From the NCBI GenBank assembly GCA_022769785.1, contig JALEIY010000023.1, positions 1 to 44,335 on the forward strand: DNA of 44,335 bases. Direction: 5' to 3'. Under the pieces are notes generated by a model. It saw only the letters and a program-made list of their open reading frames with translations. It was not told the DNA's origin and did not search any database. The stretch comes from Eubacterium sp. Its GTDB lineage: Bacteria; Bacillota; Clostridia; Lachnospirales; Lachnospiraceae. Below are positions 1-44,335 of the stretch, in pieces. Position 1 is the stretch's first letter; each line of letters opens with the position of its first letter. The translations under genes were made by a program, and so were the position numbers.

Positions 1-735
1 ATTTGCGGACAATGTGGGGCTCCGTATTACAAAACATCCCGGTGGGGAGGGAAAGAGAAAACAGAGCGTATAGTGGAGTGGAAATGCTCCACCTATTTAA
101 AAAAGGGAAGAAAAAACAGAAATCGCCGGGAAGCTGCCAGAAAAACAATCCGGAGTGAAGAAGAAGGCTGTGATAATATTTCCATCCGACAGGAGCAGCT
201 GTTCGGCATAATAGAAGAATTATCCGGCCAACTTCTTTTTTGCCCGGATGAAAAAAAGCTGATGGGCAAAATCGGGAAGGCGCTGGATGCGGTTTTTTTC
301 GGAGAGGAATATAATTACCGGGAAAACAGATTGGAAAAAAAGGCGGAAAATATCAGAAAGAAGGAAAAACGTCTGCTGGATTTACTGCTGGAGGAAGTAA
401 TTACCCCGGAAGAATACCGACAAAAACGGGAGCAGTTAATGGAAGAGGAACGGGAGATTTCCCGGCAGATAGAAAACAGGGAAAAACAGGAAAACAGATT
501 GCAGGAAGAAATGCAGAAACGACAAAAATGGGAGAAAAAATTAACAGAAACGAATTTCGGGGAAATACGGGACAGGGTCTTTTTGACGACCGTGGAAAAT
601 ATTTGTGTGGATGGGGAGGCTTTGTCTATCCGGTTGTCGCCTTCCGCTTTGGAGCTGCTGGCAGATTCCCACAGTGAAATTCAGATGAAATCATTAAACC
701 TCTTGAAAAATCCTGAATTATGTGTCATGCTGTGA
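1..735 (+). CDS. Serine recombinase, C-terminal part (5' end outside window)
   Basis: The frame is open from base 1, so the N-terminal catalytic domain lies outside the window. The visible start reads as a CxxC zinc-ribbon half ([10 protein letters not shown]) with a further Cys after WK, matching the recombinase zinc beta-ribbon domain of large serine recombinases. A charged coiled-coil stretch (about residues 110-185 of the visible part, rich in E, K, R, Q) and a short tail follow, as in that family. The ATG at 73 in the ORF track is internal. The stop at 735 lies 28 bases before mscL, so the element appears to end right beside mscL. Family assignment rests on the zinc ribbon plus coiled-coil pattern; the catalytic serine cannot be seen, and whether the enzyme is intact is unknown. 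Confidence 0.7.
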
Positions 736-763
736 ACGATTAAAAGAAAGGAGATATCAGCAA

Positions 764-1204
764 ATGAAAAAGTTTTTCAAGGAATTTAAAGAGTTTATCA
801 GTCGGGGAAATGTGATGGATATGGCCATCGGTATCATTATCGGCGGCGCATTTACCGGAATCGTTTCTTCTCTGGTAGAAGATGTGATTAACCCGTTTCT
901 GGGGCTTTTCGGCGGTATGAATTTTGACCGGCTTAGCATTCGGCTGGCGGGAGAGGCGACCTTAAACTATGGGAAATTTATTACGGCAGTTTTGAATTTC
1001 CTTATTATGGCACTGATTATTTTCTGCATTGTGAAGGCAATGAATACCCTGTCTGACAAAATGAAAAAAGAAAAGGACGAAGAGGAAGAAACCCTTACAA
1101 AGGTATGCCCTTTCTGTAAAACAGAGATTCATATTGATGCGGTAAGATGTCCGCACTGCACCTCTGTACTGGAAACAGAACCAGAGAAAACAGAGAAGTG
1201 TTAA
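764..1204 (+). CDS. mscL: Large-conductance mechanosensitive channel with C-terminal zinc ribbon
   Basis: MscL forms a homopentameric membrane channel that opens under membrane tension to release solutes during osmotic downshock. The protein starts [19 protein letters not shown], the typical N-terminal helix leading into TM1 with its glycine-rich pore-lining face ([16 protein letters not shown]). TM2 is [15 protein letters not shown]. After a charged helix (about residues 100-115) there is a zinc-ribbon-like tail with CPFC and CPHC pairs, an extension seen in Firmicutes MscL proteins. The ATG at 764 is chosen over the ORF-track start at 722 because AAAGGAG sits about 10 bases upstream and the earlier start overlaps the recombinase. 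Length is 146 residues, close to the family norm of about 130-150. Confidence 0.93.
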
Positions 1205-1205
1205 T

Positions 1206-1508
1206 TTTTGCCGGAAAGTCACAAAAAATAAAGAACTGTTAAAAATCCTTGACCTTGGACTGGAGGACCGTCTGACATCGAAAGTCGGTCTTTTGTCCGG
1301 CGGACAGAGACAGGCTCTGACTCTTTTGATGGCAACCCTGAAAAAGCCGAAGCTTCTGCTGTTAGACGAACATACGGCGGCCCTTGACCCGAAAACAGCG
1401 GCGAAGAATTTGCCAGCGATAAGGCACTTCTCGGATAAAAGAAAACCATGTGCATTCTTTTCATTTTCTGGTGAAAAGGATGCACTTTTTAATACCTGGG
1501 AACCGTAG
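1206..1508 (+). pseudogene. Decayed ABC transporter ATPase fragment
   Basis: An open stretch right after the mscL stop encodes part of an ABC ATPase without its Walker A half. It shows the ABC signature LSGGQRQA, the Walker B region LLLLDEHTAALDP and the D-loop. Homology begins around 1215 and stops after DPKTAAK near 1406. The next 34 codons to the stop at 1508 do not look like the family, and the H-loop is absent. The DEHTAALDPKTAAK wording resembles ATPases paired with TrpX-type substrate-binding proteins, so it probably did not belong with the neighbouring - strand permease. No plausible start codon with a ribosome binding site is present. It is read as a remnant left by a deletion or rearrangement. 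Confidence 0.75.
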
Positions 1509-2185
1509 ATAATCAGGTACCCAAGCCCCTGTCTTGCAGCCAGAAATTCACCGATAACGACACCGATTAAACACAACCCGATATCTACCTTCAGAGTGCT
1601 TAAAATAGAAGGAAAATTGATAGGAAGGATAACCTTGGTAAGACAGTCCATCCGATTGCCGTTTAAGGTTCGAATCAGCTTCAGTTTATCCGGGTCTGTG
1701 GACATAAAGCTGGTAAAAAGATTGAGAATACTTCCGAATACCGCTACGGAAATTGCCGTGACGATAATGGTTTTCATGTTATTTCCCAGCCATACAATAA
1801 AAATTGGTGCCATGGCGGATTTGGGAAGGCTGTTTAAAATCACAAAATAAGGCTCTAATATTTCGCTTAAGGTGTGATTCCACCATAAGATTACGGCGAG
1901 CAGGAGGCTGATGCCGGCCACGAGCAGGAAACTGACAAAGGTCTCCGCAAGGGTGATGCCGATATGGGAAAGCAGCTGTCCGTCGGAAAGCAGCTCTCCG
2001 GCACAGGCGGCAATTCCGGAAGGAGAGCTGAAAATAAACGTATTAAGAAGTCCTGTTCTGGCAGCCATCTCCCAGATAACAATAATAAAAAGGAGCAGAA
2101 GAATCTGTACAGACAGCACCCGGCTGTGGTGCTGTTTTATTTTTTTCAGATACAAAGCCTGCTCCGGATGAAATTCTTCTTTCAT
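1487..2185 (-). pseudogene. ABC transporter permease, 3'-truncated (SsuC/TauC/ThiX-like)
   Basis: This is a membrane permease of the nitrate/sulfonate/taurine/thiamine-precursor ABC importer class. It has an N-terminal TM helix (ILLLLFIIVIWEMAA), several further membrane segments and the EAA-like coupling region (LIRTLNGNRMDCLTKVILP). The start at 2185 is chosen because ATGA overlaps the stop of the upstream ATPase and GGAAGGAG lies just upstream. Family-like sequence ends at YGSQVLK (1487), where about 30-40 residues including the last TM helix are expected. The frame instead continues to a stop at 962, antisense to the ATPase fragment and the 3' half of mscL, giving an unrelated tail. The gene is therefore probably non-functional. 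Confidence 0.75.
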
Positions 2186-2949
2186 TCTGATTTCAGCTCC
2201 TTCCATATCTGGTCAAAATATTCCTGAAACTTCGGATGGAGCCGGGATTCGTGAGGAGACAGCCGGCAATCGCTGCCAAAATCAATCGGAATAATTTTCC
2301 GGATATAACCCGGTCTGCGTCCAAGTACAATAATACGGTCAGCAATACTGATGGCCTCCGAAAGGTCATGTGTGACAAAAAGACTTGTAATTTTCCTGCG
2401 GCGAATAATATTTCCGATATCCTCGGATACTTCAAGACGGGTCTGGTAATCGAGAGCACTGAAGGGTTCATCCAGAAGCAGAAGCTTCGGGTTTACCGCC
2501 AGTGTGCGAATCAGAGCAGCCCTCTGCCGCATTCCTCCGGAAAGTTCTCTGGGATACGCATTTGCAAAATCCGCAATACCGTAGTCCTCCATGAGTTCTC
2601 TGACCAGATTTGTCCGGTCTTTCGTAAGCCGGTGCTGAATCTCCAGCCCGAGAATGATATTCTGATATACCGTTCTGTATTCCAGTAAATGATCTTTTTG
2701 CAGCATATAGCCTATGCACGGCTGTCCTCCCGATGATGGATAAATAATATATCCGGACTGAACCGGGATAAAACCGGCAATCAGGTCAAGCAAGGTTGAT
2801 TTTCCGCAGCCGGAAGGCCCGACAATTGCTGCAAATTCCCCGGGAAAGAGATCGAAACTAATATCCGTCAGCGCCCTGGTCTCGCCAGATTTACTGTGGT
2901 ATGTGTGGGTCAGATTTCTGACCGATAAAAAAGGTTGTTTCTTTGGCAA
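2182..2949 (-). CDS. ABC transporter ATP-binding protein (SsuB/TauB family)
   Basis: This cytoplasmic ATPase energises an importer of the sulfonate/nitrate/taurine/thiamine-precursor type. The Walker A motif GPSGCGKST is near residue 42, the Q-loop is in YMLQKDHLL, the signature is LSGGMRQR, Walker B is LLLLDEP, and the H-loop is FVTHDLSEA. Length is 255 residues, normal for the family. The start is TTG at 2949: an in-frame stop lies just upstream, and AAAGGA sits about 10 bases before it. The stop overlaps the ATG of the downstream permease (ATGA), showing translational coupling. With the permease truncated and no substrate-binding protein in the window, the transporter looks incomplete; substrate cannot be inferred. 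Confidence 0.88.
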   Translation of the reverse strand: MPKKQPFLSVRNLTHTYHSKSGETRALTDISFDLFPGEFAAIVGPSGCGKSTLLDLIAGFIPVQSGYIIYPSSGGQPCIGYMLQKDHLLEYRTVYQNIILGLEIQHRLTKDRTNLVRELMEDYGIADFANAYPRELSGGMRQRAALIRTLAVNPKLLLLDEPFSALDYQTRLEVSEDIGNIIRRRKITSLFVTHDLSEAISIADRIIVLGRRPGYIRKIIPIDFGSDCRLSPHESRLHPKFQEYFDQIWKELKSE

Positions 2950-3229
2950 GACATCTCATTCCTTTCTCAAGGGTACAATTTAAAATATGCGGAAAAAACG
3001 GGAGAGTTCGTTCGGGGGAAATTGGACAAAAAATAAATTGACAAAATATTTTGACAAATTTCAAGAAGTTTCCGATGCAAAAAAGAGAATTTGCACACAA
3101 TTTAAATAAATGAAAATATGGGATTTTCTGGTCGAAATAAAATGTCAAGTGGCAAACTGCATAATATTTATTGGAATAAAATGTAAAAAAAACACCTGTA
3201 AAAATATGTGTGTGAACAACTATATCAAT

Positions 3230-3318
3230 TTATCCACACGAAATTCATGGAAAAAACCACTGAAAATCAACTTATCCACAAAGTTATCCACATTATCCAC
3301 AGGTTTTCCTGTGGATGA
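3230..3318 (+). promoter_or_regulatory. DnaA-box cluster (four perfect TTATCCACA boxes)
   Basis: Perfect 9-mers TTATCCACA occur at 3230-3238, 3272-3280, 3284-3292 and 3293-3301, all in the same direction, the last two directly abutting. A one-mismatch inverted copy (TGTGGATGA) is at 3310-3318, followed by a weaker GTGGATGG. TTATCCACA is the established DnaA-binding consensus. An AT-rich stretch lies immediately upstream. dnaA and dnaN are not in the window, so this is either an origin-like site or a DnaA-titrating/regulatory cluster. Confidence 0.85.
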
Positions 3319-3475
3319 AAAAAGTGGATGGTTTCGTCAAGATAAAACATGCGTTTTGTTAATTTTTTAATAAGGGCAAAAAAAAGAGCGAAAAAATGGG
3401 AAAAAGAATGATTATAATTTTTGCAAAATTGAGGTAAAAAAGGAGAAAATTCTGCAAATAACTTTGGGGGAATTC

Positions 3476-3504
3476 TTCCACATTTGGTGCAAATATGTTA
3501 TACT
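3476..3504 (+). promoter_or_regulatory. Possible promoter for hpf
   Basis: A TATACT -10 element (3499-3504) has a weak -35 (TTCCAC, 3476-3481) 17 bases upstream. It lies about 80 bases before the hpf start. The -10 is good and the -35 poor, so another sigma factor or activator may be involved. Confidence 0.4.
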
Positions 3505-3586
3505 ATAAATAACATATCATCTGCATAACGATGATATACGGATGGCGGGAAAACTGCCGCCGAATAAAATGAAGGAGTGTGATCTT

Positions 3587-4114
3587 ATGCGTTACATCAT
3601 CTATGGAAAGAATCTGGAAGTATCAGAAGGGCTGAAACAGTCTATCAGTGACAAGTTCAGCAAACTGGAGAAGTTTTTTACGCCCGATACGGAAGTTCAG
3701 GTCACATTAAGCATTCAGAGAGAGAACCAGATCGTGGAAGCAACCATTCCTATGAAAGGAACAATCCTGAGAGCAGAACAGAGCAGCAAAGATATGTATG
3801 CATCCATTGATATGGCGGTGGATGTGCTTGAACGCATGGTGAGAAAATATAAAACAAAAATCTCCAGCCATGGCAAGGGAATCGGAACCTTCAATGAAGA
3901 ATTCCTGGAAGAAGATGTGGACAACCATGAAACAATCCGCATAACAAGAAGCAAACGCTTCGCCATCAAGCCGATGGATGCGGAAGAAGCCTGCATACAG
4001 ATGGAGCTTCTCGGTCATGATTTCTATGTATTCCGCAATGCCAGAACCTTTGAAGTTAACGTAGTCTACAAACGAAAAGACCATACCTATGGTTTAATCG
4101 AGCCGGAGTTCTAA
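3587..4114 (+). CDS. hpf: Ribosome hibernation-promoting factor, long form
   Basis: Long HPF binds 30S subunits and dimerises 70S ribosomes into inactive 100S particles during slow growth. The N-terminal HPF/RaiA domain (RYIIYGKNLEVSEGLKQ, residues 1 to about 100) is followed by a linker and the C-terminal dimerisation domain (about 115-175, with FYVFRNARTFEVNVVYKR and DGLIEPE-like YGLIEPEF). The length of 175 residues fits the long form typical of Firmicutes. The start at 3587 is preferred over the ORF-track start at 3542 because GAAGGAG lies 9-10 bases upstream and homology begins here. It sits directly before secA, as in many Clostridia, but a long intergenic region with its own promoter separates the two. 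Confidence 0.93.
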   Translation: MRYIIYGKNLEVSEGLKQSISDKFSKLEKFFTPDTEVQVTLSIQRENQIVEATIPMKGTILRAEQSSKDMYASIDMAVDVLERMVRKYKTKISSHGKGIGTFNEEFLEEDVDNHETIRITRSKRFAIKPMDAEEACIQMELLGHDFYVFRNARTFEVNVVYKRKDHTYGLIEPEF

Positions 4115-4187
4115 ATCCTGACGAGTCCTGCAGAGCCCGCAGGGGGCCGGGGAGTGACTAAAGGACGGGGAAACCAAAGATAAATTA

Positions 4188-4231
4188 CAGAGGCTGCGCA
4201 CTATTAGTAAGTAAATAGTGCGCAGCCTCTG
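4188..4231 (+). terminator. Perfect 18-bp hairpin downstream of hpf
   Basis: Arms 4188-4205 (CAGAGGCTGCGCACTATT) and 4214-4231 are exact reverse complements with an 8-base loop. No T-tract follows, so it is not a classical intrinsic terminator. It may act as an hpf 3' end barrier or an RNase III-type processing site. Confidence 0.5.
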
Positions 4232-4249
4232 GCTGTATAATGAGGAATC

Positions 4250-4370
4250 CTGGCGGTGGAAAGCCGCCAGACACCCCGTGCGGGGCGTGAGAAGAAAAAA
4301 GCGGGGCGCTCGCCCCGGGAAAGCGCTGCAGCGCCCCAGCGAAAGTTCCACGCCACCCCGCCTGGAAAAA
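4250..4370. repeat. GC-rich palindromic intergenic repeat block (copy 1)
   Basis: Dense short palindromes built on GGGGCG/CGCCCC: GGCGG..CCGCC, CCCCGTGCGGGG, GCGGGGCGCTCGCCCCGG and GCGCTGCAGCGC. Composition is far more GC-rich than the neighbouring intergenic DNA, and a similar block is at 22490-22680. It is probably a dispersed intergenic repeat family; no coding function is seen. Confidence 0.45.
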
Positions 4371-4428
4371 ACTGCATAAAGAAAGGCAAACTCTGATATA
4401 AAGAAAGAATATTTAAAGATTTCATAGC

Positions 4429-4457
4429 TTGAAAAGCATTACTATCAATGCTACAAT
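4429..4457 (+). promoter_or_regulatory. secA promoter
   Basis: TTGAAA (4429-4434), a 17-base spacer and TACAAT (4452-4457) give a good housekeeping sigma promoter about 60 bases before the secA start. Confidence 0.7.
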
Positions 4458-4515
4458 ATAATCCGTATGCAATTTCGTATAAACGTAATTGAAGCATTCC
4501 ATACAGGAGGAAATT

Positions 4516-7146
4516 ATGGGTTTTGCAGATATATTTTTTGGAAACAAAAGTGAAAGAGAAATAAAAAGAATTACCAAACTGGTAGATGCCATTGAAGCAC
4601 TGGATGAACAGATGCAGGCGCTGTCCGATGAAGAACTTCGTGGAAAAACCGTCGAGTTTAAAGAGCGGTTGGCCAATGGCGAGACACTGGATGATTTGCT
4701 GGTGGAGGCCTTTGCCGTTGTAAGAGAAGCCGCAGACCGTTCCATCCATATGAAACATTACCGGGTACAGCTCATGGGCGGAATCGTTCTCCATCAGGGA
4801 AGAATTGCCGAGATGAAGACCGGTGAAGGAAAGACCCTGGTATCTACACTCCCGGCGTACCTGAATGCGCTGGAAGGAAAAGGCGTTCACATCGTTACCG
4901 TCAATGACTACCTGGCAAAACGAGATGCGGAATGGATGGGAAAGGTTCACGAGTTTCTCGGTCTTAAGGTTGGTGTGATTTTAAACAGCTACAACAGCCA
5001 GGAAAGACAGGAAGCTTATAATTGTGATATTACCTATATTACCAATAACGAACTGGGATTTGATTACCTTCGTGATAATATGGTTATATATAAACAGGAT
5101 TTAGTACAGAGAGAGTTGAATTACGCAATTGTGGATGAGGTAGACTCCGTTCTTATCGACGAGGCGAGAACACCGCTTATCATTTCCGGACAGAGCGGTA
5201 AGTCTACGGATTTATATAAAGCCTGCGATGTGCTGGCAAGACAGATGCAAAGAGGTACCTCCGACGGAGAACTGAGCAAAATGGATGCCATCATGGGTAT
5301 TGATATCGAAGAAGACGGAGATTTCCTGGTAAATGAAAAAGAAAAACAGGTAATGCTGACTACAGAAGGTGTCAAAAAAGTAGAGCAGTTCTTCCATATC
5401 GGCAACCTGGCTGACCCGGAGAACCTGGAGATTCAGCACAATGTCATTCTGGCGCTTCGCGCCCACAATCTCATGTTCCGGGACCAGGATTATGTGGTAA
5501 AGGATAACGAGGTTCTTATTGTCGATGAATTTACCGGACGTATCATGCCGGGTCGCCGTTATTCCGACGGACTCCATCAGGCAATCGAAGCCAAGGAGCA
5601 TGTGAAAGTTAATCGTGAGTCCAAAACTCTGGCAACCATTACATTCCAGAACTTCTTTAACAAATACAAAAAGAAAGCCGGCATGACCGGTACTGCCATG
5701 ACAGAGGACAAGGAGTTCATGGACATTTACGGCATGGATGTGGTAGAGATTCCGACCAATAAGCCGATGATTCGAGTAGATCATGACGATTCCATTTATA
5801 TGACCAAAAAAGAAAAACTCAAAGCAGTTATCAATGAGATTCTGGAATCCCACCGGAAAGGACAGCCTGTGCTTGTGGGTACCATCAACATCGATGCGTC
5901 GGAAGAAGTGAGCCGTCTTTTGAGCAAGGAAGGTGTAAAGCATAATGTCTTAAATGCCAAATTCCATGAGCTGGAGGCAGAGATTGTATCTCATGCGGGA
6001 GAAAAAGGAGCCGTCACTATCGCCACCAATATGGCCGGTCGTGGTACCGATATCAAGCTGGAGGAAGGCGTGGCAGAACTGGGAGGTCTTAAGATTATCG
6101 GTACGGAACGCCATGAAAGCCGTCGAATCGATAACCAGCTCCGCGGTCGTTCCGGTCGTCAGGGAGACCCGGGAGAATCCAAGTTCTTCCTGTCCTTAGA
6201 GGATGATTTGATGCGACTGTTCGGCTCAGAACGAATGATGAATGTTTACCGGGCTCTGGGAATTCCGGAAGGAGAGGAGATTCATCACAAGACCATCACC
6301 AAGCAGATTGAAAAAGCGCAGAAAAAGATAGAAAATAACAACTTCGGTATTCGTAAAAACCTGCTGGATTACGACCAGGTCAACAACGATCAGAGAGAGG
6401 TTATCTATGCGGAAAGACGCCGGGTGCTTGACGGCGAAAGTATGCGTGACGTAATCTACAAGATGATAAAAGATGTGGTCAGCGATGATGTGAACATGGT
6501 TGGCGGAGAACTTCCGGTAAAGGAATGGAATATGGTGGAACTCAATGAGTCCCTGCGAAGAAAGATCCCGTTAAAACCAATCATTTTAACAGAAGAAGAG
6601 AAAGAAAATGATGATAGAGAAGCAGTGATTGAACGTCTTCAGGAAGAAGCCATGGAGCTTTATCATGCAAAAGAAAAAGAATTCGAGGATTTTGCAAAAA
6701 ATAATCTTGTGGACGATGAGAATATGGATCCGGAATCTGAGATTTACAAAGAGGGTATTCGTGAAGCAGAGCGTGTAATTCTTCTGAAAGTTATCGACAG
6801 TAAATGGATGAATCATATCGATGACATGGATCAGCTTCGACAGAGCATTGGTCTGCAGTCCTATGCCCAGAAGGATCCGGTGGTACAGTACAAGTTCCTC
6901 GGCTATGATATGTTTGAGGAAATGACAAGAAATATCCGCCATGATACGGTTGGCGCCCTGATGCATATCCGTATTGAGCAGAAAGTGGAAAGAGAACAGG
7001 TGGCAAAGGCAACCGGAACAAACAAAGACGATACCGTTGCGAAAGGACCATATAAGAGAAAAGAGGCGAAAATCGGCCGTAATTCACCTTGTCCGTGCGG
7101 AAGCGGTAAAAAATACAAACAGTGCTGTGGAAAATACGCAGATTAA
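4516..7146 (+). CDS. secA: Protein translocase subunit SecA
   Basis: SecA is the ATPase motor that drives unfolded preproteins through the SecYEG membrane channel. All family landmarks are visible: Walker A MKTGEGKT (about residue 102), the [20 protein letters not shown]-like motif, the preprotein cross-linking domain, motif [10 protein letters not shown] in the second nucleotide-binding fold, the [13 protein letters not shown] arginine-finger motif, the helical wing/scaffold region, and a C-terminal zinc-binding tail with [13 protein letters not shown]. Length is 876 residues, typical. The start at 4516 (MGFADIFF) is chosen over the ORF-track 4489 because CAGGAGG precedes it. It has its own promoter and is followed by prfB after 164 bases. 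Confidence 0.98.
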
Positions 7147-7310
7147 AGTCTGCATGAAAATGTTTTTGCAGTAAAAGACAAAAAGATTGAAATACAAAGG
7201 GGGACTGCTGTAAAGTGCGGAAAAGGGAAAGACCGGGAACACATTTTGCAGCAGCCCCATTTGCATATTTGTAAATAGAATCAGAGGGAAGTAAGAAGGA
7301 GTTTACAGAT

Positions 7311-8432
7311 TTGGTAGAATTAGATCAGTACAGATTCAAATTAAATCAATACAGAGAGCCAATGGAAGAACTGCGGCTGTCTCTGGAACTGGAACGGAAA
7401 GAAAATACCATAAAAGAGCTGGAACCAAAGCTGGAAGAACCGGATTTCTGGTCCGATCCGGACAAAGCACAGGAAACCATGAAAACCTTAAAAGGGCTTA
7501 AGGATACGGTGGAAGGCTTTGAGGAACTGGAAACCTCCATGGAGGATATCACAGTTATGATTGAAATGGCCGATGAAGAGGCAGATACCAGCCTCATACC
7601 GGAAATCGCCGAGATGGTGGAACAGTTTGTGACAGAATTTGAGAAAATGAAGATTCAGACCCTGCTTTCCGGAGAATACGATGCCAACAATGCCATCGTA
7701 ACCCTCCATGCCGGGGCAGGCGGTACCGAATCCTGCGACTGGGCTGGTATGCTGTACCGTATGTACGGAAAATGGGCGGAAAGTCACGGATACAGAACGG
7801 AAGTGCTTGATTATCTGGATGGAGATGAAGCCGGAATCAAGTCCATCACCTTTGAAGTAAACGGAGAGAATGCCTATGGATATCTGAAATCCGAAAAAGG
7901 GGTTCACCGTCTGGTGCGGATTTCACCGTTTAATGCAGCGGGAAAAAGACAGACTTCCTTTGCTTCCTGTGATGTGATGCCGGACATCGAAGAGGATTTA
8001 TCCGTGGATATTGCCGATGAAGATATCCGGATTGATACCTATCGCTCCAGTGGTGCAGGCGGCCAGCATATTAATAAAACCGATTCTGCCATCCGAATTA
8101 CCCATATTCCGACCGGCGTTGTGGTACAGTGTCAGAATGAGCGTTCCCAGCACAAAAACAAAGATAAGGCCATGCAGATGTTAAAGGCAAAGCTTTACCT
8201 TATCAAGCAGCAGGAAAACAGAGATAAACTGTCGGATATCCGGGGAGAAGTTTCAGATAACGGATGGGGAAACCAGATTCGTTCCTATGTGATGCAGCCA
8301 TATACCCTGGTGAAGGACCACAGAACCGGTGAGGAATCCGGCAATGTGGCAAGCGTGATGGACGGCAATCTTGACCAGTTCATGAACGCATATCTTCGCT
8401 GGATTACTTCCGCAGACAGAGAGCAGGCATAA
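7311..8432 (+). CDS. prfB: Peptide chain release factor 2
   Basis: RF2 recognises UGA and UAA stop codons and triggers release of the finished peptide on the ribosome. The SPF codon-recognition motif (RISPFNAAGKRQ) and the GGQ catalytic motif (SSGAGGQHINK) are both present. Length is 373 residues, full size. The start is TTG at 7311, with AAGGAG nine bases upstream; the N-terminal helix matches other RF2 proteins. In most bacteria an in-frame UGA and +1 frameshift near codon 25 autoregulate this gene. Here the equivalent region (LRLSLELERKEN) reads straight through in one frame, so that control is absent. tex begins two bases after the stop. Confidence 0.97.
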   Translation: MVELDQYRFKLNQYREPMEELRLSLELERKENTIKELEPKLEEPDFWSDPDKAQETMKTLKGLKDTVEGFEELETSMEDITVMIEMADEEADTSLIPEIAEMVEQFVTEFEKMKIQTLLSGEYDANNAIVTLHAGAGGTESCDWAGMLYRMYGKWAESHGYRTEVLDYLDGDEAGIKSITFEVNGENAYGYLKSEKGVHRLVRISPFNAAGKRQTSFASCDVMPDIEEDLSVDIADEDIRIDTYRSSGAGGQHINKTDSAIRITHIPTGVVVQCQNERSQHKNKDKAMQMLKAKLYLIKQQENRDKLSDIRGEVSDNGWGNQIRSYVMQPYTLVKDHRTGEESGNVASVMDGNLDQFMNAYLRWITSADREQA

Positions 8433-8434
8433 TT

Positions 8435-10588
8435 ATGAATATTATAAAACAACTGGCAGCAGAGCTGCAAATCAGGGAAAACCAGGCAGAAACCGCTGTC
8501 CGATTAATTGATGAAGGCAATACCATTCCGTTTATTGCCAGATACCGAAAAGAAGCCACAGGAGCCCTCAGTGATGAGGTACTCCGTAATCTTCACGAAA
8601 GACTGCAGTATCTTCGCAATCTGGAAGAGAAGAAAGAACAGGTCATCGCCGCAATCCGGGAACAGGATAAGTTGACCGGTGAACTGGAAAAAAAGATAAG
8701 AGAGGCGACCACCTTAGTGGCGGTGGAGGACCTTTATCAGCCATATCGTCCAAAGAGAAGAACCCGTGCCATGATAGCCCGGGAAAAGGGATTGGAGCCG
8801 TTAGCCAATCTGCTTCTTTTACAGAAGCTTTCCCGGCCGGCCCTTGAAGAGGCGGAAGCCTATGTGGACGAAGAAAAAGGGGTGAAATCTCCCGAGGAGG
8901 CATTGACAGGCGCAAAGGATATTATTGCAGAAAATGTATCGGAGCGTGCGGATTATCGGAAAAGCATACGACAGTGGACGCTGAAGGAAGGCAGTCTCAT
9001 TGTAAAAGCAAAGGATGATACCGTCGAGTCGGTCTATGAAATGTATTATGATTTCCGGGAGCCTCTGAAAAAAATGACCGGATACCGGGTGCTTGCCATA
9101 AACAGGGGAGAAAAAGAAAAGATTCTCACAGTAAAAGTAGAAGCGCCGGAGGCACAGATTCTCCATGCCTTAAACAAAACCCTGATCCGGGAAGACAACA
9201 TTTACACCAGAGATATTTTAAAAGAGGCTATTGAGGATGGCTACCGCCGCCTGATAGCCCCGGCTATTGAGAGAGATATTCGAAACGAGCTGACAGAAAA
9301 TGCCCAGAGCGGTGCCATCGGTGTGTTTGGAAAGAATTTAAAGCAGCTTCTCATGCAGCCGCCAATAAAAGGGCAGACCGTACTGGGATGGGACCCGGCC
9401 TTTCGAACCGGGTGTAAGCTGGCAGTGGTAGACCCGACCGGAAAGGTGTTAGATACGGTTGTTGTATATCCGACTGCACCGCAGTTTAAAGTGAAAGAAG
9501 CCAAAGCAAAGGTTCATCAGCTGATAAAAAAATATCATATCACCTTAATCAGCGTAGGAAACGGGACAGCCTCCAGGGAATCCGAGCAGGTGATAACGGA
9601 GCTCTTAAAAGAGATTCCGGAAAAAGTTTCCTATGTGATTGTCAACGAAGCCGGAGCTTCCGTATATTCTGCCAGCAAGCTGGCAACCGAAGAATTTCCG
9701 GAGTTCGATGTGGGACAGCGAAGTGCAGCCTCCATTGCCAGAAGACTGCAGGACCCGCTGGCAGAGCTGGTAAAAATTGAGCCGAAAGCCATCGGTGTGG
9801 GACAGTATCAGCATGATATGAATCAGAAAAAGCTGGAGGAAGCACTAAACGGCGTGGTAGAAGACTGTGTAAACGGTGTCGGTGTGGATTTAAATACCGC
9901 CTCGGTACCGCTTTTATCGTATATTTCCGGTATCAGTAAAAATGTGGCAAAAAACATCGTTGCTTACCGGGAAGCCAATGGAAGCTTCCATTCCAGAAAA
10001 GAGCTTCTTAAAGTGGATAAGCTGGGACCGAAAGCGTTTCAGCAGTGTGCCGGATTCCTTCGGATTTCCGGAGGCGATAATCCACTGGATAATACAGGAG
10101 TACATCCGGAATCTTACGAAGCAGCCGGAAAGCTTCTTCGGAACATGGGATACGAAGAAGAACAGATTGCTTCCGGCGGTCTGCGTAAACTTCGCAGCCG
10201 GATTAAAAATATGGAAGAAACCGCAAAAGAACTGGAAATAGGGGTACTCACACTGGAAGACATCGTGGAGGAACTGGAAAAACCGGGAAGAGATCCGAGA
10301 AGTGATATGCCGACACCGATTCTTCGGACCGATGTTCTGGAGATGAAGGATTTGAAAGAAGGCATGATTCTGAAAGGAACAGTCCGTAATGTGATAGACT
10401 TCGGGGAATTTGTGGACATCGGAGTGCATCAGGATGGTCTGGTTCACATTTCTCAGATGACAGACCGTTTTATTCGTCATCCGCTGGAAGTTGTCAGTGT
10501 GGGAGATATTGTAAATGTACAGGTGCTGAGTGTGGATATGAAGAAAAAACGAATCCAGCTCACCATGAAAATCAATGCGGAGAAATAA
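8435..10588 (+). CDS. tex: Tex family RNA-binding transcription accessory protein
   Basis: Tex proteins are cytoplasmic nucleic-acid-binding proteins linked to transcription and RNA metabolism; their exact role is not settled. The 717-residue length is close to the family norm. The order is an N-terminal helical Tex domain, a YqgF-like RNase H fold (about 320-450, GWDPAFRTGCKLAVVD), a helix-hairpin-helix region (about 480-560, GVGVDLNTASVPLLSYISGIS) and a C-terminal S1 RNA-binding domain (about 640-715, LKGTVRNVIDFGEFVDIGVHQDGLVHIS). The start ATG lies two bases after the prfB stop, so the pair is probably co-transcribed and translationally coupled. The ribosome binding site is weak and lies inside the end of prfB. 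Confidence 0.95.
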   Translation: MNIIKQLAAELQIRENQAETAVRLIDEGNTIPFIARYRKEATGALSDEVLRNLHERLQYLRNLEEKKEQVIAAIREQDKLTGELEKKIREATTLVAVEDLYQPYRPKRRTRAMIAREKGLEPLANLLLLQKLSRPALEEAEAYVDEEKGVKSPEEALTGAKDIIAENVSERADYRKSIRQWTLKEGSLIVKAKDDTVESVYEMYYDFREPLKKMTGYRVLAINRGEKEKILTVKVEAPEAQILHALNKTLIREDNIYTRDILKEAIEDGYRRLIAPAIERDIRNELTENAQSGAIGVFGKNLKQLLMQPPIKGQTVLGWDPAFRTGCKLAVVDPTGKVLDTVVVYPTAPQFKVKEAKAKVHQLIKKYHITLISVGNGTASRESEQVITELLKEIPEKVSYVIVNEAGASVYSASKLATEEFPEFDVGQRSAASIARRLQDPLAELVKIEPKAIGVGQYQHDMNQKKLEEALNGVVEDCVNGVGVDLNTASVPLLSYISGISKNVAKNIVAYREANGSFHSRKELLKVDKLGPKAFQQCAGFLRISGGDNPLDNTGVHPESYEAAGKLLRNMGYEEEQIASGGLRKLRSRIKNMEETAKELEIGVLTLEDIVEELEKPGRDPRSDMPTPILRTDVLEMKDLKEGMILKGTVRNVIDFGEFVDIGVHQDGLVHISQMTDRFIRHPLEVVSVGDIVNVQVLSVDMKKKRIQLTMKINAEK

Positions 10589-10609
10589 TTCCGCAGGAAA
10601 GGAACAATA

Positions 10610-11266
10610 ATGGCAGGATTTGAAGAAATCAGTAAAATGAAGCTGTCCGAACTGGGAGAAGAAAAGGACACAGAAAAAGAAAACGATACAGAAGAAACTG
10701 CTTTAGCAGAGACAACACAGGAGGAAGAAGAACAGGAAGAAAAAGAGGCTGCTTCGGAAAAAGAAGCCGGAGAAACAAAGAAAATGGCAGAGCCTCAGGG
10801 CAGATATTACCGAATTGATGCGAAAATCACCGAAAAAGTCATGTCGGCGTTTATGTTTGGCCATAATTACAGACAGCCGCTGATGATTATTGCCACAATC
10901 ATCGGTGTTGTCTGGCCGGTTGTCATGGTGATACAGAATAACACCAATTTATGGGTGGCTGCCGTTGTGATGTTCTTATTTGTAATTGCGCTGCCGCTGA
11001 ATACCTGGAATAAGGCAAGAATGGGTGTCAGAAAAAATCCGGTTTACCAGCAGACCTTCCATTACATGGTCGATGACTGGGGACTTCATCTCGAACTGGG
11101 AGAGGATGCCATTGATGTGGAATGGAAACGGATTTACAAGACCATGTTTTTAAAATCTTCGGTGGTTCTTTATACCGGTAAGGTCAATGCCTATCTGATT
11201 CCTACTGAAGATATGGGAGACAAGAAAGAAGAAATTATCAGCTTTATAAAAGAAAAGAAGCATTAA
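10610..11266 (+). CDS. YcxB-like membrane protein with acidic N-terminal region
   Basis: The 218-residue protein has three parts. Residues 1-65 are extremely acidic and low in complexity, rich in E, K and T. Two adjacent membrane helices span about 90-135 (PLMIIATIIGVVWPVVMVI and LWVAAVVMFLFVIALPL). A C-terminal soluble domain (about 145-218) resembles the YcxB-like fold (TFHYMVDDWGLHLELGEDAIDVEWKRIYK). Function is unknown for the family. AAAGGAACAATA precedes the ATG. It lies 21 bases after tex and 10 bases before tsaE, so it is probably in the same operon. The acidic N-terminus recalls the one on the nearby ClpX-like protein, but no homology is claimed. Confidence 0.75.
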   Translation: MAGFEEISKMKLSELGEEKDTEKENDTEETALAETTQEEEEQEEKEAASEKEAGETKKMAEPQGRYYRIDAKITEKVMSAFMFGHNYRQPLMIIATIIGVVWPVVMVIQNNTNLWVAAVVMFLFVIALPLNTWNKARMGVRKNPVYQQTFHYMVDDWGLHLELGEDAIDVEWKRIYKTMFLKSSVVLYTGKVNAYLIPTEDMGDKKEEIISFIKEKKH

Positions 11267-11276
11267 AGGGAAAAGG

Positions 11277-11726
11277 ATGAAAACAGAAAGTTTTAGTGCA
11301 GAAGAAACATTTGAATACGGGAGACAGTGCGGCCTTTTGGCACAGGCGGGACAAGTGTTTTGCCTGTATGGAGACCTGGGTGTGGGAAAAACAGTATTCA
11401 CGCAGGGATTTGCGGCCGGACTGGGCATAAAAGAACCGGTAAACAGCCCTACCTTTACCATTGTACAGGTCTATGAAGAGGGAAGACTGCCTTTTTATCA
11501 TTTTGATGTATACAGAATCAGTGACCCGGAGGAGATGTACGAAATAGGCTTTGATGAATATATCGAAGGCGACGGCGTCTGTTTTATTGAATGGGCCGGA
11601 CTGATTGACGAGCTGTTACCGGAAAAACGTACAGAGATAACCATAGAAAAGGATTTGTCCAAAGGCTTTGACTATCGTCTGATTACCAGAAAGGAGGTCA
11701 ATTGTGAAAATACTGGCAATCGATAG
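11277..11726 (+). CDS. tsaE: tRNA t6A synthesis ATPase TsaE
   Basis: TsaE is the small ATPase that acts with TsaB and TsaD in forming N6-threonylcarbamoyladenosine at position 37 of ANN-decoding tRNAs. The P-loop is GDLGVGKTVF (about residues 33-42), and the conserved NSPTFTIVQVY and FYHFDVYRI segments follow, with EWAG near the C-terminus. Length of 149 residues is typical. The gene overlaps tsaB by 23 bases, which implies coupled translation. tsaB, rimI and tsaD follow in the same run, so most of the t6A pathway is local; tsaC is not in the window. Confidence 0.95.
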   Translation: MKTESFSAEETFEYGRQCGLLAQAGQVFCLYGDLGVGKTVFTQGFAAGLGIKEPVNSPTFTIVQVYEEGRLPFYHFDVYRISDPEEMYEIGFDEYIEGDGVCFIEWAGLIDELLPEKRTEITIEKDLSKGFDYRLITRKEVNCENTGNR

Positions 11727-12414
11727 CTCCGGACTGGTGGCATCCGCCGCACTTCTGGACGAGGAAACGATACTGGCGGAATACACGTTAAATTATAAAA
11801 AAACTCATTCACAGACTCTGCTTCCCATGGTGGATGAAATTGTAAAAATGACACAGACCAATCTGCATGAGCTGGATGCTATTGCAGTAGCCGCAGGCCC
11901 GGGTTCCTTTACGGGACTTCGTATCGGTTCTGCCACGGCAAAAGGACTGGGACTGGCACTTCAAAAGCCCCTGATTTCCGTGCCGACACTGGAGGGAATT
12001 GCATATAATCTGTTTGGGGTGGATGGATGCATCTGCCCGATGATGGATGCCAGAAGAAAACAGGTTTATACCGGTATCTATACATTTTCCGGCGGAGAAT
12101 TTCAGACTCTTGTTTCTGACAGGGCCTGTCCGGTGGAAGAGATTATTGAAGAATGCAACCGGCTGGGACAGAAGGTGATTTTTCTGGGAGACGGCGTGCC
12201 GGTGTACCGGGACATCATCGAAAAAAACTGTCAGGTACCGTATGAATATGCGCCGGCACATCTGAACCGGCAGAGAGCCGGAGCGGTGGGAGCCAGAGCC
12301 ATTGTGTACTATAAAATGGGTAAAACCGAGACCGCAGCAGAGCATGCACCGGTTTATCTGAGAAAATCACAGGCAGAGCGTGAACTAGAAGCAAAAGGGA
12401 AAACACTGGAATGA
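11704..12414 (+). CDS. tsaB: tRNA t6A synthesis protein TsaB
   Basis: TsaB is an ASKHA-fold paralogue of TsaD that forms the TsaB-TsaD core and recruits TsaE. The N-terminus ILAIDSSGLVASAALL and the GPGSFTGLRIGSATAKGL motif are diagnostic. Length is 236 residues. The start is GTG at 11704, with AAAGGAGG eight bases upstream inside tsaE. The stop overlaps the rimI start (ATGA), so tsaE-tsaB-rimI form a tight translational unit. Confidence 0.95.
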   Translation: MKILAIDSSGLVASAALLDEETILAEYTLNYKKTHSQTLLPMVDEIVKMTQTNLHELDAIAVAAGPGSFTGLRIGSATAKGLGLALQKPLISVPTLEGIAYNLFGVDGCICPMMDARRKQVYTGIYTFSGGEFQTLVSDRACPVEEIIEECNRLGQKVIFLGDGVPVYRDIIEKNCQVPYEYAPAHLNRQRAGAVGARAIVYYKMGKTETAAEHAPVYLRKSQAERELEAKGKTLE

Positions 12415-12854
12415 TACAGATTAGACCAATGCGCCGGGAAGATTGCCCTGCGGTTGCGAAGCTGCAAAGTGTCTGCTTTTCAACGCCCTGGTCATTAAAA
12501 AGTCTCGAAGATATGGAAAGTCAGCCGGGCGGAAGAAATTATGTCGCAGTCAAAGACGGAGTCATCGTCGGCTATGTGGGTATGCTGGCGGTCCTTGATG
12601 AAGCGGATATTACCAATGTGGCAGTAGAGCCGGAGCAGCGGCGGCAGGGAATAGGCAGACTGCTCGTCAGTCATTTGAAAGAACAGGCACAAAAAGAAGA
12701 AATCAGGCACATTTTTCTGGAGGTCAGAAAGTCCAATCTGGCGGCCATCCGGCTCTATGAGGAGGCTGGATTTTCACAGATTGCCATCCGGAAAAATTAT
12801 TACGACAAGCCCCGGGAAGATGCTCTCATTATGGAGCATCAAAGCGGGATGTAA
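12411..12854 (+). CDS. rimI: Ribosomal protein S18-alanine N-acetyltransferase (GNAT)
   Basis: RimI transfers an acetyl group from acetyl-CoA to the N-terminal alanine of ribosomal protein S18. The 147-residue protein is one GNAT domain with the acetyl-CoA-binding loop motif VEPEQRRQGIGRLLVSHL and the conserved EVRKSNLAAIRLYEEAGF signature found in RimI. It starts inside the tsaB stop codon. rimI next to tsaB is a common arrangement in Firmicutes, which supports the name over a generic GNAT. Confidence 0.92.
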   Translation: MIQIRPMRREDCPAVAKLQSVCFSTPWSLKSLEDMESQPGGRNYVAVKDGVIVGYVGMLAVLDEADITNVAVEPEQRRQGIGRLLVSHLKEQAQKEEIRHIFLEVRKSNLAAIRLYEEAGFSQIAIRKNYYDKPREDALIMEHQSGM

Positions 12855-12978
12855 ACAACTTCCAGAACAATTTTCGGCATTTTCTTTTATAATAGAACCG
12901 GAGCCGACAGGGTCCGAAAAGCCATAAAAGAAGGGACAGCCCGTGGTCTGCCCGCTGTAAAAAGACTGGAGGTACAAT

Positions 12979-13206
12979 ATGGAAACAGGAAAAAAAGAAA
13001 TATACTGCAATTGCTGCGGAAAAAAGCTTTTGGTTGAAAAAACAGGGGAACGGGAGGATTATCTCTTTGTCAGCAAGGAATGGGGATATTTTTCCGGAAA
13101 AGACGGGGAGATTCATCAGTTTCGTATCTGTGAAGCCTGTTACGACCGGTGGACCGCACAGTTTGCCGTTCCGGTCTGTGTGAAAGAGCAGACGGAATTA
13201 TTGTAA
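12979..13206 (+). CDS. Small zinc-ribbon-like protein of unknown function
   Basis: The 75-residue protein has two cysteine pairs, CNCC near residue 11 and CEAC near residue 54, spaced as in a zinc ribbon, with an aromatic stretch between them (KEWGYFSGKDG). No catalytic motif or membrane segment is seen. ACTGGAGG lies eight bases before the ATG. It sits between rimI and rnz, 124 bases after rimI and 19 before rnz, with a TATAAT at 12888-12893 upstream that may mark a promoter. I do not recognise the family; a role in tRNA or ribosome maturation would be guilt by association only. Confidence 0.75.
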   Translation: METGKKEIYCNCCGKKLLVEKTGEREDYLFVSKEWGYFSGKDGEIHQFRICEACYDRWTAQFAVPVCVKEQTELL

Positions 13207-13225
13207 TAGAAAAGAGAGGGATGTT

Positions 13226-14134
13226 ATGCTGGAATTATGTTTGCTGGGCTGTGGCGGAATGATGCCGCTGCCATATCGCAAACTGACATCTTTAATGGCG
13301 AGATATAATGGAAAAAGTGTACTCATAGACTGTGGAGAGGGAACACAGGTGGGAATTCGCGAAAAAGGGTGGAGCTTTAAGCCGATTGAGGTAATCTGTT
13401 TTACCCATTATCACGCAGATCATATCAGTGGTTTGCCGGGACTTCTTCTCACCCTGGGAAATGCACAAAGAACCGAGTCGCTATTGATGGTTGGGCCAAA
13501 AGGACTGGCCCGGGTGGTGAATGCCTTAAGAACCATTGCACCGGATTTACCCTTTCCGATTGAATATCGGGAACTTAAGGAAAAAACAGAGTCCATAGAA
13601 ATGGACGGCTATCGAATCCGGGCTTTTCGGGTAAATCATAATGTGGTTTGTTACGGCTATACACTGGAAATTGACCGTGCCGGCAAATTCGATGTGGACC
13701 GTGCCAGAGAAAATGAAGTGGAAGTGAAATACTGGAGCCGTCTGCAAAAAGGAGAAATTATTCCTCTGCCGGAGCGTACCCTGACGCCGGATATGGTCCT
13801 CGGGCCTGCCAGAAAAGGAATCAAATGCACCTATACGACAGACACCCGTCCGCTGCAGACGATTGTGGAAGCCGCAGCCGATTCTGACCTTTTTATCTGT
13901 GAGGGAATGTACGGCGATGCGGAAATGAAAGAAAAAGCGGTAGAAAAAAAGCATATGACATTTCAGGAGGCGGCATATCTGGCAAAGCAGGCGAATGTGA
14001 AACAGCTCTGGCTTACCCATTTCAGTCCGTCTGTCGTTTATCCGGAGGAATACCTTCCGGAAGTAAAAAAGATATTTCCGGCAACCAGTGCGGGAAAAGA
14101 CGGAAAAAGCATTACCCTTGCCTTTGAGGAATAA
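13226..14134 (+). CDS. rnz: Ribonuclease Z, tRNA 3' processing endonuclease
   Basis: RNase Z is a metallo-beta-lactamase-fold enzyme that cuts tRNA precursors just after the discriminator base, needed where CCA is not encoded. The N-terminus LELCLLGCGGMMPLPYRKLTS, the metal motif HYHADH (about residue 65) and the GLPGLLLTLG segment fit. Further metal ligands appear in FRVNHNVVCYGY, in YTTDTRPL and in LTHFSPS near the C-terminus. Length of 302 residues fits the short bacterial form. The only tRNA in this window lacks an encoded CCA, consistent with need for the enzyme. AGAGAGGGATGTT precedes the ATG. Confidence 0.93.
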   Translation: MLELCLLGCGGMMPLPYRKLTSLMARYNGKSVLIDCGEGTQVGIREKGWSFKPIEVICFTHYHADHISGLPGLLLTLGNAQRTESLLMVGPKGLARVVNALRTIAPDLPFPIEYRELKEKTESIEMDGYRIRAFRVNHNVVCYGYTLEIDRAGKFDVDRARENEVEVKYWSRLQKGEIIPLPERTLTPDMVLGPARKGIKCTYTTDTRPLQTIVEAAADSDLFICEGMYGDAEMKEKAVEKKHMTFQEAAYLAKQANVKQLWLTHFSPSVVYPEEYLPEVKKIFPATSAGKDGKSITLAFEE

Positions 14135-14202
14135 AAAAGCGGAATCGTTGTCACGGTTCCGGCCGGGAAGAACAGGGCAAAAAGAAGAGGAGTGAGTAAG
14201 AG

Positions 14203-15234
14203 ATGGAACAGGAAAAAAAGGATGTGCTGATTCTGGCAATTGAGACATCCTGTGACGAAACCGCAGCAGCGGTAGTAAAAAACGGAAGAGATATTCTATC
14301 AAACATCATATATACCCAGATAAAGCTCCACACGGTTTTTGGAGGCGTCGTTCCGGAAATTGCCTCCCGGAAACATATCGAGAAAATCAATCCGGTCATT
14401 GAGGCGGCTCTGGAGGAAGCAGGAGTAACTCTGGATGACATTGACGCCGTGGCGGTGACTTATGGACCGGGGCTTGTGGGCGCGCTGCTTACCGGTGTTG
14501 CGGAGGCAAAAGCCATTGCTTTTGGTGCAGGAAAACCGTTGGTGGGCGTGCATCATATTGAAGGGCATATCAGTGCCAATTACATTGAACACAAAGAACT
14601 GGAGCCTCCGTTTTTATGTATGGTGGCCTCCGGTGGTCATTCTCACCTCGTAATGGTCAAAGATTACGGGGAATATGAGATTATCGGCCGCACCAGAGAT
14701 GATGCGGCAGGCGAAGCCTTCGATAAAGTGGCAAGAGCCATTGGACTGGGTTATCCCGGCGGACCGAAAATTGATAAACTGGCAAGGGAAGGGAATCCGA
14801 AAGCAATAACCTTTCCACGGGCAAAAATCAGTGACAGCCCGGATGATTTCAGCTTCAGCGGCTTAAAATCAGCAGTATTAAATTACCTGAATCACTGTGA
14901 AATGAAAAACATACCGGTCAATCGTGCCGATGTGGCAGCTTCTTTTCAGCAGGCGGTAACCGATGTACTGACAGAGCACACCGTAGCAGCGGCAAAAAGA
15001 CTCGGCATCAACCGGGTGGCCATTGCAGGCGGAGTGGCTTCCAATTCTTCCCTGCGGGGCCAGATGAAAGAAGCCTGCGAGAAAAACGGAATGACATTTT
15101 ATTATCCGTCGCCGGTATACTGCACAGATAACGCAGCAATGATTGGAGTGGCAGGATATTACGAATATATAAAAGGGGTTCGTGACGGATGGGATCTCAA
15201 CGCAGTTCCTAATCTGAAAATCGGAGAGAGATAG
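14203..15234 (+). CDS. tsaD: tRNA N6-adenosine threonylcarbamoyltransferase TsaD
   Basis: TsaD transfers the threonylcarbamoyl group from threonylcarbamoyl-AMP to A37 of tRNA. The start [16 protein letters not shown], the metal-binding HHIEGH motif (about residue 113), SGGHSHL, and the C-terminal [13 protein letters not shown] segment are all present. Length is 343 residues, typical. GAGGAGTGAGTAAG precedes the ATG. It completes the t6A genes of this block and is followed nine bases later by ispD. Confidence 0.97.
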
Positions 15235-15243
15235 GCATAGCAA

Positions 15244-15975
15244 ATGAAAGAAAAAACAGCAGCCATTATCGTGGCGGCCGGACGCGGCAGCCGGATGGGA
15301 ACAAAAATTCAAAAGCAATATCTGAAGCTGCTGGGGAAACCGATTCTTGCCTACACCCTGGAGGCTTTCGAAAAAAGCGAAACGGACGAAATCATTCTTG
15401 TGGTCGGGGAAGGCGAGGAAGACTACGTCACCCGTGAAATTATTCGTCCTTATGGCATTTCCAGAGTTACCCGGGTTGTTGCCGGAGGAAAAGAACGGTA
15501 TGAATCCGTATGGAACGGCCTTCAGGCGGTAAAAGAGGGCATTTTCCCGGAAGAGAAAAACGAATGCTTTGTGCTGATTCATGATGGAGCCAGAGCATTT
15601 ATTACTCCGGAGCAGATTAATTTCTGTATAGGGCAGGTGCGGGAGCACCGGGCCTGTGTCATGGGAATGCCGGTAAAAGATACGATAAAAGTCGTGGATA
15701 GTCAGGAATATACGGTATCCACACCGGACCGGAGTACTCTCTGGCAGATGCAGACACCGCAATGCTTTGAACTGACGGAAATCAGCAGCGCTTACCGGAA
15801 AATGTTTCAGTCGGGAGCGGAAAAAGTGACCGATGATGCCATGGTCATGGAAAGCTTTGGAGAACGCCCGGTAAAAATGATTCGGGGAAGCTATGACAAT
15901 ATCAAAGTTACCACTCCGGAGGATTTGATTCTCGGAGAAGCAATACTGAAAGAGAAGATAAACATACAAAACTAG
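15244..15975 (+). CDS. ispD: 2-C-methyl-D-erythritol 4-phosphate cytidylyltransferase
   Basis: IspD joins CTP and methylerythritol phosphate in the MEP isoprenoid pathway. The nucleotide-binding start IIVAAGRGSRMGTKIQKQYLKL, the VLIHDGARAF motif and the MPVKDTIK segment are diagnostic. Length is 243 residues, slightly longer than the usual 225-235. It lies nine bases after tsaD and 11 before the clpX-like gene, so it is within an operon-like run. ispF is not adjacent. Confidence 0.93.
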   Translation: MKEKTAAIIVAAGRGSRMGTKIQKQYLKLLGKPILAYTLEAFEKSETDEIILVVGEGEEDYVTREIIRPYGISRVTRVVAGGKERYESVWNGLQAVKEGIFPEEKNECFVLIHDGARAFITPEQINFCIGQVREHRACVMGMPVKDTIKVVDSQEYTVSTPDRSTLWQMQTPQCFELTEISSAYRKMFQSGAEKVTDDAMVMESFGERPVKMIRGSYDNIKVTTPEDLILGEAILKEKINIQN

Positions 15976-15986
15976 GAGTTGACAGA

Positions 15987-17588
15987 ATGGATAAAGAAAA
16001 AACATTCCTGGAAGAGGAAGAAAAAGACCAGAACCCGGAAGACATCACCGAACAGGGCAATAATATCACTGTGGATTACGAGGAATACGACGAGGAAGAG
16101 CCGGAAGACGAAGAAGAGGCAGAAGAGGAAGAGGACGGAGAGGAATCCGAACACCACCCTTCCGGAGATAAAAAGCGGAAAACAAAGAATCCATCCGATT
16201 TTTGCTGTATCTGTCATCGGGGAGAAGGACAGGGCGCTACCCTTGTCCGGATGCCGAATAATATGAGCATCTGTACCGACTGTATGCAAAAATCCTTTGA
16301 TTCCTTTGGCTCGGGATTCCCGGGAGGAGGGATTCAGTTTTTAGATCTTTCCAGTATGGATATAAACAGCCTTAAGGATATGAATCTGGGAGATTTGCTG
16401 CAAAATGGACTGCCGGGACAGAAAATAAAACCGAAGAAGGCATCGAAGAAAAAGAAGAAAAAAGAAAAAGCAGAGGAAAAAGCACTCACTCTGAAAAATA
16501 TACCGGCCCCGCATCAAATCAAAGCAAAACTGGACGAATATGTAATCGGACAGGACCATGCGAAAAAAGTGATGTCTGTGGCAGTGTATAACCATTACAA
16601 ACGTGTCATCACCAATACCATGGATGAAATTGAAATCGACAAATCCAACATGCTGATGATAGGACCGACAGGCTGCGGAAAAACCTACCTGGTAAAAACC
16701 CTCGCCCGTCTTTTAAATGTCCCTCTTGCCATCTGCGATGCTACTTCCCTGACGGAAGCCGGCTATATCGGAGATGATGTGGAAAGTGTGCTTTCAAAGC
16801 TCCTTGCCAATGCCGATAACGATGTGGAAAAGGCAGAAAGAGGAATTATCTTTATTGACGAGATTGACAAAATTGCCAAAAAGAAAAATACAACCAGCAG
16901 GGATGTGAGCGGAGAATCCGTTCAGCAGGCTCTCTTAAAGCTTCTCGAAGGAAGCGAGGTAGAAGTTCCAATTGGAGCCAGCTCCAAAAACGCCATGGTA
17001 CCGACAACCATGATGGATACGAAAAATATATTATTTATCTGCGGCGGAGCATTTCCGGATTTGGAAAATATTATAAAAGAACGTCTGACAAAACAGTCCG
17101 CCATCGGATTTTGCGCAGATTTGAAGGATAAATACGACAAAGAAGAGAATCTGCTTCAGTATGTGACCATGGAAGACCTGAGAAAATTCGGTATGGTACC
17201 GGAGTTTATCGGCAGACTTCCGATTCTGTTTACTTTGAACCCGCTCACCAAGGAAATGCTTGTGGACATTTTAAAAGAGCCGAAAAATGCGATTCTGAAA
17301 CAGTATCAGAAGCTGCTTGCGCTTGATGAGGTAGAGCTTGCCTTCGAAGATGGGGCATTGATGGCAATTGCGGAAAAAGCGCTGGAAAAGGATACGGGGG
17401 CCAGAGCACTTCGAGCAATCATTGAGAAATTTATGCTGGATATTATGTATGAGATTCCGAAGGATGATAATATCGGCCGTGTAATTATCACGGAGGATTA
17501 TATCCGCAATAATGGAATGCCGATTATCGAGATGCGGCAGTATCTTCAGCTTCAGCAAAAAGAAGATTATTTTCCGGAAAAAGAATAG
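15987..17588 (+). CDS. clpX: ClpX-type AAA+ unfoldase, divergent and extended
   Basis: ClpX unfolds proteins and feeds them to the ClpP protease. The 533-residue protein is about 100 longer than usual. Residues 1-65 are highly acidic, followed by a zinc-binding domain with CCICHRG and CTDC (about 72-100), a lysine-rich linker (about 150-170), then the AAA+ module with Walker A GPTGCGKT, Walker B IIFIDEIDK and sensor/arginine motifs (MVPEFIGRLPI). The ClpP-docking IGF tripeptide is kept (QSAIGFCADL). Pore loop 1 reads GYIG rather than GYVG, and the usual RKH loop is replaced by GASSKNAMVP. It may be a second, specialised ClpX; the canonical one would lie beside clpP elsewhere. Confidence 0.88.
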   Translation: MDKEKTFLEEEEKDQNPEDITEQGNNITVDYEEYDEEEPEDEEEAEEEEDGEESEHHPSGDKKRKTKNPSDFCCICHRGEGQGATLVRMPNNMSICTDCMQKSFDSFGSGFPGGGIQFLDLSSMDINSLKDMNLGDLLQNGLPGQKIKPKKASKKKKKKEKAEEKALTLKNIPAPHQIKAKLDEYVIGQDHAKKVMSVAVYNHYKRVITNTMDEIEIDKSNMLMIGPTGCGKTYLVKTLARLLNVPLAICDATSLTEAGYIGDDVESVLSKLLANADNDVEKAERGIIFIDEIDKIAKKKNTTSRDVSGESVQQALLKLLEGSEVEVPIGASSKNAMVPTTMMDTKNILFICGGAFPDLENIIKERLTKQSAIGFCADLKDKYDKEENLLQYVTMEDLRKFGMVPEFIGRLPILFTLNPLTKEMLVDILKEPKNAILKQYQKLLALDEVELAFEDGALMAIAEKALEKDTGARALRAIIEKFMLDIMYEIPKDDNIGRVIITEDYIRNNGMPIIEMRQYLQLQQKEDYFPEKE

Positions 17589-17599
17589 AAATGATTACT

Positions 17600-17736
17600 G
17601 ATTTGCAGCAAAATATGGTATAATATTTACGGTGAAAGTGCTTATCAGGACGACACCATAACAGGTATACCGTCTCATGGACGCAGCCTTTAGGATGTGG
17701 AAATAATGGGGGATTACAAAAGGGAGGAGGAATAAT
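17600..17736 (+). promoter_or_regulatory. fbp promoter and leader
   Basis: An extended -10 (TGGTATAAT, -10 at 17619-17624) starts a leader of about 105 bases. Within it GGTATACC is flanked by CCAT/ATGG arms (about 17655-17685), suggesting a folded 5' UTR. The -35 is weak. I recognise no known riboswitch. GGGAGGAGG lies just before the TTG start. Confidence 0.5.
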
Positions 17737-19701
17737 TTGGAAAATTTAAACTTTAAATATTTACAGAGCCTGGCGACACAATACCCGAATATTGCCAGAG
17801 CATCTACTGAGATAATTAATCTGCAGGCATTGTTAAACCTGCCGAAGGAGACAGAACATTTTGTGTCTGATATTCACGGAGAATATGAACAGTTCCTGCA
17901 CATTTTAAGGAATGGTTCCGGCGCAATCCGCAATAAGATTGAAGATGTATTTGGCAATACCCTTTGCGCCAGAGACAAAAAAAGTCTTGCCACTCTTATT
18001 TATTATCCGGAAGAAAAGATAGAACGGATGAAACAGGAGCTTTCGGAAGAGGATCTTTTAGACTGGTACAAGGTATCTCTTCACCGACTCATTGCGGTAT
18101 GTAAGGAATGTTCGGCAAAATATACCCGTTCCAAACTCAGAAAGAGTCTGCCGGAGGATTTTGCCTATATTCTTGAGGAACTGCTCAGTGAAAATAACCG
18201 GGTAGTTCAGAAAGAAGAATATTATAATGAGATTTTTGACACTATTATCCGTATTAACCGTGCCAGAGAGTTTATTGTAGCCATTTCCCAGGTGATTCAG
18301 ACGCTGACTGTCACAAGACTTCATGTTATCGGCGATGTTTTTGACCGGGGTCCGGGTCCGCATATCATCATGGACCATCTGATGAAGCACTGTACGGTAG
18401 ATTTCCAGTGGGGCAATCATGACGTTGTCTGGATGGGAGCCGCTTCCGGTCACGAAGCCTGCATCGCCAATGTTATCCGCTTGTCTGCAAGATACAACAA
18501 TCTTGATGTACTGGAAGACGGATACGGCATTAATCTTGTGCCGCTGGCAAGTTTTGCCATGGAGACCTATGCCAACGACCCGTGCGAATGCTTTTCCGTC
18601 CATGCGGAGGACCACCATCATCCGAGAGAAATCGAACTGAATATGAAGATGCATAAGGCGATTGCCATTATCCAGTTTAAGCTGGAAGGACAGGTGATTA
18701 AACGCCGTCCGGAGTTTAACATGGAAAAGCGGATGCTTCTGGATAAGATTGACTACGAAAACGGAACCATATGCATAGATGGAAAAACCTACGAGCTTCT
18801 GGACAAGTCATTCCCAACCATTGACCCGAAGGATCCGTTTAAGCTGTCTCCGGGAGAAGAGAGCCTCATGAACCGGCTTCGCATGAACTTCAGAAACTGC
18901 GACAAGCTGCAGGAACATATTCGTTTCATGTTTAATAAAGGAAGTCTGTATCTTCGCTGCAATTCCAATCTCCTTTATCATGGCTGTGTGCCTCTTGATG
19001 AAAACGGCAATTTCCGTAAAGTAAAAATCGGCAAAAAGGAATATGCCGGAAAAGAGCTTTACGATGTCCTGGAATACTATGCGAGAAAAGGATATTATGA
19101 GCAGCAGGATAACCGGGAAGAGCATGAATACGGCAAGGATATTATGTGGTACATCTGGTCCAATGAGAATTCTCCTGTCTACGGAAAAGAAAAAATGGCG
19201 ACCTTTGAGCGTTATTTTATCGCCGACAAGGAAGTGCAGGAAGAAAAGAAGGACTATTATTACCAGCTCATTGACCGGGAAGATGTTGCGAACCGCATTC
19301 TCGAAGAGTTTGGTATGGATCCGGAAAAATCGCACATTATCAACGGACATATGCCGGTTAAAACCGTAAAAGGCGAATCACCGGTAAAATGCGGCGGTAA
19401 AGTCATGATTATCGACGGTGGTTTTTCCAAAGCTTACCGGGGTCAGACCGGTATTGCCGGATATACTCTCATTTATAATTCCAGAGGTCTGCGTCTTGTT
19501 TCCCACGAGACATTTACCTCTACGGAAGATATGATTGAAAAAGAAAAAGACGTTTTCTCCGATACCGTCATTATGGAGTTCTCCAAACATCGGGAACGGG
19601 TTGCGGATACGGAAAACGGAAAACAGATTCGCGAAAAAATCAAGGATCTGGAAGAACTTTTGCATGCATACCGTTCCGGACGGATTCTTGAACAGGAATA
19701 A
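17737..19701 (+). CDS. fbp: Fructose-1,6-bisphosphatase, class III
   Basis: This enzyme removes the 1-phosphate of fructose 1,6-bisphosphate in gluconeogenesis. Class III enzymes are about 640-670 residues and carry a metallophosphatase core; this one is 654. The metal-binding motifs are visible: SDIHGEYEQF (about residue 45), GDVFDRGPGPH (about 206), WGNHDVVWMG (about 228), and late NGHMPVK and IIDGGFSKAY segments. The start is TTG at 17737, preceded by GGGAGGAGG. It has its own promoter and ends with an intrinsic terminator at 19782-19810, so it is likely monocistronic. Confidence 0.96.
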   Translation: MENLNFKYLQSLATQYPNIARASTEIINLQALLNLPKETEHFVSDIHGEYEQFLHILRNGSGAIRNKIEDVFGNTLCARDKKSLATLIYYPEEKIERMKQELSEEDLLDWYKVSLHRLIAVCKECSAKYTRSKLRKSLPEDFAYILEELLSENNRVVQKEEYYNEIFDTIIRINRAREFIVAISQVIQTLTVTRLHVIGDVFDRGPGPHIIMDHLMKHCTVDFQWGNHDVVWMGAASGHEACIANVIRLSARYNNLDVLEDGYGINLVPLASFAMETYANDPCECFSVHAEDHHHPREIELNMKMHKAIAIIQFKLEGQVIKRRPEFNMEKRMLLDKIDYENGTICIDGKTYELLDKSFPTIDPKDPFKLSPGEESLMNRLRMNFRNCDKLQEHIRFMFNKGSLYLRCNSNLLYHGCVPLDENGNFRKVKIGKKEYAGKELYDVLEYYARKGYYEQQDNREEHEYGKDIMWYIWSNENSPVYGKEKMATFERYFIADKEVQEEKKDYYYQLIDREDVANRILEEFGMDPEKSHIINGHMPVKTVKGESPVKCGGKVMIIDGGFSKAYRGQTGIAGYTLIYNSRGLRLVSHETFTSTEDMIEKEKDVFSDTVIMEFSKHRERVADTENGKQIREKIKDLEELLHAYRSGRILEQE

Positions 19702-19781
19702 TATATTACATAATAATCAACATTTCAGAAGGAGTCCCCCGCTTCAAGCGCGCAGAACGCTAAGCGGAGGGTAATCAACTG

Positions 19782-19810
19782 GGCGCTGCGAAAAAACGCG
19801 GCGCCTTTTT
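19782..19810 (+). terminator. Intrinsic terminator after fbp
   Basis: GGCGCTGCG (19782-19790) pairs with CGCGGCGCC (19797-19805) with one G-U pair and an A6 loop, and is followed directly by T5. Confidence 0.85.
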
Positions 19811-19991
19811 GGTTTTGCATTGCCGGCGGCAAAACAGAAGGAGCAGCTTTCGTTGCATAGAAATGACAGATGCCGCAATTGAGTCGGAAGGGGAAAATGC
19901 CGTATTCAGAGAGGTGTTCATTCATTTTTTGGGGAAATATTGAATAAAACAAAGGATTTTCTTAATAATATGAAGTTTTCATAGCGAATTA

Positions 19992-20021
19992 TTGTCATAA
20001 TGGCAGAAAGTATGTTAGAAT
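19992..20021 (+). promoter_or_regulatory. Hydratase promoter
   Basis: TTGTCA (19992-19997), an 18-base spacer and TAGAAT (20016-20021) with an upstream TG form a good promoter about 30 bases before the start codon. Confidence 0.65.
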
Positions 20022-20052
20022 ACGAAACATACCAGATTCAGGAGGACAGACT

Positions 20053-22344
20053 ATGATTGAATTATTACAAAACGGTGCCTGGCTTGTAAATGGTACCCAG
20101 GTTATTGAAGATAATACAGAAGCACCGGCCCGTCTTGCCGAGGCAGCATGTCCTGCGGTGCCTTCTAAGGAAGAAGCGCGGAAAGGAACGATTGCTTACG
20201 GGATTTTAGAAGCGCACAATACAGCCGATAATATGGATAAGCTGAAGATTCGTTTTGACAAGCTGACTTCCCATGACATTACCTATGTCGGCATTATTCA
20301 GACTGCAAGAGCGTCAGGACTTGAGAAGTTCCCGATGCCATATGTTCTCACCAACTGCCACAACAGTCTCTGCGCAGTAGGCGGAACCATTAACGAAGAT
20401 GACCATATGTTTGGACTGACCTGTGCGAAAAAATACGGCGGCATCTACGTTCCACCACATCAGGCGGTCATCCATCAGTTTGCAAGAGAGATGCTGGCCT
20501 GCGGCGGTGCAATGATTTTAGGCTCTGATTCCCATACCCGTTATGGTGCATTGGGAACCATGGCTATGGGAGAAGGCGGACCGGAGCTGGTAAAACAGTT
20601 ATTAAATCAGACCTATGACATCAATATGCCGGGAATTATCGGCGTATATCTGACCGGAAGCCCGATTCCGGGTGTCGGCCCGCAGGATGTGGCGCTGGCG
20701 ATTATCGGTAAGGTATTTAAGAACGGTTATGTGAACAATAAAGTGATGGAGTTTGTCGGACCGGGCGTGGCATCCTTAAGCGCAGATTTCCGAATCGGCA
20801 TTGATGTTATGACAACAGAGACCACCTGTCTTTCCTCCATCTGGAAGACTGATGAGACTATCCGCGAATTTTACGAGATTCACGGAAGAGAAGCGGATTA
20901 TAAAGAACTGGCTCCGCAGCCGGTGGCATACTATGACGGCATGATTATGATTGATTTAAGTGAAATCCGACCGATGATTGCCATGCCGTTCCATCCAAGC
21001 AATACTTATACCATCGAAGAAATGAACGCAAACCTGGCAGATGTTCTTCATGACTGTGAGGAAAAGGCAAAAATCAGTCTGGACGGTCAGGTGGACTTCA
21101 CACTGCAGGATAAAGTACATAACGGCCGCCTTTACGTAGAGCAGGGAATCATCGCCGGATGTGCCGGCGGCGGTTTTGAGAACCTCTGTGCAGCGGCAGA
21201 CATTTTAAAGGGACGCTCCATCGGACCGGATGAGTTTACCTTAAGTGTTTATCCGGCAAGTACCCCGATTTTCATGGAACTGGTGAAAAACGGTGCAGCA
21301 GCAGACCTGATGGCAGCCGGTGCCATTGTAAAAACCGCATTCTGCGGCCCATGCTTCGGCGCCGGAGACACACCGTCCAATAACAGTCTGAGTATCCGTC
21401 ACTCCACCAGAAACTTCCCGAATCGGGAAGGCTCCAAGCTGCAAAACGGACAGATTGCCTCCGTGGCTCTGATGGATGCCCGTTCTATTGCTGCCACAGC
21501 AGCCAATAAAGGATATCTGACACCGGCCACAGACCTGGATGTAGAAATTAAAGGAAGAAAATATTACTTTGACAGCAGCATTTATGCTAACCGCGTCTTT
21601 GACAGCAAAGGAGTGGCTGACCCGTCCGTAGAGATTAAGTTTGGCCCGAACATTAAGGACTGGCCGGCAATGAGCCCGTTGCCGGAGCATATGATTTTAA
21701 AAGTGGTATCCGAGATTCATGATCCGGTTACTACCACCGATGAGCTGATTCCATCAGGAGAAACCTCCTCCTATCGTTCTAATCCGCTGGGACTGGCAGA
21801 ATTCACCTTATCCAGAAAGGACCCGGCTTACGTGGGACGTGCCAAAGAGGTTCGTGAGGCACAGAAAGCCATTGAAGCAGGCAAATGTCCGGTGGAGGCA
21901 CTGGGAGAACTGAAGGAAGTATTCCAGGCAATTCACAGTCAGTTTGAAGAAGTGGATAACACCAACGTGGGAATCGGAAGCACCATATTTGCCGTGAAGC
22001 CGGGCGACGGCTCCGCCAGAGAACAGGCGGCATCCTGCCAGAAAGTATTGGGCGGCTGGGCAAACATCGCCAACGAATACGCCACCAAGAGATATCGCTC
22101 CAATCTGATTAACTGGGGTATGCTCCCATTCCTGATTCCGGAGGGCGAGCTTCCGTTTGCCAATGGGGATTATATTTTCATTCCGGATGTGAAAAAGGCA
22201 GTTGCCTCAAAAGCAACAGAGTTTACTGCATATAAAGCAGAGAACGGCACACTCAAAGAGTTTACCTTACATATGGGAGAACTCACCGACGATGAAAGAG
22301 AAATCATCCTGAAGGGCTGCCTCATTAACTACAATAGAAGATAA
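20053..22344 (+). CDS. Aconitase-family hydratase (YbhJ-like)
   Basis: This is a [4Fe-4S] hydro-lyase of the aconitase superfamily, acting in the cytoplasm. The cluster ligands are visible as [10 protein letters not shown] (about residue 373) and the CGPC pair (about 435), equivalent to the three aconitase cysteines. [21 protein letters not shown] matches the conserved substrate-loop region. The 763-residue length and divergent wording of the first cysteine motif (GCAGGG rather than GSCTN) fit the YbhJ-like branch better than true AcnA/AcnB, so the substrate may not be citrate. The start ATG follows CAGGAGG. It stands alone, with its own promoter and a long hairpin terminator; no citrate synthase or isocitrate dehydrogenase gene is adjacent. 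Confidence 0.82.
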
Positions 22345-22412
22345 GTACTGATGAAGTTAATCTTTTACTCTCATTTATGGGGGTGGGAGGCTTCTCCGGC
22401 AAGATAAAAACG

Positions 22413-22482
22413 AAAAGCGTCAACAGTGACATTTTGCTCATTCCATGATAAATGGGCAAAGTGTAGCTGGAGGCGCTTTTTT
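22413..22482 (+). terminator. Long imperfect hairpin terminator after the hydratase gene
   Basis: AAAAGCG (22413-22419) pairs with CGCTTTT (22474-22480) at the base. Above it, a 14-bp stem (ACATTTTGCTCATT with AATGGGCAAAGTGT, two G-U pairs) closes an 8-base loop. The helix runs into a T6 tract, giving an unusually long terminator. Confidence 0.75.
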
Positions 22483-22489
22483 GTGTCAT

Positions 22490-22680
22490 GTTCCGGGATG
22501 ACTCCCGGCGGGGCGAAAAGGAAGCAATCCCGGGGCGTATGCCCCGCTGTTTGTTTCATACGCCCCGTATCGTGGCAAAAAAAGGAATTTCCGGGGCGAG
22601 AGCCCCGCAAAAAGCCAGAACCGCCCCGTGCAAAGGCAGTGGTGTATCGAAAAAAACGCCGCTCCGGGCAAGCTTCGCCT
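22490..22680. repeat. GC-rich palindromic intergenic repeat block (copy 2)
   Basis: The block has repeated GGGGCG/CGCCCC cores: CGGGGCGTATG pairs exactly with CATACGCCCCG 15 bases later, GGGGCGAGAGCCCCGC forms its own hairpin, and CCGCCCCGTGC recurs. It is related in style to 4250-4370 and differs sharply in composition from the AT-rich DNA that follows. It is probably a dispersed non-coding element. Confidence 0.5.
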
Positions 22681-22694
22681 TAATGACATATATA

Positions 22695-22777
22695 TTTACA
22701 AATGTAAAAATAAATATAAACAAACAAGCAAAAAGTAATAAAAATCAATAAAAAAATGAAATATTGTAAAAATAAAT
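22695..22777 (+). promoter_or_regulatory. Candidate operator sites upstream of the sugar operon
   Basis: TTTACA-AA-TGTAAA is a perfect inverted repeat (22695-22708). TGTAAAAATAAAT occurs at 22703-22715 and again at 22765-22777, 62 bases apart. The second copy is just upstream of the -35 element. The downstream SorC-family regulator is the obvious candidate to bind here, but that is inference. Confidence 0.4.
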
Positions 22778-22789
22778 TGATTTTTAGTA

Positions 22790-22818
22790 TTGACAAAGCA
22801 TTGGGATGACATTATAAT
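22790..22818 (+). promoter_or_regulatory. Consensus promoter of the sugar-phosphate operon
   Basis: TTGACA (22790-22795), 17 bases, TATAAT (22813-22818): a perfect housekeeping sigma promoter about 75 bases before the first gene. Such strength usually needs a repressor. Confidence 0.85.
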
Positions 22819-22893
22819 CAAAGCAACAACAGGTAATAACATAAAGTGAAACGAAGCAAATACTATAAAAAATGAATCAGGAGGGTAATGAAA

Positions 22894-24072
22894 ATGAATG
22901 AGATTTTAAACATGACGATTAATGAGATGCCACAGACCGAGTTTGACTGTTCCTGCGGACATCATCACAGTTTCAGCGTACACGACATGGCCATCCGCAA
23001 AGGTGCCATCGAAGAACTTCCGAGAATGGCAGCTCCATTCAAGGATGGAAAGATTCTTGTTGTATTTGATAACAACACATATAAAGTAGCAGGAAAAAAA
23101 GCAGTAGAACTGTTAAAGGAAGACGGATTTAACGTAAAAGAGCTTCTTTTTGACACTGGGGATGACATTCTGATTCCGGATGAGAAGACACTGGGAAGAA
23201 TCGTACAGGAGCAGGATCTGGACGTATCCCTTATGGTTGCGGTAGGTTCCGGCGTTATCAATGACTCCGTAAAATTCGTAACGTCCAGAACCGGACTTCC
23301 ATACATCATCGTGGCAACCGCTCCATCCATGGACGGTTATGTGGCAGACGGTGCACCGATTATTTCTCAGGGATACAAGTATTCACCGGTTGCACATCTT
23401 ACCTACGGACTGATTGGAGATACTGATATTTTGCAGACAGCACCACAGGATCTGATTCAGGCAGGCTTTGGTGACGTAGTCGGAAAAATCACAGCAATTG
23501 CTGACTGGGATCTTTCCGTAAAAGCAAATGGAGATTACCGCTGCGATACCTGCGTGACACTGGTACAGAGAGCACTGGACAAATGCTTCTCCACAGCAGA
23601 AGGCTTAAAGACAAGAGATGCAGAATCCTTAGGAGCACTTCTTGAGGCACTGACACTGACAGGCGTTGCCATGGCACTGGTTAACATTTCCCGTCCGGCA
23701 TCCGGAGCAGAGCATATGCTTTCCCACTTCTGGGAGATGGACTTCATCGCAAGAGGTCTCAATCCAAACCATCATGGTATTCAGGTTGGAGTGGCTACCC
23801 CGGTTATCGCACGTTTCTTTGAAGAAATGGAAGACATTTTACCGGAAGGAACCAAAGAACTTTGCCCATCCGCAGAAGAAATCAGAGCACTGTTGGCAAA
23901 AGGCGGAGCACCGACAAGCCCGAAGGAGATTGGTATCAGCAGAGAGCTGTTCCATGAAAGCCTTGTAAAAGGCTACACCGTTCGTCCGCGTTACTCCATC
24001 CTGCAGTTCGCAAAAGATAAAGGACGTTTAGAGCGGATTGCAGACAAAATTACAGAAGAAATTTACGGTTAA
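22894..24072 (+). CDS. sn-glycerol-1-phosphate dehydrogenase family protein (AraM/EgsA-like)
   Basis: This family of NAD(P)-dependent metal enzymes reduces dihydroxyacetone phosphate to glycerol 1-phosphate or acts on related polyol phosphates. The Rossmann-like part (ILVVFDNNTYKVAGKKA) and the metal ligands in GFGDVVGKITA, SGAEHMLSHFWE and NHHGIQVG are all present. It has a short Cys/His-rich N-terminus (CSCGHHH). Two ATGs lie six bases apart; 22894 is chosen because the GGAGG is too close to 22888. It heads the operon and is followed 12 bases later by an AraL-like phosphatase; the araL-araM pairing also occurs in the Bacillus arabinose operon. The exact substrate is uncertain. Confidence 0.85.
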   Translation: MNEILNMTINEMPQTEFDCSCGHHHSFSVHDMAIRKGAIEELPRMAAPFKDGKILVVFDNNTYKVAGKKAVELLKEDGFNVKELLFDTGDDILIPDEKTLGRIVQEQDLDVSLMVAVGSGVINDSVKFVTSRTGLPYIIVATAPSMDGYVADGAPIISQGYKYSPVAHLTYGLIGDTDILQTAPQDLIQAGFGDVVGKITAIADWDLSVKANGDYRCDTCVTLVQRALDKCFSTAEGLKTRDAESLGALLEALTLTGVAMALVNISRPASGAEHMLSHFWEMDFIARGLNPNHHGIQVGVATPVIARFFEEMEDILPEGTKELCPSAEEIRALLAKGGAPTSPKEIGISRELFHESLVKGYTVRPRYSILQFAKDKGRLERIADKITEEIYG

Positions 24073-24084
24073 GAGGGAAGATTC

Positions 24085-24879
24085 ATGCTGAAAAAAGAAG
24101 AGGCGTTAAAAGGAGTTAAATTATTTGTGCTGGATATGGACGGAACCGTTTATCTTGGTGACCAGCTGATTCCGGGTTCCCTGGATTTTATCCGTGAGGT
24201 TGAGGCCTCCGAAGACAGAGATTTCGTCTTTTTCACAAACAATGCTTCCAAAGTTCCGGCAGTTTATGTGGAAAAGCTTCATAAGCTGGGACTGGATGTC
24301 GATGAGAGCAAGGTGGTTACAGCCGGAGATGTCTGTGCCGAGTTTTTAAAAGTAAACTATCCGGGAGCAAAGGTATATCTGAACGGAACCCCTCTCCTGG
24401 AAGAAAACTGGAAACAAAAAGGGATACAGCTGGTGGAAGAAGATCCGGATGTGGCCGTACAGAGCTTCGACACAACACTGACTTATAAAAAACTGGACAG
24501 AATCTGTCATTATGTGCGCAACGGAGTGCCGTTTATCGCAACACATATGGATACCAACTGTCCGACGGAATACGGATTTATGCCGGACTGCGGCGCAATG
24601 TGCAGTCTGATAACAGATTCCACGGGAGTAGCGCCAAGATTCCTTGGCAAACCATGGAAAGAAACCGTGGAGATGATTACAGAAATTACCGGATATAAAC
24701 CGGAAAAGATGGCATTTGTGGGAGACCGCTTATACACAGATGTCGCAACCGGCGTCAAAAACGGAGCAAAAGGCTTCCTGGTTCTTACCGGAGAGGCAAC
24801 CATGAAAACCGTAGAAGAATCGGATGTAGAACCGACCTGCATTTATGATTCTCTTAATGAAATGAGACAGTATTTATAG
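24085..24879 (+). CDS. HAD-family sugar phosphatase (NagD/AraL-like)
   Basis: HAD-superfamily IIA phosphatases hydrolyse small phosphorylated metabolites, often sugar phosphates. Motif I is LDMDGTVYLG (about residues 16-25), motif II is FFTNNASKVP, and motif III/IV is KPEKMAFVGDRLYTDVATG near the C-terminus, with the long C2 cap between. Length is 264 residues. The position directly after the AraM-like gene suggests it removes a phosphate from its product or clears toxic sugar phosphates, as proposed for AraL; that is inference. GAGGGAAGATTC precedes the ATG. Confidence 0.85.
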   Translation: MLKKEEALKGVKLFVLDMDGTVYLGDQLIPGSLDFIREVEASEDRDFVFFTNNASKVPAVYVEKLHKLGLDVDESKVVTAGDVCAEFLKVNYPGAKVYLNGTPLLEENWKQKGIQLVEEDPDVAVQSFDTTLTYKKLDRICHYVRNGVPFIATHMDTNCPTEYGFMPDCGAMCSLITDSTGVAPRFLGKPWKETVEMITEITGYKPEKMAFVGDRLYTDVATGVKNGAKGFLVLTGEATMKTVEESDVEPTCIYDSLNEMRQYL

Positions 24880-24889
24880 TATAATATGA

Positions 24890-24908
24890 GGGTAAAATAA
24901 AATTACCC
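24890..24908 (+). other. Small hairpin between phosphatase and isomerase genes
   Basis: GGGTAA (24890-24895) pairs with TTACCC (24903-24908) across a 7-base loop. No T-tract follows, so it may tune mRNA processing or stability within the operon. Confidence 0.4.
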
Positions 24909-24933
24909 GTTTGGGAGAAAGGAAGAGTGTATT

Positions 24934-25371
24934 ATGAAAATCGTATTTGGATGTGACCCGAACGCAACAGAATTTAAAGAGCAGTTAATGGAATATGTAA
25001 AAAGCCTTGGACACGAAGTTGCAGATTTTGGCAGCGACGATCCGATTTATGCCAATGTAGCCATCAAATGTGCTCAGGCAGTTGCTGCAAAAGAATTTGA
25101 CCGTGGTATCGTTGTATGTGGTACCGGTATCGGCGTATCCATTGCGGCAAACAAAGTAAAAGGCGCATATGCGGCATGTATCCATGATGTTTATCAGGCA
25201 CAGAGAGCAGAGCTTTCCAACCATGCCAACATCATTACAATGGGTGCACAGGTTGTCGGTATTGAGCTGGCAAAATGTATGGTAAAAGAATATCTGTCCT
25301 GCACTTATGATCCAAACAGCAGATCCAAAGACAAAGTGCAGAGAATCGTTGATTTCGAAAACGAACAGTAA
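24934..25371 (+). CDS. RpiB/LacA/LacB-family sugar-phosphate isomerase (divergent paralogue)
   Basis: Members interconvert aldose and ketose phosphates, classically ribose 5-phosphate and ribulose 5-phosphate. The catalytic cysteine loop [15 protein letters not shown] is intact (about residues 65-79), and a His is kept in CIHDVYQA. The N-terminal motif usually reading GSDHAG is GCDPNA here, so the substrate-contacting His is a Pro. The C-terminal GRHxxRV phosphate-binding motif is also altered ([10 protein letters not shown]). Length is 145 residues. These changes suggest a different substrate from the canonical paralogue at 29593. AGAAAGGAAGAG precedes the ATG. Confidence 0.82.
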
Positions 25372-25414
25372 AAAGACAAATTTGTTGTCGACAAGAAAGA
25401 AGAAGAGGTATATT

Positions 25415-26068
25415 ATGAGATTTTTTATTGATACTGCTAATGTAGAAGATATTAAAAAAGCTAATGATATGGGTGTAATCTGTGGCGTAACAACCAATCC
25501 TTCCCTGATTGCAAAAGAAGGAAGAGATTTCAATGAGGTAATCGCTGAAATCGCCAGCATCGTAGATGGACCAATCAGCGGTGAAGTAAAAGCAACTACC
25601 ACCGATGCAGAAGGAATGATTGCAGAAGGAAAAGCAATCGCAGCAATTCATCCGAACATGGTTGTAAAGATTCCTATGACAGTAGAAGGTCTGAAAGCCT
25701 GCAAAGCATTAAGCGCAGAGGGAATCAAAACAAACGTAACTCTTATTTTCAATGCAAACCAGGCTCTGTTAGCAGCAAGAGCAGGCGCAACCTATGTATC
25801 TCCGTTCCTGGGACGTTTAGATGACATCAACGTTCGTGGTGTTGACCTGATTCGTGAAATCGCTGACATTTTTGCCGTAGCAGGCATTGATACACAGATT
25901 ATCGCAGCAAGTGTCCGTAATCCGATCCATGTAACAGACTGTGCTCTGGCAGGTGCGGATATTGCGACGGTTCCATATAAGGTAATCGAACAGATGACAA
26001 AGCATCCTCTGACTGACGCAGGAATTGCCAAGTTCCAGGCAGACTATAAAGCAGTATTTGGTGAATAA
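25415..26068 (+). CDS. Small transaldolase / fructose-6-phosphate aldolase family
   Basis: The 217-residue TalC/FSA-type class I aldolase is decameric in known members and either transfers dihydroxyacetone units (transaldolase) or cleaves fructose 6-phosphate. It starts [16 protein letters not shown], has the [13 protein letters not shown] motif, the Schiff-base lysine in VVKIPMT (about residue 85), and [28 protein letters not shown]. The start at 25415 is chosen over the ORF-track 25307, because homology begins here and AGAAGAGG precedes it. Within the operon it would connect with the transketolase halves to run the non-oxidative pentose phosphate reactions. Sequence alone does not separate the two activities. 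Confidence 0.9.
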
Positions 26069-26069
26069 A

Positions 26070-26096
26070 TTATTGTGAAAAGCGTCTCGACAATAA
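26070..26096 (+). other. Small hairpin between transaldolase and transketolase genes
   Basis: TTATTGT (26070-26076) pairs with ACAATAA (26090-26096) across a 13-base loop. No terminator T-tract follows; possible intra-operon processing or stability element. Confidence 0.35.
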
Positions 26097-26121
26097 AGTA
26101 AAGAAGTATCAGGAGGATGAC

Positions 26122-26961
26122 ATGAATAAATTAGAACTTCAGAAAATGGCAAATGAAGTGCGTAAAGGAATTCTCACAGGTGTTCATGCGGCAAAAGCGG
26201 GACATCCGGGCGGTTCTTTATCTGCAACAGAAGTTTTCACCTATTTATATTTTGAAGAAATGAACATTGACCCGAAGAATCCGGAAGACCCGGATAGAGA
26301 CCGTTTCGTCCTGTCCAAAGGACATACGGCACCGGGACTTTATGCCACACTGGCAAACCGGGGATATTTTCCGGTAGAGGATTTACTGACATTAAGACAG
26401 ATTGGCTCCCATTTACAGGGACATCCATGCAAACAGCATACACCGGGTATTGATATGTCAAGCGGTTCCCTGGGACAGGGCATCTCCGCTGCCTGCGGTA
26501 TGGCTTTATCTGCAAAGCTGAGACAGAAGGATTACCGTGTATACACTCTTCTTGGTGACGGCGAGATTGAAGAAGGACAGGTATGGGAAGCTGCCATGTT
26601 TGCTGCAGCGAAAAAACTGGATAATCTGGTCGTTATCGTAGATAACAATGGTCTTCAGATTGACGGTTCCATTGAAGAAGTCAATTCCCCTTATCCAATC
26701 GATAAGAAATTCGAGGCATTTAATTTCCATGTAATCAATGTGGCAGACGGTAATGATTTTGACCAGCTTGATGCGGCATTCCGTGAAGCCAGAGAGACAA
26801 AAGGGGTTCCAACCGCTATTATCATGAAAACAGTCAAAGGAAAAGGCATTTCCTTTATGGAAAATCAGGTATCCTGGCATGGAAGTGCTCCGAACGATGA
26901 GCAGTATGCAACAGCCATGGAAGAGTTAAAGAAAGTGGAGGAAGCATTATGTCAGAAGTAA
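26122..26961 (+). CDS. Transketolase, N-terminal (ThDP-binding) subunit
   Basis: Transketolase moves two-carbon ketol units between sugar phosphates; here the enzyme is split in two genes. This 279-residue half carries the ThDP pyrophosphate/metal motif GDGEIEEGQVWEA to VDNNGLQ (about residues 148-178), the conserved HPGGSLS and LSKGHTAPGLYA segments, and a late SFMENQVSWHG motif. AGGAGGATGAC precedes the ATG. It overlaps the C-terminal half by 13 bases, indicating coupled synthesis of the two subunits. A split form beside an FGGY kinase resembles loci for specialised ketoses. Confidence 0.93.
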   Translation: MNKLELQKMANEVRKGILTGVHAAKAGHPGGSLSATEVFTYLYFEEMNIDPKNPEDPDRDRFVLSKGHTAPGLYATLANRGYFPVEDLLTLRQIGSHLQGHPCKQHTPGIDMSSGSLGQGISAACGMALSAKLRQKDYRVYTLLGDGEIEEGQVWEAAMFAAAKKLDNLVVIVDNNGLQIDGSIEEVNSPYPIDKKFEAFNFHVINVADGNDFDQLDAAFREARETKGVPTAIIMKTVKGKGISFMENQVSWHGSAPNDEQYATAMEELKKVEEALCQK

Positions 26962-27896
26962 AGAAGATCGCAACCAGAGCCAGCTATGGAGAAGCATTAA
27001 TTGAACTTGGAAAAGAGCATGATAATCTGGTCGTTCTGGATGCCGACCTTGCGGCAGCAACCCAGACCGGTAAGTTTAAAAAAGTCTTTCCGGAAAGATT
27101 CTTTGACTGTGGTATTGCCGAATCCAATCTGATGGGCGTGGCAGCCGGACTGGCAACCACAGGAATGGTACCATTTGCAAGTACATTTGCCATGTTTGCG
27201 GCAGGTCGTGCATTTGAGCAGGTAAGAAACTCCATCGGATATCCGCATCTCAACGTGAAAATCGGTGCAACTCATGCCGGTATTTCCGTAGGAGAAGACG
27301 GTGCAACCCATCAGTGTAACGAAGATATCGCATTGATGAGAACAATTCCGGGTATGACAATCATCAACCCGGCCGATGATGTAGAGGCAAAAGCAGCCGT
27401 AAGAGCAGCTTATGAGATGGACGGACCGGTTTATCTTCGATTCGGTCGTCTTGCAGTTCCGGTAATCAACGACACCCCGGATTATAAATTTGAAATTGGT
27501 AAGGGAATTACATTAAAAGAAGGAAAAGACGTTGCCATTATCGCAACAGGACTTTGCGTAAACTCTGCTCTGGAAGCAGCAGAAATGCTTGTCAAAGATG
27601 GAATTGACGCAAAAGTCATCAACATTCACACAATCAAGCCGTTAGACGAAGAGCTTATCGTGGCAGCGGCAAAGGAAACGGGCAAAGTCGTTACAGTAGA
27701 GGAACATTCCGTAATCGGAGGCCTCGGGGGAGCTGTATGCGAAGTGCTCAGTGAAAAAGCACCGGTTCCGGTAAAACGAATTGGTGTAAATGATGTGTTT
27801 GGAGAGTCTGGTCCTGCAGTGAAGCTTATTGAGAAATATGGTTTAGACGGCAAAGGGGTTTACAGTTCAGTGAAAGCATTCTGCGCAGACTTCTAA
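26949..27896 (+). CDS. Transketolase, C-terminal subunit (Pyr and C-terminal domains)
   Basis: This is the second half of the split enzyme, 315 residues, with the pyrimidine-binding domain (catalytic Glu context FDCGIAESNLMGVAAGLA, TFAMFAAGRAFEQVRN, HAGISVGEDGATHQ) and the transketolase C-terminal domain (VEEHSVIGGLGGAVCEVL). The start at 26949 overlaps the N-terminal subunit. The FGGY kinase follows after 44 bases. Confidence 0.93.
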   Translation: MSEVKKIATRASYGEALIELGKEHDNLVVLDADLAAATQTGKFKKVFPERFFDCGIAESNLMGVAAGLATTGMVPFASTFAMFAAGRAFEQVRNSIGYPHLNVKIGATHAGISVGEDGATHQCNEDIALMRTIPGMTIINPADDVEAKAAVRAAYEMDGPVYLRFGRLAVPVINDTPDYKFEIGKGITLKEGKDVAIIATGLCVNSALEAAEMLVKDGIDAKVINIHTIKPLDEELIVAAAKETGKVVTVEEHSVIGGLGGAVCEVLSEKAPVPVKRIGVNDVFGESGPAVKLIEKYGLDGKGVYSSVKAFCADF

Positions 27897-27940
27897 TGAT
27901 ATAACTATATACAAAAGCATTGGAGAAAGGAGCAACAAAA

Positions 27941-29488
27941 ATGGGAAAATATTTAATGGGTATTGATGCAGGAACCGGCAGTGTTCGAGTTGCGCTGTAT
28001 GATTACCGCGGACAAAACCGTGCATATTGCGTAGAGGAATATGAAACCACGTATCCTCGTAACGGTTGGGCAGAACAGGATGACAACGGATGGTGGGAAG
28101 CGTTGAAGAAAGCAATTCCTGGCTGTATGAAAAAAGCCGGTATCGGTCCGGACAGCGTAGCTGCCATCACATGTGATGCCACAACAAACACTCTGGTTTA
28201 CCTGGATGAAAATGACGTTTCCGTTCGTAAGCCAATCCTCTGGATGGACGTTCGTGCCACCAAGGAAGCTGCATTCATCGACGAGATTCGTGAGGATTAC
28301 GAAGCAACAAGATTCTACAAACCAAGCTTCCGTGCGGACACAATGGTTCCGAAATGTATGTGGGTTAAGAAAAATGAGCCGGAAAACTGGGAAAAAACAA
28401 AAACCATTATGGAATTTGAAGACTGGCTCAACTGGAAACTGACCGGCAAAAAGACCGTATGTATGTCCATCGCAGCATTCCGCTGGAACTACGATGCAAA
28501 AAATGGAGGTTATCCGTTAGACTTCTACGCAGCCTGCGGTCTGGAAGACGTTGTGGACAAATTCCCGAAAGATGTCTTAAAAGTTGGTGAGGTAATCGGA
28601 CCGGTAAGCAGAGAAGCAGCCCTGACCTTTGGTCTGAGCACAAAAACACTCGTTGTAGAAGGTACCGCAGACTGTAACGCATGTATGTTTGGTGTCGGTG
28701 GTGTAAGACCAAACGGTATGACCTTAATCGGTGGAACATCCACATGTCTGTTAGGACTTTCCGAAGAAGATTTCCACGTTGCCGGCGTAAACGGAACCTA
28801 TCCAAACTGTATGTATGATGGAACCAGCCTTCTTGAAGGTGGTCAGACAGCAGCAGGTTCTATCCTTACATGGTTTAAAAACAACCTCCTTCCGGGTTCC
28901 TGGATGGAAGAAGCAGCAACCAGAGAAATGAACATTTTCGACCTGATGTCTGAAAAAGCAGCAACCATTCCAATCGGCTGTGAAGGTCTGGTTATGATGG
29001 ATTACTTCCAGGGTAACCGTGCTCCTTACTCCGATTCCAAAGCCCGCGGAATGTTCTGGGGACTTTCCATCGGAACTACAACCGCACATATGGCAAGAGC
29101 CGTATACGAAGGTGTTGCTTATGGCGCAAATCACTGTATCGTAAGCATGAAAGAAGCTGGCTACGATGTTAAAGAGATTTATGCCTGCGGTGGTCTGGCA
29201 CAGTCTGATTTCTGGATGCAGATGCATGCAGATATCATCGGTGTTCCAATGTACACAACCGTAGAAAATCAGAGCGCAGGATGTCTTGGTGACTGTATCA
29301 TCGCTGCAGTGGGAATCGGCGTTTATCCTGATTTCGGAGAAGCTGCAGACAGCATGATTCGTGTAGACAAAGAATACATTCCGGATATGGAAGCACATAA
29401 AGAGTATCAGTTCTATATGGAACGCTACATGGAAACATGGCCGCAGATGAGAGATATTGTACATAAAACAGTAGATCACAATAACTAA
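27941..29488 (+). CDS. FGGY-family carbohydrate kinase, substrate unknown
   Basis: FGGY kinases phosphorylate ketoses and polyols such as xylulose, ribulose, glycerol or erythritol using ATP. The 515-residue protein has the N-terminal phosphate loop GIDAGTGSVRVALYD, the substrate-contacting WMDVRAT, a catalytic Asp in GTADCNACMFG, and C-terminal adenosine-binding motifs (GGTSTCLLG and ACGGLAQSDFW). GNRAPYSDSKARG is a motif of the ribulokinase/erythritol-kinase-like branches. The start at 27941 has AAAGGAG upstream; the ORF-track start (27920) covers that site. As last gene before a hairpin it probably generates the ketose phosphate used by the split transketolase. Confidence 0.88.
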   Translation: MGKYLMGIDAGTGSVRVALYDYRGQNRAYCVEEYETTYPRNGWAEQDDNGWWEALKKAIPGCMKKAGIGPDSVAAITCDATTNTLVYLDENDVSVRKPILWMDVRATKEAAFIDEIREDYEATRFYKPSFRADTMVPKCMWVKKNEPENWEKTKTIMEFEDWLNWKLTGKKTVCMSIAAFRWNYDAKNGGYPLDFYAACGLEDVVDKFPKDVLKVGEVIGPVSREAALTFGLSTKTLVVEGTADCNACMFGVGGVRPNGMTLIGGTSTCLLGLSEEDFHVAGVNGTYPNCMYDGTSLLEGGQTAAGSILTWFKNNLLPGSWMEEAATREMNIFDLMSEKAATIPIGCEGLVMMDYFQGNRAPYSDSKARGMFWGLSIGTTTAHMARAVYEGVAYGANHCIVSMKEAGYDVKEIYACGGLAQSDFWMQMHADIIGVPMYTTVENQSAGCLGDCIIAAVGIGVYPDFGEAADSMIRVDKEYIPDMEAHKEYQFYMERYMETWPQMRDIVHKTVDHNN

Positions 29489-29504
29489 AAATAAAAGGCT
29501 TAAA

Positions 29505-29534
29505 AAGGCACCGCGGTTTTATCTGCGGTGCCTT
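29505..29534 (+). terminator. Hairpin terminator after the kinase gene
   Basis: AAGGCACCGC (29505-29514) pairs perfectly with GCGGTGCCTT (29525-29534). The T-tract is weak (GCGCTTT), so termination may be partial. The downstream promoter begins almost immediately after it. Confidence 0.65.
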
Positions 29535-29538
29535 GCGC

Positions 29539-29567
29539 TTTACAAAGACAGAAGAATTGTTTATAAT
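29539..29567 (+). promoter_or_regulatory. Promoter for rpiB2-cupin
   Basis: TTTACA (29539-29544), 17 bases, TATAAT (29562-29567). It directly follows the operon hairpin and lies 25 bases before the rpiB2 start, giving this pair independent expression. Confidence 0.75.
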
Positions 29568-29592
29568 GATTCAAAAATGTCAGGAGGAAAAT

Positions 29593-30051
29593 ATGGCGGA
29601 AGTAAAAGTAATCGGAATCGGCAATGACCATGCCGCAGTAGAAATGAAAAATCAGATAAAAGCATTTCTGGAAGAAAAAGGATATCAGGTTATCAATTAC
29701 GGAACAGATACGGATGAAAGCTGTGATTATCCGATTTATGGAGAAAAAGTCGGACGGGCTGTTGCCAGCGGTGAGGTAGATGCCGGTGTGCTGATTTGCG
29801 GAACAGGAATCGGAATTTCCATTGCAGCCAATAAAGTCAAAGGAGTCCGTGCCGCAGTCTGCAGCGAGCCGGTGACAGCAAGACTGACAAAAGAGCATAA
29901 CAATGCCAATATTATTGCCTTTGGTGCCAGAATTGTCGGCATTGAAACCGCAAAGGCGATTGTGACTGCATGGCTGGATGCGGAATACATTGGAAGCGGC
30001 AGACATGAAAAACGGGTAAATATGCTTAAGGAAATCGAGGAATCCCGATGA
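29593..30051 (+). CDS. rpiB: Ribose-5-phosphate isomerase B family
   Basis: This 152-residue RpiB interconverts ribose 5-phosphate and ribulose 5-phosphate in the non-oxidative pentose phosphate pathway. It has the canonical GNDHAA motif, the catalytic cysteine loop LICGTGIGISIAANK, EHNNANIIAFGARIVG, and the C-terminal phosphate-binding SGRHEKRV. The position where some RpiB proteins have a ring-opening His (HD) reads SEP, as in some other members. The start at 29593 has CAGGAGG upstream. The stop overlaps the cupin start (ATGA). It is the more canonical of the two RpiB paralogues in this window. Confidence 0.87.
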   Translation: MAEVKVIGIGNDHAAVEMKNQIKAFLEEKGYQVINYGTDTDESCDYPIYGEKVGRAVASGEVDAGVLICGTGIGISIAANKVKGVRAAVCSEPVTARLTKEHNNANIIAFGARIVGIETAKAIVTAWLDAEYIGSGRHEKRVNMLKEIEESR

Positions 30052-30467
30052 GCGAATTTATTTCTTTTCGCAGGGAAGAGATTGAAAAAGCATTTGAAGG
30101 GGAGAGAAGACAGTATTTTGCGGGAGACCTGAAAAAACCGCAGAAACTCCCCTTCCTTTTTTCGGAAAACGTGGAGGTGGGACTGACTTCCTATGATACC
30201 TTCACATCCGAACCGGCGCACCGCCATTCGGTTGCGACCGAATATCAGTATATGGTTTCCGGAAGAACCCGGTATCTCGATACCGATACCGGACAGGAGT
30301 ACGAATTTCAGGCAGGAGATTTTTTTGCGGTCAGACCGGGAACCCCGTATGCACAGAAATCAGAACCCGGAACAAAAATAATCTTTATTAAAGAGCCGTC
30401 CATCAATGACAAGGAGCTTGTCGAAATGGATGAGAAAGTAAAAAAATGGCTGACCGCTGTATTTTAA
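30048..30467 (+). CDS. Cupin-domain protein
   Basis: The 139-residue protein is a single beta-barrel cupin. Motif 1 is around EPAHRHSVATEYQYMVSG (metal-ligand HRH and E) and motif 2 is GDFFAVRPGTPYAQK. Cupins include sugar and sugar-phosphate isomerases/epimerases as well as non-enzymatic binders, so the reaction is not known. It overlaps rpiB2 by four bases and shares its promoter, which suggests a sugar or sugar-phosphate ligand, perhaps as an anomerase or isomerase. Confidence 0.8.
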   Translation: MSEFISFRREEIEKAFEGERRQYFAGDLKKPQKLPFLFSENVEVGLTSYDTFTSEPAHRHSVATEYQYMVSGRTRYLDTDTGQEYEFQAGDFFAVRPGTPYAQKSEPGTKIIFIKEPSINDKELVEMDEKVKKWLTAVF

Positions 30468-30539
30468 TCAAAAAAAGAAAGTCTGGCTGCTTTTTGGAAA
30501 AAAACAAAAACGCAGCGCGGACACAGGAGGAACAAAACG

Positions 30540-31487
30540 ATGAGAAAAGTAGTAGATGATGTGCACCTGATGGTGAAGGTTTGTGATCTGTATTATAATC
30601 AGAATATCAGCCAGCAGCAGATTGCAAAAACACTGAATCTGTCCCGTCCCACTGTGTCCCGGCTGCTGGCATCTGCCAGAGAACAGGGTATCGTTCAAAT
30701 CAACATATCCAATCTGGATGAAATCAAATACTGGGAGCTGGAGCGCCAGCTTGAAAAAGAATATCATTTGAAAAATGTGTTGATTGTAGATTCTCCTTCC
30801 ACAGACGAAGAACTGAAAAATGTACTGGGAAATGCAGCGGGACGTTACCTGGAATATACCATAAAAGAGGGAAATACCGTGGGGGTATCCATGGGTTCCA
30901 CTCTCTATCAGGTGGTTTCCCGAATGTCCGAGCCCATGGCAAAGGACGTTACTTTTGTGCCGCTGATTGGCGGAATGGGAGAGCTTCGTATGGAGCTTCA
31001 TTCAAACAGTCTGGCAGAGGCAATGTCAAGAACCTATGAAGGAAAGTTTATACCTCTTCATGCGCCTGCCCGGGTATCCTCTGCGGCCATCCGGGACGAG
31101 CTGATAAAAGAAGAAAGCTTAAACCGGGCCATTCGCCTGGCGGAACATCTTGATGTGGCTATCGTGGGAATCGGATATCCCAACGAAGGCTCCGCCATCA
31201 AAGCCACAGGATATTTTAAGGAAAATGAGATGGAGCTGCTGAAGGAAAGAAATGTTGCCGGAGAAATCTGCATGCAGTTTTATGACATTTCCGGAGACAC
31301 CTCTCCTTTTGAAAATGATAATAACGTAGTTGGCCTGGATATCCATAAGCTGAGAAAGGTTCCCTGCTCCATTGGCATCGCCGGTGGTATGGAGAAAATC
31401 TCTGCCATCCGGGGCGCTCTGGCAGGAAAATATATCAATACCCTGATTACCGATTACCGTTGTGCAGAGGCATTGATAAAAGAATAA
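30540..31487 (+). CDS. SorC/DeoR-type transcriptional regulator with sugar-binding domain
   Basis: SorC-family regulators sense phosphorylated sugars through a C-terminal domain related to sugar-phosphate isomerases and control nearby catabolic genes. The N-terminal helix-turn-helix (QQQIAKTLNLSRPTVSRLLASA, about residues 21-42) and the C-terminal effector domain (GNTVGVSMGSTLYQVV, VPLIGGMGEL, VAIVGIGYP, VGLDIHKLRKVPCSIGIAGG) are clear. Length of 315 residues fits. AGGAGGAACAAAACG precedes the ATG. Its position beside the sugar operon makes it the likely regulator of the promoters at 22790 and 29539. Confidence 0.9.
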   Translation: MRKVVDDVHLMVKVCDLYYNQNISQQQIAKTLNLSRPTVSRLLASAREQGIVQINISNLDEIKYWELERQLEKEYHLKNVLIVDSPSTDEELKNVLGNAAGRYLEYTIKEGNTVGVSMGSTLYQVVSRMSEPMAKDVTFVPLIGGMGELRMELHSNSLAEAMSRTYEGKFIPLHAPARVSSAAIRDELIKEESLNRAIRLAEHLDVAIVGIGYPNEGSAIKATGYFKENEMELLKERNVAGEICMQFYDISGDTSPFENDNNVVGLDIHKLRKVPCSIGIAGGMEKISAIRGALAGKYINTLITDYRCAEALIKE

Positions 31488-31501
31488 CACTGTATTCTGT
31501 A

Positions 31502-31531
31502 TTGACAAAAAAGGCAGATTTGGTATATCAT
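31502..31531 (+). promoter_or_regulatory. ilvB promoter
   Basis: TTGACA (31502-31507) with TATCAT (31526-31531) at 18-base spacing, or an extended TGGTATATC, lies about 200 bases before ilvB. The long leader suggests attenuation. Confidence 0.6.
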
Positions 31532-31724
31532 TAAAATACTACGCTTATTGTAGATTAACGCTTTACATTGTCAAAGAAGCAACAATTTTTTTAAAAAGAT
31601 GTCTCCCCGGGGAGTCATTTTTCTTTTGGAAAAACCTCTGTCAGAAAAGAGGAAATGCAGCGGTTTCCGAAAAGACGGAAGCCCCTTTCAATAGATAAAA
31701 TATAACGATAAAGGAGTGGAAACG
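31532..31724 (+). promoter_or_regulatory. ilvBN leader with hairpins and T-tract
   Basis: CTCCCCGGGGAG (about 31603-31614) followed by T5 looks like an attenuator or terminator hairpin. Two more small hairpins follow (CCTCT..AGAGG, and GGTTTCCG..CGGAAGCC). A 31-codon ORF from ATG 31599 to TAG 31694 contains Val-Ile-Phe-Leu-Leu but lacks a clear ribosome binding site. No T-box core is seen. Confidence 0.4.
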
Positions 31725-33458
31725 ATGAAGATTTCAGGGAATAACCTGTTTGTAACGGCAATGAAAAAGGAAGGCGTGGATACAATTTTCGCATATCCGG
31801 GAGGCATGGTCGTCAATCTTTTGGATGCACTCCATGATTGTCACGGTATTAATCTGGTACTTCCAAGACACGAGCAGGGACTGATTCATGCAGCGGACGG
31901 TTATGCGAGGGCAACGGGAAAGGTTGGGGTCTGTCTGGTAACAAGCGGTCCCGGCGCAACCAACCTGGTTACGGGAATTGCCACCGCCAATTATGACAGT
32001 ATTCCGCTGGTCTGCTTTACCGGACAGGTACCGGAGCATTTAATCGGTAATGACGCATTTCAGGAAGTGGATATTGTGGGAATTACCCGCAATGTTGCAA
32101 AGTTTGTAATTATGGTGCGGGACAGAGAAATGCTGGCTCAGCGCATCAAAGAGGCATTTTACATAGCCCGTTCCGGAAAACCGGGACCGGTGCTTGTTGA
32201 CCTCCCGACGGATGTCATGGCAGAGCTGGGTTCCACCTCTTATCCGACTGAGGTGAATATCCGCGGCTATAAACCGAACAAGGGTGTTCACGTGGGACAG
32301 CTTAAAAAAGCAATCGCCCTGATGGAAGAAGCGAAAAAACCGATGTTCTTAATCGGTGGCGGCGTGAATCTGGCCCATGCACAGCAGGATATGAAAGAAC
32401 TGGCAGAAAAACTGGATGTGCCGGTTATCACAACCGTCATGGGACGGGGAGCGATTTCCACAGAGCATCCACTTTATATTGGTAATATCGGTATGCATGG
32501 CTCCTATGCGGCAAACCGTACCGCCAATGAATGCGATTTGATGTTTTCCATCGGCTGCCGTTTTAACGACAGAGTTACCGGAAATGTTGCTAAATTTGCA
32601 CCAAATGCGAAGGTCGTACATATTGACATAGAATCAGCTGCCATCTCAAGAAATGTAACGGTAGACATCCCAATCGTTGCCGATGCCAAAGCGGCCATCC
32701 GAAAGATTATCGAGCATACGAAACCGATGGAGCACAAAGCGTGGATTGAAGAAATCAAAGGCTGGGACAAAGAGCATCCGCTGGGCATGAAGGTGCCGGT
32801 GGGAGTCAGTCCGGAGCATATCATCCGTACTTTAAATGAAGTCTATGCAGACTGCGACACCATATTTACCTCCGATGTAGGACAGCATCAGATGTGGGCA
32901 TCCCAGTATCTGAAGCTGGATGAAACACACCGGCTGGTTCAGAGCGGCGGTCTTGGAACCATGGGCTTTGGACTTCCGTCTGCGGTAGGAGCCAAAATTG
33001 GCTGCCCGGAAAAGGAAGTGGTTTCCATCAGCGGTGACGGCGGATTTCAGATGAATATACAGGAGATGGCCACAGCCGTCAATCAGGAGCTCCCTCTGGT
33101 GAATATTGTATTTAACAATAATTATCTCGGTATGGTGCGTCAGATGCAGCATCTTTTCCATAAAAAACGTTACACCATTACCTGCCTTCGTTACCACAAA
33201 TCCTGCGAAGGCCGATGCGGAACGGAAGGATGGGAATGTCCGGAATATTCCCCGAACTTCGTAAAAATTGCAGAAGCCTATGGCACAAAGGGATATCTGG
33301 TAACCAGTAATGAACAATTAAAGGAAACCATCGAGAAAGCAAGAGCTTATGCCACAGAAAACCGGCTTCCGGTTATTGTGGAATGTGCGGTGGCTCCGGA
33401 CGAGCTGGTACTGCCGATGATTCGTGGAGGAGCCAGTTTTGAGGATATTATTTTCTAG
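31725..33458 (+). CDS. ilvB: Acetolactate synthase, large catalytic subunit
   Basis: This ThDP- and FAD-dependent enzyme condenses two pyruvates to acetolactate (valine, leucine) or pyruvate and 2-ketobutyrate (isoleucine). The catalytic Glu is in LPRHEQGLIHAADGYARATG, and the ThDP motif is GDGGFQMNIQEMATAVN to NNNYLGMVRQ. Length is 577 residues. The start at 31725 has AAGGAGTGG upstream; the ORF-track GTG lies inside it. Two oddities stand out: the usual Trp in MVRQWQ is Met (MVRQMQ), and the following loop has an insertion of about 14-18 residues with four cysteines (from CLRYHKSC to WECPEY). ilvN follows 12 bases later. Confidence 0.94.
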   Translation: MKISGNNLFVTAMKKEGVDTIFAYPGGMVVNLLDALHDCHGINLVLPRHEQGLIHAADGYARATGKVGVCLVTSGPGATNLVTGIATANYDSIPLVCFTGQVPEHLIGNDAFQEVDIVGITRNVAKFVIMVRDREMLAQRIKEAFYIARSGKPGPVLVDLPTDVMAELGSTSYPTEVNIRGYKPNKGVHVGQLKKAIALMEEAKKPMFLIGGGVNLAHAQQDMKELAEKLDVPVITTVMGRGAISTEHPLYIGNIGMHGSYAANRTANECDLMFSIGCRFNDRVTGNVAKFAPNAKVVHIDIESAAISRNVTVDIPIVADAKAAIRKIIEHTKPMEHKAWIEEIKGWDKEHPLGMKVPVGVSPEHIIRTLNEVYADCDTIFTSDVGQHQMWASQYLKLDETHRLVQSGGLGTMGFGLPSAVGAKIGCPEKEVVSISGDGGFQMNIQEMATAVNQELPLVNIVFNNNYLGMVRQMQHLFHKKRYTITCLRYHKSCEGRCGTEGWECPEYSPNFVKIAEAYGTKGYLVTSNEQLKETIEKARAYATENRLPVIVECAVAPDELVLPMIRGGASFEDIIF

Positions 33459-33470
33459 GAGGGCGGTAAA

Positions 33471-33989
33471 ATGAGGCAATTAAATAATGTCAAAAAGAAA
33501 AGATGGGTGTCCCTGTATGTGGAAAACCGTATTGGTGTGCTGGCAAGAATCTCCGGAATGATGTCCGGAAAATCCTACAATATTGACAGTATTACAGTGG
33601 GTGTCACGGAAGACCCGACCATTTCAAGAATGACCATTGGATTAAATTCCGATGACGCAACCTTCGAACAGATTAAAAAACAGCTCAATCGCTGTGTCGA
33701 GGTTATCAAGCTCAACGATATTACAGATGCACCGACCCACATGAAAGAAATCTTATTTGTCAAGATTCATGAATGCTCTGAATTTGAAAAAGGAGAAATC
33801 TTCCGAATTGCCCAGGTATTTAACGCCAAAGCAATTGACTACGGTATCAACAGTGTACTTTTGGAAAGCGTAGCCACTGAAGGAAGAAATAACGATTTAA
33901 TTGCGTTGCTCAAGAAAAAATTTGAGCAGGTGGAAATCGTTCGTGGAGGTATCGTTGCCATTGAATCCATCAGCAAAACAGAACGATAA
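33471..33989 (+). CDS. ilvN: Acetolactate synthase, small regulatory subunit
   Basis: The small subunit activates IlvB and confers valine feedback inhibition through its ACT domain. The N-terminal ACT domain reads WVSLYVENRIGVLARISGMMSGKSYNIDSITVGVTEDP (about 13-50), with the C-terminal ALS_ss domain beyond about residue 90 (KIHECSEFEKGEIFRIAQVFNAKAIDYG). Length of 172 residues is normal. AGGAGGGCGGTAAA precedes the ATG. It ends the operon at a strong terminator. Confidence 0.96.
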   Translation: MRQLNNVKKKRWVSLYVENRIGVLARISGMMSGKSYNIDSITVGVTEDPTISRMTIGLNSDDATFEQIKKQLNRCVEVIKLNDITDAPTHMKEILFVKIHECSEFEKGEIFRIAQVFNAKAIDYGINSVLLESVATEGRNNDLIALLKKKFEQVEIVRGGIVAIESISKTER

Positions 33990-34003
33990 ATATATGATAT
34001 CAG

Positions 34004-34033
34004 CCGGGAAAGCTTTGCTTTCCCGGTTTTTTT
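34004..34033 (+). terminator. Intrinsic terminator after ilvN
   Basis: CCGGGAAAGC (34004-34013), loop TTT, GCTTTCCCGG (34017-34026), then T7: a perfect 10-bp stem and classical T-tract. Confidence 0.95.
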
Positions 34034-34045
34034 AAACGCACAAAA

Positions 34046-34083
34046 AAGTGCGTACTTAACAAAATCATATAAAATGTTATTCT
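34046..34083 (+). promoter_or_regulatory. Possible promoter/operator of the nitroreductase-HxlR pair
   Basis: The inverted repeat AAGT-GCGT-ACTT (34046-34057) overlaps a possible -35 TTAACA (34056-34061), with TATTCT (34078-34083) as a 16-base-spaced -10. An HxlR dimer site overlapping the promoter would fit autoregulation. Confidence 0.4.
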
Positions 34084-34121
34084 ATATTTGTACAATCATC
34101 ATCAGAAAGGGGAACTCAGCA

Positions 34122-34622
34122 ATGAAAGAAATTTTTCATAGAACAAGTATCAGAAATTATCAGGACAAACCGGTAGAGACGGAAAAAATTGAGAAAATGC
34201 TTCGGGCGGCCATGGCGGCGCCGTCAGCAGGAAATCAGCAGCCGTGGGAGTTTTATGTGGTTACGGATAAAGATGCTTTGAAAAAACTTGCAAAAACAAG
34301 CCCTTATGCAGGATGCACCGCCAATGCACCGATGGCATTTGTTGCCTGCTACCGGAAAAACTGTGATATGCCGGAGTATGCGCAGATTGATGTAAGTGCT
34401 GCAGTAGAAAATCTCCTGCTCGAAGCAGATTCTCTGGGATTAGGAGCAGTGTGGCTGGGCATTGCGCCGTTAACGGACAGAATGGAAGCGGTACGGCAGG
34501 TACTTTCCATGCCGCAGGAGCTTGACGCATTTGCAATTATTCCATGCGGCTATCCGGTTCGGGCCGGAGTACAGCAGGACAGATATGATACGAATCGTAT
34601 CCATTGGGTAAAATCATGCTGA
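34122..34622 (+). CDS. Nitroreductase-family flavoprotein
   Basis: The 166-residue single-domain protein belongs to the FMN-dependent nitroreductase superfamily, which reduces nitro compounds, quinones or other electrophiles with NAD(P)H. The FMN-contacting RTSIRNYQDKPVE start, the APSAGNQQPWEFYVV motif (about residues 33-47), the dimer helix VSAAVENLLLEADSLGLGAVWLGI and the late IIPCGYP segment are characteristic. The start at 34122 has AAAGGGGAAC upstream. It pairs with an HxlR regulator carrying a sensing-type cysteine, so induction by electrophiles is likely. Confidence 0.9.
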   Translation: MKEIFHRTSIRNYQDKPVETEKIEKMLRAAMAAPSAGNQQPWEFYVVTDKDALKKLAKTSPYAGCTANAPMAFVACYRKNCDMPEYAQIDVSAAVENLLLEADSLGLGAVWLGIAPLTDRMEAVRQVLSMPQELDAFAIIPCGYPVRAGVQQDRYDTNRIHWVKSC

Positions 34623-34645
34623 CGCATGACGCGCATCTCGTAGCA

Positions 34646-34667
34646 AGAACGCCGGGGTGTTCTTGAG
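34646..34667 (+). other. Hairpin between nitroreductase and hxlR
   Basis: CAAGAAC pairs with GTTCTTG around an 8-base GC-rich loop. There is no T-tract. It lies just before the GGGGAG ribosome binding site of the regulator and could affect its translation. Confidence 0.35.
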
Positions 34668-34687
34668 AAAAAGGGGAGATTCGGTAT

Positions 34688-35032
34688 ATGGGAAAATTAA
34701 AAACAGAATATCCATGCGCTTTAATCCTGTCTCATAACCTCATCGGAGGCAAATGGAAGCTGCGTATTTTATGGCATATCATTCATGGAGATAATCGGTT
34801 TTCCCTCTTACTGAAAGCCATTCCGGATATCACCCAGAAGGAGTTAAGTTCACAGTTAAAGGAACTGGAGAAAAATCACATTCTGAAACGGACGGTAATC
34901 GATGATAATCCGCCCAAAGTTGTGGTATATCACATTGCAGAAGAATATTCAGAATTAGTCTCAATTATTGAAAATGTCTGCACGTTTACAAAGGGTTACG
35001 CAAAAAACAATAGAATAAAAATAGAAGATTAA
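34688..35032 (+). CDS. HxlR-family winged-helix regulator
   Basis: HxlR/MarR-like dimeric winged-helix proteins often sense quinones, aldehydes or oxidants through an N-terminal cysteine. This 114-residue protein has the family start YPCALILSHNLIGGKWKLRILWHI with that cysteine at residue 10, the recognition region ITQKELSSQLKELEKNHILKRTV, and the wing PKVVVYHIAEEYSELVSII. AAGGGGAGATTCGGTAT precedes the ATG. It is separated by 65 bases from the nitroreductase and probably controls it. Confidence 0.92.
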   Translation: MGKLKTEYPCALILSHNLIGGKWKLRILWHIIHGDNRFSLLLKAIPDITQKELSSQLKELEKNHILKRTVIDDNPPKVVVYHIAEEYSELVSIIENVCTFTKGYAKNNRIKIED

Positions 35033-35145
35033 TGCCCCTGTGTTGCCGTTGAAGAGGTGACGCAGGGGTAAACTGCGTTATAAGGGATATTTGCACGCTT
35101 TAATCTTGATACAAAATAAAATATAATAAAAATATATGTAAAATA

Positions 35146-35177
35146 TTGACAGGGACTAAAAATGATGATAGTATAAA
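35146..35177 (+). promoter_or_regulatory. Possible promoter of the surface adhesin gene
   Basis: TTGACA (35146-35151) and TATAAA (35172-35177) are separated by 20 bases, longer than ideal; GATAGT at 16-base spacing is an alternative -10. The start codon lies about 40 bases downstream. Confidence 0.35.
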
Positions 35178-35217
35178 AATGGAAAAAATAGTAAATGTAT
35201 TTGGAAAGGAGAGCAGC

Positions 35218-38200
35218 ATGGGAAACATTTGCAGACAGATTCTCGTGTTTCTTCTCGTTGCGGCCATGCTTTTTTCTGCCGTCCCTGTTCCGGTGTTTGC
35301 AGCCGGACAGTCAACCGGTGGACAGACAAAGCAGCCGTCATCAGAAGAATCCATTTCGGGAAATGTGCATGCAAATGAGAAAGAAGATGCCCCGGTGGGC
35401 AGAGAGAAGACACAATTAGAGAGAAATCAGGTGACTGCCACAGGCAGTGTATTAAACAATATGGAAAAAGCTGCAGAAGAAGCAGAGAAAACGGAGGCCG
35501 AAGCTTCAGAAAAAACATCGCAGGCTGAAGCTGACAAACCGGATTCTGACAAAGAAAATAATACGTCCGATACGTCAGAAAAGAAGGAAGAAACCGGAGA
35601 CAGTTCTCAGTCTGACACCGGACAAATCGGTGACAATACAGAGGAATCCACTTCTACTAGGGAAGAAGTGAAGAAAGAATCCGATGCAGACAAAGCAAGT
35701 GGAACGTTGCCTTCCGAGGATAAGACAGAGGATGCCTTGCCCGACAAGCAAACAAATCCTGAGAAGGAAGGGGAAAAACCGGAGAATGATGAGGAAGAAG
35801 TCCGTCATTTTCTGGAAACAGAAGAATTACAGGGGGAGTCTGCGCAGCTTTACAGTACCTTAGGACCTCACGATACGCCGATTCCGGGAGCTACAAGGCA
35901 CTATTTTACCCTTCAGAAAAACAGTAAGAAGGTATCGGAGACTTCCGGAGCGAAGGTGAAGGTGGTTTCCGGAGAAAAAGCAGGATATCAGTATATTGCG
36001 GATAATTATGGAGATGCCTGTAATTTTACACCCCGTTTTACCAATGCGACAAAAGTGAAGGTCGGAGGGGGAAGCGGCGGAGGGATTTCCTTTGATAAGG
36101 TTAAAGCATCGGAGTACAGCGTATATGGTGACCTTTTTACTTCTGTGCAAAACGGGAGAATCCAGACCAGGGTTTATGACCTGGAGAAATGTACAACGAA
36201 TCCGTATGCTCTGTATTCAAAGGTTGGCACCTGGTACGACCCCGTAACCCGTCGTGTTTATGATGTAGATATGAAGGTGACCGTAACCGGTTATCTTTTT
36301 CCGGGGAAAAATGTGCGCAGCCAGCTTCATAATACGAAGCTAAAGGCACCCTTTATAGGATTTCATAACAGCCAGATTGGGCTGGTGGTCATGGGAACCG
36401 ATTATGTGGAAACAAAGATGGATTTTTTCTATTCGGGAACGGAAACACCGGTTTCCGGAATAAAGGGTGCGATTCAGTTTGCAGATATTGATGCCCAGCA
36501 GGGTGTGGATTTTGGTTCGGGATTTTCGAAAGTGCTGTTATTTAAAGGGAGCGGAAGTCATCTTCAGTATCATTCAAAAGGAGTGATGAGCGGTTCGGTG
36601 GGATATGTTTCATCCCGAACAGTGGAGAATCTGTCAGTGCCGGATAAAAAGCTTACGACAGCAGTTGGGATTTTCAGTGGGCCATCTGTGAAGTGCCGAT
36701 GGACCGTGGCAAAATGTGACCATAAAGACACCGGAGGAAGCGGAACCACAGCGAATTATTATGCACCCGGTGGATACGGGATTCCGGCAGATTCCTCCCA
36801 GGCAGATGCCGTTTCCTATTATTACAGCAACAGTACCGGTTTTATTTATGTGGCTGCGCAGGTTGGGATATTGCCACTGCCTCAGGAAGTGAAAAAAGCA
36901 GTTTATACAGGAACGCTCAGCAGCAGCCGGTCACAGAGTCAGGAGAAAATTGCAAGGCTTGCAGACAGGGCAGAGAAGTTTACCTTTGTGGTATCTGCAG
37001 CAGCGGCATCCGGTTCTCCGTTTCTGGCATCTTATTCGTCCTTTGTGTTCAGTGACAGTATCAGTGAATACCTGAAGATTCGCAATATTAAAATTTATGC
37101 GGACAAGCCGGTCAGTTCTCCGTCTCAGGAAGGCGTATACTCCAATGTGACCAGTTGGTTTCACATTACCAGGGCGGTGCAGACGGATAAAAAGACAAAG
37201 GTGACGGCGGCAGCCACCCAGGAAGCCCGGGAGAAGGGCGGTTTTTACGGAAGAATGTATTATCTGCATATAGAAGTGGAATTAAAAAGTGATGCAGAAC
37301 TGTCATTGATTGGAAAACGTATCGAAGACATCTTTCAGACGGATAATACCATAGGGAAAAAAGTGCCGGGAACCGGTGATTATACAGGCAGATTCGCTCT
37401 GGACAATAAAGCGTCACTTAGTGTTGCCAACAGCACCGGAAATAAAGTATCCCTGGTTTCCAATGAGGTTTCCGCGGCTGTTTCCATGCGAATCGCGGTA
37501 AAAAAGCAGGACAGGGATTCCGGAGAACCGGTAAAAGGAGTTGTATTTGGGCTGTTTGGAGGAAGGGAAACAGAAAATAACGGAAACGAAGAACCATTAT
37601 ATAAAGCCGTGACAGATGAAAACGGAATTGCTGTCTTTGACAGCGGAAGCAATCAGACCTTTTATAAAGAAAAATATAAAGAAGGGCCTTATTATATCAA
37701 AGAAATTTCGGTTCCTGAGCAATATAAAAATGTCTGGAATCAAACGGCGATGAAGAAATGGAGTTTTCAGATTACGTCCCTGAAATCCGCGTCAATGTTG
37801 CTAAACAAAAACTTTTCATTAAAAGATATTTCTGCGGAAGCTATTTTAGTGAATGACAATAATATTCAGAACGAAAACGCTTTACGGGTTTATAAAAAAA
37901 GTAAAGATACGGGAGCTTATTTAAAGGGAGCAGTATTTCAATTATATGAGTGGTCAGCAAAGAAAAATACTTATGTAAAGAAGATGTCTCTTGCGGAGAA
38001 AGAGGATGCTTCAGGAAGAACTGTATATACGAACCCGGAGAAAATCATCAATACCATGGATAATCTGGGAAAATATAAAATCGTAGAAGCAAAAGCCCCA
38101 AAAGGCTGTGTTCTTACCGGCGAAGAATGGGCATTTGAAATATTTGCCGATACGCCGGCAGATGGAAGCAATCTCTGTTTTACCAGTATGACAACGGGAA

Positions 38201-41200
38201 AAATGCAGACTGGCAGTCTGGTGTATTCCAATCCTCTGCAAAAAGGAATTCTTACTATCGTGAAAAGAGATGACAAAGGGGAATTGGTACCGGGAGCCTC
38301 CTTTTCGGTCACAGCAAAAGAAGATATATACGCTCCGTGGGATGTGGATGAAAAAGGTAGTCCCTTAGAAAATGCGGAGCCTCTTATGAGCAAAGGAACC
38401 CTGGCAGACATTATTAAAACGGGAGAGAATGGAATCGGAAGCTCCACATCAGGCAGTGGGCTTTATATCGGAGAATATATTGTCAAAGAAACAGGAGGGG
38501 CAGAAGACCATATAAAAACAGAGGAAGAATACACGGTAACGCTGCAGTATAACGAGGATGAAACTCTGGCTTTTGTGTCGGCACAGATTGAAGTTTCCAA
38601 CTGTAAAATGCACCCTGCGCTGGCGGTTGCTAAAATAGCGGATCGGACGAGAGATTCTTCCGGAGGTAAAGTGGGATTCTCAGAGCAGACCGGAAGGTAT
38701 CTGGAGGAAAAAGTTGCAGGAATTTATCATGCCGAGGAAATCATACATTATACCATTACGGTTACGAACACCGGTAATGTGGAACTCTTTGACCTGCATC
38801 TTACAGAAGATATGAATGCTGTCAGTGCTTTGTGTAAGCACAGTCTGGCTTATTATATGGACATGGAAACGGCCTCCTTTGTACTGCCGGAGAACGGACT
38901 GTTTGAGACGGCAAAAGGTCGGCGGATTCATGGAAAACTGGCGGAAGAGACGAACCTGGAGATGACCTTTGACCATCTTGATATCGGGGACAGTGTCAGT
39001 GTGGACTTTACAGTTCGCGCCAGAGAGGATGCGGCCAATGCCTATAATCTGGAAAATTCAGTTCTTGCATCTGCATATTACAAAAAAAATCAGGAAGGAG
39101 AGGACGGCTCACTCTCTCCGGTACCGACAGCGCATTTGATAGATTCCGATGGAAACAGTCTGGTCGTTGATAAAGACCATATCCATATTCCGGGAGAACC
39201 GGGAAGCAATCTGGTGAAACAGGCAGACAGGACAACCGGAATAAAGATTCTTCGGGGAGAGATTGTTTCCGGCCTGAAAATTCCGGGTATTTACCGGGAA
39301 GGAGAAGAAATTGAGTTTCGTCTGACGGTAAAAAACACCGGAACAGCAAATCTTCATCATATCACAGTAACCGATGAGATGAGTCAGGAACTGAAGGACA
39401 TTATTGCAGAAGGCTCGGCAGCTTTTCGACTGAATAAAGAAAATGAGAAAGAAACAATCTTATTAACAGCAGACGGTAAGCAAGTCAGCGCCAGATGTAA
39501 AGAAGACGAAGTTGTTGAGCTTTGTTACAGTGACGGAGAGGAAGATAAGCTTCTCCCGGGAGATTATGTGGAATTATCCTTCTATGCGCAAATATGCCGG
39601 GATGCGGCTAATCTTTATGATCTGGAAAATACGGCTCGTATCAATGCCTGGTATTTTAATGGAACGGAAGACGTTCCAACCGATGAAAAAATCGATACGG
39701 ATAAGATAGAGATTCCGGGCACTCCGGAAACCGAAGTGGCAAAGCTGGCTAATCGAACCACAGGTGTAACCCTTGAAGATGGACGTTATCTCGGAACCAA
39801 AGTGACAGGATCCTATGAGAACGGAGAAAAAGCGGTGTATACCATTACAGTCACGAACATCGGGAAAACGGTACTTTATGATTTGCGGCTTGAGGATGTC
39901 ATGAGTGAAAAGCTAAAAAGCGCTCTTGTCAAAGAAAGTATCCATTTTGAGACCGGAGAATATAAAACAACGCAGGGACATCAGGTTCGAACCTGGGAAG
40001 AAAATTCAACCTGTCTTGGGATGGATGTCCTTCTTCCGGGGGACAGTGTGGATATTCGACTGACTGCAAAAGTACGGGAGGATGTCGGTAATCTTTTCGA
40101 ATTACAAAATACAGTGAATCTGACAGCAAAGTTCCGGCAGGGAAATGAAGAAGAAAAGAAGCTTTTTGACGAAAATGAGGAAAAGGACAGTAAAAAATAT
40201 TTGCTTCAATATGATTCCAATTTGCCAGCAGCAGAGACAGACCAGGAAAAAACAGACCGGGTGAAGGATTCAGAAACGCCATGTTCTTCCGGTACGTCGG
40301 TGCGGATTAACGGAAACTGCTTTGTCCGGGAAGGATACTATTTTTGCGGATGGAATACCAGGGCCGACGGCAGCGGAGAATGGATGCATCCCGATGAGAT
40401 TTATTCTATGCCGGACAGAGATGTCATCTTGTATGCCGGATGGAAAAAGAAGGAGACAGCTTCTCCGTCAGAAAAATTACCATATTATAAATTGTTCTAT
40501 GATTCCAATAATGACCTTTCTCAAAAAGAGGCCGATGAGGAAAATTCCATGCCGGAAGGATATCATGTAACGATAAACCAAAACAGCTTCATTTATCCGG
40601 GATGGGAATTTTGTGGCTGGAATACCAGAAAAGACGGTTCCGGAAAAACCTATATGCCAGGCAGTTCTTATTCTATGCCTGCAAAGGATGTAACACTTTA
40701 CGCAAGATGGAAAAAGATACCGGTTTATTCCGTGGTTTATCATGCGAATAACCAGACTTCGGTATCCTGTGAAGATGCCCGGACACCTTGTAATAAAGCC
40801 ACCGTAATCCGGCTTAGCGGAAATCCATATGAATATATACAAAATGGAAAAATATATTCCTTTGTTGAATGGAATACGCACCCGGACGGTTCCGGAGAAA
40901 GTTATCATCCGGGAGATACATTTACCGTTTTGTCAGATACTCATTTTTATGCCCAGTGGAAACTGTCAACAGAAAAAGAAGAGAAGGAAAAATATCCTCT
41001 GATTTACCGGGCAAATAATGGAACTGCTTCTAAAGACATCGATGAAGAATCGCCAAAGGCAGAAAAAGAGCCCCTTACCATTAATTCCAATCCATTTTAT
41101 TATGCCGGTTATAATTTTATCGGATGGAACACAAAATCCGACGGTACCGGAAAAGCGTATTCTCCGGGTGACATTCTCGAACAGCCTTCCCGTACGATGA

Positions 41201-43086
41201 TAATGTATGCCCAGTGGGAAAAGGCAAAACAGGGGACTCTGATTTATCACTCCAATACAAAAGCCCCCCTCACGGCGAAAGATGCACAAACGGTAGAAAA
41301 TACATCCGGTGTAATTACCATTGATGGAAATCCATTTGAAAATAAAGGCCATCTTTTTGTCGGATGGAATACCAAAGCCGATGGCACGGGAGACACCTGC
41401 TCACCGGGAGATTTTTATACACTCAATACAGGCGAAAGTCACCTGTATGCGCAATGGACTGACCAGATAGAAGAATTTGTTTTGTCCTATCATTCCAATT
41501 ATCCGGACGGAACTCTGGAAGAATACGAAACAGACAGTGAGACTCCATGCTGTGGCGGAACTTCAGTAAAAATAAACCGCAACTATTTCTGGGCTGAAGG
41601 CTGGCATTTTACCGGCTGGAATACAGCACAAAACGGAGAGGGAAAGCAGTACCTTCCTTCTCAGAAACTTCAAATGCCTTCAGAAACTGTGATTTTATAC
41701 GCACAATGGGAAAAAGAGGACGAAGAAAATGAGTCAAAACCGGATTCCGGAGCGGAAGAAACCAAACCGGAAGATGAAAACCGACCAGAGGAAGTGGAGC
41801 CTTCTCTTCCATCCGCAGAAGAAAAGGTAAAAGAAAATATTCAAAATATCTATCAGGCCCTTCGAAAGCAAAACCTCGAAGAAACCATCCGTAATACCGA
41901 AAGCTATATTGCTGTCCCGGTTACGGAGAAAATGACAGATTCTGACCATATCAACATTCTAGGAACCCCATCGGTAAAGGTCGCAAAAATGGCGGATAAA
42001 ACGACTGGAGCGGTGATGAAGAATGGAAGATATACAGGAAGGAAAATACCGGGAACTTATGGGTATCAGGAACAGGTTGATTATAAAATTACTGTCACAA
42101 ACAGCGGGACAGCTGATATTTACAACTTAATCGTTACCGACAAAATGGAACAGAGATTGTCTGATGTGATAGAAAAAGACTCGGTGCGTTTTATGCCTGG
42201 ACGATACCGTACACAAAAAGGAAAAACAGTCAATGCCATAACTCATGCAAGTTCAACGGAAAAGAATGCGCTCCAGATTGATTCTCTGTCAGCCGGTGAC
42301 AAGGTAATACTTCATCTGACCGCCAGAGTAAAAACCGGTGTCAAAGCAGCCAAAGGACTTCAAAACACAGTCACTGTAAAAGCCGAATATCAGTCAGGAA
42401 ATGATTCCTACGCCGAAGTACCGCAAACGCCGGAGATGACCGACAACGATAAAATCAATATCGGTACTGCCAGACTGGCAGTGGCAAAGCTGGCCGGGCC
42501 AATGACTATAGATTCCCTCAAAAATGGCCGGTATTCGGGCAAAAAGAAACAGTCAGCCTTTAATCGGGGACAAGAAGTCAGTTTTACTGTGATTGTGAGC
42601 AATCTGGGCACCGGAACAGCCCGAAATGTGATAATAAGAGATAACCTGGATGAAAAAAGCAGACAGCGCCTGAACATAATCGGGTTCTCTTTATCAAAAG
42701 GAGATATCCTGGAATCAGAAAAAGGAGAAAAAGTAAACATAATAAAAGCATCAGAAAGAGAAGTCATTCTTGAAGAGCTTCTCCCGCAAGATGCAGTTCT
42801 CCTGAAATTCACGGCAAAAATAAAAAAAGATGCTGCGGCAGGAACACATCTTACCAACACTGTAAAAATAACCGGTCAGAACCGTGATTTTACACCGATT
42901 CCGGAAACCGAAGAAATGCAGGACCAGGCTCAAATCAAAGTAAATGTACCTACCTTCCAAAAAGCAACCTTGCCTGCAAAAACAGGGGATACTCACCAAA
43001 TCAGAGAAATACTTGCACTACTCATATTGTGCCTGGCCACAATAAATCTGCTGTACTATTTAAGTAAGAGGAAAAAAGATCACTGA
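35218..43086 (+). CDS. Giant LPXTG-like surface adhesin with SpaA, DUF11-like and Flg_new repeats
   Basis: The 2,622-residue secreted protein is predicted to be cell-wall-anchored. A signal peptide (residues 1-31, VFLLVAAMLFSAVP then FAA) is followed by a very acidic, low-complexity stretch (about 35-205), a large unassigned domain (about 210-755), three SpaA-like prealbumin-fold domains (about 760-1130), three DUF11-like repeats (about 1132-1655), six Flg_new (Listeria-Bacteroides) repeats each with a WNT-DGSG core (about 1660-2165), an acidic linker, two more DUF11-like repeats (about 2253-2580), and a sorting signal: LPAKTGD, a hydrophobic helix and KRKK. The start at 35218 has AAAGGAG upstream. 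It is probably a stalk-like adhesin; its ligand is unknown, and no sortase gene is adjacent. Confidence 0.92.
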   Translation: MGNICRQILVFLLVAAMLFSAVPVPVFAAGQSTGGQTKQPSSEESISGNVHANEKEDAPVGREKTQLERNQVTATGSVLNNMEKAAEEAEKTEAEASEKTSQAEADKPDSDKENNTSDTSEKKEETGDSSQSDTGQIGDNTEESTSTREEVKKESDADKASGTLPSEDKTEDALPDKQTNPEKEGEKPENDEEEVRHFLETEELQGESAQLYSTLGPHDTPIPGATRHYFTLQKNSKKVSETSGAKVKVVSGEKAGYQYIADNYGDACNFTPRFTNATKVKVGGGSGGGISFDKVKASEYSVYGDLFTSVQNGRIQTRVYDLEKCTTNPYALYSKVGTWYDPVTRRVYDVDMKVTVTGYLFPGKNVRSQLHNTKLKAPFIGFHNSQIGLVVMGTDYVETKMDFFYSGTETPVSGIKGAIQFADIDAQQGVDFGSGFSKVLLFKGSGSHLQYHSKGVMSGSVGYVSSRTVENLSVPDKKLTTAVGIFSGPSVKCRWTVAKCDHKDTGGSGTTANYYAPGGYGIPADSSQADAVSYYYSNSTGFIYVAAQVGILPLPQEVKKAVYTGTLSSSRSQSQEKIARLADRAEKFTFVVSAAAASGSPFLASYSSFVFSDSISEYLKIRNIKIYADKPVSSPSQEGVYSNVTSWFHITRAVQTDKKTKVTAAATQEAREKGGFYGRMYYLHIEVELKSDAELSLIGKRIEDIFQTDNTIGKKVPGTGDYTGRFALDNKASLSVANSTGNKVSLVSNEVSAAVSMRIAVKKQDRDSGEPVKGVVFGLFGGRETENNGNEEPLYKAVTDENGIAVFDSGSNQTFYKEKYKEGPYYIKEISVPEQYKNVWNQTAMKKWSFQITSLKSASMLLNKNFSLKDISAEAILVNDNNIQNENALRVYKKSKDTGAYLKGAVFQLYEWSAKKNTYVKKMSLAEKEDASGRTVYTNPEKIINTMDNLGKYKIVEAKAPKGCVLTGEEWAFEIFADTPADGSNLCFTSMTTGKMQTGSLVYSNPLQKGILTIVKRDDKGELVPGASFSVTAKEDIYAPWDVDEKGSPLENAEPLMSKGTLADIIKTGENGIGSSTSGSGLYIGEYIVKETGGAEDHIKTEEEYTVTLQYNEDETLAFVSAQIEVSNCKMHPALAVAKIADRTRDSSGGKVGFSEQTGRYLEEKVAGIYHAEEIIHYTITVTNTGNVELFDLHLTEDMNAVSALCKHSLAYYMDMETASFVLPENGLFETAKGRRIHGKLAEETNLEMTFDHLDIGDSVSVDFTVRAREDAANAYNLENSVLASAYYKKNQEGEDGSLSPVPTAHLIDSDGNSLVVDKDHIHIPGEPGSNLVKQADRTTGIKILRGEIVSGLKIPGIYREGEEIEFRLTVKNTGTANLHHITVTDEMSQELKDIIAEGSAAFRLNKENEKETILLTADGKQVSARCKEDEVVELCYSDGEEDKLLPGDYVELSFYAQICRDAANLYDLENTARINAWYFNGTEDVPTDEKIDTDKIEIPGTPETEVAKLANRTTGVTLEDGRYLGTKVTGSYENGEKAVYTITVTNIGKTVLYDLRLEDVMSEKLKSALVKESIHFETGEYKTTQGHQVRTWEENSTCLGMDVLLPGDSVDIRLTAKVREDVGNLFELQNTVNLTAKFRQGNEEEKKLFDENEEKDSKKYLLQYDSNLPAAETDQEKTDRVKDSETPCSSGTSVRINGNCFVREGYYFCGWNTRADGSGEWMHPDEIYSMPDRDVILYAGWKKKETASPSEKLPYYKLFYDSNNDLSQKEADEENSMPEGYHVTINQNSFIYPGWEFCGWNTRKDGSGKTYMPGSSYSMPAKDVTLYARWKKIPVYSVVYHANNQTSVSCEDARTPCNKATVIRLSGNPYEYIQNGKIYSFVEWNTHPDGSGESYHPGDTFTVLSDTHFYAQWKLSTEKEEKEKYPLIYRANNGTASKDIDEESPKAEKEPLTINSNPFYYAGYNFIGWNTKSDGTGKAYSPGDILEQPSRTMIMYAQWEKAKQGTLIYHSNTKAPLTAKDAQTVENTSGVITIDGNPFENKGHLFVGWNTKADGTGDTCSPGDFYTLNTGESHLYAQWTDQIEEFVLSYHSNYPDGTLEEYETDSETPCCGGTSVKINRNYFWAEGWHFTGWNTAQNGEGKQYLPSQKLQMPSETVILYAQWEKEDEENESKPDSGAEETKPEDENRPEEVEPSLPSAEEKVKENIQNIYQALRKQNLEETIRNTESYIAVPVTEKMTDSDHINILGTPSVKVAKMADKTTGAVMKNGRYTGRKIPGTYGYQEQVDYKITVTNSGTADIYNLIVTDKMEQRLSDVIEKDSVRFMPGRYRTQKGKTVNAITHASSTEKNALQIDSLSAGDKVILHLTARVKTGVKAAKGLQNTVTVKAEYQSGNDSYAEVPQTPEMTDNDKINIGTARLAVAKLAGPMTIDSLKNGRYSGKKKQSAFNRGQEVSFTVIVSNLGTGTARNVIIRDNLDEKSRQRLNIIGFSLSKGDILESEKGEKVNIIKASEREVILEELLPQDAVLLKFTAKIKKDAAAGTHLTNTVKITGQNRDFTPIPETEEMQDQAQIKVNVPTFQKATLPAKTGDTHQIREILALLILCLATINLLYYLSKRKKDH
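38611..40194 (+). repeat. Three tandem DUF11-like repeats in the adhesin
   Basis: Units begin near 38611, 39211 and 39736, about 150-200 codons each. Each opens with VAK-AD-RTTG-like wording, has an ITVTN-G core, and the first two close with an IPG-P linker. The third lacks its closing linker, which is found instead after the Flg_new block. Confidence 0.75.
40198..41712 (+). repeat. Six Flg_new (Listeria-Bacteroides, InlB B-like) repeats in the adhesin
   Basis: Units of about 76-85 residues begin near 40198, 40480, 40726, 40990, 41233 and 41476. Each has the YDSN/YHAN start, a G-W-F-GWNT core, DG-G, a P-PG turn and ends with YAQW or similar. Units are diverged, not identical copies. Confidence 0.85.
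41974..42954 (+). repeat. Two further DUF11-like repeats in the adhesin
   Basis: Units begin near 41974 (VKVAKMADKTTG) and 42469 (ARLAVAKLAG), about 165 codons each, with ITVTNSGT and VIVSNLGTG cores. They continue the array interrupted by the Flg_new block. Confidence 0.75.
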
Positions 43087-43188
43087 TAATCATTTTGGAA
43101 AACGTTTTGTTTTCTGTGACATACCTTTGTTTTGCTAAAAAATTGGCTGTCAGATTATAAAACGAAAGAGTAGATAATAAGATAACGA

Positions 43189-43288
43189 AAGGAGAATCCC
43201 ATCCATAAACAAAGGATAGCGTTGTTTGTTGGCGAAGGCCGCCAATCGGTATGATAATGTTATGGATGGGATTCCTTGTTACTTTTTT
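43189..43288 (+). ncRNA. Candidate structured RNA or complex terminator
   Basis: AATCCCATCCATAA (43195-43208) pairs exactly with TTATGGATGGGATT (43260-43273). AAGG/CCTT extends the stem across a two-base bulge. The 51-base interior contains TTGGCG..CGCCAA and ACAAA..TTTGT hairpins, giving a branched fold. T6 follows at 43283-43288. It could be the adhesin terminator, a small RNA or a miniature element; I do not recognise it. Confidence 0.35.
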
Positions 43289-43368
43289 AAAAGACTGTGC
43301 TCTGTTTTTAAATTACTGTGACCGCCCCCGGAAAAACAGCTGGAAACCGGAAAAAGTAGAAAAAAACC

Positions 43369-43397
43369 TTGACAACATACACATCCTCTGATAGAAT
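43369..43397 (+). promoter_or_regulatory. tRNA-Pro promoter
   Basis: TTGACA (43369-43374), 17 bases, TAGAAT (43392-43397), ending 14 bases before the tRNA. Confidence 0.85.
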
Positions 43398-43411
43398 TAA
43401 TAACGTTGTAG

Positions 43412-43485
43412 CGAGGCGTGGCTCAGTTTGGTAGAGCGCTGCGTTCGGGACGCAGAGGCCGTGGGTTCGAGTCCCGTCGCCTCGA
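43412..43485 (+). tRNA. tRNA-Pro (anticodon CGG)
   Basis: The acceptor stem CGAGGCG (43412-43418) pairs with CGCCTCG (43478-43484), with discriminator A. The D-arm is GCTC..GAGC, the anticodon stem CTGCG/CGCAG encloses TTCGGGA with anticodon CGG at 43446-43448, and the T-arm carries GGGTTCGAGTCCC. The 3' CCA is not encoded. It reads the proline codon CCG. It has its own promoter and terminator and adjoins an integrase gene. Confidence 0.95.
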
Positions 43486-43498
43486 CTATTGGTAAGAT

Positions 43499-43539
43499 GT
43501 CGGAAGACCGTTTAATATAGCGGTTTTTCGGCATTTTTT
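43499..43539 (+). terminator. Terminator after tRNA-Pro
   Basis: TGTCGGAAGACCG (43499-43511 approx.) pairs with CGGTTTTTCGGCA (43521-43533) using three G-U pairs, and T6 follows (43534-43539). Confidence 0.75.
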
Positions 43540-43562
43540 GTTTTTTAGTTCATGATTACTTT

Positions 43563-43619
43563 GCGTCAAAAAACAGGAAAAATCATTGTGTTCCAACAAA
43601 TGTTCCAACAAAATGACGC
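43563..43619. repeat. Tandem 12-mers flanked by an inverted repeat at the integrase 3' end
   Basis: TGTTCCAACAAA occurs twice in tandem (43589-43600 and 43601-43612). GCGTCA (43563-43568) and TGACGC (43614-43619) flank them as an inverted pair. The place between tRNA and integrase fits integrase arm-type or attachment-associated sites; function is inferred. Confidence 0.45.
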
Positions 43620-44335
43620 TAAAAGAATAATTGCTCTGCCCCGGAAGATATTTCATCCAAATCATTTATACTCTCATTTAACATTTTGCGATTATAATGC
43701 GAGTAAATATTTAAGGTGGTCTCTGCATCGGAATGTCCCATCCAATATTGCAGTTGTTTAAGAGACCAGCCTTTATTGATTAACATAGAGCAACAGGAAT
43801 GACGCAACTTATGTAAGGTTATTTCAGGTCTACCGTAAGCTTTAGTTGCTTTTTTGAAGAGCTTTGAAATGTAATTGGGATCATATGGTCTACCATCCTC
43901 CCATGTAAATACATAACCTTCTGAATTTTGATATTCCTGTCCGTAAAAAGCAGCATTCTCTTCCTGCTCTTTTTTTATTTTCTTCAAACATGCCCTTGCC
44001 GAATGAAATAAATTAAGGGTCCTTGTGCCAGAGCGCGTCTTGGTGTTATCTTCGGATATAATAGAGCCAATTCTGACAACTGTATGTTCAATGGTGATCG
44101 TGCTCTTTTTCCAATTAATAGAGGACCATTTTAAACCTAATAGCTCGGAACGTCTTAAGCCGTAATATGCACCCATAAATGTAATTCCCAGCAAACGAGG
44201 ATAGTATTCCGCCATAAATTCTAACAGGTCGCTGATTTCCTCTTCTGTAAGAAATAAATATTCCTCGCTGTATTCTTTATTTTTTTTGCCCTTAACAGTA
44301 ACACTGTTGACTGGGTTAATATCAATGATTCCGTC
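43619..44335 (-). CDS. Tyrosine recombinase/integrase (5' end outside window)
   Basis: This site-specific recombinase catalyses integration or excision of a mobile element. The frame is open to the window's right edge, so the N-terminal arm/core-binding domains are missing from view and the ATG at 44215 is internal. The catalytic domain shows all active-site motifs: the first Arg in YGLRRSELLGLKW, HKLRHSCCSML (H-x-x-R), the GHSDAETT His, and the nucleophile Tyr in LNIYSHYN. The gene points toward the tRNA-Pro gene with its 3' end about 130 bases away, the usual layout for an element inserted at a tRNA 3' end. The element would extend right of the window. Confidence 0.93.
   Translation of the reverse strand, partial: DGIIDINPVNSVTVKGKKNKEYSEEYLFLTEEEISDLLEFMAEYYPRLLGITFMGAYYGLRRSELLGLKWSSINWKKSTITIEHTVVRIGSIISEDNTKTRSGTRTLNLFHSARACLKKIKKEQEENAAFYGQEYQNSEGYVFTWEDGRPYDPNYISKLFKKATKAYGRPEITLHKLRHSCCSMLINKGWSLKQLQYWMGHSDAETTLNIYSHYNRKMLNESINDLDEISSGAEQLFF

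Follow-up and report, generated by a model that had tools for sequence, protein, structure and literature searches.

In Bacillus subtilis, six DnaA-box clusters (DBCs) have been described outside oriC (Okumura et al. 2012), and removing all six is reported to cause early initiation (PMC13220808, PMC5295017). A major DnaA-binding region of the same organism is the promoter region of sda, at which a strong preference for ATP-DnaA was seen in vitro (PMC4447404). In Escherichia coli, the spacing of the sites in datA and DARS is under selection (PMC13220808, PMC5295017, PMC4585315). Both elements are absent from B. subtilis, where a 2026 review lists the regulators that balance DnaA-ATP and DnaA-ADP as an open question (PMC13220808). 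Among the mostly open-access papers covered, we found none on DnaA boxes in Lachnospiraceae and none on DnaA together with a conserved non-coding element in Clostridia.

Here we describe a DnaA-box cluster that is part of a short, rigidly built, single-copy, family-wide DNA element of the gut-bacterial Lachnospiraceae. Across the family, the element consists, in order, of box A, an AT-rich spacer, a weak box B, 12 bp, the abutting boxes C and D, and a second motif that stands 49-52 bp after D. It would be the first built-to-plan DnaA-control element reported in this bacterial branch. With its fixed geometry and its conservation in a large family of anaerobes that matters medically, the element offers a concrete DNA target outside Proteobacteria for the DnaA-ATP/ADP question, and the second motif provides a handle on a predicted DnaA partner.

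Comparison with described DnaA sites

The DBCs, also from a Gram-positive bacterium, group high-affinity boxes at sites other than oriC, and the element likewise carries several boxes of predicted high affinity in a non-oriC intergenic region. However, the DBCs are six dispersed clusters for which the papers cited report no fixed common architecture, helical phasing or second motif (PMC13220808, PMC5295017), whereas the element occurs in one copy, follows a rigid plan and falls in a different class. The similarity to datA extends to an intergenic, non-coding location, several boxes and conserved spacing, in the case of datA around a DNA-bending site, and datA acts away from oriC (PMC4585315, PMC5295017). 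The spacing of box A, spacer and boxes B-C-D and its helical phasing are observed in the element, and the spacer would be the part that bends. On the other hand, datA requires IHF and a conserved IHF site, which the element is not known to contain; the two are also unrelated in sequence and taxon, and the chromosomal position of the element is not conserved.

DARS1 and DARS2 of E. coli, which combine a non-coding box core with flanking accessory sites (PMC4585315), are comparable to the element and its predicted partner. While DARS2 has a three-box core with Fis and IHF sites, the element has four mostly direct boxes and the motif RAAcatnTGTTTTGT, which stands at a fixed phase to the boxes and would be occupied by a putative second protein. 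The sda promoter region is, like the element, an intergenic DnaA cluster (PMC4447404), but it has a single gene target, whereas the element lacks a constant one.

The box cluster and its setting

The window (the whole stretch of DNA analysed, 44,335 nucleotides) is one contig, C205, of a 2.33 Mb genome assembled in 225 contigs. The box cluster reported in the earlier note was confirmed: four exact TTATCCACA boxes stand on the + strand within 3230-3301, two of them abutting (3284 and 3293), with a near-perfect inverted box beside them (Table 1). The relative starts of boxes A/B/C/D are 0/42/54/63. When the window was shuffled 200 times with dinucleotides preserved, every stretch of 80 bp had at most one box per strand. 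At the position of the weak inverted box A', sister species carry better matches (TTRTCCACC). The AT-rich surroundings and the strand switch described in the same note were also confirmed: the gap at 2950-3586 is 68% AT compared with 55% for the window, and ABC-transporter genes at the left lie on the - strand while hpf, secA, prfB and long ORFs up to 43 kb lie on the + strand. A very long open frame of 2646 aa is found at 35146-43086.

Exact boxes number 80 in the 2.33 Mb genome against 12 for a reversed-pattern control (~6.7 times), indicating that single dispersed boxes are enriched too. Tight groups, however, occur only at the cluster in the window, at oriC (contig C217) and in the murC-dnaD interval (C122).

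Table 1. Positions of the element, its parts and neighbouring features in the window.
Feature	Position	Strand	Remarks
Weak inverted box A' TTGTTCACA	3211..3219	-	19 bp before box A; from sequence and genus alignment
DnaA box A TTATCCACA	3230..3238	+	Exact match
DnaA box B	3272..3280	+	Perfect in the window; family form usually weak, TTATACACn
DnaA box C	3284..3292	+	12 bp after B
DnaA box D	3293..3301	+	Abuts C
Inverted box E TCATCCACA	3310..3318	-	Near-perfect; retained in part of the genus only
Second motif AAAACATGCGTTTTGT	3344..3359	+	Family form RAAcatnTGTTTTGT; GTTTTG 51 bp after box D
Whole element	3226..3368	+	Match to profile R1, 79.5 bits, E 2.8e-22
Predicted hpf promoter	3477..3504	+	-35 TCCACA, -10 TATACT; outside the element
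hpf (ribosome hibernation promoting factor)	3587..4114	+	Neighbour only
ABC-transporter ATPase, left neighbour	2182..2949	-	PF00005; not conserved beside the element

Distribution across Lachnospiraceae

A profile of the element (R1, 146 positions) was built from sequence only, using 57 model sequences, all from Lachnospiraceae. At E<=0.01 it matched 285 of 296 Lachnospiraceae genomes, although some of the weakest matches are to different box clusters; the one on C122 obtains 33.8 bits. With the cut-off at E<=1e-15, which corresponds to about 59 bits, it matched 121 of the 296, one copy each; MAG assemblies are incomplete, and strong matches in the genomes that supplied the 57 model sequences are non-independent. 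Among the matches listed down to 2.4e-14, no genome appeared twice. None of 277 genomes in a class-wide sample outside the family reached 58 bits with R1; the best such match (G334, 55 bits) covered positions 4-101, that is, the boxes only.

An exact composite pattern of the element matched at least 118 stretches in the GTDB genome collection (264 Gb, named genomes). Among the matches listed, essentially all came from Lachnospiraceae or from loosely labelled or unclassified Clostridia, together with one MAG labelled Bacteroides, and the genera included Blautia, Roseburia, Anaerostipes, Anaerobutyricum, Eisenbergiella, Lachnotalea and others. The element of Anaerobutyricum hallii DSM 3353 (L288) fits the pattern exactly.

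Fixed architecture and helical phasing

Within the genus of the window, boxes and spacing are kept in about 21 of 23 loci, despite a varying distance to hpf. When conservation upstream of hpf was checked more broadly, the 0/42/54/63 spacing was seen in nearly all members of the genus and in many other genera. The second motif was found de novo between box D and hpf as CAA....aAAcAT.tGTTTTGT, in a fixed place after D, and an alignment of 57 sequences has boxes and motif nearly invariant while the spacers are free.

Phasing was assessed in the 158 element instances left after de-duplication at 85% identity. Of these, 144 have 48-53 bp between box D and GTTTTG and the other 14 have 37-41 bp; gaps of 42-47 bp do not occur. 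Boxes A and C, compared in 148 instances, are separated by a distance of 52-56 bp in 131, 43 in 3, 63-67 in 10 and 73-75 in 4. These off-peak distances fit a period of ~10.5 bp, with p below 1/20000 by instance; when each length is counted once, a collapse that removes relatedness only partly, p is 0.004 for A-C and 0.002 for D-motif. Spacing changes of whole turns are a signature of proteins that have to meet on one face of the DNA. Since the off-peak distances lie mostly at whole helical turns, a single phased nucleoprotein complex is implied.

Proposed function

Taking together the sites, their spacing and phasing, the single copy, the restriction to the family, the independence from hpf and the distance from oriC, we favor, with moderate confidence, a free-standing extra-oriC DnaA-binding control element of Lachnospiraceae, which probably controls the amount of DnaA free to start replication. 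The earlier note had offered a replication-control or titration site away from the origin as one of its readings; this proposal survives and is strengthened by the family-wide, single-copy, helically phased conservation. Counted against it is the distance between element and oriC, which is not conserved.

In the proposed mechanism, boxes A, C and D would be strong DnaA sites and box B a weak one, and a short DnaA filament on B-C-D would be joined to DnaA on A by bending of the AT-rich spacer. A second protein, positioned by RAAcatnTGTTTTGT on the same helical face, would act on the DnaA complex, which could in turn change the amount or the state of DnaA available to oriC. This could occur by simple titration, by analogy with the Bacillus DnaA-box clusters, or by action on DnaA-ATP/ADP, as at datA, which with IHF stimulates hydrolysis of DnaA-ATP, or at DARS, which promotes the release of ADP from DnaA. 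The two routes look alike at the level of sequence. A more specific form of this proposal is a family-wide Gram-positive counterpart of datA/DARS, in which a complex of DnaA and a dedicated partner, assembled to a fixed plan, would switch the activity or nucleotide state of DnaA and not just its free amount; we put this forward only tentatively, as a possibility with the odds against it.

Relation to hpf and other neighboring genes

Homologs of hpf are present in 23 of 24 genomes of the genus and 287 of 296 Lachnospiraceae genomes, and the element has hpf downstream in 48 of 80 named loci (about 60%), the others being without it within the DNA compared. The element also stays with hpf where secA is divergent. 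These positions of the element could suggest a DnaA-dependent operator that represses or activates hpf (and secA), linking ribosome hibernation to replication. However, box D lies anywhere from 74 to 413 bp from the hpf promoter while the internal spacing is fixed, and many genera carry the same complete element at sites other than hpf, some of them between converging genes. It adjoins trxB in one locus (L171), separates NlpC/P60 from trmB in two (L180, L182) and trxB from V-ATPase subunit D in another (L217), and precedes a WecG/TagA-type (tagA-like) gene in L201. In three more (L172, L177, L178) it lies between genes for an NlpC/P60-SH3 hydrolase and mecA whose 3' ends both face it, an arrangement in which it cannot serve either gene as an operator on the promoter side.

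Thus, the association with hpf is not constant and the distance to its promoter is not constrained, a conclusion for which only homology-checked neighbors were used, as neighbor calls based on ORF length contain errors; an automatic count of converging neighbors (16 of 158) includes spurious antisense ORFs, with hpf in fact present at that place in L286 and L307. The tie between hpf and DnaA suggested in the earlier note is weakened accordingly: the element may have a role at hpf in part of the family, whereas we regard an hpf operator as an unlikely account of the element as a whole. In one group of loci (L058, L063, L090, L113, L119, L127, L129), the box cluster separates hpf from a divergently oriented secA, and most members of the group lack the GTTTTGT motif but keep the boxes and TTGAC.

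The second motif and the DNA downstream of it

The second motif resembles RAACNNNNGTTY, the symmetric LexA operator, and RAACATNNGTTTTGK occurs in this genome only at the element and in the lexA promoter, the sole other 15-base match to the motif. This raises the possibility of an SOS-linked site, with the motif serving as a LexA box and the element connecting DnaA to the response to DNA damage. Against this, the two halves of the motif are unequally conserved: the C of the left half is kept in only 70%, while the GTTTTG of the right half is fixed and GTTTTGT is about 99% fixed up to its last base. In addition, the lexA genes of 30 relatives have symmetric LexA boxes with no fixed TTGT tail. 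LexA is therefore a possible but not favored partner on the second motif, and we regard the SOS reading as a whole as unlikely.

A TTGAC half-site is often found at 102-108 bp after box D, with a smaller group at 92-97 bp (158 instances), and it is missing in most of the genus of the window. It could point to a promoter, or the element could belong to a small RNA or peptide that is absent from the annotation. However, no -10 is conserved at a fixed distance, the genus alignment contains no conserved ORF between element and hpf, and no Rfam family reaches its gathering cut-off. We consider these readings improbable. Two specific candidates were dropped, namely an sda-like small ORF after the second motif, for which the genus alignment has no conserved ORF, and an Rfam RNA, e.g. 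of the raiA type, with nothing at the gathering cut-off in 18 loci; sub-threshold matches in the window to Yfr17 and STnc560 were judged to be AT-rich chance matches.

Two further features were noted in this region. At 102-108 bp after box D, an inverted repeat, TTGAC-N8/9-GTCAA, has a fixed place in many genera; most Anaerobutyricum lack it. The other feature is TTTTGTCGAAAA, which L172, L177 and L178 carry between the second motif and TTGAC and which is similar to a Spo0A box. Sequences of this kind were seen in 20 of 158 instances, compared with 1.3 when mononucleotides were shuffled, and most of them start 30-31 bp downstream of GTTTTG.

Relation to oriC

In this genome, dnaA maps to contig C217, upstream of dnaN, and has boxes on both sides. 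The dnaA-dnaN gap contains TTATACACA-GATTCCACA-CCCCC-TACTACTACTACTACTG, which we take to be a Bacillus-type box pair with a DnaA-trio. At L003 6886-6935, this gap has the layout of a textbook unwinding module, with the box pair, CCCCC and five TAC trios. By comparison, no DnaA-trio or unwinding element follows box D in any of the 158 element instances. The strand switch in the window is not a skew switch, since cumulative GC skew climbs between the window start and the box site and on past it; the skew itself takes positive or near-zero values beginning at the left end, with no turn at 3.2 kb.

The element is not adjacent to dnaA or dnaN, either here or in complete relatives. In the latter, it lies at approximate distances of 68 kb (G083), 81 kb (G317), 144 kb (G163), 156 kb (G257), 238 kb (G219), 325 kb (G211), 0.47 Mb (G303), 0.85 Mb (G296), 0.98 Mb (G052) and 1.08 Mb (G004) from dnaN, and its orientation is with the fork in nine of the ten, G052 being the exception. 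The earlier note's proposal of a second part of the origin, for which the box cluster beside AT-rich DNA and between a divergent gene pair had spoken, is rejected, and an oriC fragment or second initiation site is extremely improbable, given the canonical bipartite oriC (box pair plus TACTACTACTACTACTG) at dnaA-dnaN on another contig, the lack of a skew minimum at the boxes and of a trio after D, and the distance from dnaN in relatives.

A second box cluster between murC and dnaD

The group in the murC-dnaD interval (L004 6198-6455; contig C122:34197-34454) consists of six exact same-direction boxes, four of which form two abutting pairs separated by about 180 bp. Judged from its sequence, it is a second conserved cluster of predicted DnaA sites outside oriC, upstream of the helicase-loading genes dnaD-dnaI. 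It recurs in most complete relatives (L176, L179, L181, L183, L184, L186-L189).
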